Part shown: positions 1 through 64,000 of the stretch, in pieces
How positions within the stretch are numbered: the first letter of the stretch is position 1
How the letters are laid out: each line of letters begins with the position of its first letter
Source: Sporolactobacillus sp. THM19-2
Lineage (GTDB): Bacteria > Bacillota > Bacilli > Bacillales > Sporolactobacillaceae
Direction: 5' to 3'
Assembly: GCF_004153195.1 (NCBI RefSeq)
Contig: NZ_SEMC01000006.1
Coordinates: 1-64,000 of the forward strand
DNA length: 64,000 nucleotides
Position numbers and translations under genes: made by a program
Notes under the pieces: generated by a model
The model's database searches: none
Told to the model about the DNA's origin: nothing
The model's input: the letters and a program-made list of their open reading frames with translations, nothing else

Positions 1-10
1 TCTCTCCTTT
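1..10 (-). promoter_or_regulatory. Probable ribosome binding site of a gene leaving the left edge
   Basis: On the minus strand the first bases read TTCTAAAGGAGAGA, a strong Shine-Dalgarno sequence pointing out of the window. A minus-strand gene probably starts just beyond position 1; nothing of its coding part is visible. Confidence 0.3.
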
Positions 11-110
11 AGAATTTGGTTTTTGGTTAACTCTATTCTAACTGAGATGATGGGCTCCGGCTCATTTTCTATGAAAAAAATGACAGAGACGAGAGAGAAA
101 TGAAATCCCG

Positions 111-153
111 CTGTTTTTCTGGAGGGGGCTGGCCAGCCCCTCCAGAAAAACAG
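111..153. repeat. 43-bp near-perfect inverted repeat
   Basis: CTGTTTTTCTGGAGGGG is mirrored by CCCCTCCAGAAAAACAG around a GGCCAGC core, with a single unpaired G. The right arm has no T-tract, so it is a poor terminator. It sits at the left edge of the AT-rich Mrr block and may be a remnant end of a mobile element or a hairpin between genes. Confidence 0.7.
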
Positions 154-331
154 ATTCCCTGCTCAACATTTTCTCATATTCAGAAACCCTTTTTACACAA
201 TTATACGGACTCAACTGAAAACTACATGGATTTATTAACGACTTTATGTAATGTTAAGATAAGGAAAAAGCAACATATTGATACAAAATCACAACTTGCT
301 AAAAGGATGGGAATTAAAAAAGAAGATATAG

Positions 332-754
332 TATGAGGATGAACAAAAAGATGTAAAGATTGAAGGGATAATAACTGATGAGGTAACTGTACCTAGAAAT
401 GATGGTACTAGGGGATCTGCACTATATAGTATTCCATTTAAACTAAATAGAATTCCTGATTACATATGGTCGAAAATCATTATTCAATGCTGGAACAGAC
501 CTTCTCGCTTTACTTTGATGCATCGTCCAGGTATTGCAAAAGTCGTATCTAATAAAATTATTTTGGATGGTACGACCATCGAAGAAGTAAAGCAATATCA
601 CAGAGATACATTAATTTTAGCGGTCAATGAAGCCAATAAAAAGTATAATGAGTACAAGTTAGTAAAAGAGACAGAAGAAGCAACCAGAATCAAAAATGAG
701 CAACAGCATTATTCAAATGTTCTTAAACAGGCAAGTGAAATTGATTTTGACTAG
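332..754 (+). pseudogene. 5'-truncated gene of unknown function upstream of mrr
   Basis: An open frame runs from just after a TAG at 329-331 to the TAG at 752-754 with protein-like composition, including PRNDGTRGSALYSIPFKL and a charged C-terminal helix, but it has no acceptable start codon in its first 60 codons. The first internal ATG (518) would remove most of the conserved-looking part. I read it as the C-terminal ~140 residues of a gene whose 5' end is lost. I do not recognise the family. It stops 16 bp before mrr and shares its AT-rich composition, so it was probably co-transcribed with the nuclease and may have been its partner. Confidence 0.5.
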
Positions 755-770
755 ACAAAGGGGTGATTAG

Positions 771-1682
771 ATGACTGTACCAGGCTATAAAGAATTTATG
801 TACCCATTCCTTCAGATATTGAAAGATGGAAAGGAACATAGGTTACAAGATCTTTATAGTGACTTGGCTGAATATTTCGATTTAACCGATCGTGACATCG
901 CTGAAACACTGCCAAGTGGTAAGCAGACATTATTGACTAATAGAGTCGGTTGGGCAAGAACTTATTTAAGTAAAGCGGGACTTATCAAAGTTATCAGGAG
1001 AGCCGTTTTTAGGATTACAGATGAAGGTTTGAATGTGGCAAATGATCCGAGTGTGACGCGCATAGATAAGAAATTTTTAACTCGTTATCCCAGTTTTAAG
1101 GAATTTATTAATAAGGCAGATCAAGAATCTATTGAAAACGAAAAATCAAAAAATGAAAAACATACACCTTTAGAATTAATTGATGAGAACTATAACATAT
1201 TGAAAAATGAACTTCAGGATGTCCTTCTAAATAAAACTTTGGAATGTTCACCAGCATTTTTTGAACGTTTAATTGTCCAATTATTAGTTTCAATGGGATA
1301 TGGTGGTTCTGTGAAGGATGCAGGTGAAGCAATTGGTAAATCAGGTGATGAAGGAATAGACGGTATTATTAAAGAAGATGTCCTGGGATTAGAAATGATT
1401 TATCTGCAAGCTAAAAGATGGAAAAAAGATTCTACAGTTGGTAGACCTGAAATTCAAACCTTTGTTGGTAGTCTTGTAGGGAAACAGGCTTCAAAGGGAA
1501 TATTTATAACTACTGCAAAATTTTCGAATAACGCATATGACTATGCAAAATCAATAGATAAGCGAGTCATATTGATAGACGGGCAGCAATTAACTGATTT
1601 GATGTTTAAGTACGGTGTTGGAGTAACAAACGGAGAAATATTTGTGACCAAAAGACTTGATAGTGATTTTTTTGAGGAATAA
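771..1682 (+). CDS. mrr: Mrr-family type IV restriction endonuclease
   Basis: The 303-residue protein has the two-part Mrr plan: an N-terminal winged-helix domain (about residues 1-90) and a C-terminal PD-(D/E)xK nuclease domain (about 160-290). The catalytic set is visible as GIDG with Asp197 followed by QAKRW with Gln213 and Lys215; Glu165 in FFERLI fits the helix-1 acidic residue. Mrr enzymes cut methylated or otherwise foreign DNA in the cytoplasm, so this is a defence gene. The start follows a GGGGTGAT Shine-Dalgarno. The gene is AT-rich compared with the rib operon, which points to horizontal acquisition. It is bordered on the left by a truncated gene and on the right, 18 bp after its stop, by a stray ribD piece. 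Confidence 0.88.
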   Translation: MTVPGYKEFMYPFLQILKDGKEHRLQDLYSDLAEYFDLTDRDIAETLPSGKQTLLTNRVGWARTYLSKAGLIKVIRRAVFRITDEGLNVANDPSVTRIDKKFLTRYPSFKEFINKADQESIENEKSKNEKHTPLELIDENYNILKNELQDVLLNKTLECSPAFFERLIVQLLVSMGYGGSVKDAGEAIGKSGDEGIDGIIKEDVLGLEMIYLQAKRWKKDSTVGRPEIQTFVGSLVGKQASKGIFITTAKFSNNAYDYAKSIDKRVILIDGQQLTDLMFKYGVGVTNGEIFVTKRLDSDFFEE

Positions 1683-1700
1683 CCAGTAAAATATCTTTTG

Positions 1701-1853
1701 CCTGTGCGGATCTGATCATTAAGAATCGGGTGAAACGCGTCGTGATCGCTTCGGTCGATCCGAATCCGCTGGTTTCCGGACGGGGGATTCAGCGCCTGAA
1801 GGAAGCCGGTATCACCGTGGGGTCCGGGCTGATGAGAGAAGAAGTATGACGGC
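1701..1853 (+). pseudogene. ribD fragment (diverged partial duplicate)
   Basis: This stretch aligns with ribD at about 5705-5855, covering ribD residues ~84-130. By hand I count roughly 16 mismatches in ~145 bp, including a fully identical run of ~48 bp. Translation in the matching frame keeps sense (CADLIIKNRVKRVVIASVD), then hits a TGA at 1847-1849. Both ends are abrupt: mrr stops 18 bp upstream and no ribD homology follows. The substitutions include several silent ones, so it looks like a piece of a related strain's ribD, not a fresh copy of the local gene. Confidence 0.85.
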
Positions 1854-2434
1854 GGCCACATCAGCGGCTTGCTTTTGCCCAAAAATAGGCCCCTCAATGT
1901 CATGAAATAGTCCGCCTTCTGCCATAAATGGATCCATATCCACCGGACGGGTTGAATTTGTTGGCTGTTTTTCCGCTGCCCATCCGGTGCATATCCTTTC
2001 GATAATCTTTAGTTTAACGCACGCGAATGCATCCGCAAAACGATCCGAACATCACACTTCCATTCGAATTAAAAATTCACCTCACCAAAATGCCCTTTAC
2101 GTTTCTATCTATTATACAGATCCTGCATCCCCGTGTTTTATACCAAGGCAACAAAAAAGCTGATGCTCAGGCATTTTTCGATGAAGTTACACAGGTATCA
2201 TTATACCTGCGAGAAATCTGCGGAAAGCTAAAAACCCTTTGCTGAAGCAGGTTTGAAGGCACCTTTTTATCATTTTCCGGGAATCCAGGATAGCTCCCTG
2301 TTTATTTTTACGTTCCGTTCTACACAAATAGCAGTCCCCTGAAAAATGAATCATCCACCATTTATTGAAAGCGTGTTGCTTTGATCATTTGATCGAAAAA
2401 ACGTAAATCAACCATGAAATCTGAGGTGACGATC
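1854..2434. other. Intergenic stretch without a recognisable gene
   Basis: Short open frames here (for example 2027-2245 on the plus strand) lack ribosome binding sites and recognisable motifs. The composition changes from host-like to AT-richer at about 2000. Nothing can be assigned. Confidence 0.5.
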
Positions 2435-3275
2435 ATGGCAGGCAGAATGAAGCGGCATTTTGAGTACGGGTTTACAATCATCGAAAATCGTGTGTTTCAA
2501 TCAACAGCATTCGATCAGCTCACGGATAAGTTCTTGTACATGACGCTGATAAAGTTCAGTTTTGGAAAGGATAGTGCCTTTCCATCGATCGCGACGTTGG
2601 CGAAGCATTGCCTGTGTGCAAAAAACACGATAAAAAATGCGGCTCAAACGTCTGGAGCAGAGAGGATACATAAAGAAGGAAAACCGAGTGGATGAGAAGG
2701 GGGCGCACCTCAGTAATATCTATCATTTGTTTGATATTGCTTCGGATACGTTACCTGTTAGTCGGTCAATAAATGAGTCACCGGCAGAGCAACCGCTGCC
2801 TGAGAGTCAGTCAATGAACGATTTACCCGTAGCGTTATCATTGCCTGAGGGTCAGCCAATCAATGATCCACCTGTGAGGCAATCGCTGATCCCGAAGAAC
2901 AAAGATCTTGAAGAATATAAAGTGAAGAATAAAAAAGAATATCGCCGAATCATCGACTATTTGAACCAGAAAGCGGATAAAACCTACAAAGCATCCACCC
3001 GAAAAACGCAAAGTCTCATTCATGCCCGTCTCAGTGAAGGGTTCTGCTTTGATGATTTTAAATCAGTGATCGATAAGAAGTGCAAACAGTGGCTGAATGA
3101 TCCGAAAATGTCGCGTTACGTCAGACCAGCCACTTTATTCGGGACGAAGTTTGAAGATTATCTCAATGAGCCGGAAATGTATGATGGTTCGGCAACGTTC
3201 ACTCATGATCTGGCGGAAAGGTGGTTGAGGCGGGATGACGAAAACGGAAGTCTTTCAACTCGCGACCAGTATTAA
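2435..3275 (+). pseudogene. Phage-type replication initiator, frameshifted
   Basis: Two overlapping frames form one protein. The first part from ATG 2435 (GAGGTGA ribosome binding site 6 nt upstream) carries an N-terminal helix-turn-helix as in phage replisome organisers. The second frame continues RLKRLEQRGYIKKENR and ends with the conserved phage C-terminal domain (TIGR02220 type: IIDYLNQKADKTY, RPATLFGTKFEDYLN). Removing one A from the six-A run at 2632-2637 restores a continuous frame, so the break is a one-base insertion or a sequencing error. Between the domains lies a linker with three imperfect ~16-residue repeats (PEGQPINDPPV-like). It overlaps the helicase-loader gene and completes a phage replication module. 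Confidence 0.75.
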
Positions 3276-3555
3276 AGCGATGTACAACTATGTGGTTCTG
3301 GATGAGACTTATCTTGATATTTGGCTGATGGCGACAAAACACGCAGATTTTCAGGCAACGATGCAACGCTTCTGTCAATACATCAGTGATCCAAAGTGCC
3401 GTCATTCAGCACCGCTGCCTGCCGATATTGTTGTGACGAAGAAAGAGACGATCGATCCAGAATCTGAAAAAATGCAGCAGTGGGAAGCCGAGGCTAAGGC
3501 GAGACCGGTAAAACACGAAGATTTTGAATGGATGAGGAGGCAGATTCATGGATAA
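3235..3555 (+). CDS. Probable phage-type replicative helicase loader
   Basis: This encodes a 106-residue, mostly helical protein. It overlaps the initiator by 41 bp and the DnaB-like helicase by 8 bp, the usual position of the helicase loader/inhibitor in Gram-positive phage replication modules. The N-terminal half (FQLATSIKAMYNY to TMQRFCQYISDP) resembles the small G39P/loader-like family. I base the assignment mainly on gene order, because the motif evidence is weak. GAGGCGGG lies just before the ATG. The expected role is to deliver the helicase to initiator-bound origin DNA. Confidence 0.6.
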   Translation: MTKTEVFQLATSIKAMYNYVVLDETYLDIWLMATKHADFQATMQRFCQYISDPKCRHSAPLPADIVVTKKETIDPESEKMQQWEAEAKARPVKHEDFEWMRRQIHG

Positions 3556-4843
3556 TGCCGTGATTCAGGCGGAACAAGCTGTCCTGGGTGCCATTCTCTA
3601 TGACAACGCATTGATGGATGCCTGTGCGTTGTTGCCCGAGCATTTTTCAACTGTTGCTCACCGTCAAATTTTTACTCGATTCAAGGCCCTCCATCAAAAG
3701 CAAATACCGATTGATCCGGTTGTGCTTTCACAGCAGCTTGGTGATCAGCTGCAGCAAGTGGGTGGAACAGATTACCTTATGGATCTGATCAATTCTGTTG
3801 TGACAACGGCAAATTTCTCATTCTATGAACGCATGGTTCTCGATGCCAGCAAACTTCGGGAAGCGAAAGACAAAGCGAATCAATTTATTGCCGATCCCAC
3901 TTCTGATGGCATCGCGGAGCTCGCCAGTCGTTTGGATGAACTGTCGAACCCAAGCGATATTGGCGACGAAATGACGGATCAGGAGAGCCTGATGAAAATA
4001 TATGACTCTCTTTTTAAGGATCGTGGTGAAATCTCCGGTGTAACGACCGGCATTCATAATCTGGACAAAATGACGGATGGTTTGCAGGATGAGGATCTGA
4101 TCGTCGTTGCGGGCAGACCTTCTATGGGAAAGACAGCGTTTGTTCTGAACATCGCAAAGGCGGCTGCCGAAAGCAATACCGTCGTTGATGTGTTTAGTTT
4201 GGAAATGCCCAAGATAAGCATCCAGCAGCGCCTGTTATCCGCTTTAAGTCAAATTGATGCGGGTAAATGGCGAAATCCGAAACGTTATATGAATGCGGAT
4301 GATATCGAGCGACTGATCACCGCAATGGGTATTTACAGTACGTGGCATTTGTCGATTCATGATCGACCGCAGCAGACGCTGGCAAGTATTAGCCAGGCAA
4401 TGAAACAATCGCTGAAAACATATCCGGATCAAAAACATGTGGTGATCATCGACTACCTCAGCTTCATCAAAGTGACCGGGCGCTATGAACGGCGTGATCT
4501 CGCGGTGGGGGCGATTACCTCAGGCTTGAAGCAGATTGCCCGCAGTGATCACGTGCCGATTGTGCTTGTTGCACAGCTGTCGCGTGCTGTGGAAAACAGG
4601 CAGGATAAGCGGCCGATGCTCAGCGATTTACGCGAATCCGGCAACATCGAGCAAGATGCCGATCTCATTTTATTCCTGTATCGCCAGAGCTATTACGATA
4701 AGACTTCCCGGGATCATGATCATGTCGAACTCATTATCACCAAACATCGCAATGGACCGGTTGGGACCGTTCAGGCGACTTTTATTAAAGAGCAGGCGAC
4801 GTTTTTAAATGTGAAAAAGAAGAAAAAAGAAGCGGTTCATTAG
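3548..4843 (+). CDS. DnaB-like replicative DNA helicase (phage type)
   Basis: The 431-residue protein has the DnaB N-terminal domain (about 1-105, beginning EQAVLGAILYD) and the RecA-like ATPase domain. Walker A is AGRPSMGKT at about 188-196 and Walker B is HVVIIDY with Asp302; a later block reads SDLRESGNIEQDADLILFLYR as in DnaB motif 4. It should unwind DNA as a hexamer ahead of the fork. Its place after a phage-type initiator and loader marks it as a prophage or plasmid-element copy, not the chromosomal dnaC. The gene looks intact although the initiator is frameshifted. No integrase, structural gene or lysis gene is seen nearby, so the module is a remnant. Confidence 0.9.
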   Translation: MDNAVIQAEQAVLGAILYDNALMDACALLPEHFSTVAHRQIFTRFKALHQKQIPIDPVVLSQQLGDQLQQVGGTDYLMDLINSVVTTANFSFYERMVLDASKLREAKDKANQFIADPTSDGIAELASRLDELSNPSDIGDEMTDQESLMKIYDSLFKDRGEISGVTTGIHNLDKMTDGLQDEDLIVVAGRPSMGKTAFVLNIAKAAAESNTVVDVFSLEMPKISIQQRLLSALSQIDAGKWRNPKRYMNADDIERLITAMGIYSTWHLSIHDRPQQTLASISQAMKQSLKTYPDQKHVVIIDYLSFIKVTGRYERRDLAVGAITSGLKQIARSDHVPIVLVAQLSRAVENRQDKRPMLSDLRESGNIEQDADLILFLYRQSYYDKTSRDHDHVELIITKHRNGPVGTVQATFIKEQATFLNVKKKKKEAVH

Positions 4844-5079
4844 ATGCACCACGGGGAACCGTATCACAGGCAGGAGAGGTTGTTACGGTCACCAGACTGT
4901 GCACAGCTTCTGGAGTGTTTCTAAGGACAGACAAGGAATCTACAGCAAAATATGATTTCGATCTTTGATTATAAAAAGCATGAACAGTTGCACAGTTGAC
5001 GGATGCCTGGACAGGTTACACTTAATGGGACAGATACCAGTGCCAGGATGAGAACAACTAACGCCCTGATGCACATCCA

Positions 5080-5108
5080 TGTACATAGTCATCCTCCTGC
5101 GTTATAAT
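5080..5108 (+). promoter_or_regulatory. Sigma-A promoter of the riboflavin operon
   Basis: TGTACA (5080-5085), a 17-bp spacer and a perfect TATAAT (5103-5108) lie about 25 bp upstream of the FMN riboswitch. This is the only good promoter before ribD. Confidence 0.7.
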
Positions 5109-5131
5109 TAAGACAATTTCATATGTTAAGT

Positions 5132-5272
5132 AATCTTTCGGGGCAGGGTGAAATTCCCAACCGGCGGTGAGCACGTTTTCGTGCAAGCCCGCGACCCGGT
5201 TGCTCTTTTTGGCAAACGGTGGATTCAGTGAGAAGCTGAAGCCGACAGTACAGTCTGGATGGGAGAAAGATT
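5132..5272 (+). promoter_or_regulatory. FMN riboswitch (RFN element)
   Basis: The conserved RFN blocks are present in order: ATCTTTCGGGGCAGGGTGAA, CCCAACCGGCGGTGA, AGCCCGCGACCCG, GGTGGATTCAGTG, GAAGCTGAAGCCGACAGT and GATGGGAGAAAGA. FMN binding normally favours a downstream terminator and shuts off riboflavin synthesis. The terminator hairpin lies at 5388-5420, with ribD 36 bp beyond, so control is by transcription attenuation. Confidence 0.96.
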
Positions 5273-5387
5273 GCGGCAAGTTGTGTTTCCCGCGTGGGAG
5301 ACCCGTTTTTCGCTTTCCTTATGAGTCATGCGTGAAAACGGTTTATTTAAGTGAGCACATATTTGTCGTATTCAATTTTTATACACT

Positions 5388-5420
5388 ACCCTGAAGTGAT
5401 TATTTGCTTCGGGGTTTTTT
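5388..5420 (+). terminator. Riboswitch-controlled terminator before ribD
   Basis: CCCTGAAG pairs with CTTCGGGG (one G-U pair) around a ten-base loop and is followed by six Ts. It is the expression platform of the FMN riboswitch. Confidence 0.85.
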
Positions 5421-5456
5421 GATGCCCGAAAAATCGATGGTAAAGGGGGCAGACAT

Positions 5457-6545
5457 ATGAAAGATGCGGAGTTTATGAGCCTGGCGATTCATCTGGCGAA
5501 AACGACAGTCGGTCAGACCTGGCCAAATCCGGCGGTCGGGGTGGTTGTTGTCCGTGACGGGAGGGTTGTCGGCATGGGCGCGCATTTAAAAGCCGGCGAG
5601 GCGCACGCGGAGGTGAACGCGCTGAAGATGGCGGGAGCCAGAGCTGAGGGCAGTACGCTCTATGTCACGCTGGAGCCGTGTTCCCACTTTGGGAAAACCC
5701 CTCCCTGCGCGGATCTGATTATTAAAAGGCGGGTCAGGCGCGTCGTGATCGCTTCGGTCGATCCGAATCCGCTGGTTTCCGGACGGGGAATTCAGCGCAT
5801 GAAAGATGCCGGTATTACCGTGGAGTCCGGGCTGATGGAAAAAGAAGCAGAGTCGCTCAATCCGGGCTTCTTCCACTACATGATGCATGGGACGCCATTT
5901 GTGACGCTGAAAGCTGCCTGCAGCCTGGACGGCAAGACGGCGACGGCGGCGGGAGAGAGCCAGTGGATCACAGGTGAGGCGTCCCGGCGCGACGGGCAAC
6001 ACCTGCGCAGCCGGCATGATGCGATTCTCGTGGGTATCGGCACTGTGCTTGCTGATGATCCGCGTCTGACCGTCCGAACGGAAAGCGTCGCGCGTCAGCC
6101 GGTCCGCGTTGTTCTGGATACAAAGCTGCGTATTCCGGAACAGGCACAGCTTCTGAATGACCGGGCCGCGCAGACCTGGGTCATTACCGGACGGACGATT
6201 GATGAGCAAAAAGCGGCGCGTATCCGCAATGACCGGGTGAGTGTCTTTCGCTTGCCGGAAAGAGATCTGCGCATCCAGGATGTTTTAACTTTCCTTGGGG
6301 AAAAAGGGATCATGTCGCTGCTCGTTGAAGGAGGGGCGGCGATTCACGGCAGTTTCCTGAAGGCCGGCGCGTTTGACCGGCTGATTGTGTATATGGCGCC
6401 GAAGCTGATTGGCGGGCAGCGGGCGGCACCCGTGATCGGCGGCGACGGTATTGAGCACCTGCGGGATGCCGCCGCGCTGTCCATAGACGATGTTGAAAAA
6501 ATTGACGGTGATCTGAAAATTACGGCGACCCGAAGGAGGGACTAA
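5457..6545 (+). CDS. ribD: Bifunctional riboflavin deaminase/reductase RibD
   Basis: RibD carries out two steps of riboflavin synthesis: deamination of the pyrimidine made from GTP, then NADPH-dependent reduction of the ribosyl side chain. The 362-residue protein has the zinc deaminase site HAEVNAL (His50, Glu52) with PCSHFGKTPPC (Cys75, Cys84), followed by the reductase domain from about residue 145 (FVTLKAACSLDGKTAT; LLVEGGAAIHGSF near 295). Length is normal. It is the first gene of ribD-ribE-ribBA-ribH, under the FMN riboswitch. A diverged piece of the same gene lies at 1701-1853. Confidence 0.96.
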   Translation: MKDAEFMSLAIHLAKTTVGQTWPNPAVGVVVVRDGRVVGMGAHLKAGEAHAEVNALKMAGARAEGSTLYVTLEPCSHFGKTPPCADLIIKRRVRRVVIASVDPNPLVSGRGIQRMKDAGITVESGLMEKEAESLNPGFFHYMMHGTPFVTLKAACSLDGKTATAAGESQWITGEASRRDGQHLRSRHDAILVGIGTVLADDPRLTVRTESVARQPVRVVLDTKLRIPEQAQLLNDRAAQTWVITGRTIDEQKAARIRNDRVSVFRLPERDLRIQDVLTFLGEKGIMSLLVEGGAAIHGSFLKAGAFDRLIVYMAPKLIGGQRAAPVIGGDGIEHLRDAAALSIDDVEKIDGDLKITATRRRD

Positions 6546-6548
6546 ACC

Positions 6549-7199
6549 ATGTTTACCGGACTTGTGGAAGAAATCGGGCATGTATCCGCTGTAAAAACAG
6601 GCACTGAGGCCATACAGATTTCGATCCGGGCCACACGCATCCTGCAGGATCTGACGATTGGTGACAGCATTGCCGTGAATGGCGCCTGTCTGACGGTTAC
6701 GGAAAAAAAGACATCGGGATTCACGGCAGACGTCATGCCTGAAACGATAAAAAGCACGGCGCTGAAAACACTGAAATCAGGTGATCCGGTGAATCTTGAG
6801 CGCGCGATGCGGGCAGATGGGCGATTCGGCGGACATTTTGTGACAGGTCATGTGGACGGAGTCGGGCGAATCGTCAGGAGTTATCCAAAGGGAAACGCTC
6901 GTTATCTGATCATTAAAGTGCCCGCAGAACTGGATGCCTGGCTGGTTGAAAAAGGATCAGTCGCTCTGGACGGAACGAGCCTGACGGTGTTTGCTATTCA
7001 GGATGCCCGGCTGACGGTTGCTTTAATTCCGCATACATCAGACCAGTCGGTGCTTGGACAGAAAAAAATGGGCGATTCCGTCAATGTGGAATGTGATGTC
7101 CTCCAGAAATATGTCATGAACGCAGCACTTAAGACCACAAAAACCGCGCAGCATTTGACTTATGGCAAACTGCTTGAGCATGGATTTATCAGTCATTAA
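6549..7199 (+). CDS. ribE: Riboflavin synthase alpha subunit
   Basis: This is the 216-residue riboflavin synthase, which dismutates two molecules of 6,7-dimethyl-8-ribityllumazine into riboflavin and a pyrimidine. It shows the two tandem lumazine-binding barrels of the family: [10 protein letters not shown] at the start, and a second repeat from about residue 97 ([13 protein letters not shown], then [12 protein letters not shown]). It begins 3 bp after the ribD stop behind AAGGAGGG, so it is translated from the same message. No odd features. Confidence 0.96.
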
Positions 7200-7214
7200 C
7201 GGAGGTGGAGAAGC

Positions 7215-8402
7215 ATGTTTGCATCAATCGAAAAAGCAGTCAGTGATTTGAAAGCCGGGAAAATCATCATCATCTGCGACGATGAAGGCCGGGAGAATGA
7301 AGGAGACTTTGTCTGCCTGGCTGAAAAGGTGACGCCTGAGGCGGTTAATTTCATGATCACGCATGGCCGGGGGCTGCTTTGCATGCCACTGGATCAAAGA
7401 ATAGCTGATGCGTTGAAGTTTCGGCCCATGGTTGACGAGAATACGGACAATCACGAAACGGCTTTTACCGTCAGTGTCGATTCACGAAAAGCCAGAACCG
7501 GGATCAGCGCATTTGAACGTGCGGAGACGATCCAGGCGATTGTAGCTGATCAGGCAAAGGCATCCGATTTTCATCATCCGGGACATATTTTTCCACTGAT
7601 CGCTCGTGAGGAGGGCGTTCTGAGACGGGCCGGCCACACGGAGGCATCAGTTGATCTGGCCAGACTGGCCGGTGCGAAGCCGGCTGCGGTGATCTGTGAA
7701 ATCCTGAAGGGCGATGGCCATATGGCGCGGCGGCCGGAACTGGAAGCGCTGGCGCAGACATTTGGCTTGAAAATGATTACGGTCAAGGACCTGATCACTT
7801 ACCGGCAGCGGCATCACGTGCATCGTGAAGTCAGCGCGGATCTGCCGACGGCGTTGGGCAGCTTCCACATCATCGGTTACTCGGATCAAGGGAAAGAGCA
7901 TGTTGCACTTGTGAAAGGTCAGGTTGCCGGCGATCAGCCCGTGCTGGTCCGGGTCCATTCGGAATGCCTGACCGGAGATGTTTTTGGTTCGGAACGCTGC
8001 GACTGCGGGCCGCAGCTGCACAAAGCCCTGCAGATGATCGAAGAAGCAGGCAAGGGTGTGGTGATCTATCTCCGTCAGGAAGGGCGGGGGATCGGCCTCA
8101 TTAATAAACTGAAAGCGTACCGACTTCAGGAGAAGGGCGACGATACGGTGGAAGCCAACCTGCATCTTGGGTTTCCGCCCGACATGAGGGACTACGCCGC
8201 GGCCGCAGAAATCATTCGCGATCTGGGAATCACGAAGGTGCGGCTGATGACGAACAACCCGGCGAAGATAAAAAATCTGGAGCGGCACGGGCTTCATGTG
8301 ATCCAGAGAGTGCCGCTTGAGATCAATTCGAACGAAAACAATCGGCGTTATCTGTTCACGAAAGCCGAGAAAATGGGACATTTGCTGCATTTATCAAAAT
8401 AG
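7215..8402 (+). CDS. ribBA: Bifunctional DHBP synthase / GTP cyclohydrolase II
   Basis: This fusion enzyme starts both branches of the pathway. The N-terminal ~200 residues make 3,4-dihydroxy-2-butanone 4-phosphate from ribulose 5-phosphate (acidic motif [23 protein letters not shown]). The C-terminal ~190 residues are GTP cyclohydrolase II, with the zinc-binding set [17 protein letters not shown] and the catalytic stretch [18 protein letters not shown]. The 395-residue length is typical of Bacillota RibBA. The start follows GGAGGTGG, and the gene lies 15 bp after ribE and 15 bp before ribH. Confidence 0.96.
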
Positions 8403-8417
8403 GGGAGTGGTATCACA

Positions 8418-8897
8418 ATGGTAGAAGTTATCGAAGGTCATTTAATCGGTAAGGGGCTAAAGATCGGCATCGTCGTCAGCCGTTTTAATGAGTTTATCAC
8501 AAACAGGCTGCTGGCCGGTGCAGAGGACGCCTTGAAGAGGCACGGCGTCAGTGATGAGGATGTCACGGTGGCCTGGGTGCCCGGCGCTTTTGAAATTCCG
8601 TTTGCGGCGAAAAAAATAGCGGAGTCCGGGCATTATGATGCGGTTCTGGCGCTCGGAGCCGTTATCCGCGGTGCCACCTCGCACTATGACTATGTCTGCA
8701 ATGAGGTCTCCAAGGGGGTCGCCAAAACAAGTCTGGAGACGGGGGTTCCTGTGCTTTTTGGCGTCGTCACAACGGAGACGATTGAACAGGCTGTTGAACG
8801 CGCAGGAACGAAAGCAGGCAATAAAGGCTGGGATGCCGCGGTCAGCGGAATTGAAATGGCCAACCTGAACCGATCACTGACCGGCGGGAAGATCTGA
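8418..8897 (+). CDS. ribH: 6,7-dimethyl-8-ribityllumazine synthase
   Basis: The 159-residue protein condenses the RibD product with 3,4-dihydroxy-2-butanone 4-phosphate, the penultimate step. Recognisable family segments are [14 protein letters not shown] at the N-terminus, [14 protein letters not shown], and [14 protein letters not shown], which contains the active-site His. Family members usually form 60-mer shells that can hold riboflavin synthase. It closes the rib operon; I see no convincing rho-independent terminator directly after it. Confidence 0.96.
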
Positions 8898-8988
8898 ACC
8901 CGCAGAGACTGGCCGGAAAGTAGGATACGCGGTGTTGCACTCCGGCATGGAAAAAAGGCAGCTTTCAGTTCCCACCATCCGGCTCTGG

Positions 8989-9017
8989 TTGACAATGGGT
9001 TGAAATTTGCATAGAGT
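8989..9017 (+). promoter_or_regulatory. Promoter of the ABC-F leader
   Basis: A perfect TTGACA (8989-8994) with a 17-bp spacer and TAGAGT (9012-9017). It predicts a ~270-nt leader before the ABC-F start codon. Confidence 0.6.
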
Positions 9018-9103
9018 AAAGATAATGAAACGAACGGAAGGGTGAACCAAGGGCCAATGAAAAACTAATCCTGTTTTTGAAGCCGATAACTGAAGGTCAT
9101 GAA

Positions 9104-9220
9104 ATGAAGGAACAGAGGTTTTCTGTCTTCATGCCTTCAGACGGATGTTCAGGACAGGATTGGTTTGTATCACTTTGGCCGAAAGAAGGGAGAACCCTTC
9201 TTTGCTGTTCGCCGAACTGA
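9104..9220 (+). CDS. Leader peptide ORF of the ABC-F attenuator
   Basis: A 38-codon ORF (starting MKEQRFSVFMPSDG) lies in the leader with a GAAGG ribosome binding site 8-10 nt before its ATG. It spans both the first arm of the predicted antiterminator (9147-9158) and a perfect hairpin AAAGAAGGG/CCCTTCTTT (9182-9203), and its TGA stop is one base before the terminator stem. A ribosome stalled by an antibiotic inside this ORF could decide which hairpin forms. A three-codon ORF (ATG 9058, MKN) lies further upstream. Translation is inferred, not shown. Confidence 0.55.
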   Translation: MKEQRFSVFMPSDGCSGQDWFVSLWPKEGRTLLCCSPN

Positions 9221-9256
9221 TGCCTCCTGTTCTGAACTGGGACAGGGGGCTTTTTT
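9147..9256 (+). promoter_or_regulatory. Transcription attenuator with alternative hairpins
   Basis: GTTCAGGACAGG (9147-9158) can pair with CCTGTTCTGAAC (9226-9237), 11 of 12 positions plus one G-U. The same downstream arm is part of the terminator stem 9222-9250 (GCCTCCTGTTC with GGGACAGGGGGC), followed by six Ts. The two structures exclude each other, as in the antibiotic-inducible leaders of vmlR-type genes. Confidence 0.75.
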
Positions 9257-9292
9257 CTGTCCCCGGATATGAATGAAAATGGGGATGATGTA

Positions 9293-10825
9293 ATGGTTTT
9301 GCTTGAGGCACTGAAGATCAAATATGATGTCAAAGACCGGCTGCTGTTTGACATTGATCAATTATATGTGTACGAACATGATCGCATTGGTCTGGTTGGC
9401 CCGAACGGAAGCGGGAAGACCACTCTGCTCAATATTCTGGCGAAAAAGCTTAACCCTGAAGAAGGAACCGTGATTCAGCGGGCATCATGCGACCTGCTGC
9501 CTCAGCTGAAACAAGCCGATACGACCAAAAGCGGCGGCGAAGTAACCCAGGCGTACATTCAGGATGCGCTGCTCAGGGATCCCGAACTTTTGCTGGCCGA
9601 TGAACCGACCACAAATCTTGATCTGGAGCATATTGAGTGGCTGGAAAAGAAACTGGCTGCCTGGCAGGGGGCACTGATCCTTGTGTCGCATGACCGCGCT
9701 TTTCTCGATCATCTGTGTACAACAATCTGGGAGATTGATGACGGCAGACTGAACGTCTATACCGGTAATTACAGTGATTACGAAAAGCAAAAAGAAGCCA
9801 GACGGGCAGCACAGCAACTCGCCCATGAAAAATATGAGAAAAAGAAACATCAGCTGGAAGAAGCACTGACTTTAAAGACAAGAAAAGCAGAACGGGCGGT
9901 TAAGAGCCCCAGAAATCCTTATTTTGCCAAAAAGCAAAAGAAGCTGCAGAAAACGGCAAGCTCCATTAAGACACGCCTGAATAAACTGGAGAAGGTTGAT
10001 AAAGTAAAAGAGCCCGAACCGGTCAGGATGGATCTGCCCAACGCTGAATCGTTTAAAAACCGGATTATTTTTCGGGTAAAAGATGTTTCCGGGCGGATTG
10101 GCGAACGCGTCCTCTGGAAGCGCGCCCGTTTTCTGGTACGTGGTGGCGACAAACTGGCAATTATCGGACCGAACGGAGCGGGAAAGACGACACTGATTAA
10201 AAAAATGATCCATCAGGAGGCGGGAATCTCGCGGGCACCCTCGGTAAAAATCGCTTACTTCAGCCAGAAACTGAATATTTTGAATGAAAGTCAGTCGATT
10301 CTTGAGAATGTGCGTGTTTCATCCAGACAGAGTGAGACCCTGATTCGGACCGTGCTGGCACGGATGCATTTTTATCGTGACGACGTCGAAAAGCGGGTTG
10401 GCGTACTGAGCGGTGGCGAACGTGTCAAGGTTGCCCTGACCAAACTTTTTTTAAGTGACATGAACACACTGATTCTGGATGAACCGACAAACTATCTTGA
10501 TCTGGATGCGGCCTCAGCGCTTGAAGCACTGCTTAAAGACTATGAAGGAACCGTGATTTTTGTCTCGCATGATCGCCGTTTTATTCAAAATGTTGCAACG
10601 CGTGTGCTGGAGATACGCAATCAGAAAGTCAGGGTCTTTGAAGGGACGTATCAGCAGTTCAAACATTTCAAGCCGCAAAAGAAGCACGATTTGAAACAGG
10701 ATCAGCGATTGATCCTTGACACGAAAATCAGCGAGGTGCTCAGCCGGCTCAGCCTTGAACCTTCGCAGGAACTGGAGGAAGAGTTTCAGGACCTTTTAAG
10801 GAAGAAAAAGGAGCTCGGCCAGTGA
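9293..10825 (+). CDS. ABC-F family ATPase, probable ribosome-protection protein
   Basis: The protein has two ATP-binding domains and no membrane segments. Walker A sites are GPNGSGKT (~43) and GPNGAGKT (~297); signatures are KSGGE and LSGGE; Walker B sites are LLADEPTTNLD and LILDEPTNYLD. Between them lies a basic linker of about 80 residues (RKAERAVKSPRNPYFAKKQKK), the part that reaches into the ribosomal peptidyl-transferase region. The short first domain and the attenuator leader match the VmlR/Vga/Lsa antibiotic-resistance group, which dislodges lincosamide, streptogramin A and pleuromutilin drugs. I chose ATG 9293 (510 residues) because GGGGATG lies upstream; ATG 9269 has no site. Drug specificity cannot be read from the sequence. 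Confidence 0.85.
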   Translation: MVLLEALKIKYDVKDRLLFDIDQLYVYEHDRIGLVGPNGSGKTTLLNILAKKLNPEEGTVIQRASCDLLPQLKQADTTKSGGEVTQAYIQDALLRDPELLLADEPTTNLDLEHIEWLEKKLAAWQGALILVSHDRAFLDHLCTTIWEIDDGRLNVYTGNYSDYEKQKEARRAAQQLAHEKYEKKKHQLEEALTLKTRKAERAVKSPRNPYFAKKQKKLQKTASSIKTRLNKLEKVDKVKEPEPVRMDLPNAESFKNRIIFRVKDVSGRIGERVLWKRARFLVRGGDKLAIIGPNGAGKTTLIKKMIHQEAGISRAPSVKIAYFSQKLNILNESQSILENVRVSSRQSETLIRTVLARMHFYRDDVEKRVGVLSGGERVKVALTKLFLSDMNTLILDEPTNYLDLDAASALEALLKDYEGTVIFVSHDRRFIQNVATRVLEIRNQKVRVFEGTYQQFKHFKPQKKHDLKQDQRLILDTKISEVLSRLSLEPSQELEEEFQDLLRKKKELGQ

Positions 10826-10964
10826 GCGCCTTCGTGTGATGAGAAGTGACGAATGACTGCCGAGTCCATTTGACCGGGTGGTGAGAATCACCTGCTTTAA
10901 GGGTTCAGGCGGCCTGCCCGATCGTCCGGTGTGATCCTGACTGACGCATGTCGTTCCCGTTATA

Positions 10965-10993
10965 TTTACATCATAGGCGGCTAGGCGTATAAT
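10965..10993 (+). promoter_or_regulatory. Promoter of the kup leader
   Basis: TTTACA (10965-10970), 17-bp spacer, perfect TATAAT (10988-10993), directly upstream of the c-di-AMP riboswitch. Confidence 0.75.
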
Positions 10994-11020
10994 GGCTACA
11001 ATAACAGAATCATTCTTTAT

Positions 11021-11172
11021 TCGCTTAATCTGTAAGGAGCGGGGGAACCAACTCTGTGATGTCAGCATCACTTGGGGTGAATCCTTTCATGCAGGACGGG
11101 CTACTCTCATGGCCCGAATCCGACAGCTAACCCCGTAAGCGTTAATGAGAGGGTGTGAACGTATGATCGGCA
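11021..11172 (+). promoter_or_regulatory. c-di-AMP riboswitch (ydaO/yuaA type)
   Basis: Conserved ydaO blocks are present: TCGCTTAATCTGTAAGGAGC, GGGGGAACCA, TTGGGGTGAATC, GCAGGACGGGCTACTCTC, GGCCCGAATCCGACAGCTAA, CCCCGTAAGCGTT and AATGAGAGG. Binding of c-di-AMP should promote the terminator at 11179-11210 and repress potassium uptake. Confidence 0.95.
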
Positions 11173-11178
11173 AAATTC

Positions 11179-11210
11179 GACCATAGAGTTAATCCTCTAT
11201 GGTCTTTTTG
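11179..11210 (+). terminator. Riboswitch-controlled terminator before kup
   Basis: A perfect ten-base stem GACCATAGAG/CTCTATGGTC followed by five Ts, immediately after the aptamer. Confidence 0.9.
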
Positions 11211-11314
11211 TTGTTCCCTTATTCCATTTTATGGATATTATCATAAGCGAAATGAAACCGGTCATTTAACGCTTTCAACAAAAAACAGTTTTTGCGGGGG
11301 AGATCAATAACATT

Positions 11315-13351
11315 ATGGATAATAAAATGACTCAGCGCCTGTCGCTTGGCGGGATGCTGGTTACTTTAGGGATTGTCTATGGCGACATTGGTACTTCACC
11401 TTTGTACGTAATGAATGCGATCATTTCGGATGCCGGTCAGATGCAGTATGCTGTACCTGAATATATCATTGGCTCCGTTTCATTAATTTTCTGGACGTTG
11501 ATGATCATTACAACTGTAAAGTATGTCCTGATTGCTATGCGTGCAGATAATCATCATGAAGGCGGCATTTTTGCATTATATGCGTTAATTCGTAATCGGT
11601 CGGCACGCTGGCTGATCTTTCCAGCACTGATTGGCGGGGCGGCCCTTCTGGCAGATGGTACGTTAACTCCGGCTGTCTCGGTGACTTCAGCTATTGAAGG
11701 GCTTAAAGGACAGCATATCGGTTCCTTTACATTCAGTGAGAATCAGCTCGTTGTGGCTTTTGTGGTCACAGTCATATTACTTGCTCTCTTCCTGATTCAG
11801 CATTTTGGCACAGCGGCCATCGGACGTTCGTTTGGACCGATCATGCTTCTATGGTTTATTTTTATCGGTGCCGCCGGTTTCATAAGTATGATGGATCATT
11901 TAGAAATTTTAAAAGCATTATCGCCGTCTTATGCGATTCAGTTTCTTTTCAGTCCGGTTAATAAAGCGGGTATTTTTATTCTTGGAAGTGTTTTTCTGGC
12001 AACGACCGGGGCCGAAGCACTTTATTCAGACATGGGCCATGTGGGCCGGAAAAATATTTATGGAAGCTGGCCATTTGTCTCGCTCATGCTGATATTGAAC
12101 TATATGGGGCAAGGCGCTTGGGTCATGAGTCATTACCAGGATACGGCTTATCGGCATTTATCTGTTGTGAGTCCCTTTTATGAAATGCTTCCGGATCAAC
12201 TGCGCCTTTCGGCAATTGCCATTGCGACTTTAGCCGCAATCATCGCTTCACAGGCTTTGATCACCGGCAGCTATACCTTGGTCAATGAAGCCATTGGCTT
12301 GAAATTTATTCCTCGCATGGTGATTAAACATCCAAGTAATGTGCGCAATCAAATTTATATTTCAACCGTAAACTGGATTTTGTGTATCATTACCCTGAGT
12401 ATTGTCTGGCTGTTTCAAACGTCACATCACATGGAAGCAGCTTACGGTTTAGCGATAACCCTGACCATGTTGATGACCACGATCCTTTTGTATGCCTTTG
12501 TTAAGGATCGGGTCAGTCAGGCTCTTGCCGCATGCATGGCTCTGTTTTTTGGTTCAATTGAATCGATTTTTTTGCTGGCCAGCCTCGTCAAGTTTACTCA
12601 TGGCGGCTACCTGACACTTCTGATTACGTTTTTGATTTTTCTGGTTATGGTCATCTGGTACTTCGGGAATAAGCAGCGTGAGAGCTATGAGCGAACAAGT
12701 GAAAATGTTTCTTTGCTGGACTATCGAAAGCAGTTAATCCAGCTCAGTCATGATTCCTCAGAACCGCTTTATGCGACGAATCTGGTCTACATGACCAGAG
12801 TCGGGGCTCATTACAGCATCAAACGAAAGGTGCTGTACTCCATTCTGGATAAGCGGCCAAAGCGGGCCAAGGTCTATTGGTTTGTGACGGTAAACGAAAC
12901 AGACTCACCTTATAAAGGCGAATACACCGTAGATATGCTGGGTACGCGTAATATCATTAGTGTGCAGCTCTACCTGGGCTTTAGAAATTCACAGCATGTT
13001 AATGTCTATATCCGGCAGATCATCAATGACCTGATTGATCAGAGGCTTATCGACACACAATACCCCAGATATACCACGCTTAAGAATCGCCGCGTCGGTG
13101 ATTTTAAATTCGTCATCCCAACCGAGCAGTTGATGGATTTAGCGACAGATCCCAAAATGAAACGCCTCGATCGTTTACTGATCGGCGGACGTATTTTCCT
13201 GCAGAACATCACGACGTCACCGGCTGTGTGGTACGGCCTGAGATTCAGTGAGGTGGTTGAAGAACCGATCCCGCTGATGCTTTATGATCCTGAAGTTCTG
13301 CATCTGAATCAGACAGACGTACGGCATCCTGTGAAAGACACGGAAAAATAA
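11315..13351 (+). CDS. kup: Kup-family potassium transporter
   Basis: This 678-residue membrane protein of the KUP/HAK/KT family imports potassium, probably with protons. The N-terminus holds the diagnostic [14 protein letters not shown]. About twelve hydrophobic segments follow up to residue ~450, then a cytoplasmic C-terminal domain of ~220 residues (from [19 protein letters not shown]), which in relatives binds c-di-AMP. The leader carries a c-di-AMP riboswitch and terminator, so the nucleotide probably lowers both synthesis and activity. The start follows GCGGGGGAG at a slightly long spacing. The gene stands alone and ends in a strong terminator. Confidence 0.95.
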
Positions 13352-13370
13352 AGACAGCAGCAAGCCTGAA

Positions 13371-13409
13371 AAACGAAAGGGATTTTTTTGATCCCTCTCG
13401 TTTTTTTTT
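13371..13409 (+). terminator. Terminator of kup
   Basis: ACGAAAGGGAT pairs with ATCCCTCTCGT (one mismatch) across a T-rich loop, followed by nine Ts. Confidence 0.85.
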
Positions 13410-13646
13410 GACTCTTTTCCCCATGGAAAATCAGCCCGCGCTCGACGCATCGGATGGTGATCAGCAGGGTATTGGCCGACCGGTGGACGTCCCGGGCAAG
13501 CAGTGCCGGCCGGACAGGGATCAATCTGGAATCAGATGGATTTTAGAGCAATGCAGGCCATTTCATATACAGGCAGAGGAAGGATATAATAAACGTGACA
13601 GAGGAAAACGGTAATTCACAAGCCGGATAAAGAGAGGATGGAAATA

Positions 13647-14333
13647 ATGGAAAAGACAGTCGACAAAAAACAGACAAAGAAAAGGATTCTGGATGCCTTT
13701 CACTTCAGACATGCCTGTAAGCTGTTTGACGCATCGAAAAAAATCAGTGACGAGGATTTTCAGTTCATCCTTGAGACCGGGCGCCTTTCGCCGAGCTCTT
13801 TTGGCCTCGAGCCGTGGAAATTCGTTGTGTTACAGAATCAGCAGCTGCGTGATAAACTGGCTGCTGTTTCATGGGGCGCTGCAGACAAACTGAAGACAGC
13901 CAGTCATTTTGTTCTTGTTCTTTCCAGGCTGGCCGGCGGACTGCGTGCGGATTCAGATCACGTTCAGCATATACTGAAAGAGGTACAGGGACTGCCTGAA
14001 AATATCAGTGGACAGGCGACGAAGACGATCGGGAATTTCGAGAAATCGGACTTTGCCCTGACAGGTGATGATCGCGTCTTCTTTGAATGGGGCTGTCGTC
14101 AGGCCTACCTGGCCGTAGCGAATATGATGACCGCTGCGGCAGAAATCGGCATTGATTCCTGCCCGATGGAGGGATTCCCTAAAGCAAAGGTCGAACAGAT
14201 TCTCAAGGATGAGGGCATCATTAACGGAGACGACTTCGGCATTGCCTGCATGGTGGCCTTCGGATACCGTGCGAATGAACCAAGACCGAAAACCAGACAG
14301 TCGATGGATGAAGTCGTGCAGTGGATCAAATGA
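13647..14333 (+). CDS. NAD(P)H-dependent nitroreductase-family oxidoreductase
   Basis: The 228-residue protein belongs to the FMN-dependent nitroreductase fold: an N-terminal RHACKLFDASKKIS, then GRLSPSSFGLEPWKFVVL, the FMN-contact segment of the family, and a C-terminal CMVAFGYRANEPRPKTR. These cytoplasmic enzymes reduce nitro compounds, quinones or flavins; the physiological substrate is unknown. ATG 13647 is preferred over ATG 13638 because AGAGAGG lies only one base before the latter. The gene is followed within 5 bp by a terminator, so it is monocistronic. Confidence 0.85.
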   Translation: MEKTVDKKQTKKRILDAFHFRHACKLFDASKKISDEDFQFILETGRLSPSSFGLEPWKFVVLQNQQLRDKLAAVSWGAADKLKTASHFVLVLSRLAGGLRADSDHVQHILKEVQGLPENISGQATKTIGNFEKSDFALTGDDRVFFEWGCRQAYLAVANMMTAAAEIGIDSCPMEGFPKAKVEQILKDEGIINGDDFGIACMVAFGYRANEPRPKTRQSMDEVVQWIK

Positions 14334-14337
14334 CTGG

Positions 14338-14365
14338 AAGAGGCCGTTTCGAACGGCCTCTTTTA
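14338..14365 (+). terminator. Terminator of the nitroreductase gene
   Basis: AAGAGGCCGTT/AACGGCCTCTTTT, a perfect stem with a three-base loop. The arms end in A and T runs, so it could act in both directions. Confidence 0.85.
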
Positions 14366-14427
14366 GTCCCTGTATAGGGTCGAACCAAACCGAAGTAGTA
14401 AGTTCATACCAGGCAGAGGTGAATGAA

Positions 14428-15063
14428 GTGATCTATCAATATAACATCAGTAAACCAGAAGCGGTAACAGATGAGACCCCGATTCTGATCACACTCCACG
14501 GAATGGGAACAGACGATCATGATCTGGCCGGCATTGTCAGTGAATCGCCCGCTCAGTTCGTTCAGATCAATATCCGGGGTGATCTGCGATTCAGTTCCGG
14601 TTATACTTACTATCTTCCTGACTTTTCCGGACAGTCCGAGCAGGAGGTGATTACGAAAGTCCTCCGGAAAATAAAAGACAGTCTGTCCGACATCTATGAG
14701 AAAGAGAATCTGTCGGCAAAGCAGCCTGTTTTCTTCCTTGGCTTCAGCCAGGGGGCGATCCTCAGCCTGTCCTACAGCCTGTTTTATCCCGATTGTGTGA
14801 CCGGGGCAGTGATCCTGAGCGGTCGTCTGCCGGAGTTTTTTAAACAGTCTGATGGGGTCAGGGCAGGCAAAACGTCGTTCTTTGTTGCCCACGGTCAGTA
14901 TGATCCGCTTTTTTCCATTGAAATAGCCCGGGATACCCGCCGCTATCTGAAACAGCATAGATTTAATTTATCGTATCATGAATACCCGTCGGCTCATGGC
15001 GTAATTCCTCAGGAAGTTGCGGATATCCGGACCTTTCTCCACAGGCTGAACGACAGGTTCTGA
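14428..15063 (+). CDS. Phospholipase/carboxylesterase-type alpha/beta hydrolase
   Basis: This 211-residue serine hydrolase has the nucleophile motif GFSQGA (near residue 110), an acid in HGQYDPLF and a catalytic His in SAHGV, the order of the YtpA/phospholipase-carboxylesterase group. It begins with the oxyanion-loop motif LHGMGTDDHDL. Likely a cytoplasmic esterase acting on small acyl esters; the substrate is unknown. I chose GTG 14428 because AGAGGTG lies 6 nt upstream and the homology starts right after; the long open frame before it overlaps the nitroreductase gene and terminator and is not coding. It converges with the next gene at 15074. Confidence 0.8.
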   Translation: MIYQYNISKPEAVTDETPILITLHGMGTDDHDLAGIVSESPAQFVQINIRGDLRFSSGYTYYLPDFSGQSEQEVITKVLRKIKDSLSDIYEKENLSAKQPVFFLGFSQGAILSLSYSLFYPDCVTGAVILSGRLPEFFKQSDGVRAGKTSFFVAHGQYDPLFSIEIARDTRRYLKQHRFNLSYHEYPSAHGVIPQEVADIRTFLHRLNDRF

Positions 15064-15073
15064 TTCAGCAGGT

Positions 15074-16009
15074 TCATTTGGCCATTTCTATAAAAGCGGT
15101 TCGTCTGCGGACGGCTCCCTCCAGCTGCTTCTTCAGCTGGAAGAGCCCGCGCTGCAGATCGCGGATCATTTTTTTCGTCTCGCGCAGGGTCTGATACGTC
15201 ATCGCTTCAGACTCTCTGATCTGTTCATGAACGAACCAGTCGGTAACGAATCCGTCAAAGAAATAATCAGCGAAAGTCAGGAGGCCGCTCTCTTCCAGTT
15301 CCCGGGCGGTCAGCACCCGGATATCATGGAGTTCATTTTCAAACAGACGAAGATTGTGCTGGGCTTCATGAATTTCATCGCGGGAATGACGGGCTTCTGT
15401 CCTATTCGTAATCATCATTTCCCCCCTGGCAGGGTCTGCTGCAGAAAGCTGTTTTGTATATTTCAGCGATTCTATGGCTCCTTCCAGTGAGACGCGGGCC
15501 CGATCCCCGGCCGCAATGGCTTCTTTATATTTTCTGATGGCAGCCTTCAGCGCGGCTTCGAGCTCAACCATCGCATACAAGGTTTCACTGAGCGGTGAAT
15601 TTTGGTCCCGGATAAGCTGCTCTTTTCTTTTCATCAGATCCTTATACTGCTGGTCCACATCCTGAACGGAGGCCAGATGGGCTTTGATCTTTTCCAGTTC
15701 AAACTGCATATCCTCCGATGTTTTGACCGCTTCCTCATATTTCAGCCGTGCCGCAATGGCCTCACGTTTTTCCTTATCCATTTTCTCAGGATTGCGACCG
15801 GTCAGCAGATAGACAAGCCCCGCGACGCTCAGTGAAGTCAGCCGGTCGACATCACGCTGCTCCTTGTCCATCTGTTTTTTCAGACTGCGGATTTTTACCT
15901 GCTCCAGCTTCAGCCCTGCCTCGGTCCGCTCCAGCCTGTCTGCCCACCGGCGCTTGTTAATCTGTCCGGACATGATGGAAGTCAGTTCTCTGTTCAGTTG
16001 TTCAAGCAT
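15074..16009 (-). CDS. Long coiled-coil protein of unknown function
   Basis: This 311-residue protein is rich in Glu, Lys and Arg and is predicted almost wholly alpha-helical with coiled-coil heptads over residues ~1-60, 80-215 and 260-305. A single short hydrophobic patch (LSVAGLVYLLTG, about 58-70) is too short and polar-flanked to be a sure membrane segment. There is no signal peptide, enzyme motif or domain that I recognise. A good GGGAGGAG site lies 7 nt before the ATG. It stands alone, converging with the esterase and divergent from the Crp/Fnr gene. Confidence 0.75.
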   Translation of the reverse strand: MLEQLNRELTSIMSGQINKRRWADRLERTEAGLKLEQVKIRSLKKQMDKEQRDVDRLTSLSVAGLVYLLTGRNPEKMDKEKREAIAARLKYEEAVKTSEDMQFELEKIKAHLASVQDVDQQYKDLMKRKEQLIRDQNSPLSETLYAMVELEAALKAAIRKYKEAIAAGDRARVSLEGAIESLKYTKQLSAADPARGEMMITNRTEARHSRDEIHEAQHNLRLFENELHDIRVLTARELEESGLLTFADYFFDGFVTDWFVHEQIRESEAMTYQTLRETKKMIRDLQRGLFQLKKQLEGAVRRRTAFIEMAK

Positions 16010-16320
16010 CCGGATTCTCCTCCCGGCAATTGGACTTCTTATATACAGGATATGTTCCCTTTATGCGTCCTGTTGCTATTATTTTAGCTCATTTTTATCG
16101 GGAAAGGGGAAAAACGGGCAGTTTCTGCAAAACTTGATGGTTGTCAATTTATTCATGGTACAGGCGGTATATACTATTCACGTAAGGGCAGGGATTGACC
16201 TGGATGCGGCTCGGGCGGGGACGCCAACGCCTCGCAGGCATCAGGACTTTTTCACGGCCTGTTTCAGATAGAAAATGAAACATTTACTGTTAGGACAAAA
16301 TCAGGACGGGGGGACGCATC

Positions 16321-16989
16321 ATGAACGTCCATCAATGTGTAGCTGTTGTGCCTTTGTTCAGCCAGCTAAATGAAGAGGATCGGGGGAAAATTGATACTCT
16401 GGTCAACAGCCGGGTTTACCAAAAAGGGGAGCAGGTGATTCGTCCCGATGGTGAGCCGCAGCTGATTATTGTTGCCCGTGGGGCTGTGAAGATCTATCAG
16501 CTGTCCCATTCCGGGAAAGAACAGCTTCTGCGCGTAGCAGGACCAGGCGATTATGAAGGGGAATCCGCCTTATTTGGCGTGAGAAATGACAGCCTTTTTG
16601 GTGAGGCACTGCAGGAAACGGTGATCTGTTTATTAACACACAGGGATTTCGAGAGCTTGTTGCTGACCCATCCGCAGCTGAGTCTGAAGCTCCTGGAAAT
16701 CAATGCAAAAAAAGCCGTTTCTGCCGAACGGCAGACGCAGTTTCTGATGATGGAGAAAGTGGAAACACGAGTGGCGACTTACCTGCTGAATTTAATGAAA
16801 TCAGAAAAAAGCGCGACGCTCCATTTGCCGATGAAGATGAAGGAACTCGCTGCTTTTCTGGGTACAACTTCAGAAACACTGTCGCGTAAATTCAGACTGC
16901 TCCAGGACGAAGGGCTGATCTCCAGGAAAGGACGGCAGGTGACCATCGTCAGACCACAGGAACTGGGAGCCTTTCATATAGATAAATGA
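16321..16989 (+). CDS. Crp/Fnr-family regulator, FLP-like
   Basis: The 222-residue protein has the Crp/Fnr plan: a cyclic-nucleotide-type beta-roll (about 10-120), a dimer helix, and a C-terminal winged helix with MKELAAFLGTTSETLSRKFRLL. The recognition helix carries E-T-L-S-R, the pattern that reads TTGAT half-sites in FNR. Cysteines are few (Cys6 and one near 99), reminiscent of the lactobacillus FLP proteins that use a disulphide switch, and there is no FNR-style N-terminal iron-sulphur cluster. GGGGGGA precedes the ATG. Target genes may include the cupin-ferredoxin pair at 18.4-19.0 kb, but a second Crp/Fnr protein competes for that role. Confidence 0.85.
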   Translation: MNVHQCVAVVPLFSQLNEEDRGKIDTLVNSRVYQKGEQVIRPDGEPQLIIVARGAVKIYQLSHSGKEQLLRVAGPGDYEGESALFGVRNDSLFGEALQETVICLLTHRDFESLLLTHPQLSLKLLEINAKKAVSAERQTQFLMMEKVETRVATYLLNLMKSEKSATLHLPMKMKELAAFLGTTSETLSRKFRLLQDEGLISRKGRQVTIVRPQELGAFHIDK

Positions 16990-17064
16990 ATAGGGCCGGA
17001 GTAAAGAAGTCAGAAAATTTCCTTATGGATGTCCTGTTCCCTGCTGTTTTGCTCTTACATACGG

Positions 17065-17841
17065 TTAATGCCTTTTATGCATCCGCATGGCGACATAGTG
17101 GAGGATGGATGCGAGTAACAGATAGGCAAGCAGAACGAATATCGCATAATTGATCCAGAAATTGCTGAGGTTGAGAAGGTGAAGGGCGCTGAGCCCCTGC
17201 TGAATGCCCATAACAACCAGTACGGTCAGAGCAAGCATGAAGAAAAGCTCAATATAGCGTTTCAAGAGGAACCCTCCCTGTTTTAATTTTTCCGGGATAC
17301 GCTGACCCAGCTTCTCACAGTCTGCTTTCTTCGAGTCGGGCAGTTCAGTCATTCCCCAGGTACCGGTACAGACGGCTTCACCGATGCGATGCATGCCCGC
17401 AACGGCAAGAGGGACATCCATTGCCTGAAAGGTACGGTCCGTCGCGCCGGTGATGCAGTTTTCAAAGGCGGATGTAAAGCAGGAGGTGACCAGGACATAG
17501 CCCCGGCCACGCAGCCCGGCAGGCCGGCGTTCCCCTTTCTTAGTGAAAGAGACCAGTTCATGATGCATGCAGTCAAGAAAGTTTTTCATCATTCCGGAGA
17601 TGCTGCCCCAGTATGTGGGGGATGCAAGAACCAGACAGTCAGCTGCGTGCAGTTTATGACTCAGCTGCGCGATCGCAGGATTTGCTTTCCGAAAATCGGT
17701 GAGACGCAGATCTTCATCTGCAAGAAAAATCGTTTCGACTGTACATCCCTGATGGCCGGCCGCGTCCAGAACGGCCTGAAGCATCTCCGCAGTCAGGCCG
17801 TGCCGGTCAGCCGCTCCCAGAATGCCAATCACGTGTGTCAT
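17065..17841 (-). CDS. Flavodoxin-like NAD(P)H reductase with C-terminal membrane anchor
   Basis: Residues ~1-180 form an FMN-reductase/flavodoxin fold: THVIGILGAADRHGLTAEML at the start, then the conserved LASPTYWGSISGMMKNFLDC loop that holds FMN. A C-terminal extension has two strong hydrophobic segments (about 200-222 and 235-253) and ends in a basic tail, so the enzyme is probably tethered to the inner face of the membrane. Soluble family members normally lack this tail. ATG 17841 is chosen because AAAGGA lies 11 nt upstream; the GTG three codons earlier is only 2 nt from that site. It could pass electrons to quinones, or reduce thiol or metal targets. Confidence 0.8.
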   Translation of the reverse strand: MTHVIGILGAADRHGLTAEMLQAVLDAAGHQGCTVETIFLADEDLRLTDFRKANPAIAQLSHKLHAADCLVLASPTYWGSISGMMKNFLDCMHHELVSFTKKGERRPAGLRGRGYVLVTSCFTSAFENCITGATDRTFQAMDVPLAVAGMHRIGEAVCTGTWGMTELPDSKKADCEKLGQRIPEKLKQGGFLLKRYIELFFMLALTVLVVMGIQQGLSALHLLNLSNFWINYAIFVLLAYLLLASILHYVAMRMHKRH

Positions 17842-17958
17842 GGAAATCACAATCCTTTCTCATACGATAAGAAAGTAAAAAGGCTATGGATGATCGTGCC
17901 CGTGCCGGTGCAACGCTGGCTCAGTCGGCATAGAGCCCTGACTGCGCCGGACTTTTCT

Positions 17959-18321
17959 TCAGACATCATAATGTGCGTGCAGAAATTCAAGCAGAACTTT
18001 TGCATTATTGGTCGCGGTATTTTTTGAAGAATAGAGCAGCGTGACGTTCCCGTTACGGGCACGTTGCACAAGCTCCTCAAGTGCCTGCTGTTTTTCCGCA
18101 TCCTCAGCCAGTTCTGCTTCATAGGCCGATTTAAAGGCAGTGAAGTCTTCCCTGTGCTGATGATAGAACTGACGAAGCGACGGGCTGGGAGCGATATCTT
18201 TCATCCATTCGTCAAGTTGTGCCCGTTTTTTGGACATACCTCTTGGCCAGAGCCTGTCCACCAGAATGCGCTGGCCGTCCTCCGGGGCTTTTTCTTCATA
18301 AATGCGTTTGATTTGTATCAT
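17959..18321 (-). CDS. DUF488 family protein (YeaO-like)
   Basis: The 120-residue protein begins IQIKRIYEEKAPEDGQRILVDRLWPRGMSK, the signature of the DUF488/YeaO family, and continues through DEWMKDIAPS and the C-terminal VTLLYSSKNTATNNA. Function is unknown in the family; the RLWPRG motif is nearly invariant and might bind a ligand or nucleic acid. It lies between the flavodoxin-like gene and the ferredoxin on the same strand, with gaps of ~80-120 bp, so it may or may not be in one operon with them. Confidence 0.85.
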   Translation of the reverse strand: MIQIKRIYEEKAPEDGQRILVDRLWPRGMSKKRAQLDEWMKDIAPSPSLRQFYHQHREDFTAFKSAYEAELAEDAEKQQALEELVQRARNGNVTLLYSSKNTATNNAKVLLEFLHAHYDV

Positions 18322-18399
18322 TTCTATTCAGCCTCTGTTTCCTGACATTTTCACTCAAATTATACCATGTATTCCGTCAGGATCACCCGGTGACCCGGC

Positions 18400-19043
<644 letters not shown>

Positions 19044-19146
19044 CGCTTGTATCCTCCTGTTATTGTAATGCCGCCCGATTCAGGGCGGATAGATTTCAAT
19101 CGATAAGATCTATCTTTTATAATAGTAGACGAGGCGCTGTGTGACC

Positions 19147-19160
19147 TTGATCCAAATCAA
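19147..19160. promoter_or_regulatory. FNR/ArcR-type operator
   Basis: TTGATCCAAATCAA is a perfect TTGAT-N4-ATCAA site between the divergent cupin and Crp/Fnr genes. On the minus strand its centre is 41.5 bp upstream of the start predicted by the -10 hexamer TATTAT, the classic class II activation spacing. Confidence 0.75.
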
Positions 19161-19236
19161 ATTGACGTGAAAATGACATAAATCACAGAGGATTCATATA
19201 AACAAAGCTGGTTTTACAAAATGAGGAGGGATCGGG

Positions 19237-19899
19237 ATGGTACATCTTTCCAATGACGGATGGCTGGAGGGGTTAACAAAAGAAGAATTGCAGGCTGTTG
19301 AAGAAAAAGGCACTTTTCGCTCTTGCCGGCCAAGGGAGACGGTGTTCTATGATGGAGAGAAACTTACAGCTTACTACCTTGTTGTTGACGGATTGATCAG
19401 TGCGTATCATCAGAACAGTGAAGGGAAGAAATGGGTAGCCAGCCTGTTTTCTCATGGTGACCTGTTTCCCCATGTGGGTCTCTTGAATCAGGCGCGGACT
19501 TACCCTGCGAGTGCGGAAACCATCACGTCCGGGACGCTTTTCCGCCTGTCCCGTAAGGCGATGGCAGAGATACTCAGCACTTACCCTTCCATCCGGGCGC
19601 ATCTGGAACGGTTTTTAACGGAGAAAAATCAGGAGCTGATGGCCCGTATTTCCGATTCAGTATTTGGCACAGCGTCCGGACGGCTCGCCGCTTTTCTCAG
19701 GAAACTTGTGGAAAAGTCAGGTGTCCGGCAGACCGACGGACGTTACTTGCTGAAACTCAACATGACGGAACAGGATATAGCCGAGTATATCGGTGTGACT
19801 CCGGAAACTGTCAGCCGTATCCTGCGAGATCTTTACGATAAACGGGCCGCTGAGAAAGCCGGGAAGGGTAAATTGATCATTCGTCCTGACCGGTTGTAA
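19237..19899 (+). CDS. Crp/Fnr-family transcriptional regulator
   Basis: This 220-residue regulator has an N-terminal beta-roll sensor (about 15-120) and a C-terminal winged helix with MTEQDIAEYIGVTPETVSRILRDL. The recognition helix E-T-V-S-R matches that of FNR, which contacts TTGAT. There is one Cys (~30), so no 4Fe-4S cluster of the FNR type is likely. GAGGAGGGATCGGG precedes the ATG. It is transcribed divergently from the cupin-ferredoxin pair across an FNR-type site, so I infer it controls that pair. The signal is unknown; it is only loosely related to the first Crp/Fnr protein at 16.3 kb. Confidence 0.85.
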   Translation: MVHLSNDGWLEGLTKEELQAVEEKGTFRSCRPRETVFYDGEKLTAYYLVVDGLISAYHQNSEGKKWVASLFSHGDLFPHVGLLNQARTYPASAETITSGTLFRLSRKAMAEILSTYPSIRAHLERFLTEKNQELMARISDSVFGTASGRLAAFLRKLVEKSGVRQTDGRYLLKLNMTEQDIAEYIGVTPETVSRILRDLYDKRAAEKAGKGKLIIRPDRL

Positions 19900-19914
19900 G
19901 GGCCTCTTATGGAA

Positions 19915-20664
19915 TCAGACCCGGCCGCTGTAACTGCAGGTCACATTGGGGAAACGGACCCGGCCTCTCTTCTGATGCTTTTGAAAAATCTGCGTAAGCG
20001 CGTCGATGTAAGGCTGCCCTTTCTGCCCTTTCGGCGCGTAAGAGGCGGAAAGATGCCGGCCGAGAAAAGCGTTCAGACTGTAGGAAAGCGGGTGGTCATA
20101 TTTTCTGACTGCGAACCGACCATTGCGGAAAAAGGTCTGGAACGGTGCGGGGTCTTCACTGGTCCCGCCTGAAAAACCGTGAAACGCGGGACAGAATTTC
20201 CGGCATACTGACGCGGTTTCCCTGATCAGAGGGGCGTGCGGTACGCGGCTGTTCCAGATCAGGGCGACTTTTCCATCGGGCTTTAGTATCCGCCGGCATT
20301 CTTCTTTGAACTGTTCCGGATTGAACCAGTGGAAGGCTTGTGCAACGGTAACTAAATCGACAGATCCGGTTTTCAGTGTCGTCTGTTCGGCAGTGGCCGG
20401 AACGGATGTGAAGAGCGGGTTTGAGCCAAAGGCCGATTCAGCAATTTGACGCATCTCTGCGTTTGGCTCAACCGCAATAACGTTCAGCCCCTGGTTCAGA
20501 AGCTGTCCGGTCAGAATGCCGGTTCCCGAGCCGATGTCGGCGACGACTGATGACGGAGAAAGATGGTTTTCCAGAATCAGATCCCGGACAAAAGTTTCAG
20601 GATAATCTGGTCTGAATTGAGCATAGACCTCAGCTTTTCCGGTGAATTTTTCCGTATTTCTCAT
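19915..20664 (-). CDS. Class I SAM-dependent methyltransferase
   Basis: The 249-residue protein shows SAM motif I VVADIGSGTGILTG, the acidic residue ending motif II (VIAVEPNAEMR), and a later block VDLVTVAQAFHWFNPEQFKEECRRILKPDGKVALIWN, as in the ubiE/COQ5-like group. The F-H-W-F run is common to small-molecule methyltransferases of unknown substrate. ATG 20664 is chosen because AAAGAGGTG lies 6 nt upstream; the earlier ATG at 20682 has no such site. It ends 15 bp from the stop of the convergent Crp/Fnr gene. Substrate unknown. Confidence 0.85.
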   Translation of the reverse strand: MRNTEKFTGKAEVYAQFRPDYPETFVRDLILENHLSPSSVVADIGSGTGILTGQLLNQGLNVIAVEPNAEMRQIAESAFGSNPLFTSVPATAEQTTLKTGSVDLVTVAQAFHWFNPEQFKEECRRILKPDGKVALIWNSRVPHAPLIRETASVCRKFCPAFHGFSGGTSEDPAPFQTFFRNGRFAVRKYDHPLSYSLNAFLGRHLSASYAPKGQKGQPYIDALTQIFQKHQKRGRVRFPNVTCSYSGRV

Positions 20665-20769
20665 GGCAGGCACCTCTTTCATGGATTGTTTTCCGGCAGG
20701 CCGCAGGTCACAGTACGCCTGCTACTCTCGATCCGTTTCTCCCGCGGCGGTCAGACCTGTGTGATACGA

Positions 20770-21480
20770 TTATCCCATTGTAGACGGCAGGAATAACTTT
20801 TGTTTCAGCAGTTGCTTTTCTTCTCCGGTTAACCCGATCGTCGTCAGATACTTTCCGATATCGCCGAAGGTCTTGAAAAACTGATCCAGGGTCATTTCCA
20901 TATATTCCATATCTGATCGGCCGAAGTAAGCAGGCAGTTGCGGATCCCGTTTCAGCTGTTCAATAATTCGCGTACGGAGATACGTGTAGGAAATCTGATA
21001 ATCTGCAAGAATGTCACTGACCGGAACGCCGGCTGCCAGAAGCAGCAGGGCGGAGACGACGCCTGTTCGGTCTTTACCGGCTGCGCAGTGGATCAGAACC
21101 GCCCCTTTTTCCCTGGTTATGATTTTGAATATCTGACGCATGGCCGGAAAATCGGCAATAATTCTGGCGTACAGCGGAGGGACGCCCGCTTTGGATCCCG
21201 GGTCCTGATTGCCGATAACAAACGGGCAATGAAAATAATGGAAGCCGGGCGTTTGTGCAAAAGCACTCGGTTTCTTCATGATTTCTTTCTTCGAGCGAAA
21301 GTCGATCGCGGCGGTCACCCCTGCCTGTTTCAGAAGCGTGATGTCGTCAGCCGTGAACATCAGTGGGGCATCGCTGCGGATGACCCGCCCGAAACGGGTG
21401 ACGCGGCCTTCTTCTGCGGGATACCCGCCGAGGTCCCGGGTGTTGAGCGTACCGGACAGTAATATCCTTCTGGAAGGCAT
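20770..21480 (-). CDS. HCx5R protein tyrosine/serine phosphatase
   Basis: This 236-residue phosphatase carries the catalytic P-loop HCAAGKDRTGV (nucleophilic Cys and invariant Arg) and an N-terminal NTRDLGGYPAEEGRVTRFGRVIRSD, the tyrosine/serine phosphatase family (Listeria LipA-like). DFRSKKE supplies the usual D-x-R motif. The GKDR form of the loop is typical of bacterial enzymes acting on phosphoproteins and phosphoinositides. I start at ATG 21480, which has AAAAAAGGAG 8 nt upstream; the longer frame adds 29 residues without homology. There is no signal peptide, so it is probably cytoplasmic. A paralogue lies 450 bp away on the other strand. Confidence 0.85.
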   Translation of the reverse strand: MPSRRILLSGTLNTRDLGGYPAEEGRVTRFGRVIRSDAPLMFTADDITLLKQAGVTAAIDFRSKKEIMKKPSAFAQTPGFHYFHCPFVIGNQDPGSKAGVPPLYARIIADFPAMRQIFKIITREKGAVLIHCAAGKDRTGVVSALLLLAAGVPVSDILADYQISYTYLRTRIIEQLKRDPQLPAYFGRSDMEYMEMTLDQFFKTFGDIGKYLTTIGLTGEEKQLLKQKLFLPSTMG

Positions 21481-21823
21481 AGACAAACTCCTTTTTTCAA
21501 GCTCTGAATCAAATGAATGGCTGATATCCATCTGGAAAATCAGTCGTTCTGTTGAACGTACCTTCAATTTGGTCCGCGTTTAAACCATAGAGACTCCGGC
21601 ACATTTTTAATATTAGTATAAATCACATGGAAATATAAGTCTGAATTTTATTTTATCTGATGGATTGTCACCCTTGACTGATAACTGACCAGCGTATATG
21701 ATCTTGTGTCTGCCGGCTTCAGCCCGTTTAACTGTTTCACTCACTGTAAGGCTCTCTGATGTCAGTATCCCCACTTTTTTTAAAAACCGGTGAGGCGCCG
21801 GCCTGCTATTTCGAATGAAAAAG

Positions 21824-21853
21824 TTGATACATGCGCAGCCCGAAAATTATGAT
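21824..21853 (+). promoter_or_regulatory. Promoter of the second phosphatase gene
   Basis: TTGATA (21824-21829) and TATGAT (21848-21853), 18-bp spacer. Confidence 0.55.
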
Positions 21854-21926
21854 AAGATAGATAAATAGTGTAACGATTCGACCGGGTCACGCCGGGTCAG
21901 GAATGAATGGGAAAAGGGTGATGCGG

Positions 21927-22703
21927 ATGGAAGAAAAAGTGATGACGGAGCGCCTGCTACCGCTGCAGGGCGCTTACAATTTTCGTGATATGGGTGGCAT
22001 GAAAACGCGCGATGGCAGACGGATCAGAAAGGGCATCGTGTTCCGTGCGGCAGAGCTAAGCGGGCTGACTGTGAAAGATAAAGGGTATCTGAAGCAATTT
22101 CATTTGAAATACATTTTTGATTATCGGGACAAAGAAGAAGCGTATATGCGTCCCGATCCGCAGATCGACAGGGAAAGGCATGTACGGGTCGCGGTGAACG
22201 GGGAAGACCGTTCAACGGCACACAGTGAATGGGATCCGGAGGAGTTTTACAAATCCTTTACCCGTGAGAAATTCAGGCAGGTGTATGCATCAATGCCTGT
22301 CAGAAATCCGTCCTATCGGAGATTGATGAGCATGCTGGCACGTCCGGAGAAACATCTCCCGCTTGTCCATCACTGTATGGGCGGACGGGACCGGACCGGG
22401 GTCGGTGCAATGCTGATTCTGATGACGCTGGATGTACCGGTATCATCCATTATGGAGGATTATCTGTACTCTAATCAGACACTTACAGCTTATCATCAGC
22501 AGATGTTTGAGGAGGCATCGCACTACATTTCCGGTATAAAGCTCAGACAATTTGAAGACGGTTTTATTCTGCATGAAGAATTTCTGGAAGCGTCGATGGA
22601 TGCGATCACCGATACGTATGGGACATTTAATAACTATCTTGAAAAGGAATTTGGCATTACTGATCGTATGCGCAGCAGAATTAAAGATTTCTGTCTGGAA
22701 TAA
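21927..22703 (+). CDS. HCx5R protein tyrosine/serine phosphatase, second copy
   Basis: The 258-residue protein has the same family layout as its neighbour: NFRDMGGMKTRDGRRIRKG near the start, FDYRDKEE in the middle, and the P-loop HHCMGGRDRTGVGA. The loop has GGRDR where the neighbour has AGKDR, and overall identity is low, so the pair is old or of separate origin, not a recent duplication. ATG 21927 has AAAAGGG about 8 nt upstream; the earlier ATG codons at 21903 and 21921 are badly spaced. A strong terminator follows. No signal peptide is visible. Confidence 0.85.
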   Translation: MEEKVMTERLLPLQGAYNFRDMGGMKTRDGRRIRKGIVFRAAELSGLTVKDKGYLKQFHLKYIFDYRDKEEAYMRPDPQIDRERHVRVAVNGEDRSTAHSEWDPEEFYKSFTREKFRQVYASMPVRNPSYRRLMSMLARPEKHLPLVHHCMGGRDRTGVGAMLILMTLDVPVSSIMEDYLYSNQTLTAYHQQMFEEASHYISGIKLRQFEDGFILHEEFLEASMDAITDTYGTFNNYLEKEFGITDRMRSRIKDFCLE

Positions 22704-22710
22704 CCGTGAA

Positions 22711-22747
22711 TAAAAAGCTTCCCTCTCCTGTTGGGGGAAGCTTTTTA
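22711..22747 (+). terminator. Terminator after the second phosphatase gene
   Basis: AAAAAGCTTCCC pairs with GGGAAGCTTTTT around TCTCCTGTTGG. The A- and T-runs on the two sides allow termination in both directions. Confidence 0.85.
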
Positions 22748-22800
22748 CATAAATGTCGTTGTGGCCCGGGAAATTCTATTTGTGAGGAGGATACAGTCAG

Positions 22801-24108
22801 ATGGAGGATGCACAACTCTTGAAACAGTCTGGAAAAGCGGCCAGGCAGGTTACCCCTTTTTCTGATCAGGCAAAGTTTATTCCCCGCGATCGTGATCCTG
22901 TTGCCTTCATTGAATCCGGGAATCGGGAGCGACTTCCGGAATTACTGGAACTGCGGAAAGAACGTATGTCTGCCTCTCCATTTGCTTTTTACCGCGGAAC
23001 CGCAGCACTGATGACGTATGATCTGGCGGCACAGCCGCTGACCGGAAAGCATGTGGTCTTATGCGGGGATGCACATATCGCCAACTTTGGGTTCTATGCC
23101 TCGCCGGAGAGGAGACTGATTTTCGATCTGAATGATTTCGATGAATCGGCACCGGGCCCGTGGGAGTGGGATGTGAAGCGGCTTGTGACGAGCGTGATAC
23201 TCTGCGGGGAGTCCCTTGGTTTCCATGACAGGCAGATTGCGGATGCGGCGAAACGGAGTGCGGACAGTTATCGTACAGGCCTTCGCCGGATGATGAAGAT
23301 GGACGCACTGGACCGGTTCTATATGAGCATGGATGACCGGCAAATTGAAGAGATCTTACATGATGCTTCGCGGAAGATTTTTATCGAAGCGGCACAGGAG
23401 GCAAGAAACCGGACATCAGAACAGGTCGTAAAAAAATTTACAGAAACAGATAACGGGCGGACCAGATTCGTTGAAAATCCGCCGATCATGACGCACATTG
23501 CCCCCAAATTAATGACCCGGATTCGTGCGTCCTTTGCACAGTACTGTGCTCATTCGGCTCCGGATGTTGCACTCTTTCTCGCGCAGTATACCCTGACTGA
23601 TGTAACCCGGCGCGTGGTCGGCGTAGGGAGTGTAGGGACACGGTCATTTCTCCTGCTGCTTACTGCTGCGGATGGCAGTCATCTCGTTCTGCAGATCAAA
23701 GAGGCAAAGCACTCCGCCATTTCGGAAAATTGTCCTCCGCTTCCGGGGGATCCGGATGTGTGTACCGGTTCGCAGGGCTACCGGGTCGTCGCCTGTCAGC
23801 AGATCCTTCAGGCAGTGTCCGATCCATTTCTCGGATATTTTCACGCGAACGGCCGGGATTATTATGTTCGTCAGTACAGAGATATGAGAGAATCTATTAA
23901 ACTGGACGAGCTTTCGCCTGCCTCATTTGATCAATATGCAGCGGGCTGCGGGTTCCTGCTGGCACGGGCACATGCACAGAGCCCGAACGCCGCCTGGATT
24001 CGTGGCTATACAGGTAAATCGGAAAAATTTGATGAAAGCCTTGTGGCCTGGGCCAAGGCATATGCCGATCAGGTGAGAGCGGACTTTGAGCAGTTCATAA
24101 AAGCCTGA
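22801..24108 (+). CDS. DUF2252 family protein
   Basis: The 435-residue protein matches the DUF2252 family: FYRGTAALMTYDL, then LCGDAHIANFGFYASPERRLIFDLNDFDESAPGPWEWDVKRL, which resembles the catalytic and metal-binding loops of aminoglycoside-phosphotransferase-like kinases (GDAHxxN, D-x-NDFD). A later FYVRQ-like segment reads YYVRQYRDMRES. The family is probably a kinase-fold enzyme of unknown substrate; that is inference from the motifs. GAGGAGG lies 11 nt upstream of the ATG. It appears monocistronic. Confidence 0.85.
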   Translation: MEDAQLLKQSGKAARQVTPFSDQAKFIPRDRDPVAFIESGNRERLPELLELRKERMSASPFAFYRGTAALMTYDLAAQPLTGKHVVLCGDAHIANFGFYASPERRLIFDLNDFDESAPGPWEWDVKRLVTSVILCGESLGFHDRQIADAAKRSADSYRTGLRRMMKMDALDRFYMSMDDRQIEEILHDASRKIFIEAAQEARNRTSEQVVKKFTETDNGRTRFVENPPIMTHIAPKLMTRIRASFAQYCAHSAPDVALFLAQYTLTDVTRRVVGVGSVGTRSFLLLLTAADGSHLVLQIKEAKHSAISENCPPLPGDPDVCTGSQGYRVVACQQILQAVSDPFLGYFHANGRDYYVRQYRDMRESIKLDELSPASFDQYAAGCGFLLARAHAQSPNAAWIRGYTGKSEKFDESLVAWAKAYADQVRADFEQFIKA

Positions 24109-24170
24109 TCCACATAAAAAGCTGAGTACGCCAAAAAATGCTGATTCCCGGATCTTTTTTATTGGGGGAT

Positions 24171-24390
24171 GGTCAGGTTAAGCCCCGGTCTGAAAAATTG
24201 ACGGAAAAATTCCGCTTAACTTAGTAAAGAGGATAACAGCACGTCTGCAATAGACGGAGGAATTCCGCCTGTTGACTCGAAAAATATGAAAATGGGGAAT
24301 CTTGCTTTGCCTAATCGGAAAAATTCCGCTTATGATACCCCGAAACGAGCTCCATTCTGCATTTAAGCGGAATATCTCCGCTTATTAAGC
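24171..24390 (+). repeat. Dispersed intergenic repeat, copy A
   Basis: A ~190-220-bp unit made of four short imperfect palindromes of the form CGGAAAAATTCCGCTTA separated by constant unique stretches (for example GTTGACTCGAAAAATATG). Copy C at 59931-60120 aligns over its whole length in the opposite orientation, and copy B at 48073-48202 is a shortened version. It has no coding capacity and fills the gap between DUF2252 and the methylase gene. Confidence 0.85.
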
Positions 24391-24682
24391 AAGACGATGA
24401 CATTTTCAGATATTAGTTGCTGGCGTGACCCATTCTGATGGAACCCATGGATATCATCAAAACGTCGATTCAGGTTATGGAGGTAAAAACTTCATGGCTT
24501 TAAAATAAGCAGGAAATTTCCGGAGAACGCTAGGAAACAAATAGGCTGATACTCTTTCAGGCACAAGTGGATAGTTGCTCACGGCTGCCCGTGCAGAATG
24601 CATCTCTTCCTACGTGGTCGGATGCTGCTCGCCTTTTTTTTGTCTTTACTGCGACACATACATGAATAGTTTTATAAAACTA

Positions 24683-24711
24683 TTGAAAAATTTACGAAAA
24701 AGAGGTATAAC
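24683..24711 (+). promoter_or_regulatory. Promoter of the M-S methylase gene
   Basis: TTGAAA (24683-24688), 17-bp spacer, TATAAC (24706-24711), 38 bp upstream of the chosen start codon. Confidence 0.6.
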
Positions 24712-24748
24712 GATAATAGTTAATAAAAACTATCGAGAAGGCGATCAA

Positions 24749-26473
24749 ATGAACCTCAGTGAGCAACTGGCGCATGGTGCAGAAACACTGGATGACCGGA
24801 TGTCCAGTGAAAAACGTCTGTTTCTGGTGACGCTGTATCTCGGAAGCCGGGCGATTGATGCGCAACAGGACAGCGGGGAGGAACAGGCTCATGCCATCCG
24901 GAAAACGTTAAAAAAACTTGTACCGGATCTCGCCGGTCAGCTGGAATCTTCATTTCAGAGCATCGATTTCAGAAAAATTACCGCCAGCCAGCTGAAAGAC
25001 GGATTCTATAAACAGGCGATCCGGCTCCGGAGCCTGTCCGTGACGCCGCTGGAAATCAATCGGCTGATTGCCGGGATGCTTCATGAAGAGCAGGTGAAAA
25101 CCATTTACGACGGAGCCTGCGGATTTGGCGGCTCGTTCCTCGACCTCGCAGTGGATCATCCGGATACCGCATATTACGGTCAGGATGTCAGTCCGGAAGC
25201 CGTCGCACTGACCGACATGTTCCTCACGCTCAGTGGGAACACACATCAGGTGGCACGCGGCGACGCGATCCTCGACCCGGCATTTTTTGAAGGGACGGCC
25301 CTGAAAAAGTTCGACGCGGTCGTCATCGATCCGCCGATCGGCATGAAGACGGCGGCTGATCCGCAAACGGCGTCGCATGGGCGCTTTTCTCCGCTTGATC
25401 GGAAAATGGGCAAGCTGGACTTCTATTTCCTGCTCAATGCGGTGGAACGAAGTAAAGGAAAGACAATTATCGTCTCCGGCAGCGGGCCGCTGATCCGTTC
25501 CGTCGCCTCTGAACAGAAAGTCCGGCGCTATCTGCTTGCTCAGCTGTCCGCCGTCATCCGTCTTCCGGCCGGACTTTATCCAGCGTCGGCGACAGCGACC
25601 AATTTGCTGCTGTTTGACCACCATAAGGAAAATGATCACGTGCTGATGATCGATGCCGGTTCCTTCAGCGAAGGACGCCTGCGTGATAAGAAAATCTCTG
25701 AAGATGGCATTCAGAAGATCCTGTCCGTCCTGAAGACGCCGAAAAACGAAGATGGCTTCAGCCGGCTCGTACCGGATCAGGAGATTGTTGCCCATGACGA
25801 CTCCTGGGACGTGGACAAGTATCTGATGCGCGCCACCTTTCTGTCGAAACACCTGGGTGAAATACGGTGGAACCAGGACACACTCCGCGCGCTGAAGACG
25901 GTTCCCCTGCAGGACCTGTGCACACTGGTGAAAGGGTATAACCTGTCGGCCAACAACCCGGAGACAGGAGAGGGGGCAGCCGTACTTCGGCTTAATGACA
26001 TCAGCGATGACGGGTGCATTGATTTTCAGTCGATCGCCCGGTTCGCTGTCAACAGGGACCTCAGCCGCCACCGGTTGCGGCGCGGCGATATCATCCTTGT
26101 CGCTAAGGGCACCCGGCAGAAGATCGCCGTCTTTGACAGCAGCGAAACTGTCTATCTCTCGATCAATCTGATGGCGCTGCGACCGAAGCAGATCAATCCC
26201 TATTTTTTTAAAGCCTATCTGGAAAGTCCGCTCGGGGAGTATTACCTGTCGCGCAGCCAGTCCGGCACAATCCTGCCCGTACTGACTGCGAAAAGTCTGA
26301 GCCGGCTGCCGGTACCGGAAGAGCTGATTACCAAAGCGGATCAGATTGGTGAATCCTGCAGGCGGCTCCGTTCATCCTATTATAAAAAGCTAACTGAGCT
26401 TCAGAAAAAATATGTATCCGAGCGGAATCAGCTGGATGACGCGATGAATCAGGGTATTTGGGACAAAGCGTGA
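24749..26473 (+). CDS. Atypical type I-like DNA methylase with fused specificity domain
   Basis: This 574-residue protein joins a HsdM-like N6-adenine methylase (about 1-380) to a HsdS-type target-recognition domain (about 390-560, ending LPVLTAKSLSRLPVPEELI and a coiled-coil spacer). SAM motif I is DGACGFGGSFLD with Asp121. Motif IV reads DPPIG (Asp194), whereas active m6A methylases have N/D-PP-F/Y; the missing aromatic residue makes base methylation doubtful. No hsdR is next to it. ATG 24749 has GAGAAGG 7 nt upstream. It could be a solitary methylase, a DNA-binding sensor, or a partner of the large defence operon 1 kb downstream. Its GC is host-like, unlike that operon. Confidence 0.8.
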   Translation: MNLSEQLAHGAETLDDRMSSEKRLFLVTLYLGSRAIDAQQDSGEEQAHAIRKTLKKLVPDLAGQLESSFQSIDFRKITASQLKDGFYKQAIRLRSLSVTPLEINRLIAGMLHEEQVKTIYDGACGFGGSFLDLAVDHPDTAYYGQDVSPEAVALTDMFLTLSGNTHQVARGDAILDPAFFEGTALKKFDAVVIDPPIGMKTAADPQTASHGRFSPLDRKMGKLDFYFLLNAVERSKGKTIIVSGSGPLIRSVASEQKVRRYLLAQLSAVIRLPAGLYPASATATNLLLFDHHKENDHVLMIDAGSFSEGRLRDKKISEDGIQKILSVLKTPKNEDGFSRLVPDQEIVAHDDSWDVDKYLMRATFLSKHLGEIRWNQDTLRALKTVPLQDLCTLVKGYNLSANNPETGEGAAVLRLNDISDDGCIDFQSIARFAVNRDLSRHRLRRGDIILVAKGTRQKIAVFDSSETVYLSINLMALRPKQINPYFFKAYLESPLGEYYLSRSQSGTILPVLTAKSLSRLPVPEELITKADQIGESCRRLRSSYYKKLTELQKKYVSERNQLDDAMNQGIWDKA

Positions 26474-26509
26474 CGAAGCGATCTATCACCATAACGAGGG
26501 AGTGATTGA

Positions 26510-26785
26510 ATGTATTGTGTTGAGATTATGGTAAGCGGTAAAGATTGCTATATTGGCGAAAATCCGAGTGGCGTTCCCGTCGCACTCATTGAAGAAAGCG
26601 ATCATATCGTCTTTTTTAAGGATTGGTCACATGATTTTGCTTTGAAAATGAATGATCAACAAATAAGCGAATTAAAGGAAGCAAAAGATTGTGTGGTCAT
26701 CGACTTTGATCAAGAACAGGTGAAGTGTCTCTATGCATTCCCGGACGTCGCAGTTGCATTTGTCAAAAAGGATGTGGCGAGTTAA
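26510..26785 (+). CDS. Small hypothetical protein after the M-S methylase
   Basis: This is a 91-residue acidic protein (MYCVEIMVSGKDCYIGE at the start) with four Cys and no recognised domain. GAGGGAG lies 8 nt before the ATG, and it starts 36 bp after the methylase stop, so co-transcription is likely. The reading frame continues open for 50 codons past the TAA with protein-like content, which may be decay of a once longer gene. Composition is AT-richer than the methylase. Confidence 0.6.
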   Translation: MYCVEIMVSGKDCYIGENPSGVPVALIEESDHIVFFKDWSHDFALKMNDQQISELKEAKDCVVIDFDQEQVKCLYAFPDVAVAFVKKDVAS

Positions 26786-27235
26786 AAAGGGAAAACAAAT
26801 CAAGAAAAACATTGGAAAAATGTCACGCCGACAAGCTGGGCTTGCGCTCTGTGTATTCGAGCAAAATTAGATGAGGAGAAACACAGAAAAGAAATTATTG
26901 GTCATGAACCTGATATTACGAAAAAGCGATGATCAAAACCACAGAAAAGCTTTATTCTCTTAAGCGCAAACTGAGTAAGGATCAGTGTGTTGAGGATCTT
27001 GACAAGTTGCTTGAAGAGAAGAAAATATATGAAACTCGTCAGAGTAATACCTGATTAATGGGGAATGTGCCTGTTACTGGCAGGGGGGAAATGATTTAGA
27101 GAGAAATAAGATTCTTCAAGAAAACGAAATGAAGCAACTTCAGCTTCAGAAAGCTTACAAATCTAAAAAGACAGATTTACGTAACCTGGTAACTGTTTAA
27201 ATTTTATTCACAGAAAATACTCACACCATGATATT
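26786..27235 (+). pseudogene. Decayed gene fragments before the defence operon
   Basis: Several short coding-like pieces follow each other in different frames: WKNVTPTSWACALCIRAKLD ending at TGA 26930-26932, an overlapping 41-codon ORF from ATG 26929 (MIKTTEKLYSLKRKLSKDQC), and NGECACYWQGGNDLERNKIL ending NLVTV at a TAA near 27200. None has a full gene layout. I do not recognise the parent family. This looks like one or two small genes broken by frameshifts. Confidence 0.4.
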
Positions 27236-27389
27236 GAAGTCAGCGAAAATAATGGGTGCATACATTTTTATCACCCAAGAACAATCTTTGAAGGAGGGTT
27301 TTTCCCCAAGACAAGATAAAGAGGTATTCATTAAGTTCTTTATGGGCGCTTTTCATCCTTCAAGTCTAACCAATAACTGATAAATAATC

Positions 27390-27398
27390 TGATATAAT
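27390..27398 (+). promoter_or_regulatory. Extended -10 promoter of the defence operon
   Basis: TGATATAAT is a TGn extended -10 with a perfect TATAAT, about 115 bp before the first start codon. No good -35 is present, as is usual for this promoter type. Confidence 0.55.
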
Positions 27399-27515
27399 CA
27401 AATGAAAGGTATATATTAAAGAGTGTTCCAGTGTGCTGTCATCAAGTCTATTAAAAAGTAAAAAACATGATATTGCCTGGAAATGAATTTTTATGAATCA
27501 TCAGGGGGATTCGTT

Positions 27516-30500
27516 TTGGCTCGTTTAGAAGATTTAACTGCAGATACCGTCGTAAAAGGCATCGTTGGTGATGATCCGGTAACTATTGTAGCGGCATCAT
27601 GGTATGGTAATGCCGTTCTGGAAGTCACCTATAAAACAGATAAAGGCCAGCTTGGCAGCGAATTGCTCTATCGTGATAGCGAACCTGACCTGAAGATCAT
27701 TAAAGACAGTCTCCCATGGAGTTTTGACGCGGACGGTGGTTTGATGCGCCTGGTCTCGGAAGCGTATCGCATTCATCTTGCCCATTTATTTGACCCCTAT
27801 TTGGCTGTCCATACATCCGAGATCGAACCCTTACCACATCAGATCTCTGCTGTTTATAAAGAGATGCTGCCAAGAATGCCACTGCGATATGTACTGGCTG
27901 ATGATCCTGGTTCCGGAAAAACAATTATGACAGGTCTGTTGTTAAAGGAACTGATTATTCGCGGCGATGTGAAAAGGTGCTTGATTGTCACACCTGGCAA
28001 TCTGTCAGAACAATGGCAGGACGAACTTTATCGTAAATTCCATCTTCGGTTTAAGATACTTAATAATGATAATATAGACTCAGCTGTAACAGGGAATGTC
28101 TTTGAAGAAATGCCCTTCTGCATTGCCCGTCTTGATAAATTGGCGCGAAATGATGACCTTCAGAGAAAACTGAAAGCGATTGACTGGGACATTATTGTCT
28201 GCGATGAAGCACATAAGATGTCAGCCACTGTATTTGGTGGCGAAGTGAAATATACGAAGCGTTTCAGGCTCGGTCAGCTACTGTCGACGATTACACGCCA
28301 TTTTCTATTACTTACAGCGACACCGCATAATGGAAAAGAAGAAGATTTTCAACTGTTCATGTCACTGATCGATCCCGATCGCTTTGAAGGAAAGTTACGC
28401 TCCAGGCAGCAATCAATTGACGTGTCCGATGTCATGCGACGTTTGGTGAAAGAGGAGCTGCTCAAATTTGACGGGACGCCACTTTTTCCGGAACGACTTG
28501 CTTATACAGTTAATTATGATTTATCTCCTAATGAAGCACAACTTTATGAAGCAGTCACTGAATATGTTCAGGAAGAGTTTAATCGCGCAGATAAGCTGAA
28601 CACTGAACGAAGGAATACAGTCGGTTTCGCGTTAACTATTCTACAACGCAGGCTTGCATCTTCACCAGAAGCCATTTATCAATCACTAAGGCGTAGGCGG
28701 GAACGCTTAGAGCAACGGGTAACTGAGGAAAAGATGCAGCGTCATGTTTCTCAAGATTCGCTTGCTTTAAAAAATGATGATGATTTTTATGACCTTGATG
28801 AGATGCCTGGTGAAGAGTTTGAATCGGTTGAAGATCGTATCGCGGATCAAGCATCCGCGTCATCAACTATCAAAGAAATGGAAGCAGAGATCGAAACATT
28901 GAAACACCTGGAACAAGCAGCTACGGAAGTGAGAGCAACCGGTGATGATCGGAAGTGGGAAGAACTTTCGAAACTTCTTCAAGAAGATAAGAATATGTTC
29001 AGTCCTGATGGTCGGAGGGAAAAACTGATTATTTTTACGGAACATAAGGATACACTTTATTATTTGACAAATAAAATACGTTCTTTACTAGGCAATGACC
29101 ATGCCGTTGTAACCATTCATGGTGGCATGCAGCGGAGAGATCGCCATCATGTTGAAGAACTGTTTAAACAGGATAAAGAAGTTCGTATCCTTATTGCGAC
29201 AGATGCTGCCGGTGAAGGGATCAACCTGCAACGAGCGCATCTGATGATCAATTATGATCTTCCATGGAACCCGAATCGACTGGAACAGCGCTTCGGACGC
29301 ATCCATCGTATCGGACAGACAGAGGTGTGCCATTTCTGGAATCTTGTTTCTAATAAAACGCGTGAAGGCCAGGTTTATCAAAAATTATTGGCCAAATTGG
29401 ATAACGAACGAAAAGCACTAGGCGGCAAAGTATTCGATATCTTGGGGAAAGTGAAGTTTGAAAATAAATCTTTACGTCAGCTGCTTATTGAAGCAGTTCG
29501 TTATGGTAATCGTCCCGAGGTTAAAGCCAGGTTGGATCAGGTGGTTGATCATTCGCTTGATCAGAAGGCATTGAAAAATCTGCTTAAAGAGCGGGCATTG
29601 ACGGAAGATACGATGGATATCCATCAGGTATCGGAAATTCGTGAAGATATGGAACGTGTGGAAGCCCATAAATTACAACCGCATTTTATCGAAGCGTTCT
29701 TTAAAGAAGCATTCACAAAATTAGGGGGCTCAATCAAACCCAGAGAACAGGGGAGATATGAAATCACCTCTGTTCCATACACCATCCGACACTTCAATGA
29801 AAGTACGCTTGATGAACCAATTCTTAGAAAGTATGAACGTGTCTGCTTTGATAAAACATCCTGCCATCTTCATGGAAAGGCAACGGCTGTTCTTCTTTGC
29901 CCTGGGCAACCTTTGTTGGACGCTGCAATTGGTTTGATTCTGGAACGTTACGGGGATGTACTGAAACGTGGTACGATCTATGTAGATGAAAATGATGAAA
30001 ATATCGATCCAAGGCTGCTTTTCTACATAGAAGATGCGATTCAGGACGGAAAAATTCTTGATAATGGAACACGCAGGGTTATCTCCAAACATGTTCATTT
30101 TGTTGAATTGAAAGAAAACGGTACGTCGATGAACGCTGGTTATGCACCATATCTTGATTATAGGCCGGCAAATGAAGAAGAAAGAAAACGTATCAATGGG
30201 TATATCAAAAACCAGTCATGGCTGATGCACAATGTGGAAGAACGTGCAAAACGCTATGCGATCGAACAGATTATTCCTGATCATTTTCAAACTGTGAAAA
30301 GTCACAAAGTAAAATTAATCGAGAAAACAATGAAAGCGGTGAAGGAACGGTTAACAGCTGAGATTCAATATTGGGACTATCAGGCGGCAGATTTGAAAGA
30401 AAAAGAAGCAACGGGCAAAACCAATGCAAAGCTTAATTCAAAACTGGCGACTCGACGTGCCGAGGAACTGGAAGGCAGGATGAGAAAAAGACTGGCTGAA

Positions 30501-31022
30501 CTGGAGCAGACGAAACATCTATCACCCATGCCGCCAAAAGTCGTTGGGGGTTCGCTTGTTGTTCCTCTGGGATTACTGACGAAGCTATTCGGAAAACCCT
30601 CGACTGCAGGATTGTTTGGAAAAGACCGGCGGACAATCGAGCTGGCCGGCATGCGAGCTGTTATGATGATTGAACGGGAGCTTGGCTTTGTGCCTGAGGA
30701 TGTCAGTATGAAAAAATGTGGCTATGATATTGAATCGATAATTCCCGAAGCTCAAAGGCACGGCGGGAGTTGTCTCCGCTTTATTGAAGTAAAAGGGCGA
30801 ACAAGCGATGCCACAACAGTGACACTCAGTAAGAATGAAATCCTGACTGCTCTGAATAAACCAGATGAATTCATTTTGGCACTCGTGAAAGTCGATGGAG
30901 TGAAAACACACACCATTTATTTGAAAAAACCATTTATAAAGGCCCCGGACTTTAGCGCTACCAGTGTAAACTACGATATAATGAAATTAATTGATCACGC
31001 AAAAGTTCTCCTGGAGAAATGA
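27516..31022 (+). CDS. SNF2/HepA-type helicase with C-terminal DUF3883-like domain
   Basis: This is a 1168-residue superfamily 2 ATPase, probably a DNA translocase. Motif I is LADDPGSGKT (Lys135), motif II DEAH (230-233), motif III LTATPHNG, and motif VI QRFGRIHRIGQ (~591-601). A charged insertion (about 390-500) separates the two RecA lobes. The C-terminus (~1069-1165) has CGYDIES and RFIEVKGRT with NEI, matching the DUF3883/NERD-like nuclease fold. TTG 27516 is preferred: AGGGGG lies 7 nt upstream and the family start LEDL follows; ATG 27483 lacks a site. It heads an operon with DUF1156, DUF499 and DUF262 genes, so it likely moves along or remodels invading DNA for that complex. Confidence 0.85.
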   Translation: MARLEDLTADTVVKGIVGDDPVTIVAASWYGNAVLEVTYKTDKGQLGSELLYRDSEPDLKIIKDSLPWSFDADGGLMRLVSEAYRIHLAHLFDPYLAVHTSEIEPLPHQISAVYKEMLPRMPLRYVLADDPGSGKTIMTGLLLKELIIRGDVKRCLIVTPGNLSEQWQDELYRKFHLRFKILNNDNIDSAVTGNVFEEMPFCIARLDKLARNDDLQRKLKAIDWDIIVCDEAHKMSATVFGGEVKYTKRFRLGQLLSTITRHFLLLTATPHNGKEEDFQLFMSLIDPDRFEGKLRSRQQSIDVSDVMRRLVKEELLKFDGTPLFPERLAYTVNYDLSPNEAQLYEAVTEYVQEEFNRADKLNTERRNTVGFALTILQRRLASSPEAIYQSLRRRRERLEQRVTEEKMQRHVSQDSLALKNDDDFYDLDEMPGEEFESVEDRIADQASASSTIKEMEAEIETLKHLEQAATEVRATGDDRKWEELSKLLQEDKNMFSPDGRREKLIIFTEHKDTLYYLTNKIRSLLGNDHAVVTIHGGMQRRDRHHVEELFKQDKEVRILIATDAAGEGINLQRAHLMINYDLPWNPNRLEQRFGRIHRIGQTEVCHFWNLVSNKTREGQVYQKLLAKLDNERKALGGKVFDILGKVKFENKSLRQLLIEAVRYGNRPEVKARLDQVVDHSLDQKALKNLLKERALTEDTMDIHQVSEIREDMERVEAHKLQPHFIEAFFKEAFTKLGGSIKPREQGRYEITSVPYTIRHFNESTLDEPILRKYERVCFDKTSCHLHGKATAVLLCPGQPLLDAAIGLILERYGDVLKRGTIYVDENDENIDPRLLFYIEDAIQDGKILDNGTRRVISKHVHFVELKENGTSMNAGYAPYLDYRPANEEERKRINGYIKNQSWLMHNVEERAKRYAIEQIIPDHFQTVKSHKVKLIEKTMKAVKERLTAEIQYWDYQAADLKEKEATGKTNAKLNSKLATRRAEELEGRMRKRLAELEQTKHLSPMPPKVVGGSLVVPLGLLTKLFGKPSTAGLFGKDRRTIELAGMRAVMMIERELGFVPEDVSMKKCGYDIESIIPEAQRHGGSCLRFIEVKGRTSDATTVTLSKNEILTALNKPDEFILALVKVDGVKTHTIYLKKPFIKAPDFSATSVNYDIMKLIDHAKVLLEK

Positions 31023-31032
31023 GGAATTTACA

Positions 31033-33834
31033 TTGACTCGGAAAAAATTAATTGAAGTAGCTTTGCCGCTTGATGCCATTAATCAGGCTTCAGCACGAGA
31101 AAAATCAATCCGGCACGGTCATCCGTCGACGCTGCATTTATGGTGGGCAAGACGACCATTGGCCGCTGCCCGTGCCGTTATCTTTGCCTCATTAGTTGAT
31201 GATCCATCGTCTCATCCGGAACAATTTCCAACGGAAGAAGCACAGTTAGAAGAACGAAACCGCCTTTTTTCACTCCTTGAAAAACTGGTGAAATGGGAAA
31301 ATTCGAATAATCGAGAAATTCTGGACCAGGCAAAAGCTGAAATTTGTAAATCGACGAACGGCAATCCACCGCCGCTGTTCGATCCGTTTGCCGGTGGAGG
31401 ATCGATTCCACTTGAAGCACAGCGCCTGGGACTGGAAGCACATGCCGGTGATCTCAATCCGGTCGCTGTCATGATCAACAAAGCGATGATCGAAATTCCA
31501 CCGAAATTTGCCGATCATCCGGCAGTTAATCCTAAATCACGGACCGAAACGATGGACAATACTTGGTCAGGTACTGAAGGACTGGCTGAAGATGTTCGCT
31601 ACTATGGCGAGTGGATGAAAAAGGAAGCATTCAAGCGAATCGGCAATCTCTACCCGAAGGTTGACCTACCCAAAAAAATGGGCGGCGGAAAAGCAACAGT
31701 GATCGCCTGGATATGGGCTCGGACGGTAAAATGTCCAAATCCAGCCTGTGGCTGTGAAATGCCCCTGGCAAGTTCTTTTATTCTTTCAAAGAAAAAAGAT
31801 CATGAAGCATATGTCGACCCGGTTTTTGATTATGAAGCACACAAGATACATTATGAAGTTAAATATGGAAAACCAGCTCATTTAATATCACCCAAAATCT
31901 CTCGTGGTGCAAAATTTAAATGTATCATGTGCGGTGAAGCTACAACAGAAGATTACATAAAACAAACTTCTAAAGCTGGACAGATGGGTTCCACATTAAT
32001 AGGTGTTGTTGCTGAGGGGACTCATGGAAGAATTTATTTATCACCGGATCATGTGCAAGTTGAAGTGGCTGAGGCAACCAAGAGGCCAGTAGATTATCCT
32101 GATGGAGAATTGGCATATGATCCACGCAATCTTTGGTGTACTGGTTATGGACTAGATACTTTTTCAAAATTATTCACCAATCGTCAGTTAACCGCTCTAA
32201 CAACATTCAGTGATTTAATTAGAGAAGCACAGAAAAAAGTGAAAGCAGATGCGATTGCTGCAGGAATGGCTAATGATGGCATTCAGCTATCAAAAGGCGG
32301 GGCCGGAGCACAGGCTTATGGCGAAGCAGTTGGCGTATATTTAGCATTTGCAGTTGATCGAGAGGCAGATATCTGTTCAACTATTGCTTCATGGTTAAAT
32401 ACGATTGGGGCAATTTCTCATACTTTTGCTAGACAGGCTATACCTATGGTTTGGGATTATGCCGAAGCAAATCCATTTTCCCATTCTTCAGGTTGCTTTG
32501 ATAATATGCTGAAATGGGTTGTTGAAGCAGCAGCTGCACTACCGGCTAATAATGCAGGGATTGCATCTCAGCACAATGCAGCAGTTGGTTTTGACTTTAA
32601 TAATGTCGTGATCTCTACTGATCCTCCTTACTATGACAATATAGGTTATGCGGATTTATCTGATTTCTTTTATATTTGGCTTCGGCGAACTCTGAAACGG
32701 ACTTTTCCCAAATTATTCAGTACTCTGCTTGTTCCTAAAGCAGAAGAATTAGTTGCAACCCCATATCGCTTTAATGGACAGGTGAACGAAGCTAAACACT
32801 TTTTCGAAAATGGAATGATTCAAGCCCTTGGGGAAATATACAAGTCAGCTTGTGAAGACATACCCGTTACTGTTTATTATGCATATAAGCAAAGTGAAAA
32901 AAGTAGGGATAAGAGCGGCAACAAAGAGATAAGTTCGACAGGATGGGCAACTATGCTAACGGCTATTATTCAATCAGGTTTTGTTATAACTGGCACTTGG
33001 CCAATGAGAACTGAGAGAGCAAATAGGACAAATGGAATTGGTACTAACTCTTTAGCTTCTTCCATCGTTCTTGTCTGTCGGAAACGTCCTGTAGATGCCC
33101 CGATGGGAACGAGGCGGCAATTTATCAATGGTCTGAAACGTGAATTACGACCGGCACTGTTTAAGCTGCAGCAATCGAATATTGCACCCGTTGACTTGGC
33201 ACAATCAGCGATCGGTCCTGGGATGGCTGTATTCTCGAAATATACGAAAGTATTAGAAGCAGATGGAACGCCAATGAGTGTTCGATCGGCATTGCAAATC
33301 ATCAATCAGGAATTGGATACTTACTTATCCGAACAGAGTGGGAATCTGGATCAATACAGTCGTTTTTGTGTGGATTTATATGAACAGTATGCCTATAACA
33401 CAATTAAATATGGGGAAGCAGAGGTACTGGCTAATGCCAAAAACGTCTCGATTAATCAAATTGAACGGGAAAAAATACTGCAGGCGGATAAAGGCGTAGT
33501 GAGATTACTTACCCGCGAAGAATTGCCTGAAGATGTCAAAAAAGACGGGTCGCTGATTTGGCTTCTGGCACAGCAACTGACTAGGGCAATGGAAACTGGC
33601 AAAGGCAATCAGGAGGCCGCCAGGATCGTTGCCCAAGTTGCCGATACTAATGTGGAAGATGCACGGGCACTTGTTTATCGGCTTTTCACCATTGCTGAAC
33701 GGAAAAAATGGACAAAGGAAGCATTTGCCTTCAATTCACTGGTAACAGCCTGGCCGGATATTCAAAATAAAGCAGCTGAGCTTCGCCGGCAAGATACGCA
33801 ACAACTGAATTTTTTTCAGGGGGGAGACCAATGA
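31033..33834 (+). CDS. DUF1156 adenine-specific DNA methylase
   Basis: The 933-residue protein starts RKKLIEVALPLDAINQASAR, then HPSTLHLWWARRPLAAARAV, the DUF1156 (COG1743) hallmark. SAM motif I is DPFAGGGS (Asp117) and the catalytic motif IV is DPPYYD (Asp530-Tyr533), an intact m6A-type site. Between them a zinc-ribbon-like set is visible (CPNPACGC at ~234 and CIMCG at ~297). It should methylate host DNA at a site set by its own recognition region, marking self. TTG 31033 follows GAGG at 8 nt; the ORF opening at 30991 overlaps the helicase without a site. It overlaps the next gene by ATGA. Confidence 0.9.
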   Translation: MTRKKLIEVALPLDAINQASAREKSIRHGHPSTLHLWWARRPLAAARAVIFASLVDDPSSHPEQFPTEEAQLEERNRLFSLLEKLVKWENSNNREILDQAKAEICKSTNGNPPPLFDPFAGGGSIPLEAQRLGLEAHAGDLNPVAVMINKAMIEIPPKFADHPAVNPKSRTETMDNTWSGTEGLAEDVRYYGEWMKKEAFKRIGNLYPKVDLPKKMGGGKATVIAWIWARTVKCPNPACGCEMPLASSFILSKKKDHEAYVDPVFDYEAHKIHYEVKYGKPAHLISPKISRGAKFKCIMCGEATTEDYIKQTSKAGQMGSTLIGVVAEGTHGRIYLSPDHVQVEVAEATKRPVDYPDGELAYDPRNLWCTGYGLDTFSKLFTNRQLTALTTFSDLIREAQKKVKADAIAAGMANDGIQLSKGGAGAQAYGEAVGVYLAFAVDREADICSTIASWLNTIGAISHTFARQAIPMVWDYAEANPFSHSSGCFDNMLKWVVEAAAALPANNAGIASQHNAAVGFDFNNVVISTDPPYYDNIGYADLSDFFYIWLRRTLKRTFPKLFSTLLVPKAEELVATPYRFNGQVNEAKHFFENGMIQALGEIYKSACEDIPVTVYYAYKQSEKSRDKSGNKEISSTGWATMLTAIIQSGFVITGTWPMRTERANRTNGIGTNSLASSIVLVCRKRPVDAPMGTRRQFINGLKRELRPALFKLQQSNIAPVDLAQSAIGPGMAVFSKYTKVLEADGTPMSVRSALQIINQELDTYLSEQSGNLDQYSRFCVDLYEQYAYNTIKYGEAEVLANAKNVSINQIEREKILQADKGVVRLLTREELPEDVKKDGSLIWLLAQQLTRAMETGKGNQEAARIVAQVADTNVEDARALVYRLFTIAERKKWTKEAFAFNSLVTAWPDIQNKAAELRRQDTQQLNFFQGGDQ

Positions 33835-36800
33835 GCAATCACGAGTTAGTTAATAGGGGATTCGAATATTTGTTAAAAGCTCTTGCTCCTTATATTGCAC
33901 GGGAATTGCAGATCGAGTATAAAGACAATTGGTGGTTGAGCGGTGTACTTGATGTACTTCGAGACGAACAAAAACGGAATCTTCCGTTAACCGGTTCATG
34001 GGGCAAGTTGGTTGATTCACTGGATATTGCTGCATGTTTAAACCTGATTGATTTTCAGTGGAATCAGGTATTTCGTAAAAAGCTGTCGATCGATCATCGC
34101 ACCTGGACCAAGGAATTAAAGGGTGTACGAAACAAGTGGGCTCATGCTGGGAGTGAAGATTTCGATGACGATTATACGTGGCGGGCGCTGGATACAATGT
34201 CGCGCCTTTGCGAGCAAATTGATGCAGAGAGCGCCGAGAACATCCGATCGCTGATGCGAAAATTCCGCTATGGATCGGAAAGGGGATCAACAGCCGTTGT
34301 TCAGAATAATCGGACGGGAGATGCTAGAACAGCAAAAAACCGCGGCATTATGCGGGAAGTACCACTCAATGGACTGCCCAGCTGGCGCGATGTCATTGAA
34401 CCACATCCGGATGTAGCAGCAGGTCGCTATAAGAATGCAGAGTTTGCCGCCGATCTTGCTCAAGTCGCACATGGCGATGCGAGTTATGAATATCAGGATC
34501 CAGTCGAGTTTTTTGCCCGGACGTATGTTACCGAAGGCATGTCGAATCTGCTCGTTCAGGCACTCGAACGAGTAACAGGCAGTGGCGGCGAACCGGTGAT
34601 TCAATTGAAGACAGCTTTTGGCGGCGGGAAAACACACAGCATGTTAGCACTTTATCATTTGCTTGGCGGAAAAGTGACTATTGATAAGATCCCTAATGCC
34701 AAATCTGTACTTGAAAAAGCAGGCCTTAAATCTTTACCAAAGGCGAATATTTCAGTACTTGTTGGAACGGCCCTAAATCCGTCAAAAAGCAAGAGGCCGA
34801 ATAATTTCCCAGGTATTACGATCAATACACTTTGGGGGGAAATGGCTGCTCAACTGGCTGCATCAGAAGGAAACCCACAACTTTACAGTTACGTAAAAGA
34901 AGCGGATCGAAAAGGCATTTCACCTGGCTCAGAAGCTTTAAAAAATCTCTTCAATGCGTGCGGACCATGCGTAGTCCTGATTGATGAACTGGTCGCTTAT
35001 GCACGTAAAATTTATGGGGTGAGTGGTTTACCTGCCGGGAGTTTTGAAAATATTATTTCGTTTATTCAGGAAATCACAGAAGCTGCCCGAGCCAGTAAAA
35101 ACAGTCTTGTTGTTGCTTCAATACCAGAATCGAATCTTGAAATTGGTGGGGAAGCCGGCAGGCAAGTGTTGGCAACTATTGAGCATACATTTGGCCGAAT
35201 GGAGTCGGTATGGAAACCGGTAGCTGCGGACGAAGGTTTTGAAGTGGTTCGAAGACGACTCTTCCTTGACTGCAAAGATCCGGCAGGACGTGAGCAGGTA
35301 TGCAGTCAATTTAGTAAGATGTATCAAAACAATAGTTCCGATTTTCCAATTCAGGCCAAGGAATTAGCATACAAAAGGGAACTGATCGCCTGTTACCCAA
35401 TTCACCCGGAAGTTTTCCATCGGCTTTATGATGATTGGGCAACACTGGAAAATTTTCAGAGGACGCGTGGCGTCCTGCGGTTGATGGCTGCCGTCGTTCA
35501 CGATCTGTGGATGAATAACGATGCAGGTCTAATGATCATGCCATCATCAATTTCTCTGGACAATCCCCTCATACGTGATGAACTGACACGTTATCTTCCT
35601 GAAAGCTGGAATGCGATTATCGACCATGAAGTCGATGGGAAAAATTCGATTCCGTATATAGAAGATCAACAGAATAGGCGCTTTGGTCAGTACTTAGCAT
35701 GCAGACGAGTTGCCCGTACGATACTATTTGGGAGTGCACCAACGAACAAGAAACAGTCTGTCAGGGGAATAGAGTCATCAAGTATACGTTTAGGAATTGC
35801 CCAACCGGGGGAACAGATATCCGTTTTCAATGATGCACTTGGCAAATTACAGAATAAACTTAGTTATCTATACGCTGATTCATCAAATAATCGTTTCTGG
35901 TTTGATACACATCCCACATTGAGAAAAACAGCCGAAGACAGGGCAATCACACTGTTCTCGGAGTCAGACGTGCTCAACGAAATTGAACGTCGTCTGCGGA
36001 AAGAACGGAAGGAAAAACCTTTTGGCGGCCTCCACATTTGTCCTTCGTCGTCGTTAGATGTTCCGGATGACCAATTTGCTCGGTTGGTGATCCTCAAACC
36101 AACCGATACCTATGATTCAAGATCAAAAAATAGTCGAGCCATTTCCGCAGCTCAAAATATATTGGATAATCGTGGCGATACAGCGAGGCTCTATCGAAAC
36201 ATGCTCGCTTTTGTAGCACCGGATGTGAATCAAATTCCATCGTTGAAAATAACTATTCGCCTTTATCTGGCGTGGCAATCCATTTTACGAGACAAAGAGT
36301 CGCTGAATCTAGATGCAACTCAGGTCAAAGAAACTAAAGTTAATATTGATCGTAGTGATGAGACTGCAAGATCTCGGATTAAAGATGCGTATCAATGGCT
36401 AATTGTGCCACGGATTGACCGGGAAATAGACTTGAAAGCAATTATATGGGACAGTTCAAATATTGGCGGCAGTGATGACAGCATTGTGGCAAAGGCAGCG
36501 CGAGACATGGAACAAAAGGATGCTTTAATCACGCAATGGGCACCTGCTCTATTGCTACTGGAACTGGATAATGTTCTGTGGAAAAACAGGGATGACATCT
36601 CCATTAAACAGTTGTGGGAGCAGCTTTGCTCGTATTGCTATTTACCTCGCCTGGCATCTTATGAAGTGTTGGAAAGGGCAATTTGTGAGGGGATTCATTC
36701 AACAGAATATTTTGCCCTTGCAGAAGCAAAGAGCGAAGAGCGATATATAGGCTTGACATATAATCGGCCTATAACTGAGGTTAATCCAAATAGTTACCTG

Positions 36801-37202
36801 GTTAAACTTGTCATTGCATTAAAACAATTGACCAAAGAACAGACCATCAAAGAACCTGCTCCTTCTGAAATCAATCCAGGTGGCAGTGAAAATCATGATG
36901 GAGGAGCGGCTGTTGAAGTCGATCCAAATCCAAATAAAGATAATGGGGACAAGCAAGAAAAAGCAGCACAAGTTATTCACTTTCATATGTCTGCCAAATT
37001 GGACAACACAAGAATCAATCGTGATGTGAGCCGCCTTGTTGATGAGATCATTAATCATGTTACATCACTCGATGGGAGTGATGTCGATATTAAGCTTGAT
37101 GTCGATGCCAATGTAACAAAAGGAATTCCACCAGAAACCATCCGAACGGTCAGCGAAAATTGCCGAACATTAAAAATTGATAACTTTGGGTTTGATGAAT
37201 AA
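33831..37202 (+). CDS. DUF499 ATPase with N-terminal Swt1/HEPN-like domain
   Basis: This 1123-residue protein belongs to DUF499 (COG1483), the usual partner of DUF1156 methylases. Residues ~1-140 resemble the Swt1-type HEPN domain, with RNKWAH (Arg100-His105) fitting the R-x4-H RNase motif. The ATPase core has a Walker A-like TAFGGGKTH (261-269) and Walker B VVLIDE (Asp385, Glu386). The C-terminal ~120 residues hold an acidic, Asn/Pro-rich linker and a small conserved end domain. ATGA overlap with the methylase gene gives translational coupling. Probably the complex's motor or switch; RNA cleavage through HEPN is a hypothesis. Confidence 0.85.
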   Translation: MSNHELVNRGFEYLLKALAPYIARELQIEYKDNWWLSGVLDVLRDEQKRNLPLTGSWGKLVDSLDIAACLNLIDFQWNQVFRKKLSIDHRTWTKELKGVRNKWAHAGSEDFDDDYTWRALDTMSRLCEQIDAESAENIRSLMRKFRYGSERGSTAVVQNNRTGDARTAKNRGIMREVPLNGLPSWRDVIEPHPDVAAGRYKNAEFAADLAQVAHGDASYEYQDPVEFFARTYVTEGMSNLLVQALERVTGSGGEPVIQLKTAFGGGKTHSMLALYHLLGGKVTIDKIPNAKSVLEKAGLKSLPKANISVLVGTALNPSKSKRPNNFPGITINTLWGEMAAQLAASEGNPQLYSYVKEADRKGISPGSEALKNLFNACGPCVVLIDELVAYARKIYGVSGLPAGSFENIISFIQEITEAARASKNSLVVASIPESNLEIGGEAGRQVLATIEHTFGRMESVWKPVAADEGFEVVRRRLFLDCKDPAGREQVCSQFSKMYQNNSSDFPIQAKELAYKRELIACYPIHPEVFHRLYDDWATLENFQRTRGVLRLMAAVVHDLWMNNDAGLMIMPSSISLDNPLIRDELTRYLPESWNAIIDHEVDGKNSIPYIEDQQNRRFGQYLACRRVARTILFGSAPTNKKQSVRGIESSSIRLGIAQPGEQISVFNDALGKLQNKLSYLYADSSNNRFWFDTHPTLRKTAEDRAITLFSESDVLNEIERRLRKERKEKPFGGLHICPSSSLDVPDDQFARLVILKPTDTYDSRSKNSRAISAAQNILDNRGDTARLYRNMLAFVAPDVNQIPSLKITIRLYLAWQSILRDKESLNLDATQVKETKVNIDRSDETARSRIKDAYQWLIVPRIDREIDLKAIIWDSSNIGGSDDSIVAKAARDMEQKDALITQWAPALLLLELDNVLWKNRDDISIKQLWEQLCSYCYLPRLASYEVLERAICEGIHSTEYFALAEAKSEERYIGLTYNRPITEVNPNSYLVKLVIALKQLTKEQTIKEPAPSEINPGGSENHDGGAAVEVDPNPNKDNGDKQEKAAQVIHFHMSAKLDNTRINRDVSRLVDEIINHVTSLDGSDVDIKLDVDANVTKGIPPETIRTVSENCRTLKIDNFGFDE

Positions 37203-37426
37203 TATTAACCACAGCTGAGAGGTAATAATCATGTGGGGACAAGGTTTCAATAGTGCGCTTGTTTAATTATGAATCACCGCCTAAATGATGGGGGAACAGT
37301 GCTCTATGAATAATTCAGGATTAAATATCTCGATAATTCGCTGACTTAATCCATTTAATATCGTCATAGAGGTCCTATACTACAACCAAACTGGAACTAA
37401 TTTGCAGAAGATAGGTGATGATAAAG
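37203..37426 (+). other. Intergenic stretch inside the defence operon with a mini-ORF
   Basis: A well-placed GAGAGG site precedes an 11-codon ORF (MWGQGFNSALV, 37230-37265) that stops abruptly; an open frame one base on continues NYESPPK. It may be the start of a lost operon gene. No promoter or terminator is clear, so the last gene could still be read from upstream. Confidence 0.35.
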
Positions 37427-39244
37427 ATGGCAAATATTTTTAGATCAAACGATATTCCAATGTCAGAAATCCTGGTAGCTATAAATAAGGGATTAAATCA
37501 ATTGCCGGATTTCCAACGTGGCTGGGTATGGGATGATGATCGCATTAGGGCATTAATCGCCAGCATATCGAATTCTTATCCAGTCGGTGCACTAATGTTC
37601 TTGGAATATGGTGGTGATTCGATACGATTTAAGTATAAACCATTTAGTGGATCAAGTAGTAAGAACAAACCAGAGATTCTTGTTCTTGATGGACAGCAGA
37701 GGTTAACTTCAATTTTTGGTGCTATGTATTTTAGAGGCGCTATGCTTACGAAGACAAATAAGAATAAACAAATTAATCGCTACTATTATTTGGATATTGA
37801 AAAATGTTTGAACAGTACAATTGATAGAGTTGATGCAGTAATCTCGGTTCCAGAGGATAAAAAGATTAGATCAAATTTTGGGCGGAATATAGATCTTGAT
37901 CTTTCTACAAAAGAAAATGAATTTAAGAATCATATGTTTCCACTAAATATTGTCTATGATATGATTGCCTGCACACAATGGCAAAACGAGTATCAAAAAT
38001 TTCATAATTATGCGCCACAGATTCTCGATCGATACATGAATTTTAACGCAAAAATATTAGCACAAATTCAGGCTTACAAGGTTCCGGTAATTACATTAAG
38101 TAAGGAGACGCCGAAAGAAGCAGTTTGTCAGGTATTTGAAAATGTAAATACTGGAGGTGTCTCATTAACTGTTTTTGAGTTAATTACGGCTACATTTGCT
38201 GCGGATAACTTTGAATTGCGGAAAGACTGGGAAATGCGAAAAGAAAAGTTCATTCAGAAGTCTGCTTTATCTATTTCAAATAAGGCAGACGCCTTATTGT
38301 CTGATGTTTCATCTACAGATTTTTTAACATCGATAACACTACTGTCCAGATATTATTTGAGGCAAAATGGTGGCGAAGCAATAAGTTGTAAGAAAAAAGA
38401 TGTACTTAAGTTAAAACTTAATGATTACAAAAAATATGCAGATCAATTAACTGAAGGCTTTCTTCAGAGTGCTAGCTTTCTTAAAGAACAGAGAATTTTC
38501 TCATCACGTGATCTGCCATATAGTACTCAGTTAATTCCAATGTCGGTTATATTTGCTGTTCTTGGTCCCAGGGCTCAGGATGGTACGATTAAAGAAAAGA
38601 TTTCGCGATGGTATTGGTGTGGTGTTTTCGGTGAAATGTATGGTGGAGCAAATGAAACAAGGTATGCAAGTGATGTTAGTGGCGTTTTAGGATGGATACA
38701 TGATGGAAAAGAACCTGATACGGTACAGAGAGCATATTTTGAACCTACAAGACTTCTGTCCCTTCAAACACGGCAAAGTGCCGCTTATAAAGGAATTATG
38801 GCATTAATTTTAAAGAATCACTGTTGCGATTTTATTAGTGGCAGACAGATGGATTTTATAGTGTTCCTCGATGAAAGGACGGATATTCACCATATATTTC
38901 CGCGCGATTATTGTATCAAAAGAAAGATAGATAAAAAGAAATGGAATTCTATTGTTAATAAAACGCCATTGTTTGCCCGGACAAACAGGATAATTGGTGG
39001 GAACGCACCTAGTGTCTATATGAAGAGGATCAAAGATAACGGTCATGTAGCGGAATCTCAGTTAGAAAGTAATGTTAGATCTCATCTAATTGATATTGAT
39101 GATCTTAAAGTAGATGACTTTGATAAATATTTTTTAAAGAGAGCTAAATCGTTAATAAATTTAATTAGTAATGCTATGGGTAAAAAAGTTATCAACCTGA
39201 ATGGTGAAGATGTTGTCTCTGCTTTCGGAGGTGCATTGGATTAA
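37427..39244 (+). CDS. DUF262/DUF1524 GmrSD-like nuclease
   Basis: The 605-residue protein has an N-terminal DUF262 domain with QLPDFQRGWVW (25-35) and LDGQQRLT (~87-94), the ParB/Srx-like NTP-binding motifs of GmrS, and a C-terminal DUF1524 HNH domain with DIHHIFPRDY (486-495) followed by NKTPLFARTNRIIGG. This is the layout of GmrSD, BrxU and SspE, nucleases that use NTP hydrolysis and sense DNA modification. ATG 37427 has AGGTG 8 nt upstream. It is the likely effector of the preceding methylase-ATPase-helicase set. It is strongly AT-rich and ends next to an ISL3 remnant. Confidence 0.88.
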   Translation: MANIFRSNDIPMSEILVAINKGLNQLPDFQRGWVWDDDRIRALIASISNSYPVGALMFLEYGGDSIRFKYKPFSGSSSKNKPEILVLDGQQRLTSIFGAMYFRGAMLTKTNKNKQINRYYYLDIEKCLNSTIDRVDAVISVPEDKKIRSNFGRNIDLDLSTKENEFKNHMFPLNIVYDMIACTQWQNEYQKFHNYAPQILDRYMNFNAKILAQIQAYKVPVITLSKETPKEAVCQVFENVNTGGVSLTVFELITATFAADNFELRKDWEMRKEKFIQKSALSISNKADALLSDVSSTDFLTSITLLSRYYLRQNGGEAISCKKKDVLKLKLNDYKKYADQLTEGFLQSASFLKEQRIFSSRDLPYSTQLIPMSVIFAVLGPRAQDGTIKEKISRWYWCGVFGEMYGGANETRYASDVSGVLGWIHDGKEPDTVQRAYFEPTRLLSLQTRQSAAYKGIMALILKNHCCDFISGRQMDFIVFLDERTDIHHIFPRDYCIKRKIDKKKWNSIVNKTPLFARTNRIIGGNAPSVYMKRIKDNGHVAESQLESNVRSHLIDIDDLKVDDFDKYFLKRAKSLINLISNAMGKKVINLNGEDVVSAFGGALD

Positions 39245-39272
39245 GCACTTTACCTGAAATGCCAAACTATAT

Positions 39273-39837
39273 GGCTCTTCGCTAAAATCCGTAAATGGGA
39301 CATAGTTTGGTAAAGTGATTTCCAAATAATCCATGAAAATCGGACAAGGAAACGGGTTCAGTTGTGAGCGATACGTGGCTTCGTACTGATGCCTGTTCTT
39401 TTATTTGGGTGAGAAATCTAATTTTCCGGCAAGCAGGTAGACCATGGCGATGATATTCTTATCGGAGTGGTAGCCTCCTGCTCTCCGTTTCAGTGCCTGG
39501 AATAGGCTGTTGATGCCTTCCAATATCCTGTTGTTGAGTTGGGATTGGAATCACCTGACCACGCCGCATAATGCTTTTTCAGTGTCTTTGAGAGTTCCAC
39601 CATGGGGGCCAGCCGGGCTTGGGCACGTTAAAAAGGCTTCTTTGTATACTTTTAAATAAACATCCATCTTTTTTTGGCTTTCGTTAAAGATACAGTCATG
39701 AACATACCAGGGCTCTGTAATATGGAATAAGTTATCCAGGTCATTGAACTCTACTAACATTTGAAAACCACCTGTCATTTTTAATTAGGTAGTTTCCAGT
39801 AATTCCAGGTTCATTAATTTTAATCAGCGAAGAAGCT
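39273..39837 (-). mobile_element. Decayed ISL3-family insertion sequence
   Basis: GGCTCTTCGCTAAAATCC at 39273 is an ISL3-type terminal repeat, and a degraded partner (TTTTAATCAGCGAAGAAGC) ends near 39837. Inside, on the minus strand, 39551-39778 encodes the transposase N-terminus (LFHITEPWYVHDCIFNESQK) and ~39415-39545 its C-terminus (NRILEGINSLFQALKRRAGG, ending AGKLDF). The ~300 central residues, including the DDE residues, are deleted, so the element cannot move by itself. It marks the right border of the defence island. Confidence 0.8.
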
Positions 39838-39914
39838 TAAATTATCGTCTGAAGGCTAATTAATTTTGTGATGAAGTTGCAGCTTTATTTCCTTTTTAGC
39901 ATAAACAAAAAATG

Positions 39915-39946
39915 GGTACTGATAGATGAATTCTTCTATCAGTACC
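39915..39946. repeat. Perfect 12-bp hairpin
   Basis: GGTACTGATAGA and TCTATCAGTACC flank TGAATTCT. There is no T-tract on the plus strand; on the minus strand the next bases are ATTTTTTG, so it could terminate minus-strand transcripts. Confidence 0.6.
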
Positions 39947-40150
39947 AGATATTATAGAACCTTGTTTTTAAAAATTTAACTGATAAAGGGCAAGCCCGAA
40001 GCAACAAGCAACTAAAAAAATGATGTTATAATTAATTTTGCATAGCGATATAAAAATTTGACAGAGTGAATTTACTATGCAAAAGTATCGGCGGCAACCG
40101 ATGCTTTTTATTTTTGAAAGACATGTTGATCATCCTCATCAGTTAAATGA

Positions 40151-41464
40151 TTATTTCGTAAAATCGACATTTTTAGTTTCCTTGATAGTGATTAAAGAAA
40201 CGAAACAAGCGACAGCCATGATTCCGAGGTAAAGTCCAACAGACTGGATTCCCCAGGTGGCAGCTAGCCAGGTTGCAATTGTTGGTGTGAAAGCAGCACC
40301 TACAATTGCCGCCAGATTATAAGCAATTCCGGAACCTGAATAACGGACTTCAGTTTTGAATAATTCTGGCAAAATGGCACCGATTGGCCCAAAAGCAATC
40401 CCCATCAAAGCAAATCCAATGACTAAGAAAGCAGCAGCGCCGAAGAAATTCTGGTGACCTTGAAGTAAGTATGGAAAGACAACAGAAAAGACGATTAAGG
40501 CTACAGATGAAGAAATTAAAACTTTCCGCCGGCCTAATCTATCGGCATTTAAAGAGGCAATCACAATGAATGCTGCAAATACGAAAACAGCCCCCATCAG
40601 TAAGAATAAATATTCACGGTTGGTAAATCCTAAATTAGAAGTTGCATATGCTAATGACCAGGTTGCCAGCGTATAAAAAAGGGTATAAGTAACAGATACA
40701 ATAAATGTACCTTGGATCAACTGGCGCCAACTCGTTTTCAAAACGGTTAATAAAGGTGAGCGGGTAACCTTATTTTTCTTTTGTGATAATCGGAATAAAG
40801 GCGTCTCTTGCATTCTTGCTCTTACCCATAAGCCAACGATAACTAATAAAGCAGAAGTCAAAAATGGAACACGCCAACCAAAAGAGATCATTTGTTCCGG
40901 TGTTAAAATACTTTCAAGAACAAAGAATAGACCATTGCTTAAGAAGAAACCTAATGGAGCACCTAATTCTGGAAAAGCACCATATAAAGCACGTTTGTCA
41001 GCAGGAGCGTTTTCAGTTGCAACCAAAGCAGCACCTGACCACTCTCCTCCTAAACCAATTCCTTGAACAAAACGACATGTGCATAACAGTAAGACAGCTG
41101 TTAGTCCTAAAGTGTTATAACTTGGCAAGACCCCAATTAAGACGGTTGAAACGCCCATTAACAGGAGAGAAACAACTAAAGTATTTTTCCTACCCATCTT
41201 ATCGCCAAAGTGACCAAAAACGAATGCTCCTAATGGCCTGGCAACAAAAGCAACACCAAAGGTAAGCAAGCTCAAAATAGTAGCAATTGTCGGTGTAACT
41301 TCAGGAAAGAAGACCTGCGGAAAATAAGCAGCAGCAGCGGTTCCATAAGCGTAGAAATCAAAAAATTCGATGGCTGTTCCGATCATTGAAGCAAAGATAA
41401 CGGTTTTAACCGAATCTCGCTTTAATGTTTCACCGCCAAATGATGCATCAACAACACTATTCAT
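40151..41464 (-). CDS. MFS transporter, metabolite:H+ symporter (MHS) family
   Basis: The 437-residue membrane protein has about twelve hydrophobic segments and the MHS signatures: IGTAIEFFDFYAYG in segment 1, GHFGDKMGRKN in the first cytoplasmic loop, and FVQGIGLGGEWSGAA after segment 4. Relatives import dicarboxylates, shikimate, proline or betaine with protons; the substrate is unknown. AGGGGG lies 10 nt before the ATG. The gene is AT-rich, uses codons unlike its host-like neighbours, and lies between ISL3 and IS1380 wreckage, so it was probably acquired. Its ~300-nt leader contains a Cys-rich mini-ORF and a terminator, suggesting attenuation. Confidence 0.88.
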   Translation of the reverse strand: MNSVVDASFGGETLKRDSVKTVIFASMIGTAIEFFDFYAYGTAAAAYFPQVFFPEVTPTIATILSLLTFGVAFVARPLGAFVFGHFGDKMGRKNTLVVSLLLMGVSTVLIGVLPSYNTLGLTAVLLLCTCRFVQGIGLGGEWSGAALVATENAPADKRALYGAFPELGAPLGFFLSNGLFFVLESILTPEQMISFGWRVPFLTSALLVIVGLWVRARMQETPLFRLSQKKNKVTRSPLLTVLKTSWRQLIQGTFIVSVTYTLFYTLATWSLAYATSNLGFTNREYLFLLMGAVFVFAAFIVIASLNADRLGRRKVLISSSVALIVFSVVFPYLLQGHQNFFGAAAFLVIGFALMGIAFGPIGAILPELFKTEVRYSGSGIAYNLAAIVGAAFTPTIATWLAATWGIQSVGLYLGIMAVACFVSLITIKETKNVDFTK

Positions 41465-41562
41465 TAAAAAATCCCCCTAAGTAAAATTCTGATTTAAAAC
41501 CGAACTAAAAAAATATTTTCCCTGCCCCCCTTTTACCATGATTAATTAAAGATAAAAGAAAA

Positions 41563-41592
41563 GGGCCAGGAACCTTTGACAGTTCCTAGCCC
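41563..41592 (-). terminator. Attenuator-type terminator before the MHS transporter
   Basis: On the minus strand GGGCTAGGAAC pairs with GTTCCTGGCCC and is followed by TTTTCTTTTATC. It lies upstream of the transporter start and overlaps the end of the leader ORF, so it would stop transcription before the gene. Confidence 0.7.
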
Positions 41593-41594
41593 TG

Positions 41595-41639
41595 CTAGCC
41601 CTGTCCGCTTTTTTGCGGACAACAACATGCAGCCCGCAT
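41595..41639 (-). CDS. Cys-rich leader peptide
   Basis: A 14-codon ORF, MRAACCCPQKSGQG, has three Cys codons in a row. Its 3' part forms the perfect hairpin TGTCCGC/GCGGACA (41602-41621), and its stop codon lies inside the terminator stem. This is how amino-acid attenuators are arranged. The ribosome binding site is weak, so translation is uncertain. Confidence 0.5.
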   Translation of the reverse strand: MRAACCCPQKSGQG

Positions 41640-41877
41640 TATTAAATAATAATGGCGCTGATAATAATAATTCGAATAATAGCCGCACGGGTTGCTAACA
41701 TTTATAATCACTCTTTTAAATTTTAATTGTGAATTAATATACAACTCAATCAGAGATATGTCAAATATTTTCTGAATTTTATTTGGAATGAACATTTTTA
41801 TGCTCAATAAAGGAGCCCCTCTTTGGTATGATTAATTTGCGAGAACCAAACATACAAGGTAAGGGGGACTTCCTCGT

Positions 41878-42134
41878 ATGAACAGCGTAAAAAAAGTTGC
41901 TTCAGTTTAACAAAAAAATCAAAGCTGGCTTCTCAGGTGGGGGCTCTCAGCCGATCTCCTTCCCGGTCCAACCAATGCGTGGATGAGGAAACGGTTCAGT
42001 CGCTGGAAGCGGTCAACCAGGCTTATCTGGATCGGCTTCATGTCCTTCGTCCCAGCGCCAGGATGGTTCTCGATGTCGATTCGTCCAACTTTGAAACTTT
42101 TGGAAATCAAGAAGGATCAGCCTATAACGTTTAG
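41878..42134 (+). pseudogene. IS1380-family transposase remnant
   Basis: The start MNSVKKVASV, then (after a frame change) FNKKIKAGFSGG, and later RMVLDVDSSNFETFGNQEGSAYN are the N-terminal and first catalytic-Asp blocks of IS1380 transposases. About 100 residues between the blocks and everything after the second are missing, and there are frameshifts. No terminal repeats were found. A further coding-like scrap (FQNDEQKENFRAELEQWVKK) follows to ~42230. Confidence 0.75.
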
Positions 42135-42383
42135 AAAAAGTGTTTCAAAACGATGAACAAAAAGAGAACTTCCGGGCTGAATTAGAGCAGTGGGTTAAAA
42201 AGACGTATGACAGGCCTGGTGCCGGTGGGTGAGGGGAGACCTCACAATAAGTTGAATATTGTTCGTCTAAGATGTATGATTACGATCTGTGTTGAAACTT
42301 ATGGTTAATACCCCAAACAGCGTTGTTCTTGAATAACAATGAGTTGATAAGCAAATTTAGCCAGCCGGGAGCGTGAAGCGCGC

Positions 42384-43247
42384 ATGAACCATAAAATCGC
42401 ATTGCTCTCTGATGTACATGGAAATACAACCGCATTGGAAGCAGTTATTGAAGACTCTATCCGCGAAAAAATCACTGACTATTGGTTTTTGGGCGATCTC
42501 ATCATGCCCGGCCCCGGATCAGCTGATTTATTTGCTCTGTTAAAAAAAATCAATACCGCCGTTTATGTAAAGGGGAACTGGGAAGACTGCCTTCTCGAAG
42601 TACTGGAAGGAGAAGTTGACCTCAATGATCCATCAGATATTTATATTGCGAAACTTGTTCAGTACCAATGTCAAAGCTTAACAAGCGCCGAAATCGAGTT
42701 GCTGAAGCAGCTGCCGATACATACGACCAGGACAATTAATGGACTGAATATTAGTCTGACCCATAACCTGCCGGGTAAAAATTATGGCGGTGATCTGACA
42801 CCGGATCAAACGCAACAAAATTTTGACCGCCTTTTTACTTCAAAAAATAGTGATGTTGCCGTTTACGGCCATGTGCATCATCAGATGTTGCGCTACAGCA
42901 GTGAGGATCAACTGATCATCAACCCGGGTTCCGTGGGGCAGCCCTATTTCAAACGGACGAAGCTTCGTGCTGATTTACGTGCTCAGTATGCCATTCTTGA
43001 AATTGATGAAAAGGGCATTCCGCAAGTAAGTTTCAAAAAGGTCAGCTACAGCCGAGATAAAGAAACAGACCGGGCAAAGCGGCAGGGGCTTCCCTATCTC
43101 AGTCTGTATAAAGAGCAATTGGAAACCGGTAAAACACATACGCATGACAAAGCATTTTTAAAAGAAATGAATCAGCGAAAGGGTTATGAACAGGATGTTA
43201 TCGAGTTTCTAAAAAAATCAGATGAACCGGACGGGCAACACAGATAG
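42384..43247 (+). CDS. Metallophosphoesterase (YfcE-like fold)
   Basis: The 287-residue protein shows the calcineurin-like metal-binding motifs in order: LSDVHGN (D-x-H), FLGDLIMPGPG (GD), VKGNWED (GN with Trp where His is usual), THNLPG, and YGHVHHQ (GH-x-H). It should hydrolyse a phosphodiester or phosphoprotein using two metal ions; the substrate is unknown. The W in the GNH/D motif is shared with a subgroup of YfcE/MJ0936-like enzymes. The C-terminal ~60 residues are charged and extend beyond the core fold. GGGAGCG precedes the ATG. Confidence 0.85.
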   Translation: MNHKIALLSDVHGNTTALEAVIEDSIREKITDYWFLGDLIMPGPGSADLFALLKKINTAVYVKGNWEDCLLEVLEGEVDLNDPSDIYIAKLVQYQCQSLTSAEIELLKQLPIHTTRTINGLNISLTHNLPGKNYGGDLTPDQTQQNFDRLFTSKNSDVAVYGHVHHQMLRYSSEDQLIINPGSVGQPYFKRTKLRADLRAQYAILEIDEKGIPQVSFKKVSYSRDKETDRAKRQGLPYLSLYKEQLETGKTHTHDKAFLKEMNQRKGYEQDVIEFLKKSDEPDGQHR

Positions 43248-43293
43248 GAGAATACGAAACAAACGAAGAGTCTGTATTGATGCGATCTAATAA

Positions 43294-43410
43294 ATGGCTG
43301 CTTTATTTCTGCTCTTTCATGTGCTCCTGAGTATCTTATTTGGGTTTGGACTGCTTGCCTCCCTGAGCATCAACTTTACAGGGACAGGTGAGACCGTTCA
43401 GCCCCAATAA
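43294..43410 (+). CDS. Possible small membrane peptide
   Basis: A 38-codon ORF (MAALFLLFHVLLSILFGFGL at the start) encodes one hydrophobic helix and a short polar tail. There is no good ribosome binding site; it may be the relic of a longer gene. Confidence 0.3.
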   Translation: MAALFLLFHVLLSILFGFGLLASLSINFTGTGETVQPQ

Positions 43411-43536
43411 ATCCCGCGCTTTTTGATCCTTCTCATGTTTCCAGGTAATTTTTCAGGTCTGCATAAAAAAAGAAAAAAAATTTCATTTTTGTTGCACGTT
43501 TAAACCTAATATGTTAAATTACTACTGCACTTAAAT

Positions 43537-43560
43537 AGTTAATAAGGTTAATAATTAACT
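43537..43560. promoter_or_regulatory. Probable MarR-type operator of the efflux operon
   Basis: AGTTAAT-N10-ATTAACT is an inverted repeat 38 bp before the first efflux gene. MarR proteins bind such AT-rich palindromes, and the operon ends in a MarR gene. Confidence 0.5.
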
Positions 43561-43597
43561 ATATTAATTTTATGTCAAAATGAAGGGAGATCCAGCT

Positions 43598-44254
43598 ATG
43601 AAAAATTTTACTCGATTGCTGATTATTAACATCATTGTGATCGTCATTCTGATTGGTGGCGGAGCAGCCGGTTACTACTATTATGATCAGGCAACTCATT
43701 ATGTCAAAACGGATAATGCCGCAGTAAGCGGCCAGGTTATCTCTGTTGCTTCGCCTGCTTCCGGAAAACTGGTTAACTGGAGTGCTGCAGAAGGCAGGAC
43801 TTTTGATGCCGATGAAACAATCGGCGATGTGGAAACAATGGGAGCCGATGGCAAAAAAGTTGAAGCTGCAGTAAAAATGCCGCAAAAGGCGACGATTGCG
43901 TTAAGCAATACAACCAAAAATGCATTCGCAGCCGCCGGAACGCAGCTTGCCCAGGCCTATAATCTGAATGAACTGTACGTGACAGCCAATGTCGATGAAA
44001 ACGCAATTGAAAAGGTAAAAAAGGGACAAAAAGTTGATCTGAAAATTGACGCGTTCCCGGATACGATATTTACCGGTAAAGTGGAGAAGATTGGAACAGC
44101 AACCGCCGCAACCTTCTCACTGATTCCGGGATCGAATAGTAATGGCAACTACACAAAAGTTGCGCAAGTCATTCCTGTGAGAATTTCAATTGACGACTAC
44201 AAAGGTAATGATCTGCTTCCCGGCATGAATGTTACGGTAAAGATTCATATCTAA
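43598..44254 (+). CDS. HlyD/EmrA-like membrane fusion protein
   Basis: The 218-residue protein has an N-terminal membrane anchor (about 6-30), then a biotinyl-lipoyl-like half (TDNAAVSGQVISVASPASGKLVNW) and a beta-barrel domain (LYVTANVDENAIEKVKKGQKVDLKIDAF, later PVRISIDDYKGNDLLPGMNVTVKI). It is shorter than Gram-negative EmrA because the alpha-helical hairpin that reaches an outer-membrane channel is missing, as expected in a monoderm. It works with the DHA2 pump encoded 18 bp downstream. ATG 43598 has AAGGGAG upstream; the ATG 18 bp earlier is badly spaced. Confidence 0.85.
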   Translation: MKNFTRLLIINIIVIVILIGGGAAGYYYYDQATHYVKTDNAAVSGQVISVASPASGKLVNWSAAEGRTFDADETIGDVETMGADGKKVEAAVKMPQKATIALSNTTKNAFAAAGTQLAQAYNLNELYVTANVDENAIEKVKKGQKVDLKIDAFPDTIFTGKVEKIGTATAATFSLIPGSNSNGNYTKVAQVIPVRISIDDYKGNDLLPGMNVTVKIHI

Positions 44255-44272
44255 TTTGAGAGGAGGGATTTG

Positions 44273-46084
44273 ATGACATCATTCCTTTCTGTGTACATCG
44301 GGTGTGCACTCATTTTTCTTGTGTTTTTTAATTTTATTTTGCATCGTCGCCGGAAAAACAAACTGATGACGATTGCTGACCGTCTGACTGAACCGGGCAC
44401 GGGAGAAGCTTCCCTGCACGTGTCTGGCGAAAAGCATGACAGCGGGTCACATGCTTCGAGAAGGCGAATCGTGCAGAACTCTGCTAAAGTGGACTGTGCA
44501 GAGCGTCCGGGAAACCCTGCCTTAAGCGCACAGGGGGCGTCAGGTCATCACGCTTCGATTATTCTGGTCCTGATTCTGGGCGCTTTTGTTGCGCTTCTGA
44601 ACCAGACGCTCATGAACGTGGCTCTGCCTAAGATGATGGTCGATTTGAATATTTCGACCAGCACGGCGCAATGGATCACCACCGGGTATATGCTGGTCAA
44701 TGGGGTTCTGATCCCGATTACCGCTTATTTAATGGAAACTTTTACAACTCGGAAGCTCTTTATCTCAGCGATGACTCTGTTCTCGCTGGGAACGCTTGTC
44801 TGTGCTCTGTCGCCTGACTTCATCATTTTGATGTGTGGGCGCGTGATTCAGGCCATTGGTGCCGGAATTATCATGCCACTGATGACCAATGTTTTCCTGG
44901 CCATTTTCCCGCCTGAAAAACGTGGTGGAGCAATGGGGCTGATGGGTGTAGCCATGATCTTCGCGCCTGCAATTGGACCAACACTTTCCGGGTATATTGT
45001 GGAACATTTTACATGGCGGGTCTTATTCTGGATCGTGCTCCCGTTTGGCATTGTTGATGTCCTGTTTGCCCTCACCTATCTGAAAAACGTCGGACGCCGC
45101 TCATTTCCAAAGCTTGACCTTCCGGGTGTTGTTCTGTCAACGATTGGTTTCGGCGGCATCCTGTATGCGTTCAGTGAAGCAGGAAACAAAGGCTGGGAAG
45201 ATAGCGTCGTATTAGTAACCCTTATCGTCGGTGTCATCGCACTGATTCTGTTTGTCTGGCATGAACTGTTTATGGATACGCCACTGCTTAATATGCGCGT
45301 TTTTCAATACAAAATATTTACTTTCACGACAATCGTTAATATACTAGTGACGATGGCGATGTTTGCCGCAATGATTCTGCTTCCGATCTATCTGCAGAAC
45401 ATCCGCGGATTTACACCACTTCAATCTGGACTGCTTCTGCTACCCGGCGCATTGCTCATGGGCGTCATGTCGCCAATTACCGGGATACTATTTGATCGGA
45501 TCGGATCGCGACCGCTCGCTGTAATCGGTCTTGCGGTGACTATTATTACAACCTGGGCGTTTGGGCATTTAAGCGATACGACGACGTACGGCTGGATTAT
45601 GTTTCTCTATACGGGGCGAATGTTCGGTATGTCGCTTTTGATGATGCCGATCATGACAGAAGGGCTGAATGATCTGCCTCGAGCGTTGAACAGTCATGGA
45701 ACGGCTATGTCCAATACGATGCGGCAGGTTGCCGGTTCGCTTGGTACGGCTTTCCTGGTTACCGTCATGACGAATCGAACGACATTGCATATCGGCGACT
45801 ATGCAAATCAGGTTGCTTCAAGTAATCATCCGTTTATGCAGCAGCTTCAGAATTCCAGCCTTGTGCTGTCTGCAACGGATCACGTTTCTGCGGTACAGGG
45901 GCAGCATACCGTACTGCAGCTGCTTGAAATGAAGGTTCAGCAGCTGGCAACGATTCAGGGTATTAATGATGCCTTTATTGTCGCTACCATGCTGACGGTC
46001 ATTGCCTGGGTGCTCGCTTTCTTTATTAAACGAGCAAATTCGCGGCAAAGAGCTGAGATCAGTCCGACTATGACCAGAAAATAA
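44273..46084 (+). CDS. DHA2-family drug efflux MFS transporter with N-terminal extension
   Basis: This 603-residue EmrB/QacA-type proton antiporter shows FVALLNQTLMNVALPKMMVDL in its first core helix, STAQWITTGYMLVNG next, and RVIQAIGAGIIMPL (motif C region). The core has about 14 membrane segments. Unusually, residues 1-95 add an extra hydrophobic helix (FLSVYIGCALIFLVFFNFIL), a basic stretch and a polar linker before the core, which standard members lack. AGGAGGG precedes the ATG. It forms an operon with the HlyD-like gene and the MarR gene, suggesting drug-inducible efflux. Confidence 0.9.
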   Translation: MTSFLSVYIGCALIFLVFFNFILHRRRKNKLMTIADRLTEPGTGEASLHVSGEKHDSGSHASRRRIVQNSAKVDCAERPGNPALSAQGASGHHASIILVLILGAFVALLNQTLMNVALPKMMVDLNISTSTAQWITTGYMLVNGVLIPITAYLMETFTTRKLFISAMTLFSLGTLVCALSPDFIILMCGRVIQAIGAGIIMPLMTNVFLAIFPPEKRGGAMGLMGVAMIFAPAIGPTLSGYIVEHFTWRVLFWIVLPFGIVDVLFALTYLKNVGRRSFPKLDLPGVVLSTIGFGGILYAFSEAGNKGWEDSVVLVTLIVGVIALILFVWHELFMDTPLLNMRVFQYKIFTFTTIVNILVTMAMFAAMILLPIYLQNIRGFTPLQSGLLLLPGALLMGVMSPITGILFDRIGSRPLAVIGLAVTIITTWAFGHLSDTTTYGWIMFLYTGRMFGMSLLMMPIMTEGLNDLPRALNSHGTAMSNTMRQVAGSLGTAFLVTVMTNRTTLHIGDYANQVASSNHPFMQQLQNSSLVLSATDHVSAVQGQHTVLQLLEMKVQQLATIQGINDAFIVATMLTVIAWVLAFFIKRANSRQRAEISPTMTRK

Positions 46085-46093
46085 GGGAAGCAG

Positions 46094-46519
46094 GTGTCTC
46101 TTACGGACAGAGAATCCAGAATTCATACAATTGAAAGCCAGTTTGCTATTTTTATCCGACGTTATCGGCGGTCAATAAATGAACTTCAGGGCAGTGAGCT
46201 GACTGCTCACGAATTCTCATTCCTGTCTCATCTCCATAGACATGGTCAGGAAACCTCATCGCAGATTGCGAAGGCATTCGATGTCTCTCCCAGTTATGCA
46301 ACGACCGTCATCGACAAACTGATTCGGTGCGGTTACGTGATCCGCCAGCGATCTAAAAGGGATCGGAGAAAAGTCCTGTTGACAGTAACTGAGGACGGCG
46401 TTGCACTTTATTACCAATTGAGGTCTGTTCGTGAGGATTACATGCGTAAAGTTTTCCATAAACTTAATGATCAGGAGTTAAATCAGTTGTCTGATCTGAT
46501 TGCTAAATTGATTGAATAA
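46094..46519 (+). CDS. MarR-family transcriptional regulator
   Basis: This 141-residue winged-helix protein has SQIAKAFDVSPSYATTVIDKLIRCGYVIRQRSKRDRRKVLLTVTEDG, the MarR recognition helix and DRR wing. Such regulators lose DNA binding on contact with drugs or phenolic compounds. The start is GTG 46094, behind AAGGGAAG, 10 bp after the efflux stop. It most likely represses its own operon through the inverted repeat at 43537-43560. Confidence 0.9.
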   Translation: MSLTDRESRIHTIESQFAIFIRRYRRSINELQGSELTAHEFSFLSHLHRHGQETSSQIAKAFDVSPSYATTVIDKLIRCGYVIRQRSKRDRRKVLLTVTEDGVALYYQLRSVREDYMRKVFHKLNDQELNQLSDLIAKLIE

Positions 46520-46575
46520 TGAATACCGTCTCCGAAATGGCCTGAATAAATCACATAGATCGGGCAAGAGGAAAA

Positions 46576-46752
46576 TCATACCACCGTACGTACGGATCCG
46601 TATACGGCAGTTCTATCATCTTCAGGCATACGCTCATACCGGGTAGCCCCATCATCGGGCTCCAGTATGAGCATTTTGTTAATCACAGCCTGCCCAATAA
46701 AATAAGCAGGCCTTGCCGTTATGCGTTCTTTCCATGAAATAACATTTTCCAT
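46576..46752 (-). CDS. Small hypothetical protein divergent from the LacI gene
   Basis: This 58-codon ORF (MENVISWKERITARPAYFIG at the start, ending SVRTVV) has an excellent GGGAGG site 7 nt before its ATG, which argues that it is real. No domain is recognised. It points away from the LacI-type gene and starts about 70 bp beyond the operator at 46822-46831, so it may be under the same control. Confidence 0.5.
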   Translation of the reverse strand: MENVISWKERITARPAYFIGQAVINKMLILEPDDGATRYERMPEDDRTAVYGSVRTVV

Positions 46753-46821
46753 GATTCACCCTCCCAGGTTATTATGAATGACTCGATGAAGCGTCTTAAA
46801 AACAAAAGTAAACACCTGCAT

Positions 46822-46831
46822 TAAACGTTTA
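46822..46831. promoter_or_regulatory. LacI/cre-type operator, distal copy
   Basis: TAAACGTTTA is a perfect palindrome with the central CG of LacI-family operators. It is 155 bp from the similar site at 46976, so looping is possible. Confidence 0.55.
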
Positions 46832-46940
46832 CATAGATAATTTAAGTTGTTATAAGGGAACATTCCTTAATGTCTGGTCATGTTTGACGCCAATCTAATC
46901 TGGAAAACATATAAAACAATGCGCTTTCTTTCAAAAAAGC

Positions 46941-46991
46941 TTGACAAAGCGGGAAAAAGTCTGTATTTTAACCGTTGAGTAAACGTTTTCA
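46941..46991 (+). promoter_or_regulatory. Promoter and operator of the LacI-type gene
   Basis: TTGACA (46941-46946), 17-bp spacer, TATTTT (46964-46969). The operator TGAGTAAACGTTTTCA (46976-46991) lies just after the expected start point, a position suited to autorepression. Confidence 0.7.
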
Positions 46992-47005
46992 AAAAAGGTG
47001 ATCCC

Positions 47006-48016
47006 ATGAATGCGACGATTAAAGACGTTGCACGTGCCGCAAATGTTTCCATTGCGACCGTCTCACGAATCTTGAATAATCAGCCCGGTTACAGTTTGAA
47101 AACAAAACAACGCGTGCTCAAAGTGATCAAGGACCTGAACTATCAGCCAAATGCTGTTGCCAGAGGATTGATCAATAAAAAAACGAGAACGCTCGGGATT
47201 CTCGTTCCAAATGTATCGAGTATGTTTTCCTCTTCACTTCTAAAGGGGGTTGAGGATGCTGCTTATACCAGAGGTTACAGTGTGATCATCTGTCATACGG
47301 CAAACAGTGGTGTGCGGACAATGGATTACCTGCATGTTTTGAAAGAAAAACGGGTGGACGGTCTGCTTTTTACCAGTGAAGTTCTAAGGGACGCATATTA
47401 CGATGAGATTAGAAGGATGGGCATTCCGCTTGTATTGCTGGCGACGCAGTCCCTGAAATATTCCATTCCCTACGTGAAAGTGGATGACCGGATGGCAACT
47501 TATCATGCAGCCAGTTATCTGATCGCAAAGGGTCATACAAGAATTGGGATGATCAGCGGGAGTAAGGAGGAACGCATTGCCGGGCAGCCGAGGATCGACG
47601 GATTTATCCAGGCATTGAAGGATCACAACCTGCCCTTTAATGAGAATCAGATTGTCTATGGCCCTAATTTTTATTTTGATGATGGGCAAAGACTCTTGCC
47701 TGAACTGCTCAGAAAAAACAGTGGGTTAACGGCCGTATTGGCGGCGAGCGATTTTATGGCTGTCGGGGCACTGTCCGCTGCTTATTCCTCAGGTCTGCGC
47801 GTTCCTGATGATTTATCCATTATCGGTTATGATAATCTGGAAATTGCGAAGATGTCGATACCCCCATTAACGACAGTGGAACAGCCGCTTTTTCAAATCG
47901 GCCGTGTCGGCGGCGGGATGCTGATTGACATTATTGAAGGCAAAGAACATGTCGAAGGGCGAATTATGGGACATCAGATCATTGAGCGGCAAACGGTCAG
48001 AGATCTGACAAAATAG
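47006..48016 (+). CDS. LacI-family transcriptional regulator
   Basis: The 336-residue repressor has the N-terminal helix-turn-helix and hinge (ATIKDVARAANVSIATVSRILN to NYQPNAVARGL) and a periplasmic-binding-protein-like sensor (TRTLGILVPNVSSMFSSSL to the end). Family members respond to sugars or sugar phosphates. No sugar-use genes are next to it, so its targets lie elsewhere or were lost. The recognition helix V-S-I-A-T-V-S-R agrees with operators having a central CG, as seen at 46976 and 46822. Confidence 0.9.
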   Translation: MNATIKDVARAANVSIATVSRILNNQPGYSLKTKQRVLKVIKDLNYQPNAVARGLINKKTRTLGILVPNVSSMFSSSLLKGVEDAAYTRGYSVIICHTANSGVRTMDYLHVLKEKRVDGLLFTSEVLRDAYYDEIRRMGIPLVLLATQSLKYSIPYVKVDDRMATYHAASYLIAKGHTRIGMISGSKEERIAGQPRIDGFIQALKDHNLPFNENQIVYGPNFYFDDGQRLLPELLRKNSGLTAVLAASDFMAVGALSAAYSSGLRVPDDLSIIGYDNLEIAKMSIPPLTTVEQPLFQIGRVGGGMLIDIIEGKEHVEGRIMGHQIIERQTVRDLTK

Positions 48017-48072
48017 TATGCCGATTGCCGAGCTGTCATGAATCATTTCCGGTTACCCAAGTGACAATTGGT

Positions 48073-48202
48073 CGGGAGATCAGGTTAAGTGCCTGATCTG
48101 ATCAATAGACGGAAAAATTTCTCTTAATCGGAAAATTTCCCCTTATGGTTCCCCGGAACGCGCTCCATTCTCCATGGTAACCGGAAAATTCCCGCTTATT
48201 GC
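48073..48202 (+). repeat. Dispersed intergenic repeat, copy B (shortened)
   Basis: It aligns with both ends of copy A (24171-24390), from GATCAGGTTAAG and GACGGAAAAATT to CGGAAAATTCCCGCTTATT, but lacks ~110 bp of the middle. Orientation is the same as copy A. Confidence 0.75.
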
Positions 48203-48254
48203 TTAAATAAAAATCAGAATGCTTCTTGAAAAAGAAGTGAGATGATCTCAAAAA

Positions 48255-48415
48255 ATACAGAAGCCCCTCATTTAGAGGTGTGACGCTGAACCGTAGGGCG
48301 AAATGTATTGGCACCTGCGGGAGTGCAGGCCAAGGGAGTCTCCTGCCAGTGCTGATGCAACCTAATCCGGCGGAAGTAAAGACCGGACGCATCCCGGTTT
48401 TTCTAATAAACAAAA
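48255..48415 (+). other. GC-rich structured intergenic element
   Basis: The sequence holds a strong hairpin TTGG-CA-CCTGC/GCAGG-CCAA (48308-48333) and ends with CCGG-N8-CCGG plus five Ts (~48381-48404). It lies between a shortened repeat and the convergent end of a hydrolase gene. No coding frame is convincing. It may be a small RNA or a decayed mobile repeat; I cannot name it. Confidence 0.35.
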
Positions 48416-48425
48416 TACCTGTGGA

Positions 48426-49112
48426 TTATAAGGTTCGATGCTTGTTTAGAAACAGCGTCACAAATCGGATAACCTTGTCACGATCGTCGCCCTGACAAAT
48501 ATGATGCCGCGCGTACGGCAGATAGTGCAGTTCTTTTTCTTCCGAAGCAGCCGCGTGAAAAATCAGTTTAGCGCTTTTCGGATCGATCGTTTCATCCCGT
48601 TCACCGTGAATGATACACAGTGGGGCATGAAGATTGTGAAAAATCCGTTTGGCCTGCCTGACAACTTTGTGAAACTGAAAGACATTGGCAAGCGGGACCT
48701 TTTGAGTGAATGGTGAATCATATTCTTCCGGTTTCCCTTTTTTCCGTTGATGAAATCTTTCCCACCTCATTTTGAAAACATGAGGGGTCAGCACATAAAC
48801 AGCTGGAGAAAGCAGGACCAGAGAAGAGATCGGATACCTGGAGGCCGTAATCGAGGCGATCATCGCGCCCATTGAAAAGCCGATCAGATGAATCTCTCTC
48901 TTGTCGTCTTTTGTCCGTGTAACAATTTTTTCAATCGCCTGCAGCCAGTCCGGCGCAGTGCTCTTTTCCATACGCTTTTTTTCTCGATCATGCCCAGGCA
49001 AAAGCGGGGTGATGACGTCAAACCCGGAGTGTTCAAGTGCGCGAGCCAGCGGTTCCACTTCCCACGGGTTTCCGGCGAACCCATGGATAACGATACATAA
49101 GGGTTGCTTCAT
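48426..49112 (-). CDS. Carboxylesterase-like alpha/beta hydrolase
   Basis: The 228-residue serine hydrolase has the oxyanion motif VIHGFAGNPWEVEPLARAL, the nucleophile GFSMGA (~98), the acid in IIHGERDETID and the His in YARHHICQGDD, as in the monoacylglycerol lipase/Est30-type carboxylesterases. It probably hydrolyses short acyl esters in the cytoplasm. It is divergent from the next hydrolase gene, to which it is only distantly related. Confidence 0.85.
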   Translation of the reverse strand: MKQPLCIVIHGFAGNPWEVEPLARALEHSGFDVITPLLPGHDREKKRMEKSTAPDWLQAIEKIVTRTKDDKREIHLIGFSMGAMIASITASRYPISSLVLLSPAVYVLTPHVFKMRWERFHQRKKGKPEEYDSPFTQKVPLANVFQFHKVVRQAKRIFHNLHAPLCIIHGERDETIDPKSAKLIFHAAASEEKELHYLPYARHHICQGDDRDKVIRFVTLFLNKHRTL

Positions 49113-49243
49113 TTAATCACTTCCTCACGCACTTAGTCTGCCGTGTCCACGCTGAATCATTCCCGGTTGTCACAAGATATCTGGATAGAAGCGCAACGTT
49201 TGGGGAAAATAGGGGCAATTCATTTCTCTGAGGTGACTGGGCG

Positions 49244-50005
49244 ATGCCCTATTTCCAGGCAGATGACTGCCAACTCTACTACACTGTTCAGGGCCAGGGG
49301 ATCCCGATTCTTTTTGTTCATCCTCCGTTACTGACTCATTTCAACTTTTTAAATCAAATGAAGGAACTATCTAAGGATTATCAAATCATTACTTTTGACA
49401 TACGCGGTCATGGAAGAAGTTCAGCAACGGACGAGACCCTGACTTACCCGCTCATTGCGGATGATATGCTGCATTTGCTCGATCATCTGAACATTCGTAA
49501 AGCCTATATCTGCGGTTATTCAACCGGGGGATCAATTGCGCTGGAGTTTTTCCTGAAGTACCAGAACCGGGCAATGGGCGGCATCCTGGTCAGCGGCCTG
49601 TCTGAAGTCAGCAACTGGTCATTAAAAAGCAAACTGGTTCTGGCAGGGACGCTTGCGCGGATAAGAGCACTTTCTTTATTAGGCTTTTATATTGCCGGAA
49701 CGAATATGAATACACTCTCTTCGTTTTGGAAAATGCTGCGGGAAGAACGACAGGGATCAGGCAAAAACGTAGCCGAGTACTATTACTACAGTCTGTCCTA
49801 CACCTGCACCCGTCAATTGGATCAGATTCAACTGCCGATATTACTGGTCTTCGGACTTAAAGATCGCGGCTTTTTTCGTTACGCGAAAGTACTGCATGAA
49901 CAACTGCCGCATAACGAACTGAAATGGATTCAAAACGTCAAACACCAGATTCCGACAAAAGCAGCGTCAGAACTAAACGGCTACATCAGACAGTTTATTA
50001 AATAA
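49244..50005 (+). CDS. Alpha/beta-fold hydrolase
   Basis: The 253-residue protein has the alpha/beta hydrolase core: PILFVHPPLLTHFNF for the oxyanion loop (HPP in place of the usual HG), FDIRGHGRSS, nucleophile motif GYSTGG (~94), and FGLKDRGFF near the acid position. The catalytic His is expected in VKHQIP. The substrate is unknown; relatives include haloperoxidase-like and ester hydrolases. It has a GAGGTGACTGGGCG stretch before the ATG and stands alone. Confidence 0.8.
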   Translation: MPYFQADDCQLYYTVQGQGIPILFVHPPLLTHFNFLNQMKELSKDYQIITFDIRGHGRSSATDETLTYPLIADDMLHLLDHLNIRKAYICGYSTGGSIALEFFLKYQNRAMGGILVSGLSEVSNWSLKSKLVLAGTLARIRALSLLGFYIAGTNMNTLSSFWKMLREERQGSGKNVAEYYYYSLSYTCTRQLDQIQLPILLVFGLKDRGFFRYAKVLHEQLPHNELKWIQNVKHQIPTKAASELNGYIRQFIK

Positions 50006-50155
50006 TAAGGCAGTTAACGATGGCGCCGCTCGATGAAAATTTCGATCCCCCTGCAATGTCGACCACATCGCACCAGATTTCCGATTGTCTCATAAGATAA
50101 AAATCAACTTTAGTCAAATGTCATCTTGCAAAGGTGAAGAATTTTTATTAATATC

Positions 50156-50179
50156 TAATTAGATGCATAACTAATTAGA
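50156..50179. promoter_or_regulatory. Tandem palindromic operator of the ArsR-type gene
   Basis: Two identical CTAATTAG palindromes (50156-50163 and 50172-50179) are spaced 16 bp centre to centre, just before the ribosome binding site. Autoregulation by the downstream ArsR-type protein is likely. Confidence 0.6.
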
Positions 50180-50188
50180 GGTGATTCG

Positions 50189-50761
50189 ATGCAGTTTAAT
50201 CGAATGATTACTTTTTACAAAGCAATGGGGGACCCCACGCGGCTGCGGATTGTTGCCCTCCTGCGCGATCAAAAGCTTCATGGCCAGGCGATTGCCGGCA
50301 AGCTGGGTTTGAAGCCGCCGACCATTACCCACCACATCGATAAATTACGTGAGGCGGGTCTCATCAGGGAAAGTCGGGTCAAAAATACCATTTATTTTTC
50401 TTTAGAGAAGAAAGTTCTGGAAGGTCAGGCGAAAGCACTATTATCATTTGGAAAGGGGAAACCGTCAATGCTGCCGGAAGTCACTGAAGAGGAACGTGTA
50501 AAAATACTGGACGCCTTTTTTAATGCCGATGGCTCGTTAAAGACCATTCCTGCGCAACGAAAAAAACGAATGGTGGTGATGGCGCAGCTTGTCAAAGGGC
50601 TGAAATATGGAAAGGCCTATTCTGAAAAGGAAATCAGCACTTATCTCAGGAAGTTTTATGCGGATTATGCTACACTGCGCCGCGAACTGATTGTCTATCA
50701 GTTTATGCATCGAAAGAACAGTATTTATGAGATGAACCCACCGGAACTGTGGGGGGGATGA
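50189..50761 (+). CDS. ArsR-family regulator with C-terminal DUF2087 domain
   Basis: The 190-residue protein joins an ArsR-type winged helix (about 1-85: MGDPTRLRIVALLRDQKLHGQAIAGKLGLKPPTITHHIDKL) to a DUF2087 domain (about 95-185, with KRKMVV-like KKRMVVMAQLVKGLKYGKAYSEKEIS and YATLRRELIVYQFMHRKNSIYE). DUF2087 has no known ligand. No metal-binding Cys pair of the ArsR type is visible, so metals are unlikely signals. AGAGGTG precedes the ATG and the double CTAATTAG site lies just upstream. Confidence 0.85.
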   Translation: MQFNRMITFYKAMGDPTRLRIVALLRDQKLHGQAIAGKLGLKPPTITHHIDKLREAGLIRESRVKNTIYFSLEKKVLEGQAKALLSFGKGKPSMLPEVTEEERVKILDAFFNADGSLKTIPAQRKKRMVVMAQLVKGLKYGKAYSEKEISTYLRKFYADYATLRRELIVYQFMHRKNSIYEMNPPELWGG

Positions 50762-50886
50762 ACGCAGGTGGGCAGGAGCTTTGAAATGGCGTCAGTCTGA
50801 CTCTTTTCGTTGCACCAGACTTATCCTTTTTCCCACAAACCTGCATTTTTCGATTATAATTAACGAAACAACACGCCGGGGTGAAT

Positions 50887-51030
50887 ATGATGTGGCATGT
50901 GCGCTATGTTACGGCTGGTGAAGAGGAAATAAGGTATAAACTTAGAGAAGCAGGAGATGCCTCATATGGTGATGCTTGAGCGTCCGAATGAACTGGCTGA
51001 GGAGGAGATTAAAACGATGTTTGCCGGGTG
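50887..51030 (+). pseudogene. Small frameshifted gene of unknown function
   Basis: ATG 50887 opens MMWHVRYVTAGEEEIRYKLREAGD, then stops at TGA; one frame over, PHMVMLERPNELAEEEIKTMFAG continues to the TGA at 51028-51030. A one-base change near 50960 would join them into ~47 residues. No family recognised. Confidence 0.35.
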
Positions 51031-51125
51031 ATTAGACTCAGATCACAGTCAGTTTCCCGGACCATAAAAAGGTGATACAATGAAGCAATGTCAGGGACAA
51101 AAATTATGAAGAAAAGTGATTGATC

Positions 51126-51905
51126 ATGAACATAGCTGTATTTGATTCCGGCATTGGCGGCATGACCGTCCTGCATCAGATCAGAAAACTGATGCCAAAC
51201 GAAAATTTTCTCTATTATGCGGATACGGCGCATCTTCCGTATGGAGAAAAGCCGAAAAATGAATTGAAAAAGTATATTTTTGAAGCTGCTGACTTCCTGG
51301 TTGCCCGTAACATTAAGGCGCTGGTAGTGGCCTGTAATACGGCAACGAGTGCAGCGATCGAAGACTTGCGCCAAAATTATTCAATTCCGATTATCGGCAT
51401 TGAACCGGCTGTCAAACCGGCAGTGATTGAAAGCCAGTCGGAGATGAAAAAAGTTCTGGTGATGGCGACGCGGCTGACGCTGAAGGAAGAAAAATATCAC
51501 CGTCTGGTCGAACGGATTGATAAGCATGATATTGTTGACCCGCTGCCGATGCCGAAACTGGTTGAATTTGCGGAAGCATTCGATTTTAAACCGGAGGATA
51601 TTGTTCCTTATTTACAGAAACAACTGCAACCGTTTGATTTGAACCAGTACGGTACGGTGGTGCTTGGCTGCACCCATTTTCCCATTTTTAAAGACATCAT
51701 TCAGCAGCAATTCCCCAAAGAAACACATGTGATTGACGGTGGGCTCGGAACTGCACTGAATCTGAAGCATACGCTGGAAAGACTGCATCAGATTGGCGGA
51801 GGAAGCGGCAGGATCACCTACTTCAAGTCCGGTGTAGAGGTTAAAGACACAGAAACTCTGGCGCATTATGATCAGCTGTTGAAAAAACTGGATGCCATGC
51901 CCTGA
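51126..51905 (+). CDS. murI: Glutamate racemase
   Basis: This enzyme makes D-glutamate for peptidoglycan by a two-cysteine, cofactor-free racemisation. The 259-residue protein has FDSGIGGMTVL at the start, the first catalytic Cys in VACNTATSA (~73) and the second in LGCTHFPIF (~181), with YYADTAHLPYG between. Length is normal. ATG 51126 is chosen over the upstream TTG; the ribosome binding site (AAAAGTGAT) is weak. It is monocistronic with its own terminator. Confidence 0.93.
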   Translation: MNIAVFDSGIGGMTVLHQIRKLMPNENFLYYADTAHLPYGEKPKNELKKYIFEAADFLVARNIKALVVACNTATSAAIEDLRQNYSIPIIGIEPAVKPAVIESQSEMKKVLVMATRLTLKEEKYHRLVERIDKHDIVDPLPMPKLVEFAEAFDFKPEDIVPYLQKQLQPFDLNQYGTVVLGCTHFPIFKDIIQQQFPKETHVIDGGLGTALNLKHTLERLHQIGGGSGRITYFKSGVEVKDTETLAHYDQLLKKLDAMP

Positions 51906-51925
51906 TTACATTATTGAAGGAATAA

Positions 51926-51961
51926 AGCAATCTGCTCTGAATCGGCGGATTGCTTTTTTTC
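51926..51961 (+). terminator. Terminator of murI
   Basis: AGCAATC pairs with GGATTGCT (stem extended by GCTCTGAATCGGC in the loop), followed by seven Ts. Confidence 0.8.
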
Positions 51962-52005
51962 AGCTTTGGTGTATTAAACAGAAAATTAATAAAATTTTTT
52001 AATTA

Positions 52006-52034
52006 TTGACAAGTATATTTATTATGGATATAAT
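52006..52034 (+). promoter_or_regulatory. Consensus promoter of the opp operon
   Basis: A perfect TTGACA (52006-52011), 17-bp spacer and perfect TATAAT (52029-52034). The AT-rich sequence just upstream includes CAGAAAATT, half of a CodY-like box, which is weak evidence only. Confidence 0.8.
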
Positions 52035-52131
52035 AGTTTTATACTTAATATGTTAGCGATTTCATATTTCCCCGCCAGCTTGTAGCAGGCCCCTGAAGTC
52101 ATTCGTATTGATCTGATATCCTGTATTCAAT

Positions 52132-52158
52132 CCAGCTCCTTTTACTGAGCTGGGTTTT
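52132..52158 (+). terminator. Hairpin in the opp leader, possible attenuator
   Basis: CCAGCTC pairs with GAGCTGG around CTTTTACT, followed by GTTTTGT. It lies in the ~185-nt leader between promoter and oppB. No known riboswitch fold was recognised. Confidence 0.5.
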
Positions 52159-52227
52159 GTACATAACGAACGCCTGAAAATGCTTTTCTTCAACATTCAT
52201 TCGAGTAGAAAATAAGGGATGGTTCTT

Positions 52228-53166
52228 ATGCTGCGCTTTGTCTTGAAAAGATTTTTTGCCATGCTCTTAACTTTATGGGTCATTGCGACATTGACCTTTC
52301 TGCTCATGCATGCGATCCCGGGCTCACCCTTTAATAACATAAACGGAAAGGTATTGAGTGATGCTGCAGTAAAAAATCTTGAAGCGCATTATCATATTGA
52401 TCAGCCGCTCCCGGTTCAGTATCTCATCTATCTTAAGTCCATTGCAACATTTACATATGGTCCGTCGATCAAACAGCCTGCGCAAACCGTGAATGATTTG
52501 CTTGGACGAGGGTTTCCGGTTTCATTTGAGCTGGGCATGTGGTCGCTTGCCGTCGCCGTGATATCAGGGGTTATTCTCGGTATTTTTGCCGCATTAAAGC
52601 ATAATGGCCTGATTGATTATCTGGCCATGACCCTGGCTGTTCTGGGCATTTCGATTCCAAATTTTGTTCTGGCCACACTGCTGATCCAGGAATTTGCCGT
52701 GAATCTTCATTTGCTTCCGGCCGGCACATGGCAGGGGTTCTCGTACATGATTATGCCGATTATCGCGCTTGCGACCGGTCCGATGGCAATCATTGCGCGG
52801 CTGATCCGGTCCAGCATGCTTGAAGTGCTGACTCAGGATTATATTCGGACCGCCCGTGCTAAAGGGCTGCCGCCGTTTATTATCGTAACGAAGCATGCGT
52901 TGAAAAATGCGCTGCTACCCGCGGTAACGGTGCTTGGCACCCTGGCGGCAAGCATTTTGACCGGCACATTTGTCATTGAGAAAATTTTTGCTATCCCCGG
53001 TATGGGCAAATACTTTGTTGACAGCATTAATTCCAGAGACTACCCCGTCATTATGGGAACAACGATGTTCTACAGCGCCCTTTTGATCTTTATGCTCTTT
53101 CTCGTCGATCTCGCCTACGGCTGGCTTGATCCGCGAATCAAGCAGAGCAAGGAGGGGAGCCAATGA
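52228..53166 (+). CDS. oppB: Oligopeptide ABC transporter permease OppB
   Basis: The 312-residue permease has six hydrophobic segments and the ABC-permease contact loop TQDYIRTARAKGLPPFIIVTKHALKNALLP. The N-terminal RFVLKRFFAMLLTLWVIATLTFLLMHAIPG is typical of OppB/DppB. It forms the membrane channel with OppC for uptake of peptides. ATG 52228 has AAGGG 9 nt upstream; the ATG at 52219 overlaps the site. The stop overlaps oppC by ATGA. Confidence 0.93.
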   Translation: MLRFVLKRFFAMLLTLWVIATLTFLLMHAIPGSPFNNINGKVLSDAAVKNLEAHYHIDQPLPVQYLIYLKSIATFTYGPSIKQPAQTVNDLLGRGFPVSFELGMWSLAVAVISGVILGIFAALKHNGLIDYLAMTLAVLGISIPNFVLATLLIQEFAVNLHLLPAGTWQGFSYMIMPIIALATGPMAIIARLIRSSMLEVLTQDYIRTARAKGLPPFIIVTKHALKNALLPAVTVLGTLAASILTGTFVIEKIFAIPGMGKYFVDSINSRDYPVIMGTTMFYSALLIFMLFLVDLAYGWLDPRIKQSKEGSQ

Positions 53167-54119
53167 TTCGTGCAAATGATCTGCAGGAAAAGATCACGGC
53201 GCAAAATGTTCCGGAAGCATGGTTTCGCCGTCTTGATCGCAAAAAAACGGTACAGCAGTCGCTTGTGCGGCCAGGTACTTCCTATTGGCGTGATGCCTGG
53301 ATTCAGCTTACAAAAAATAAATTAGCGATGCTGGGCCTGGGTTTCCTGATTTTTCTCATGATTGCTGCCCTTTTTGGACCAGTTGTCTCCCCATACTCTG
53401 TGACGGCACAGCATCTGACTTTGCAGAATCTGTCCCCCTCGGCCGATCACTGGTTCGGTACCGATGAACTTGGACGCGATGTATTTACCCGGACCTGGTA
53501 CGGGGCGCGAATTTCACTGTTCGTCGGCATTGTTGCCGCTCTGGTCGATCTCCTGATCGGTGTGGCCTATGGCGGAATCTCCGGCTATATCGGCGGGAAA
53601 ACAGATCTTGTTATGATGCGAATCATTGAGATCCTTTACGGGCTGCCTTATCTTCTGGTCGTCATATTACTGATGGTTGTCATGGGCCCAAGCTTATTAA
53701 CGATTATCGTCGCACTGACGGTTACAGGCTGGACGGGCATGGCACGCATTGTCAGAGGCCAGGTGCTTCAATTAAAAAATTATGAATTTGTCACGGCATC
53801 CAGATCATTTGGAAGCAGGCCCTGGCGCATTGTTCAAAAAAATCTGATTCCCAATACCATGGGTCCGATTATTGTTCAAATGACGTTAACCGTACCATCG
53901 GCCATTTTTTCCGAAGCCTTTTTAAGTTTTCTCGGATTAGGCGTCCAGGCGCCCTTTGCAAGCTGGGGCGTCATGGCAAATGACGGATTGTCGGCACTGC
54001 TTGCCGGTTATTGGTGGCGCCTGTTTTTCCCGGCCCTCTTTATTTCATTAACGATGTTTGCATTTAATATTCTTGGTGACGGCCTGCAGGACGCACTCGA
54101 TCCGAAGTTAAGGAGATGA
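53163..54119 (+). CDS. oppC: Oligopeptide ABC transporter permease OppC
   Basis: The 318-residue second permease has an N-terminal cytoplasmic extension (~55 residues), a membrane helix, and the OppC signatures HWFGTDELGRDVFTRTWYGARISL and the contact loop VTASRSFGSRPWRIVQKNLIPN. It pairs with OppB in the membrane. GGAGGGG precedes the ATG, and the 4-bp overlap with oppB indicates translational coupling. Confidence 0.94.
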   Translation: MIRANDLQEKITAQNVPEAWFRRLDRKKTVQQSLVRPGTSYWRDAWIQLTKNKLAMLGLGFLIFLMIAALFGPVVSPYSVTAQHLTLQNLSPSADHWFGTDELGRDVFTRTWYGARISLFVGIVAALVDLLIGVAYGGISGYIGGKTDLVMMRIIEILYGLPYLLVVILLMVVMGPSLLTIIVALTVTGWTGMARIVRGQVLQLKNYEFVTASRSFGSRPWRIVQKNLIPNTMGPIIVQMTLTVPSAIFSEAFLSFLGLGVQAPFASWGVMANDGLSALLAGYWWRLFFPALFISLTMFAFNILGDGLQDALDPKLRR

Positions 54120-54125
54120 CCCCCT

Positions 54126-55142
54126 TTGAAAAAATCATCGGATAAGCTGCTGGAAGTGAGGGACCTGCATGTTTCTTTTCAAATTCATGGCGGAAAAGTC
54201 CATGCGGTTCGCGGTGTTCATTTTGATATAGCCCGGGGAGAGACGCTGGCGATCGTTGGCGAATCAGGATGCGGTAAGAGCGTTACGTCACTTGCGATAA
54301 TGGGTCTGATCCCAAAATCGCATGGGGAGATGATTACCGGATCGATTCGATTCAGAGGTACGGAGCTGACGACGTTATCAGCAAAGAAGATGCGCCGTAT
54401 TCAGGGCGCGGATATTTCGATGATCTTTCAAGACCCGATGACCGCGCTGAATCCAACCTTAACGATTGGTTCTCAGCTGACTGAAGGGATCATCTACCAA
54501 AAGAAAATAGCACATCAGGCCGCCTGGCAAAAAGCCACTGAGATGCTTGAACGGGTCGGCATAGCAAATGCAGAGCAGCGCATGAAACAATACCCGCATC
54601 AATTCAGCGGCGGGATGAGGCAGCGCATTGTCATTGCCATGGCCCTGATCTGTAAGCCGAGTCTCATTATTGCCGATGAACCGACCACAGCACTTGATGT
54701 CACGATTCAAGCGCAAATCCTGGAGTTGTTCGATCAAATTCAGGAAGAGACAAACGTCTCCATGATCATGATCACGCATGATTTAGGGGTCGTTGCCAAA
54801 ACCGCAGATCGCGTGGCGGTGATGTATGCAGGAAACATTGTCGAGATGGGCAACAAACGCGATATTTTCTATCACGCCCGGCATCCCTACACGCAGGCAT
54901 TACTCAATACGATTGTCCGTCTCGACCTGCCTTCGGACACATTAAAGCCGATTGAAGGGGCGCCGCCGGATTTATTTGCGCCGCCGCAAGGGTGTTCATT
55001 TTGCGACAGATGTCCTTATGCCATGGAAGTTTGCCGTCATGTTCAACCGCCTGTGACTGCAGTAAATGATCATCATACTGCGGATTGCTGGCTTTTAGAT
55101 AAAAGAGCCGGTGCCATTCGGCAAAAGGTTGAAACCGGTTAA
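54126..55142 (+). CDS. oppD: Oligopeptide ABC transporter ATPase OppD
   Basis: The 338-residue ATPase has Walker [10 protein letters not shown]-loop, signature FSGGMRQR, Walker B LIIADEPTTALD and switch His in MITHD. The C-terminal oligopeptide/dipeptide extension (GAPPDLFAPPQGCSFCDRCPYAMEVC) contains four Cys that bind an iron-sulphur cluster in relatives. TTG start at 54126, with AAGGAG overlapping the oppC stop region. It energises transport together with OppF. Confidence 0.93.
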   Translation: MKKSSDKLLEVRDLHVSFQIHGGKVHAVRGVHFDIARGETLAIVGESGCGKSVTSLAIMGLIPKSHGEMITGSIRFRGTELTTLSAKKMRRIQGADISMIFQDPMTALNPTLTIGSQLTEGIIYQKKIAHQAAWQKATEMLERVGIANAEQRMKQYPHQFSGGMRQRIVIAMALICKPSLIIADEPTTALDVTIQAQILELFDQIQEETNVSMIMITHDLGVVAKTADRVAVMYAGNIVEMGNKRDIFYHARHPYTQALLNTIVRLDLPSDTLKPIEGAPPDLFAPPQGCSFCDRCPYAMEVCRHVQPPVTAVNDHHTADCWLLDKRAGAIRQKVETG

Positions 55143-55160
55143 AATGCGGGAGGGATTGAT

Positions 55161-56780
55161 TTGAAAAAGGGGTTTAAGAACAGCCTGATGCTGGCGCTGG
55201 CTTTATTACTCGTGTTTGTGCTCGGCGCGTGTACAGCCAAACCCAATGCGTCAAATGAAAAATCAGATGGCAAGCAGGTTTTGAAATTGAACAATGGCGC
55301 AGAGCCGACATCGTTTAATCCACCAATCGGCTTCGATGCACAATCGTGGAATGCGCTGAACAACCTGATGGAAGGGCTGACACGTCTCGGTAAGAATCAC
55401 GAACCGCATCCGGCATCTGCTGAAAAGTGGGATGTTTCTCCGGATGGCAAAACCTATACCTTCCATATTCGCAAAGACGCAAAGTGGGATAACGGTGATG
55501 ACCTGACGGCCGGAGACTTTGAATACGCATGGAAACGACTCTTAAATCCGGAAACCGGCTCACCGGCCGCCTTTCTCGGCTACCTCATTGAAGGCGGCGA
55601 AGCCTATAATTTGAAAAAAGGCTCCGCTGATGATGTACAAGTAACAGCCGTTGATGACAAGACGTTAAAGGTTACGCTGACCGCACCGCAGTCTTATTTT
55701 CTGAATATGATTTCGAACCCGGCGTTCTTCCCGGTGAATCAAAACGTTGCTGAAAAAAATCCCAAATGGTACGCGGAAGCAAAGACATTTACAGGAAATG
55801 GCCCATTTAAGCTCGCTTCCTGGAAACATGATTCAAACATGGTCTTTAAAAAGAGCACGACATACTGGGACAAGAAAAGTGTCAAACTGGACGAAGTCGA
55901 CTGGGCAATGGTTAACGATACCAACACTGAGTATCAGATGTACCAAACCGGAGAACTCGATTCGGCAAGCGTACCGCCGGATCTGGCCGATCAGTTGTTT
56001 AAAGAAGGAAAAGTCAAAGTAGAACCACAGGCCGGAACTTATTTCTTCAGCATGAATGTGAAGATGAAGCCCTTTGATAATGCCAAAATCAGAAAAGCGT
56101 TTGCGCTTGCCGTTGACAATAAGCAAATTGTCGATTATGTCGTGAAGCAAAAGAATGATCCGGCATACGGTTTTGTTTCTCCCGGATTTAAAGACCCGGG
56201 CGGAGAGGATTTCCGCAAGTCTAATGGCAATCTCTATAAATATGACCCTTCAGAAGCGAAAAAACTGCTGGCAGAAGGGATGAAAGAAGAAGGCTACAAG
56301 ACGCTGCCGCCGGTCACGCTGACGTACAACACAACCGATATCAATAAGGCGGTTGCCGAAGCGGTTCAGGAAATGTATAAGAAAAATCTCGGCGTATCGG
56401 TGAAACTGGCCAACATGGAATGGAATGTTTATGGGGTGGATCAGAAGAAGGGTAAATTCCAGTTCTCCCGCGGCTCTTTCCTGGCGGATTACGGCGATCC
56501 GATCAACTTCCTGGAAAACTTCATCACCGGCATGCCGATGAACAGCATGCAGTGGAGCAACAAGGAATACGATCAGCTGATTAAACAGGCGAAGACTGAG
56601 AAAGACGATGCGAAGCGATATGCCCTGATGTATCAGGCTGAAAAACTGTTAATGAACGAGATGCCGCTCTTCCCGGTTTATTTCTACAACCAGGGTGAAC
56701 TGCAGAATAGCAAGGTGAAAGGAATTGTTCGTCATCCAGTAGGCTACATGGAATTGAAATGGGCAACCAAATCAAACTGA
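55161..56780 (+). CDS. oppA: Oligopeptide-binding lipoprotein OppA
   Basis: The 539-residue solute-binding protein has a lipoprotein signal (basic start, hydrophobic core, lipobox LGAC with Cys24) and the SBP_bac_5 fold: NNGAEPTSFNPPIGFDAQSW, EGLTRLGKNHEPHPASAEKWDVSPDGKTYTFHIRKDAKW. It is anchored on the outer face of the membrane and delivers peptides to OppBC. The start is TTG 55161, behind GGGAGGGATTGA. A terminator-like hairpin follows before oppF. The order B-C-D-A-F differs from the more common A-B-C-D-F. Confidence 0.93.
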   Translation: MKKGFKNSLMLALALLLVFVLGACTAKPNASNEKSDGKQVLKLNNGAEPTSFNPPIGFDAQSWNALNNLMEGLTRLGKNHEPHPASAEKWDVSPDGKTYTFHIRKDAKWDNGDDLTAGDFEYAWKRLLNPETGSPAAFLGYLIEGGEAYNLKKGSADDVQVTAVDDKTLKVTLTAPQSYFLNMISNPAFFPVNQNVAEKNPKWYAEAKTFTGNGPFKLASWKHDSNMVFKKSTTYWDKKSVKLDEVDWAMVNDTNTEYQMYQTGELDSASVPPDLADQLFKEGKVKVEPQAGTYFFSMNVKMKPFDNAKIRKAFALAVDNKQIVDYVVKQKNDPAYGFVSPGFKDPGGEDFRKSNGNLYKYDPSEAKKLLAEGMKEEGYKTLPPVTLTYNTTDINKAVAEAVQEMYKKNLGVSVKLANMEWNVYGVDQKKGKFQFSRGSFLADYGDPINFLENFITGMPMNSMQWSNKEYDQLIKQAKTEKDDAKRYALMYQAEKLLMNEMPLFPVYFYNQGELQNSKVKGIVRHPVGYMELKWATKSN

Positions 56781-56812
56781 CGATGCGTTAACGCAAGGAA
56801 AGTCAATCAACC

Positions 56813-56847
56813 AAAAAGCCGTTTCCCGCTCATGGAAAACGGCTTTT
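56813..56847 (+). terminator. Terminator-like hairpin between oppA and oppF
   Basis: AAAAGCCGTTTCC pairs perfectly with GGAAAACGGCTTTT (one extra A). It may reduce oppF transcription compared with oppBCDA or stop it, unless oppF has its own promoter. Confidence 0.85.
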
Positions 56848-56908
56848 CATAGATTAAACGTACAGGATAAGTGGTGTCATCAGGGACTGCGGGAAGGAAT
56901 GATAGCTG

Positions 56909-57901
56909 ATGGGAAGGACCCCCCTTCTAAAAACAGAGCATTTGAAAAAGTATTTTGACATGGGTCGAAACCAGACGCTGAAAGCTGTTGACGGTATCGA
57001 TCTCTCAATAGATGCCGGTGAGACGCTCGGCATTGTCGGCGAATCCGGCTGTGGTAAGTCAACACTCGGCCGCACCATTATGGGGCTCTACGAAAAAACA
57101 GCGGGCCGCATTACGTTTCGTGGCCGCAATGTCGATCAAATGAATCCTTCAGAACGGTTTCGTCTGCACCGCAGTATGCAAATGATTTTTCAGGATCCCT
57201 ATGCCTCTTTGAACCCGCGGTCAACGGTGCTGGAGCTGGTTGCTGAACCAATGGATATTCATAAAACGTATAAAAATCAGAAAGAACGCAGAGCGAAAGT
57301 CGAAGGACTGCTTGAAGAAGTTGGTTTAAATGGGAGCTTTCTGAATCGGTATCCGCATGAATTCAGCGGGGGACAGCGGCAGCGTATCGGTATTGCCCGT
57401 GCACTGGCACTTGATCCGGAATTGATCATTGCTGATGAACCGATTTCAGCCCTGGATGTGTCTGTTCAGGCACAGGTGGTCTACCTTTTGAAAAGACTTC
57501 AGAAGGAAAAAGGATTAACGATGATGTTCATTGCCCATGACCTCTCAATGGTGAAGTATATCAGTAACCGAATCGGTGTCATGTATCTCGGGCATCTTGT
57601 TGAATTGACGACAAGCCATGAACTGTACGAAAAACCGCTGCATCCATATACGAAAGCGCTGCTTTCTGCCATCCCGATCCCTGATCCTGATATTGAAGAA
57701 AAAAGAGAGCGAATCCTTTTAAAGGGAGAAATTCCAAGCCCGATTAATCCGCCGACCGGCTGTATTTTCCGAACCCGTTGTCCGTATGTCATGGATGTGT
57801 GTGCGGAAAAACGTCCGGAGTTTGTTGAGGTGGAAAACGGTCATTTTGCAGCCTGTCATCTTCATACAAGGAAAACGCCGAAAGTCACTATGCGCGGTTA
57901 A
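56909..57901 (+). CDS. oppF: Oligopeptide ABC transporter ATPase OppF
   Basis: The 330-residue ATPase has Walker [10 protein letters not shown], signature FSGGQRQR, Walker [13 protein letters not shown] and switch His in FIAHD, with the C-terminal oligopeptide extension ([22 protein letters not shown]). It forms the heterodimeric motor with OppD. GGAAGGA precedes the ATG. It is separated from oppA by 128 bp and a terminator-like hairpin. Confidence 0.93.
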
Positions 57902-57994
57902 TTATAGATCCGTTTCATGCCGTATTCTGCCAAAAACGAGTGCGCGGATTGGCTGATATACTGGGGTTACCGTACGGATGGGAAAAAATTTTTC

Positions 57995-58404
57995 ATGGAC
58001 ACGATCGCAATCCTGCAAAAAACTCTGGACTATGTTGACGAACATATTACAGAGAACATCACCTCTGAAATTTTAGCAGCACATGCAGATTTTCAACCTG
58101 GCATTTCTGCAGAGTATTTCAATGGGGTGTCGGTGTTTGACTATGTGATCGACGTTGAACGAAAGGAGAGCGTAACGATACCGGACGGTTATTATACATG
58201 CGAAGTGCCACCTGCTTCCTATGCCGTATTCTCGACTCCGCCATGTCATGCTGAAAGCTTTGCATCCGCAATTCAGGGGACCTGAAACTACAATCGGGAT
58301 ATGAGTATGCACTGGATTGTGTAGATTTTGAACTTTACGATGATCGCTGCATGTCTGATACGGGAAAAGTATGCGATATCTATTTCCTGATTATTAAAAA
58401 ATGA
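57995..58404 (+). pseudogene. AraC-family regulator pseudogene with GyrI-like domain
   Basis: The start (MDTIAILQKTLDYVDEHITE) is the N-terminus of an AraC-type helix-turn-helix. After ~25 residues it jumps into a GyrI-like effector-binding domain (GVSVFDYVIDVERKES, PASYAVFSTPP), so most of the DNA-binding domain is deleted. A frameshift near 58275 leads into LQSGYEYALDCVDFELYDDR and the natural end at TGA 58402-58404. Nonfunctional. Confidence 0.75.
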
Positions 58405-58629
58405 TGAATCAGAACCAGTCAGGCCCTCCGCAGGAAGGAGTGCTTGTTTCTTTCTATTGATACCGTGTTGTTTCAGGTCCTATCATTTGGCCGAACAATC
58501 TTCAACACGATGTGGTGCTGTTCAAATAATTTATTTCTGCTGAATCGGTCCTGTCTCATTTTTAAGTCAGGTTTTCCCTTTTTTCAGATGTATCAATGCT
58601 ATAATAAAATGAAAAAAGGCGGTATCGTC

Positions 58630-58785
58630 ATGAATCCTGATCAACGGATTTGTGCGTTTGTTTTTGACCTGGACGGGACACTGCTTAACTCTCGAAAAGA
58701 GATATCGGAACGAACACAAAACGCATTGTTGCGCTGCGCACAAACAGGAAAGCATCTATTTATTATTAGCCGAGAACACTCGTGA
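58630..58785 (+). pseudogene. HAD-superfamily (Cof-like) hydrolase, truncated by an insertion
   Basis: It starts at ATG 58630 behind AAAAGGCGG with the HAD motif I AFVFDLDGTLLNSRKEISERT. Cof-type sequence ends at KHLFIIS about residue 47, where an IS605-type end begins, adding REHS and a stop. The remaining ~220 residues are absent; they do not reappear after the element. Confidence 0.8.
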
Positions 58786-58787
58786 CT

Positions 58788-58943
58788 TCAGTCATGAGTG
58801 TTCTCGGCGTATCTTTTCAATACTGTAATCACTAAATTGTTAAATGATCTGTTTTGTTCTTTGGCTATTTGTTCCAACTCTTTCTTTAAGTCTTTCTCAA
58901 TGGTCAATAGTGTTCTTGTTTTGTTACTCGCTATCGTACTCAT
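58788..58943 (-). CDS. Small ribbon-helix-helix protein of the IS605-type element
   Basis: This 51-residue protein (STIASNKTRTLLTIEKDLKK, then LEQIAKEQNRSFNNLVITVLK) matches the Arc/CopG-like fold: a short beta strand (TRTLLTIE) and two helices. A GAGGTG site lies 9 nt before the ATG. Its 3' end reads into the element's end hairpin. It probably binds and regulates the element's own promoter, since tnpB starts divergently 100 bp away. Confidence 0.65.
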   Translation of the reverse strand: MSTIASNKTRTLLTIEKDLKKELEQIAKEQNRSFNNLVITVLKRYAENTHD

Positions 58944-59042
58944 ATCATTGTCACCTCATGACTATAATAACATTTATTCATAATATTTACAAGATAATAA
59001 CATCATGATATATTATAGTTAAAGAAAAGAGGTGAAACAACA

Positions 59043-59111
59043 ATGGTATTAAAGGGTTTAAAGTTAAGAATATATCCTAACAAAGAACAAAAACTTAAAA
59101 TTAAATTTTAA
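59043..59111 (+). pseudogene. tnpB 5' fragment
   Basis: MVLKGLKLRIYPNKEQKLKI is the conserved start of IS605-type TnpB RNA-guided nucleases, with AGAGGTG upstream. The frame stops at codon 23, so no nuclease is made. Confidence 0.75.
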
Positions 59112-59129
59112 GCCACAAGGATGATAATG

Positions 59130-59726
59130 ATGATTCGTTATGAAGGCAAACAAATCGTGATCCGTAACTGGACACCGGCAGATAGGGACGACTGGATCTA
59201 CTGGATGTCACCGGGCCGGTACTGGCAGAAATTTGATGGACCGTATTATCCGCGAAAATCAAAAGAAGAAATCGTTCAGCAGGTCGAAACCTATTATCAG
59301 AAGCTGGAAAAGGGCACGCTGGAGGCGCCAGGGAAAGGGCTGGCTATTTCTGATAAGAAGACGGACAAGTTGATCGGCAATGTCGGCTGGTACTGGGAGA
59401 GCAGGGAAACCAATTGGCTGTGTGCCGGGATCGCTATTTACGACCCGAAACAATGGGGTTCCGGTCGCGGATATGAAGCCTTTGGTTTATGGACCGATTA
59501 CCTATTTCAAGCGATGCCGGAGATCGTCCGTGTCGATCTGCGCACCTGGTCCGGAAATTTCGGTATGATGAAGTTGGCAGAGAAGCTCGGTTACACCAAA
59601 GAAGCCTGCTTTCGCAAGGCACGCATCGTTAACGGAAAATACTACGATTCAATCGGATACGGCGTGCTGCGTGAAGAGTGGGAAGCCTGGCATCCCGAAG
59701 GCTTTCAGAAAGATCTGGTTAACTGA
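59130..59726 (+). CDS. GNAT-family N-acetyltransferase
   Basis: The ~198-residue protein has the GNAT fold of the RimJ/RimL type: VIRNWTPADRDDWIYW at the start, KLIGNVGWYW in the central strand, the acetyl-CoA loop QWGSGRGYEAFGLWTDYLF (related to the Q/R-x-x-G-x-G/A motif), and ENxGMMKLAEKLGYTKEACFRKARIVNGKYYDSIGYGVL. Substrate unknown. ATG 59130 is preferred because AAGG lies 9 nt upstream; the ATG at 59121 abuts it. The gene starts right after the IS remnant and may lack its original promoter. Confidence 0.85.
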   Translation: MIRYEGKQIVIRNWTPADRDDWIYWMSPGRYWQKFDGPYYPRKSKEEIVQQVETYYQKLEKGTLEAPGKGLAISDKKTDKLIGNVGWYWESRETNWLCAGIAIYDPKQWGSGRGYEAFGLWTDYLFQAMPEIVRVDLRTWSGNFGMMKLAEKLGYTKEACFRKARIVNGKYYDSIGYGVLREEWEAWHPEGFQKDLVN

Positions 59727-59930
59727 TTGGCCACCGCATTTCAGGTGCTGGAATACAGCAAAGGACAGCATCAGGGGGAAAGCGTACACAGTCGCAACGG
59801 TACCCTATCCACGCCAGCTCACGCCTCGCGTCGGTCGGCTGCAGCTGCACTCTCCCCGCTCGCGTAACAGCCGTCTCGCCCATTCAGCTGTTCCAGCACC
59901 GCCAAATAACCAGACGATAATCGTTTTCCT

Positions 59931-60120
59931 TAATAAGCGGAAATTTTCGGCTTAAATGCAGAACAGAACGGGTTTCAGAGTATCATAAGCGGAAGTTTTC
60001 CGATTATGCCATGAAACTCCCCCCCATTTTCATATTTTTTGAGTCAATAGGCGGAATATCTCTGTTTATTGAAGCTTCCTTTTATCCTCATTTACTAATT
60101 AAGCGGAATATCTCCGGCTA
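59931..60120 (-). repeat. Dispersed intergenic repeat, copy C (inverted)
   Basis: The reverse complement aligns end to end with copy A, including the constant spacers (TTAGTAAA-GAGGATAA, TTGACTC-AAAAATATGAAAATGGGG, CTGCATTTAAG) and all four GCGGAA/TTCCGC palindromes. It fills most of the gap between the GNAT gene and the next small gene. Confidence 0.85.
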
Positions 60121-60281
60121 ATTTACAAAGCCTTTTAGATCCTGGAAGAAAGATGAAATATTGCCAGTTAAACGCTTGATTTATTCAAGTGATAGAAAAA
60201 GTTGATTACTCACGCAGTCAACTCATGATTCAATCTGAGGACGGATACTACGCAGGTAGATCCGATCTTCTTATTCCATCT

Positions 60282-60464
60282 TTATAGCTTTTTGCTCATG
60301 TAATTAAAGATGATCATTCCTAAAAAATATTCAAATAGTACAAACGCACCTGTAAAAATAAAGAATGCTCTATCGATGTCATAAACATTAAGTGTCCGCA
60401 AAACCCCGAATACCAAAATACAAACCACCAGGGCTACCTGCCCATTACTTGGTGCTTTCATCAC
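60282..60464 (-). CDS. Small two-helix membrane protein
   Basis: A 60-residue protein with two hydrophobic helices (about 9-22 and 33-54) joined by a short polar turn, ending in a basic YMSKKL. No family recognised. The ribosome binding site is weak (AAGTGATG), so coding status is probable, not certain. Confidence 0.5.
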   Translation of the reverse strand: MMKAPSNGQVALVVCILVFGVLRTLNVYDIDRAFFIFTGAFVLFEYFLGMIIFNYMSKKL

Positions 60465-61006
60465 TTAACGACCAGCTTTTCGCTTGCATGGGCAAATTAT
60501 CCGCTGACGTGGCCACCGTCATCTTTTTCCTTTTTCAGAAAGGCTGAGCAATCGGCCAATTGGTACAAAATATATTATATATAAAGTATATAAACTTTCT
60601 ATTAAATTTAATTTATTGTATGATGGGAATGCGGAACTTCACCGGCCGGCATGGAATGCATGTCTGAAAACAGGGAACAATCAGAACGTAAACATCCGGA
60701 TAGATTCTGGTTTATCGACCGGACTTTGATCAAATAAAAAGGCTGGTCATAATTGATCTTTCATAAAAGACGGGCACTGTCTTAGTGCGAAGAAGAGGAG
60801 GAAGTCTGTCGCTGAATAAGGCAGCGGGAGCGACGATACAGGAGCGGAAATCACATGAAACGGCTGCAGCTCTCATCGGTTGCCCAGGGGATTTCGTTAC
60901 CGCTTTCAGCGACGGAATAATTTGTTTGACAGATAAGAAAGTACAACAGTCATCTGAAATGAAGTTTAACAAAAACAGATCTGAGAGAAAATCCCGGGAG
61001 AAAAAA

Positions 61007-62419
61007 GTGACGATTGTGAATGCGGGCACGGCCAGAAAAGCGGTCGTTGCCACTTCGGTCGGAAATGCGATGGAATGGTTTGATTTTGGCATTTATTCCT
61101 ATTTGGCCGTAACGATTGGTCAGGTCTTTTTCCCTCAGGTGAGCGGTCCGGCTCAGCTCGTTTTTTCGTTCGCGACCTTTGGCATCGCTTTTCTTGTTCG
61201 TCCGATCGGCGGACTGTTTTTCGGAATGCTCGGCGACCGATTGGGGAGAAAGAGGATTCTGGCGATTACGTTAATCATGATGGCAATGGCGACGCTCAGC
61301 ATCGGCTTGATCCCGGGTTATGCATCAATTGGGATCGCCGCGCCGATTCTGCTGCTCATTGCCCGTCTCGTTCAGGGATTTTCTACAGGCGGTGAATATT
61401 CCGGTGCGATGACATTCATCGCCGAATCCACGCCTGACAGAAAAAGAGGCGTTTTTTCCAGCGGGCTGGAAGCAGGCACTCTGGTCGGGTATATCTTCGG
61501 TTCCGGCATTGTCACACTGCTCTCCTTTCTGCTTGGTGAGGAGGCGATGCTGGCCTGGGGCTGGCGCATCCCTTTCCTGATCGCGACACCGATCGGGATT
61601 ATCGGGCTTTATCTTCGCGAGCACATGGAGGAGACGCCGGCGTTTAAAGCAGTGAAACGGGCACGTGAGGCAAAGGAACGCCGGCCGGCTTCGCTCCGAT
61701 ATATTCTGACGTATCACTGGCGGGCCCTGCTTATCGGACTATTTCTTGTTTTCTTCTACAACGTCGTCAATTATACAGTGTTAACGTATATGCCCGCCCA
61801 TTTGAGCGCGATGCTTGGCTATAATCAGACATCGGGTCTGCTCTTGCTGCTTATTGTCATGATTGTCATGATTCCAATTGTTTTGTTCATGGGGCATATC
61901 AGTGATCGGATAGGCGCAAGGCGGGTCGTTCAGGGCGGATTGATCGGCCTCATCGTCCTGACACTGCCTGCCTTCTGGCTGATCGGAAGCGGTCAGTCGG
62001 CTGCTGTTTTCTTGGGCTTACTGATCCTCGCCGTTTTTCTGGCGTCTTTTCAGGGGACGATGCCGTCGCTTTTACCTTCCCTGTATTTTACGTCGGTGAG
62101 GTACGGTGCGTTGTCGATCACCTATAACGTGTCCACATCGCTGTTTGGCGGTACCACCCCGCTGGTTGTGGCTCAGCTCATTCAAGTCACTGGTAATAAG
62201 CTGTTCCCTGCTTATTACATGATTCTCTCCTGTCTGATCGGGATCGTGTTTGTCACCTTTTTTGTGAAAGAAACGGCCGGTAAGCCGCTTCGAGGATCGG
62301 CGCCTGCGGTTGAAACGAAACAGGAAGCACAGAACGTTCAATCCGCCGACAGACCTTTATGGTGGCATTCAGAGAGAAAAGCGATTGAGCACAGAATGGT
62401 CGATCGGGCAGAGTCGTGA
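61007..62419 (+). CDS. ProP-like MFS transporter (MHS family)
   Basis: This 470-residue, twelve-segment transporter carries NAMEWFDFGIYSYLAVTIGQVFFP in segment 1, GMLGDRLGRKRIL in loop 2-3, and LVQGFSTGGEYSGAMTFIAE, very close to the proline/betaine:H+ symporter ProP and alpha-ketoglutarate permease group. It likely takes up compatible solutes or organic acids. I use GTG 61007, which has GGGAG 7 nt upstream and begins right at the homology; the open frame from 60785 adds 74 residues of polar, unconserved sequence. It is not a close relative of the MHS gene at 40 kb. Confidence 0.88.
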   Translation: MTIVNAGTARKAVVATSVGNAMEWFDFGIYSYLAVTIGQVFFPQVSGPAQLVFSFATFGIAFLVRPIGGLFFGMLGDRLGRKRILAITLIMMAMATLSIGLIPGYASIGIAAPILLLIARLVQGFSTGGEYSGAMTFIAESTPDRKRGVFSSGLEAGTLVGYIFGSGIVTLLSFLLGEEAMLAWGWRIPFLIATPIGIIGLYLREHMEETPAFKAVKRAREAKERRPASLRYILTYHWRALLIGLFLVFFYNVVNYTVLTYMPAHLSAMLGYNQTSGLLLLLIVMIVMIPIVLFMGHISDRIGARRVVQGGLIGLIVLTLPAFWLIGSGQSAAVFLGLLILAVFLASFQGTMPSLLPSLYFTSVRYGALSITYNVSTSLFGGTTPLVVAQLIQVTGNKLFPAYYMILSCLIGIVFVTFFVKETAGKPLRGSAPAVETKQEAQNVQSADRPLWWHSERKAIEHRMVDRAES

Positions 62420-62531
62420 TGAGCAGCCGGCTGATGCACGCATCATCGGCTGCATGGAGAAGCGTCTGGCGCGGCTTTTCAAAATTCAGGCAGGGTAAAA
62501 CAAGTCAATCATAGTCAAGTAAAGAGTCGGG

Positions 62532-62565
62532 ATGCTGATGAAATAAAAATCATCGGCATTTTTTT
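62532..62565 (+). terminator. Terminator of the ProP-like gene
   Basis: ATGCTGATGA pairs with TCATCGGCAT (one G-U) around AATAAAAA, followed by seven Ts. Confidence 0.85.
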
Positions 62566-62569
62566 CTTA

Positions 62570-63049
62570 CATACGGATTCATAGTAGAAAAATCCCTGAG
62601 AAAATGGTCCGGACAAACGGGTGTGCTTACCTGACTGCCCGGGTATTGAAGGCAACGTCCTTCTCCATTGCTATCCGGACTGCCCGCGCGGGTCGATCGA
62701 AAGGTTTTTGGTAATCTGATGCGTAAAGGAATAGAAAATCCTTTGATCAGAGGGGTCCGGATGTTCTCGGAGAGCAATGTTTGAAAAGGGTATTTTTTTA
62801 GTGAATCTGTCTTCGATGAACGGAACTTTATAACTTCAGATATGAAAAATGTCTGCCTGAACACAGTTTGGGTCCGCAAATCAGCATTTTACCCTGCCCG
62901 GCAAATGTGATAAGGGAAGTCATTAAGCAATGTAACAGTAAGGATAAGCAGCATCCGTTTACTTATCGATAGGTCTGCGTGAAACACAGTTTACCAATTC
63001 TGTTCGTGGGTGGCTTCCTATTGTGTTTTCGACCCGTCATATCTTCGGA
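62570..63049. other. Intergenic stretch with no recognised feature
   Basis: The sequence between the ProP-like terminator and the CapA-family gene holds only a minus-strand open frame (62550-62879) with no ribosome binding site and a start inside a low-complexity region. No repeat, promoter or structured element could be supported. Confidence 0.5.
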
Positions 63050-64000
63050 TTATCGGGCCCTCCGAACCGGGCTGAGGACATGGCTCATGATTTCCTGATA
63101 TTTGTTTTCGGCGCCGGGAAGTCCGTATGCTCCGGCCTCCTTCAGCGGGACGACTTTAAAGTCATGATTACGGGCAACGTAAGTGGGCAGAAATGACGGT
63201 TCTGACAGGGCAATGGATGAACGTCCATTCCGTGTTCTTTTCGTGACCTGAACGGTTGCTACCCCGCCGATCTGTCTTTTTTCACCGATCTGTCCGGAAA
63301 GAAAATTGCCGAGCGAATAGATAACCAGTGCGCGGTGCCCGTCCTCAGACGTTAGCCACTCCATTGGCTGAAGGACGTGAGGATGCGCTCCGAAGAGAAT
63401 ATCCGCCCCTTCATTGACGGCAAATTGTGCGATCGATTTCTGCTCTCCATTGGGAAGGAGCTGGTATTCCGTGCCCCAGTGGATGCTGACGACAACCAGA
63501 TCCGCTTCTTCCTTTGCCCGGCGGATATCCCGGCTCATCTTATCCCGGTCGATCAGGTTGACCAGATATCCTTTGTTCTCAGGGATCGGAACCCCGTTTG
63601 TTCCATAGGTATAGGACAACCAGGCAATACGGATGCCCCGGATAGTTGTGATTTCGGTTTTTGCCGCGTCCTCTGCATTCAGATAGGTTCCGGCATGTTT
63701 CATGCCGATTCGGTCCATATACGTTAATGCGGCAGTCTGTCCGGCTTCATGCCGGTCAAGGGAATGGTTATTTGCGGTCGAAACGATATCCACGCCGGCA
63801 TCCTTGACAGCCTCACCGATTTCCTGAGGACTGTTGAACATCGGATAGCCGGACAGGCCCAGCTTTTTTCCGCCCCAGAGCGATTCCTGGTTGGCAGTCA
63901 GAATGTCGGGCTGCTGTAAATAAGGTTTTACGGCTTCAAGCATCGGCCTGAAATTGTATCCGCTCACAGTTTGAGCGGACTGATAGACCGGGCTGTGGAT
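63050..64000 (-). CDS. CapA-family protein (poly-gamma-glutamate synthesis type), 5' end outside the window
   Basis: The frame is open to the right edge (HSPVYQSAQTVSGYNFRPML), so the visible 317 codons lack the true start; the GTG at 63967 is internal. The CapA/PgsA metallophosphatase-like fold is clear: ILTANQESLWGG, IVSTANNHSLDR, VVVSIHWGTEYQ and FGAHPHVLQPMEW, followed by IYSLGNFLSGQ. Relatives are membrane-anchored and needed for poly-gamma-glutamate or other capsule formation, but many genomes have several of unclear role. An N-terminal anchor is expected outside the window. No pgsBC partners are in view. Confidence 0.85.
   Translation of the reverse strand: MHSPVYQSAQTVSGYNFRPMLEAVKPYLQQPDILTANQESLWGGKKLGLSGYPMFNSPQEIGEAVKDAGVDIVSTANNHSLDRHEAGQTAALTYMDRIGMKHAGTYLNAEDAAKTEITTIRGIRIAWLSYTYGTNGVPIPENKGYLVNLIDRDKMSRDIRRAKEEADLVVVSIHWGTEYQLLPNGEQKSIAQFAVNEGADILFGAHPHVLQPMEWLTSEDGHRALVIYSLGNFLSGQIGEKRQIGGVATVQVTKRTRNGRSSIALSEPSFLPTYVARNHDFKVVPLKEAGAYGLPGAENKYQEIMSHVLSPVRRAR

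Follow-up and report, generated by a model that had tools for sequence, protein, structure and literature searches.

The window analysed here, a stretch of 64,000 nucleotides of Sporolactobacillus sp. THM19-2 (positions 1 to 64,000 of contig NZ_SEMC01000006.1), harbours three copies of a repeat at 24.2, 48.1 and 59.9 kb, each of them lying between open frames (Table 1). Four imperfect palindromes are present in the region 24171-24390. The copy at 59.9 kb is full and inverted, with units starting at 59934, 59986, 60048 and 60100; that at 48.1 kb is deleted, its units start at 48106, 48125 and 48178, and roughly 95 bp have been lost through the fusion of units 1 and 3. In the unit scan of the window, for which units were taken as 21-mers and up to 4 mismatches were allowed, the repeat units showed 0-2 mismatches each, or 3 in the case of 48106 when read on the minus strand. 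The remaining matches had exactly 4 mismatches each, and the shuffled-window control gave 9.75 unit matches at up to 4 mismatches. The first-pass annotation had described the three copies as true homologues of a family built of four palindromes, intergenic and with no gene inside. Copy comparison and BLAST bear out the homology, and the number of palindromes was recovered by the unit scan. The intergenic position proved correct for the window copies as well as for 30 loci examined in the same genome, where the copies lie between genes; frames of at least 70 codons overlap two of these loci (L015 and L019) and were taken as spurious. No usable empty counterpart of the window site was found.

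Table 1. Positions of the repeat copies and their units in the window.
Feature	Position	Strand	Basis
Four-unit array, sub1 core, reported copy	24198..24386	+	similarity among copies; profile-model match 24195-24386; unit scan
Palindromic unit 1	24198..24218	+	unit scan
Palindromic unit 2	24251..24271	+	unit scan
Palindromic unit 3	24312..24332	+	unit scan
Palindromic unit 4	24364..24384	+	unit scan
Left flank, common to many sub1 copies of Sporolactobacillus and Neobacillus; TTGGGGGAT..CAGGTTAAGC..CTGA	24160..24197	+	alignments; left limit approximate
Deleted copy with a fused unit 1/3 followed by unit 4	48106..48198	+	copy comparison and unit scan
Full inverted copy	59929..60124	-	copy comparison and unit scan

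Beside the repeat, at 24575-31022, lie a type I methyltransferase-like frame and a 1179-aa SNF2 helicase, the latter matching the PADLOC model HmaA with 1624 bits; the two probably constitute a defence system adjoining the repeat. The window also contains FMN and c-di-AMP riboswitches (5130-5274 and 11012-11156, above the Rfam cut-offs) and a 144-bp direct repeat, 88% identical (1701-1844 and 5704-5847), which is, as far as seen, unrelated to the palindrome array.

Architecture and distribution of the array

The core of about 190 bp consists of four imperfect 23-bp palindromes spaced at ∼51, 61 and 51-52 bp. The half-site ATARRCGGA is mirrored within each of them, the unit consensus being AATARRCGGA..TCCGYYTATT. 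When distances between neighbouring units were counted with none imposed (loci from L117 on), 51 bp was met 276 times, 61 bp 159 times, 52 bp 88 times, 112 bp 19 times and 62 bp 16 times, and any other distance in 8 cases or fewer. With a helical repeat of about 10.2 bp, 51 and 61 bp amount to whole turns; with one of 10.5 bp they are slightly too short. Unit number shifts in whole steps of ∼51-52 bp: sub2 copies (see below) with 3 and 5 units were seen, and orthologous places in two genomes of the window's species carry 4 vs 5 and 4 vs 7 units.

A stricter cut-off, under which the spacing could vary by 2 bp at most, yielded 114 arrays in the named-genome loci and 111 in the Sporolactobacillus loci. 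They form two subfamilies of equal spacing, sub1 (83 named-genome and 111 Sporolactobacillus arrays), to which the window copy belongs, and sub2 (31 named-genome arrays). One representative sub1-sub2 pair reached an alignment score of 140 or 147, hardly above the 127 obtained when sub1 was set against its reverse complement (372 when set against itself), hence the spacers of the two are unrelated. The length of ∼190 bp proposed earlier holds for the shared core, many copies being embedded in longer, lineage-specific repeats. A plain 190-bp element with terminal repeats of its own was considered and rejected: the palindromes make any end look inverted, and the flanks are lineage-specific. In the flanks of L057-L116, other hairpin repeats (ACCGGGC..GCCCGGTTTTTCT; CATCCTGCGGAAGT) adjoin the arrays in mosaic order.

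The genome-wide count suggested by the first-pass annotation revealed further copies. BLAST found 35 places in the window's own genome, equal to 34 loci (two places are pieces of the 48.1-kb copy), and together with at least one copy missed by BLAST (L347) the total is about 35. With no more than one mismatch, the unit pattern gave 70 forward matches in a genome of the same species and 127 matches in one Neobacillus genome, against 0 in the reversed control of each. Among other genomes of the genus, 5 of 13 had the repeat by BLAST and 8 were without a match, as were all 24 genomes sampled more widely from the family and the order. The pattern scan of named genomes returned at least 117 stretches; the matches listed belong to Sporolactobacillus, Neobacillus, Cytobacillus, Mesobacillus, Bacillus and other Bacillales, and the two plainly non-Bacillales ones among them (L138, L167) are single motifs without the array. 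A profile of 35 arrays, searched for presence only and with at most 6 candidates scored per genome, matched 53 of 397 Bacillales genomes and 22 of 136 genera; the other 344 genomes had no match. The array is an old, Bacillales-wide, multi-copy and real family.

No match to one sub1 and one sub2 query was obtained in plasmid and phage collections; a terminal-repeat query gave one weak 38-letter match among the plasmids, and one pattern had 0 matches in viral contigs. No autonomous element carrying an array was seen. Within 2.5 kb on either side of 106 arrays no telling recurrent gene was found, the largest group, present at 8 loci, being, to judge by its sequence, presumably an ABC-type ATPase and too general to be informative. 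Arrays rarely sit between divergent genes: where both neighbours were present (76 cases), the pair was convergent in 31, tandem in 38 and divergent in 7. In the same-species genome G043, whose record is 3.2 Mb long and in which the origin was not located, a post hoc count of the listed positions placed 21 of 36 copies within the first megabase.

Proposed mobility of the two subfamilies

Sub2, found in Neobacillus and others, is about 275 bp long, has no gene inside and is flanked by a 27-bp terminal inverted repeat. At up to 3 mismatches, this repeat had 55 matches in 5 genomes, against 0 in the reversed control, and no match in one further genome scanned. All 30 fetched loci contain at least 3 units, the first of them about 43 bp from the tip. 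The mate end was present in 22 of the 30, absent from 7, and in one case there was no room for it. Target duplications of 8 bp, equal at 7-8 of 8 letters, accompany 13 of these 22 both-ended elements (two rows of which are one element) and 0 of 176 shifted controls. By its anatomy sub2 is thus a MITE: its 27-bp terminal inverted repeats, which are of the IS1595-family type, are accompanied by target duplications of 8 bp.

The window's own genome harbours an intact IS1595-family element of 1116 bp with a perfect 8-bp duplication (TTTAGAAT twice) and a gene of 328 aa (PF12762, 56.4 bits, cut-off 27). Its two ends each share 20 of 27 letters with the sub2 repeat; when the repeat was shuffled, this agreement arose at the left end with a frequency of 1e-5 and never at both ends in 200,000 trials. 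Genes with PF12762 were detected in 3 of the 8 genomes searched, and two further IS1595 loci, in sub2-bearing genomes, have one sub2-like end each (19/27 and 22/27). The gene search gave no match in three sub2-bearing genomes (G038, G039 and G040), where the movement of sub2 would therefore be past or depend on a missed gene. Of the points raised by the first-pass annotation, target duplications are present in sub2, a matching transposase is likely for it, and its mobilisation in trans as a MITE-like element is well supported. This does not extend to sub1, and so to the window copy: IS1595-type ends are absent there, and when ends and duplications were sought blindly around sub1 arrays, nothing exceeded the control.

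With up to 8 mismatches allowed and both sides considered, the sub2 end was matched at 1 of the 104 sub1 arrays from Bacillaceae and at none of the 108 from Sporolactobacillus. In the window's own genome, one sub1 type lies inside a longer repeat whose inverted ends, GCTCATTGCGATG / GCTTTTTGCGATGTTGATTTTTT, are imperfect; the inner ATGTTGATTTTT resembles an IS1595 end, and at the copy L038 the sequence AATCCTGAATGA flanks the longer unit on both ends. In G003 the gene flanks of a copy are 932 bp apart vs 231 bp in a relative (about 700 bp longer), the flanks being too diverged to read a duplication; L283, which the same-species genome has and the window's own genome lacks, sits in a rearranged region. 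In Neobacillus niacini (L302-L318), many sub1 copies stand behind one identical terminator-like hairpin, GACGTATG..CATACGTC, with a T-rich tail, and some have yet another end, GGGTTCCGTTTTCGAGTGC.

Nature of the array and alternative explanations

The palindromes could be regarded as RNA hairpins, the repeat then providing a terminator-like element, a stabiliser of 3'-UTRs or a structured RNA, and an RNA role had been put forward by the first-pass annotation. The minus strand of the window copy does fold better than 200 of 200 shuffles (z -3.34, 0/200 as good), the plus strand has a z of -2.01 (matched by 5/200), copies lie mostly behind genes, as the orientation counts given above indicate, and there is one terminator-like site on the minus strand, at chance level. 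Repeated palindromes, however, fold well anyway. Pairing was counted in a hand-picked alignment of 35 arrays (A2), also used for the model, which was obtained from one of 51 sequences (A1) that held misplaced arrays by leaving out 16 rows (L174, L088, L055, L040, L177, L126, L328, L089, L092, L195:6259, L221, L249, L129, L205, L198 and L245). In A2, 81.3% of cells were paired vs 80.9% when shuffled, 59 of 500 shuffles being as high; the covariation score was reached by 31 of 500 shuffles, and the fifth position of each arm was unpaired in 20-29 of the 35 arrays. Across 268 arrays, pairing at the fourth and fifth positions, which vary freely, is mostly no better than after shuffling; a few sub2 positions reach a pairing z of 2 to 3, and several nearly invariant positions display a pairing excess of the kind that degenerate units can cause. 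Rfam contains no relevant match to the repeat, the best being a snoRNA far below the cut-off. With folding in its favour and no clear covariation, an RNA function seems rather improbable. Meanwhile, each half fits ATARRCGGA alone, which would suit a dimeric DNA-binding protein.

Slightly less probable still is that the array represents a nucleoid, segregation or regulator-binding site of the host, maintained because it benefits the cell, even though symmetric sites, a fixed spacing, presence throughout the order and the post hoc count for the first megabase of G043 would agree with it. The distribution is patchy, as the genomes without a match in both the genus and the order demonstrate. Moreover, in 26 orthologous copies from two genomes of the species, substitutions amounted to 63/2365 in the units and 75/2474 in the spacers, as compared with 142/6198 in the near and 224/14508 in the far flanks. 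The rate in the units is about equal to that of the surroundings, hence the units of resident copies are not visibly protected, and the nucleoid site of the first-pass annotation finds no support. A geometry fixed order-wide combined with neutral decay within the species would rather be the pattern of an element selected for its own spread. As regards the mode of that spread, sub1 might be moved not by a DDE transposase but by a terminator-seeking or single-strand enzyme, in the manner of group IIC intron targeting or of an IS200/IS605-type derivative with hairpin ends. In three other Sporolactobacillus species, 18 of 27 analysable sub1 copies (out of 55 loci) start directly behind intrinsic terminators, whose hairpins differ, while shuffled and upstream controls gave 0 each. 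TTAC or TAAC often precedes the conserved left end, and no terminal inverted repeat was recognised for sub1. The position behind terminators may nevertheless be a survival bias, and L038, with the same sequence at both ends of a longer unit that has imperfect inverted ends, speaks against such an enzyme, which we consider unlikely.

The array is accordingly read as a set of putative protein-binding sites serving the spread of an element, in preference to an RNA or a regulatory site of the host. On balance, the repeat appears to be a non-autonomous mobile element, the conserved inner part of which is an array of four putative DNA-binding sites. Sub2 would be mobilised in trans by an IS1595-type transposase. 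A dimeric protein would bind the four sites, which lie approximately in helical phase, and the resulting nucleoprotein array may help the element to move or to be maintained. Sub1 would be moved by another enzyme or represent a mosaic with exchanged ends, and resident copies would decay neutrally. More tentatively, and with a good deal of doubt, the fixed-spacing four-site array may be portable, distributed across Bacillales on two or more types of mobile element whose ends are unrelated, as a shared cis-acting docking cassette used by many gene-less elements and putatively bound by a host or transposon protein.

Relation to known repeats and significance

No description of a four-site repeat family was found in the literature, subscription papers being mostly outside the search. 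The B. subtilis 190-bp repeat is similar in length, dispersed and intergenic. The repeats bcr1-bcr18 of the Bacillus cereus group, of which bcr1-bcr3 were called MITE-like, are likewise multi-copy intergenic repeats of Bacillales; they were compared by description alone, and the available part of that source makes no mention of a four-site array (PMC3446304). REPs are described as single palindromes of 20-40 bp, the majority of which end on one side in a GTAG or CGTC tag (PMC3733652). REP and BIME sequences are dispersed intergenic palindromes, as here, but the present units of 23 bp form a fixed array without the GTAG/CGTC tag, and the REP-type reading of the first-pass annotation is not supported. 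Sub2 resembles the MITEs related to the IS1595 family (ISXO2-like) in being short and gene-less, with terminal inverted repeats and 8-bp duplications; it differs from them in holding the conserved fixed-spacing four-site array, which also occurs without such ends in sub1.

A MITE is usually seen as a pair of transposon ends enclosing filler. In the present family conservation lies in the interior, which is common to elements with different ends and whose geometry is kept while the spacers turn over. The array leads one to expect a protein bound to all four sites in register, and it might reveal how elements that lack genes enlist a factor besides the transposase. The intergenic repeats of many Bacillales genomes thereby gain a name and an anatomy.
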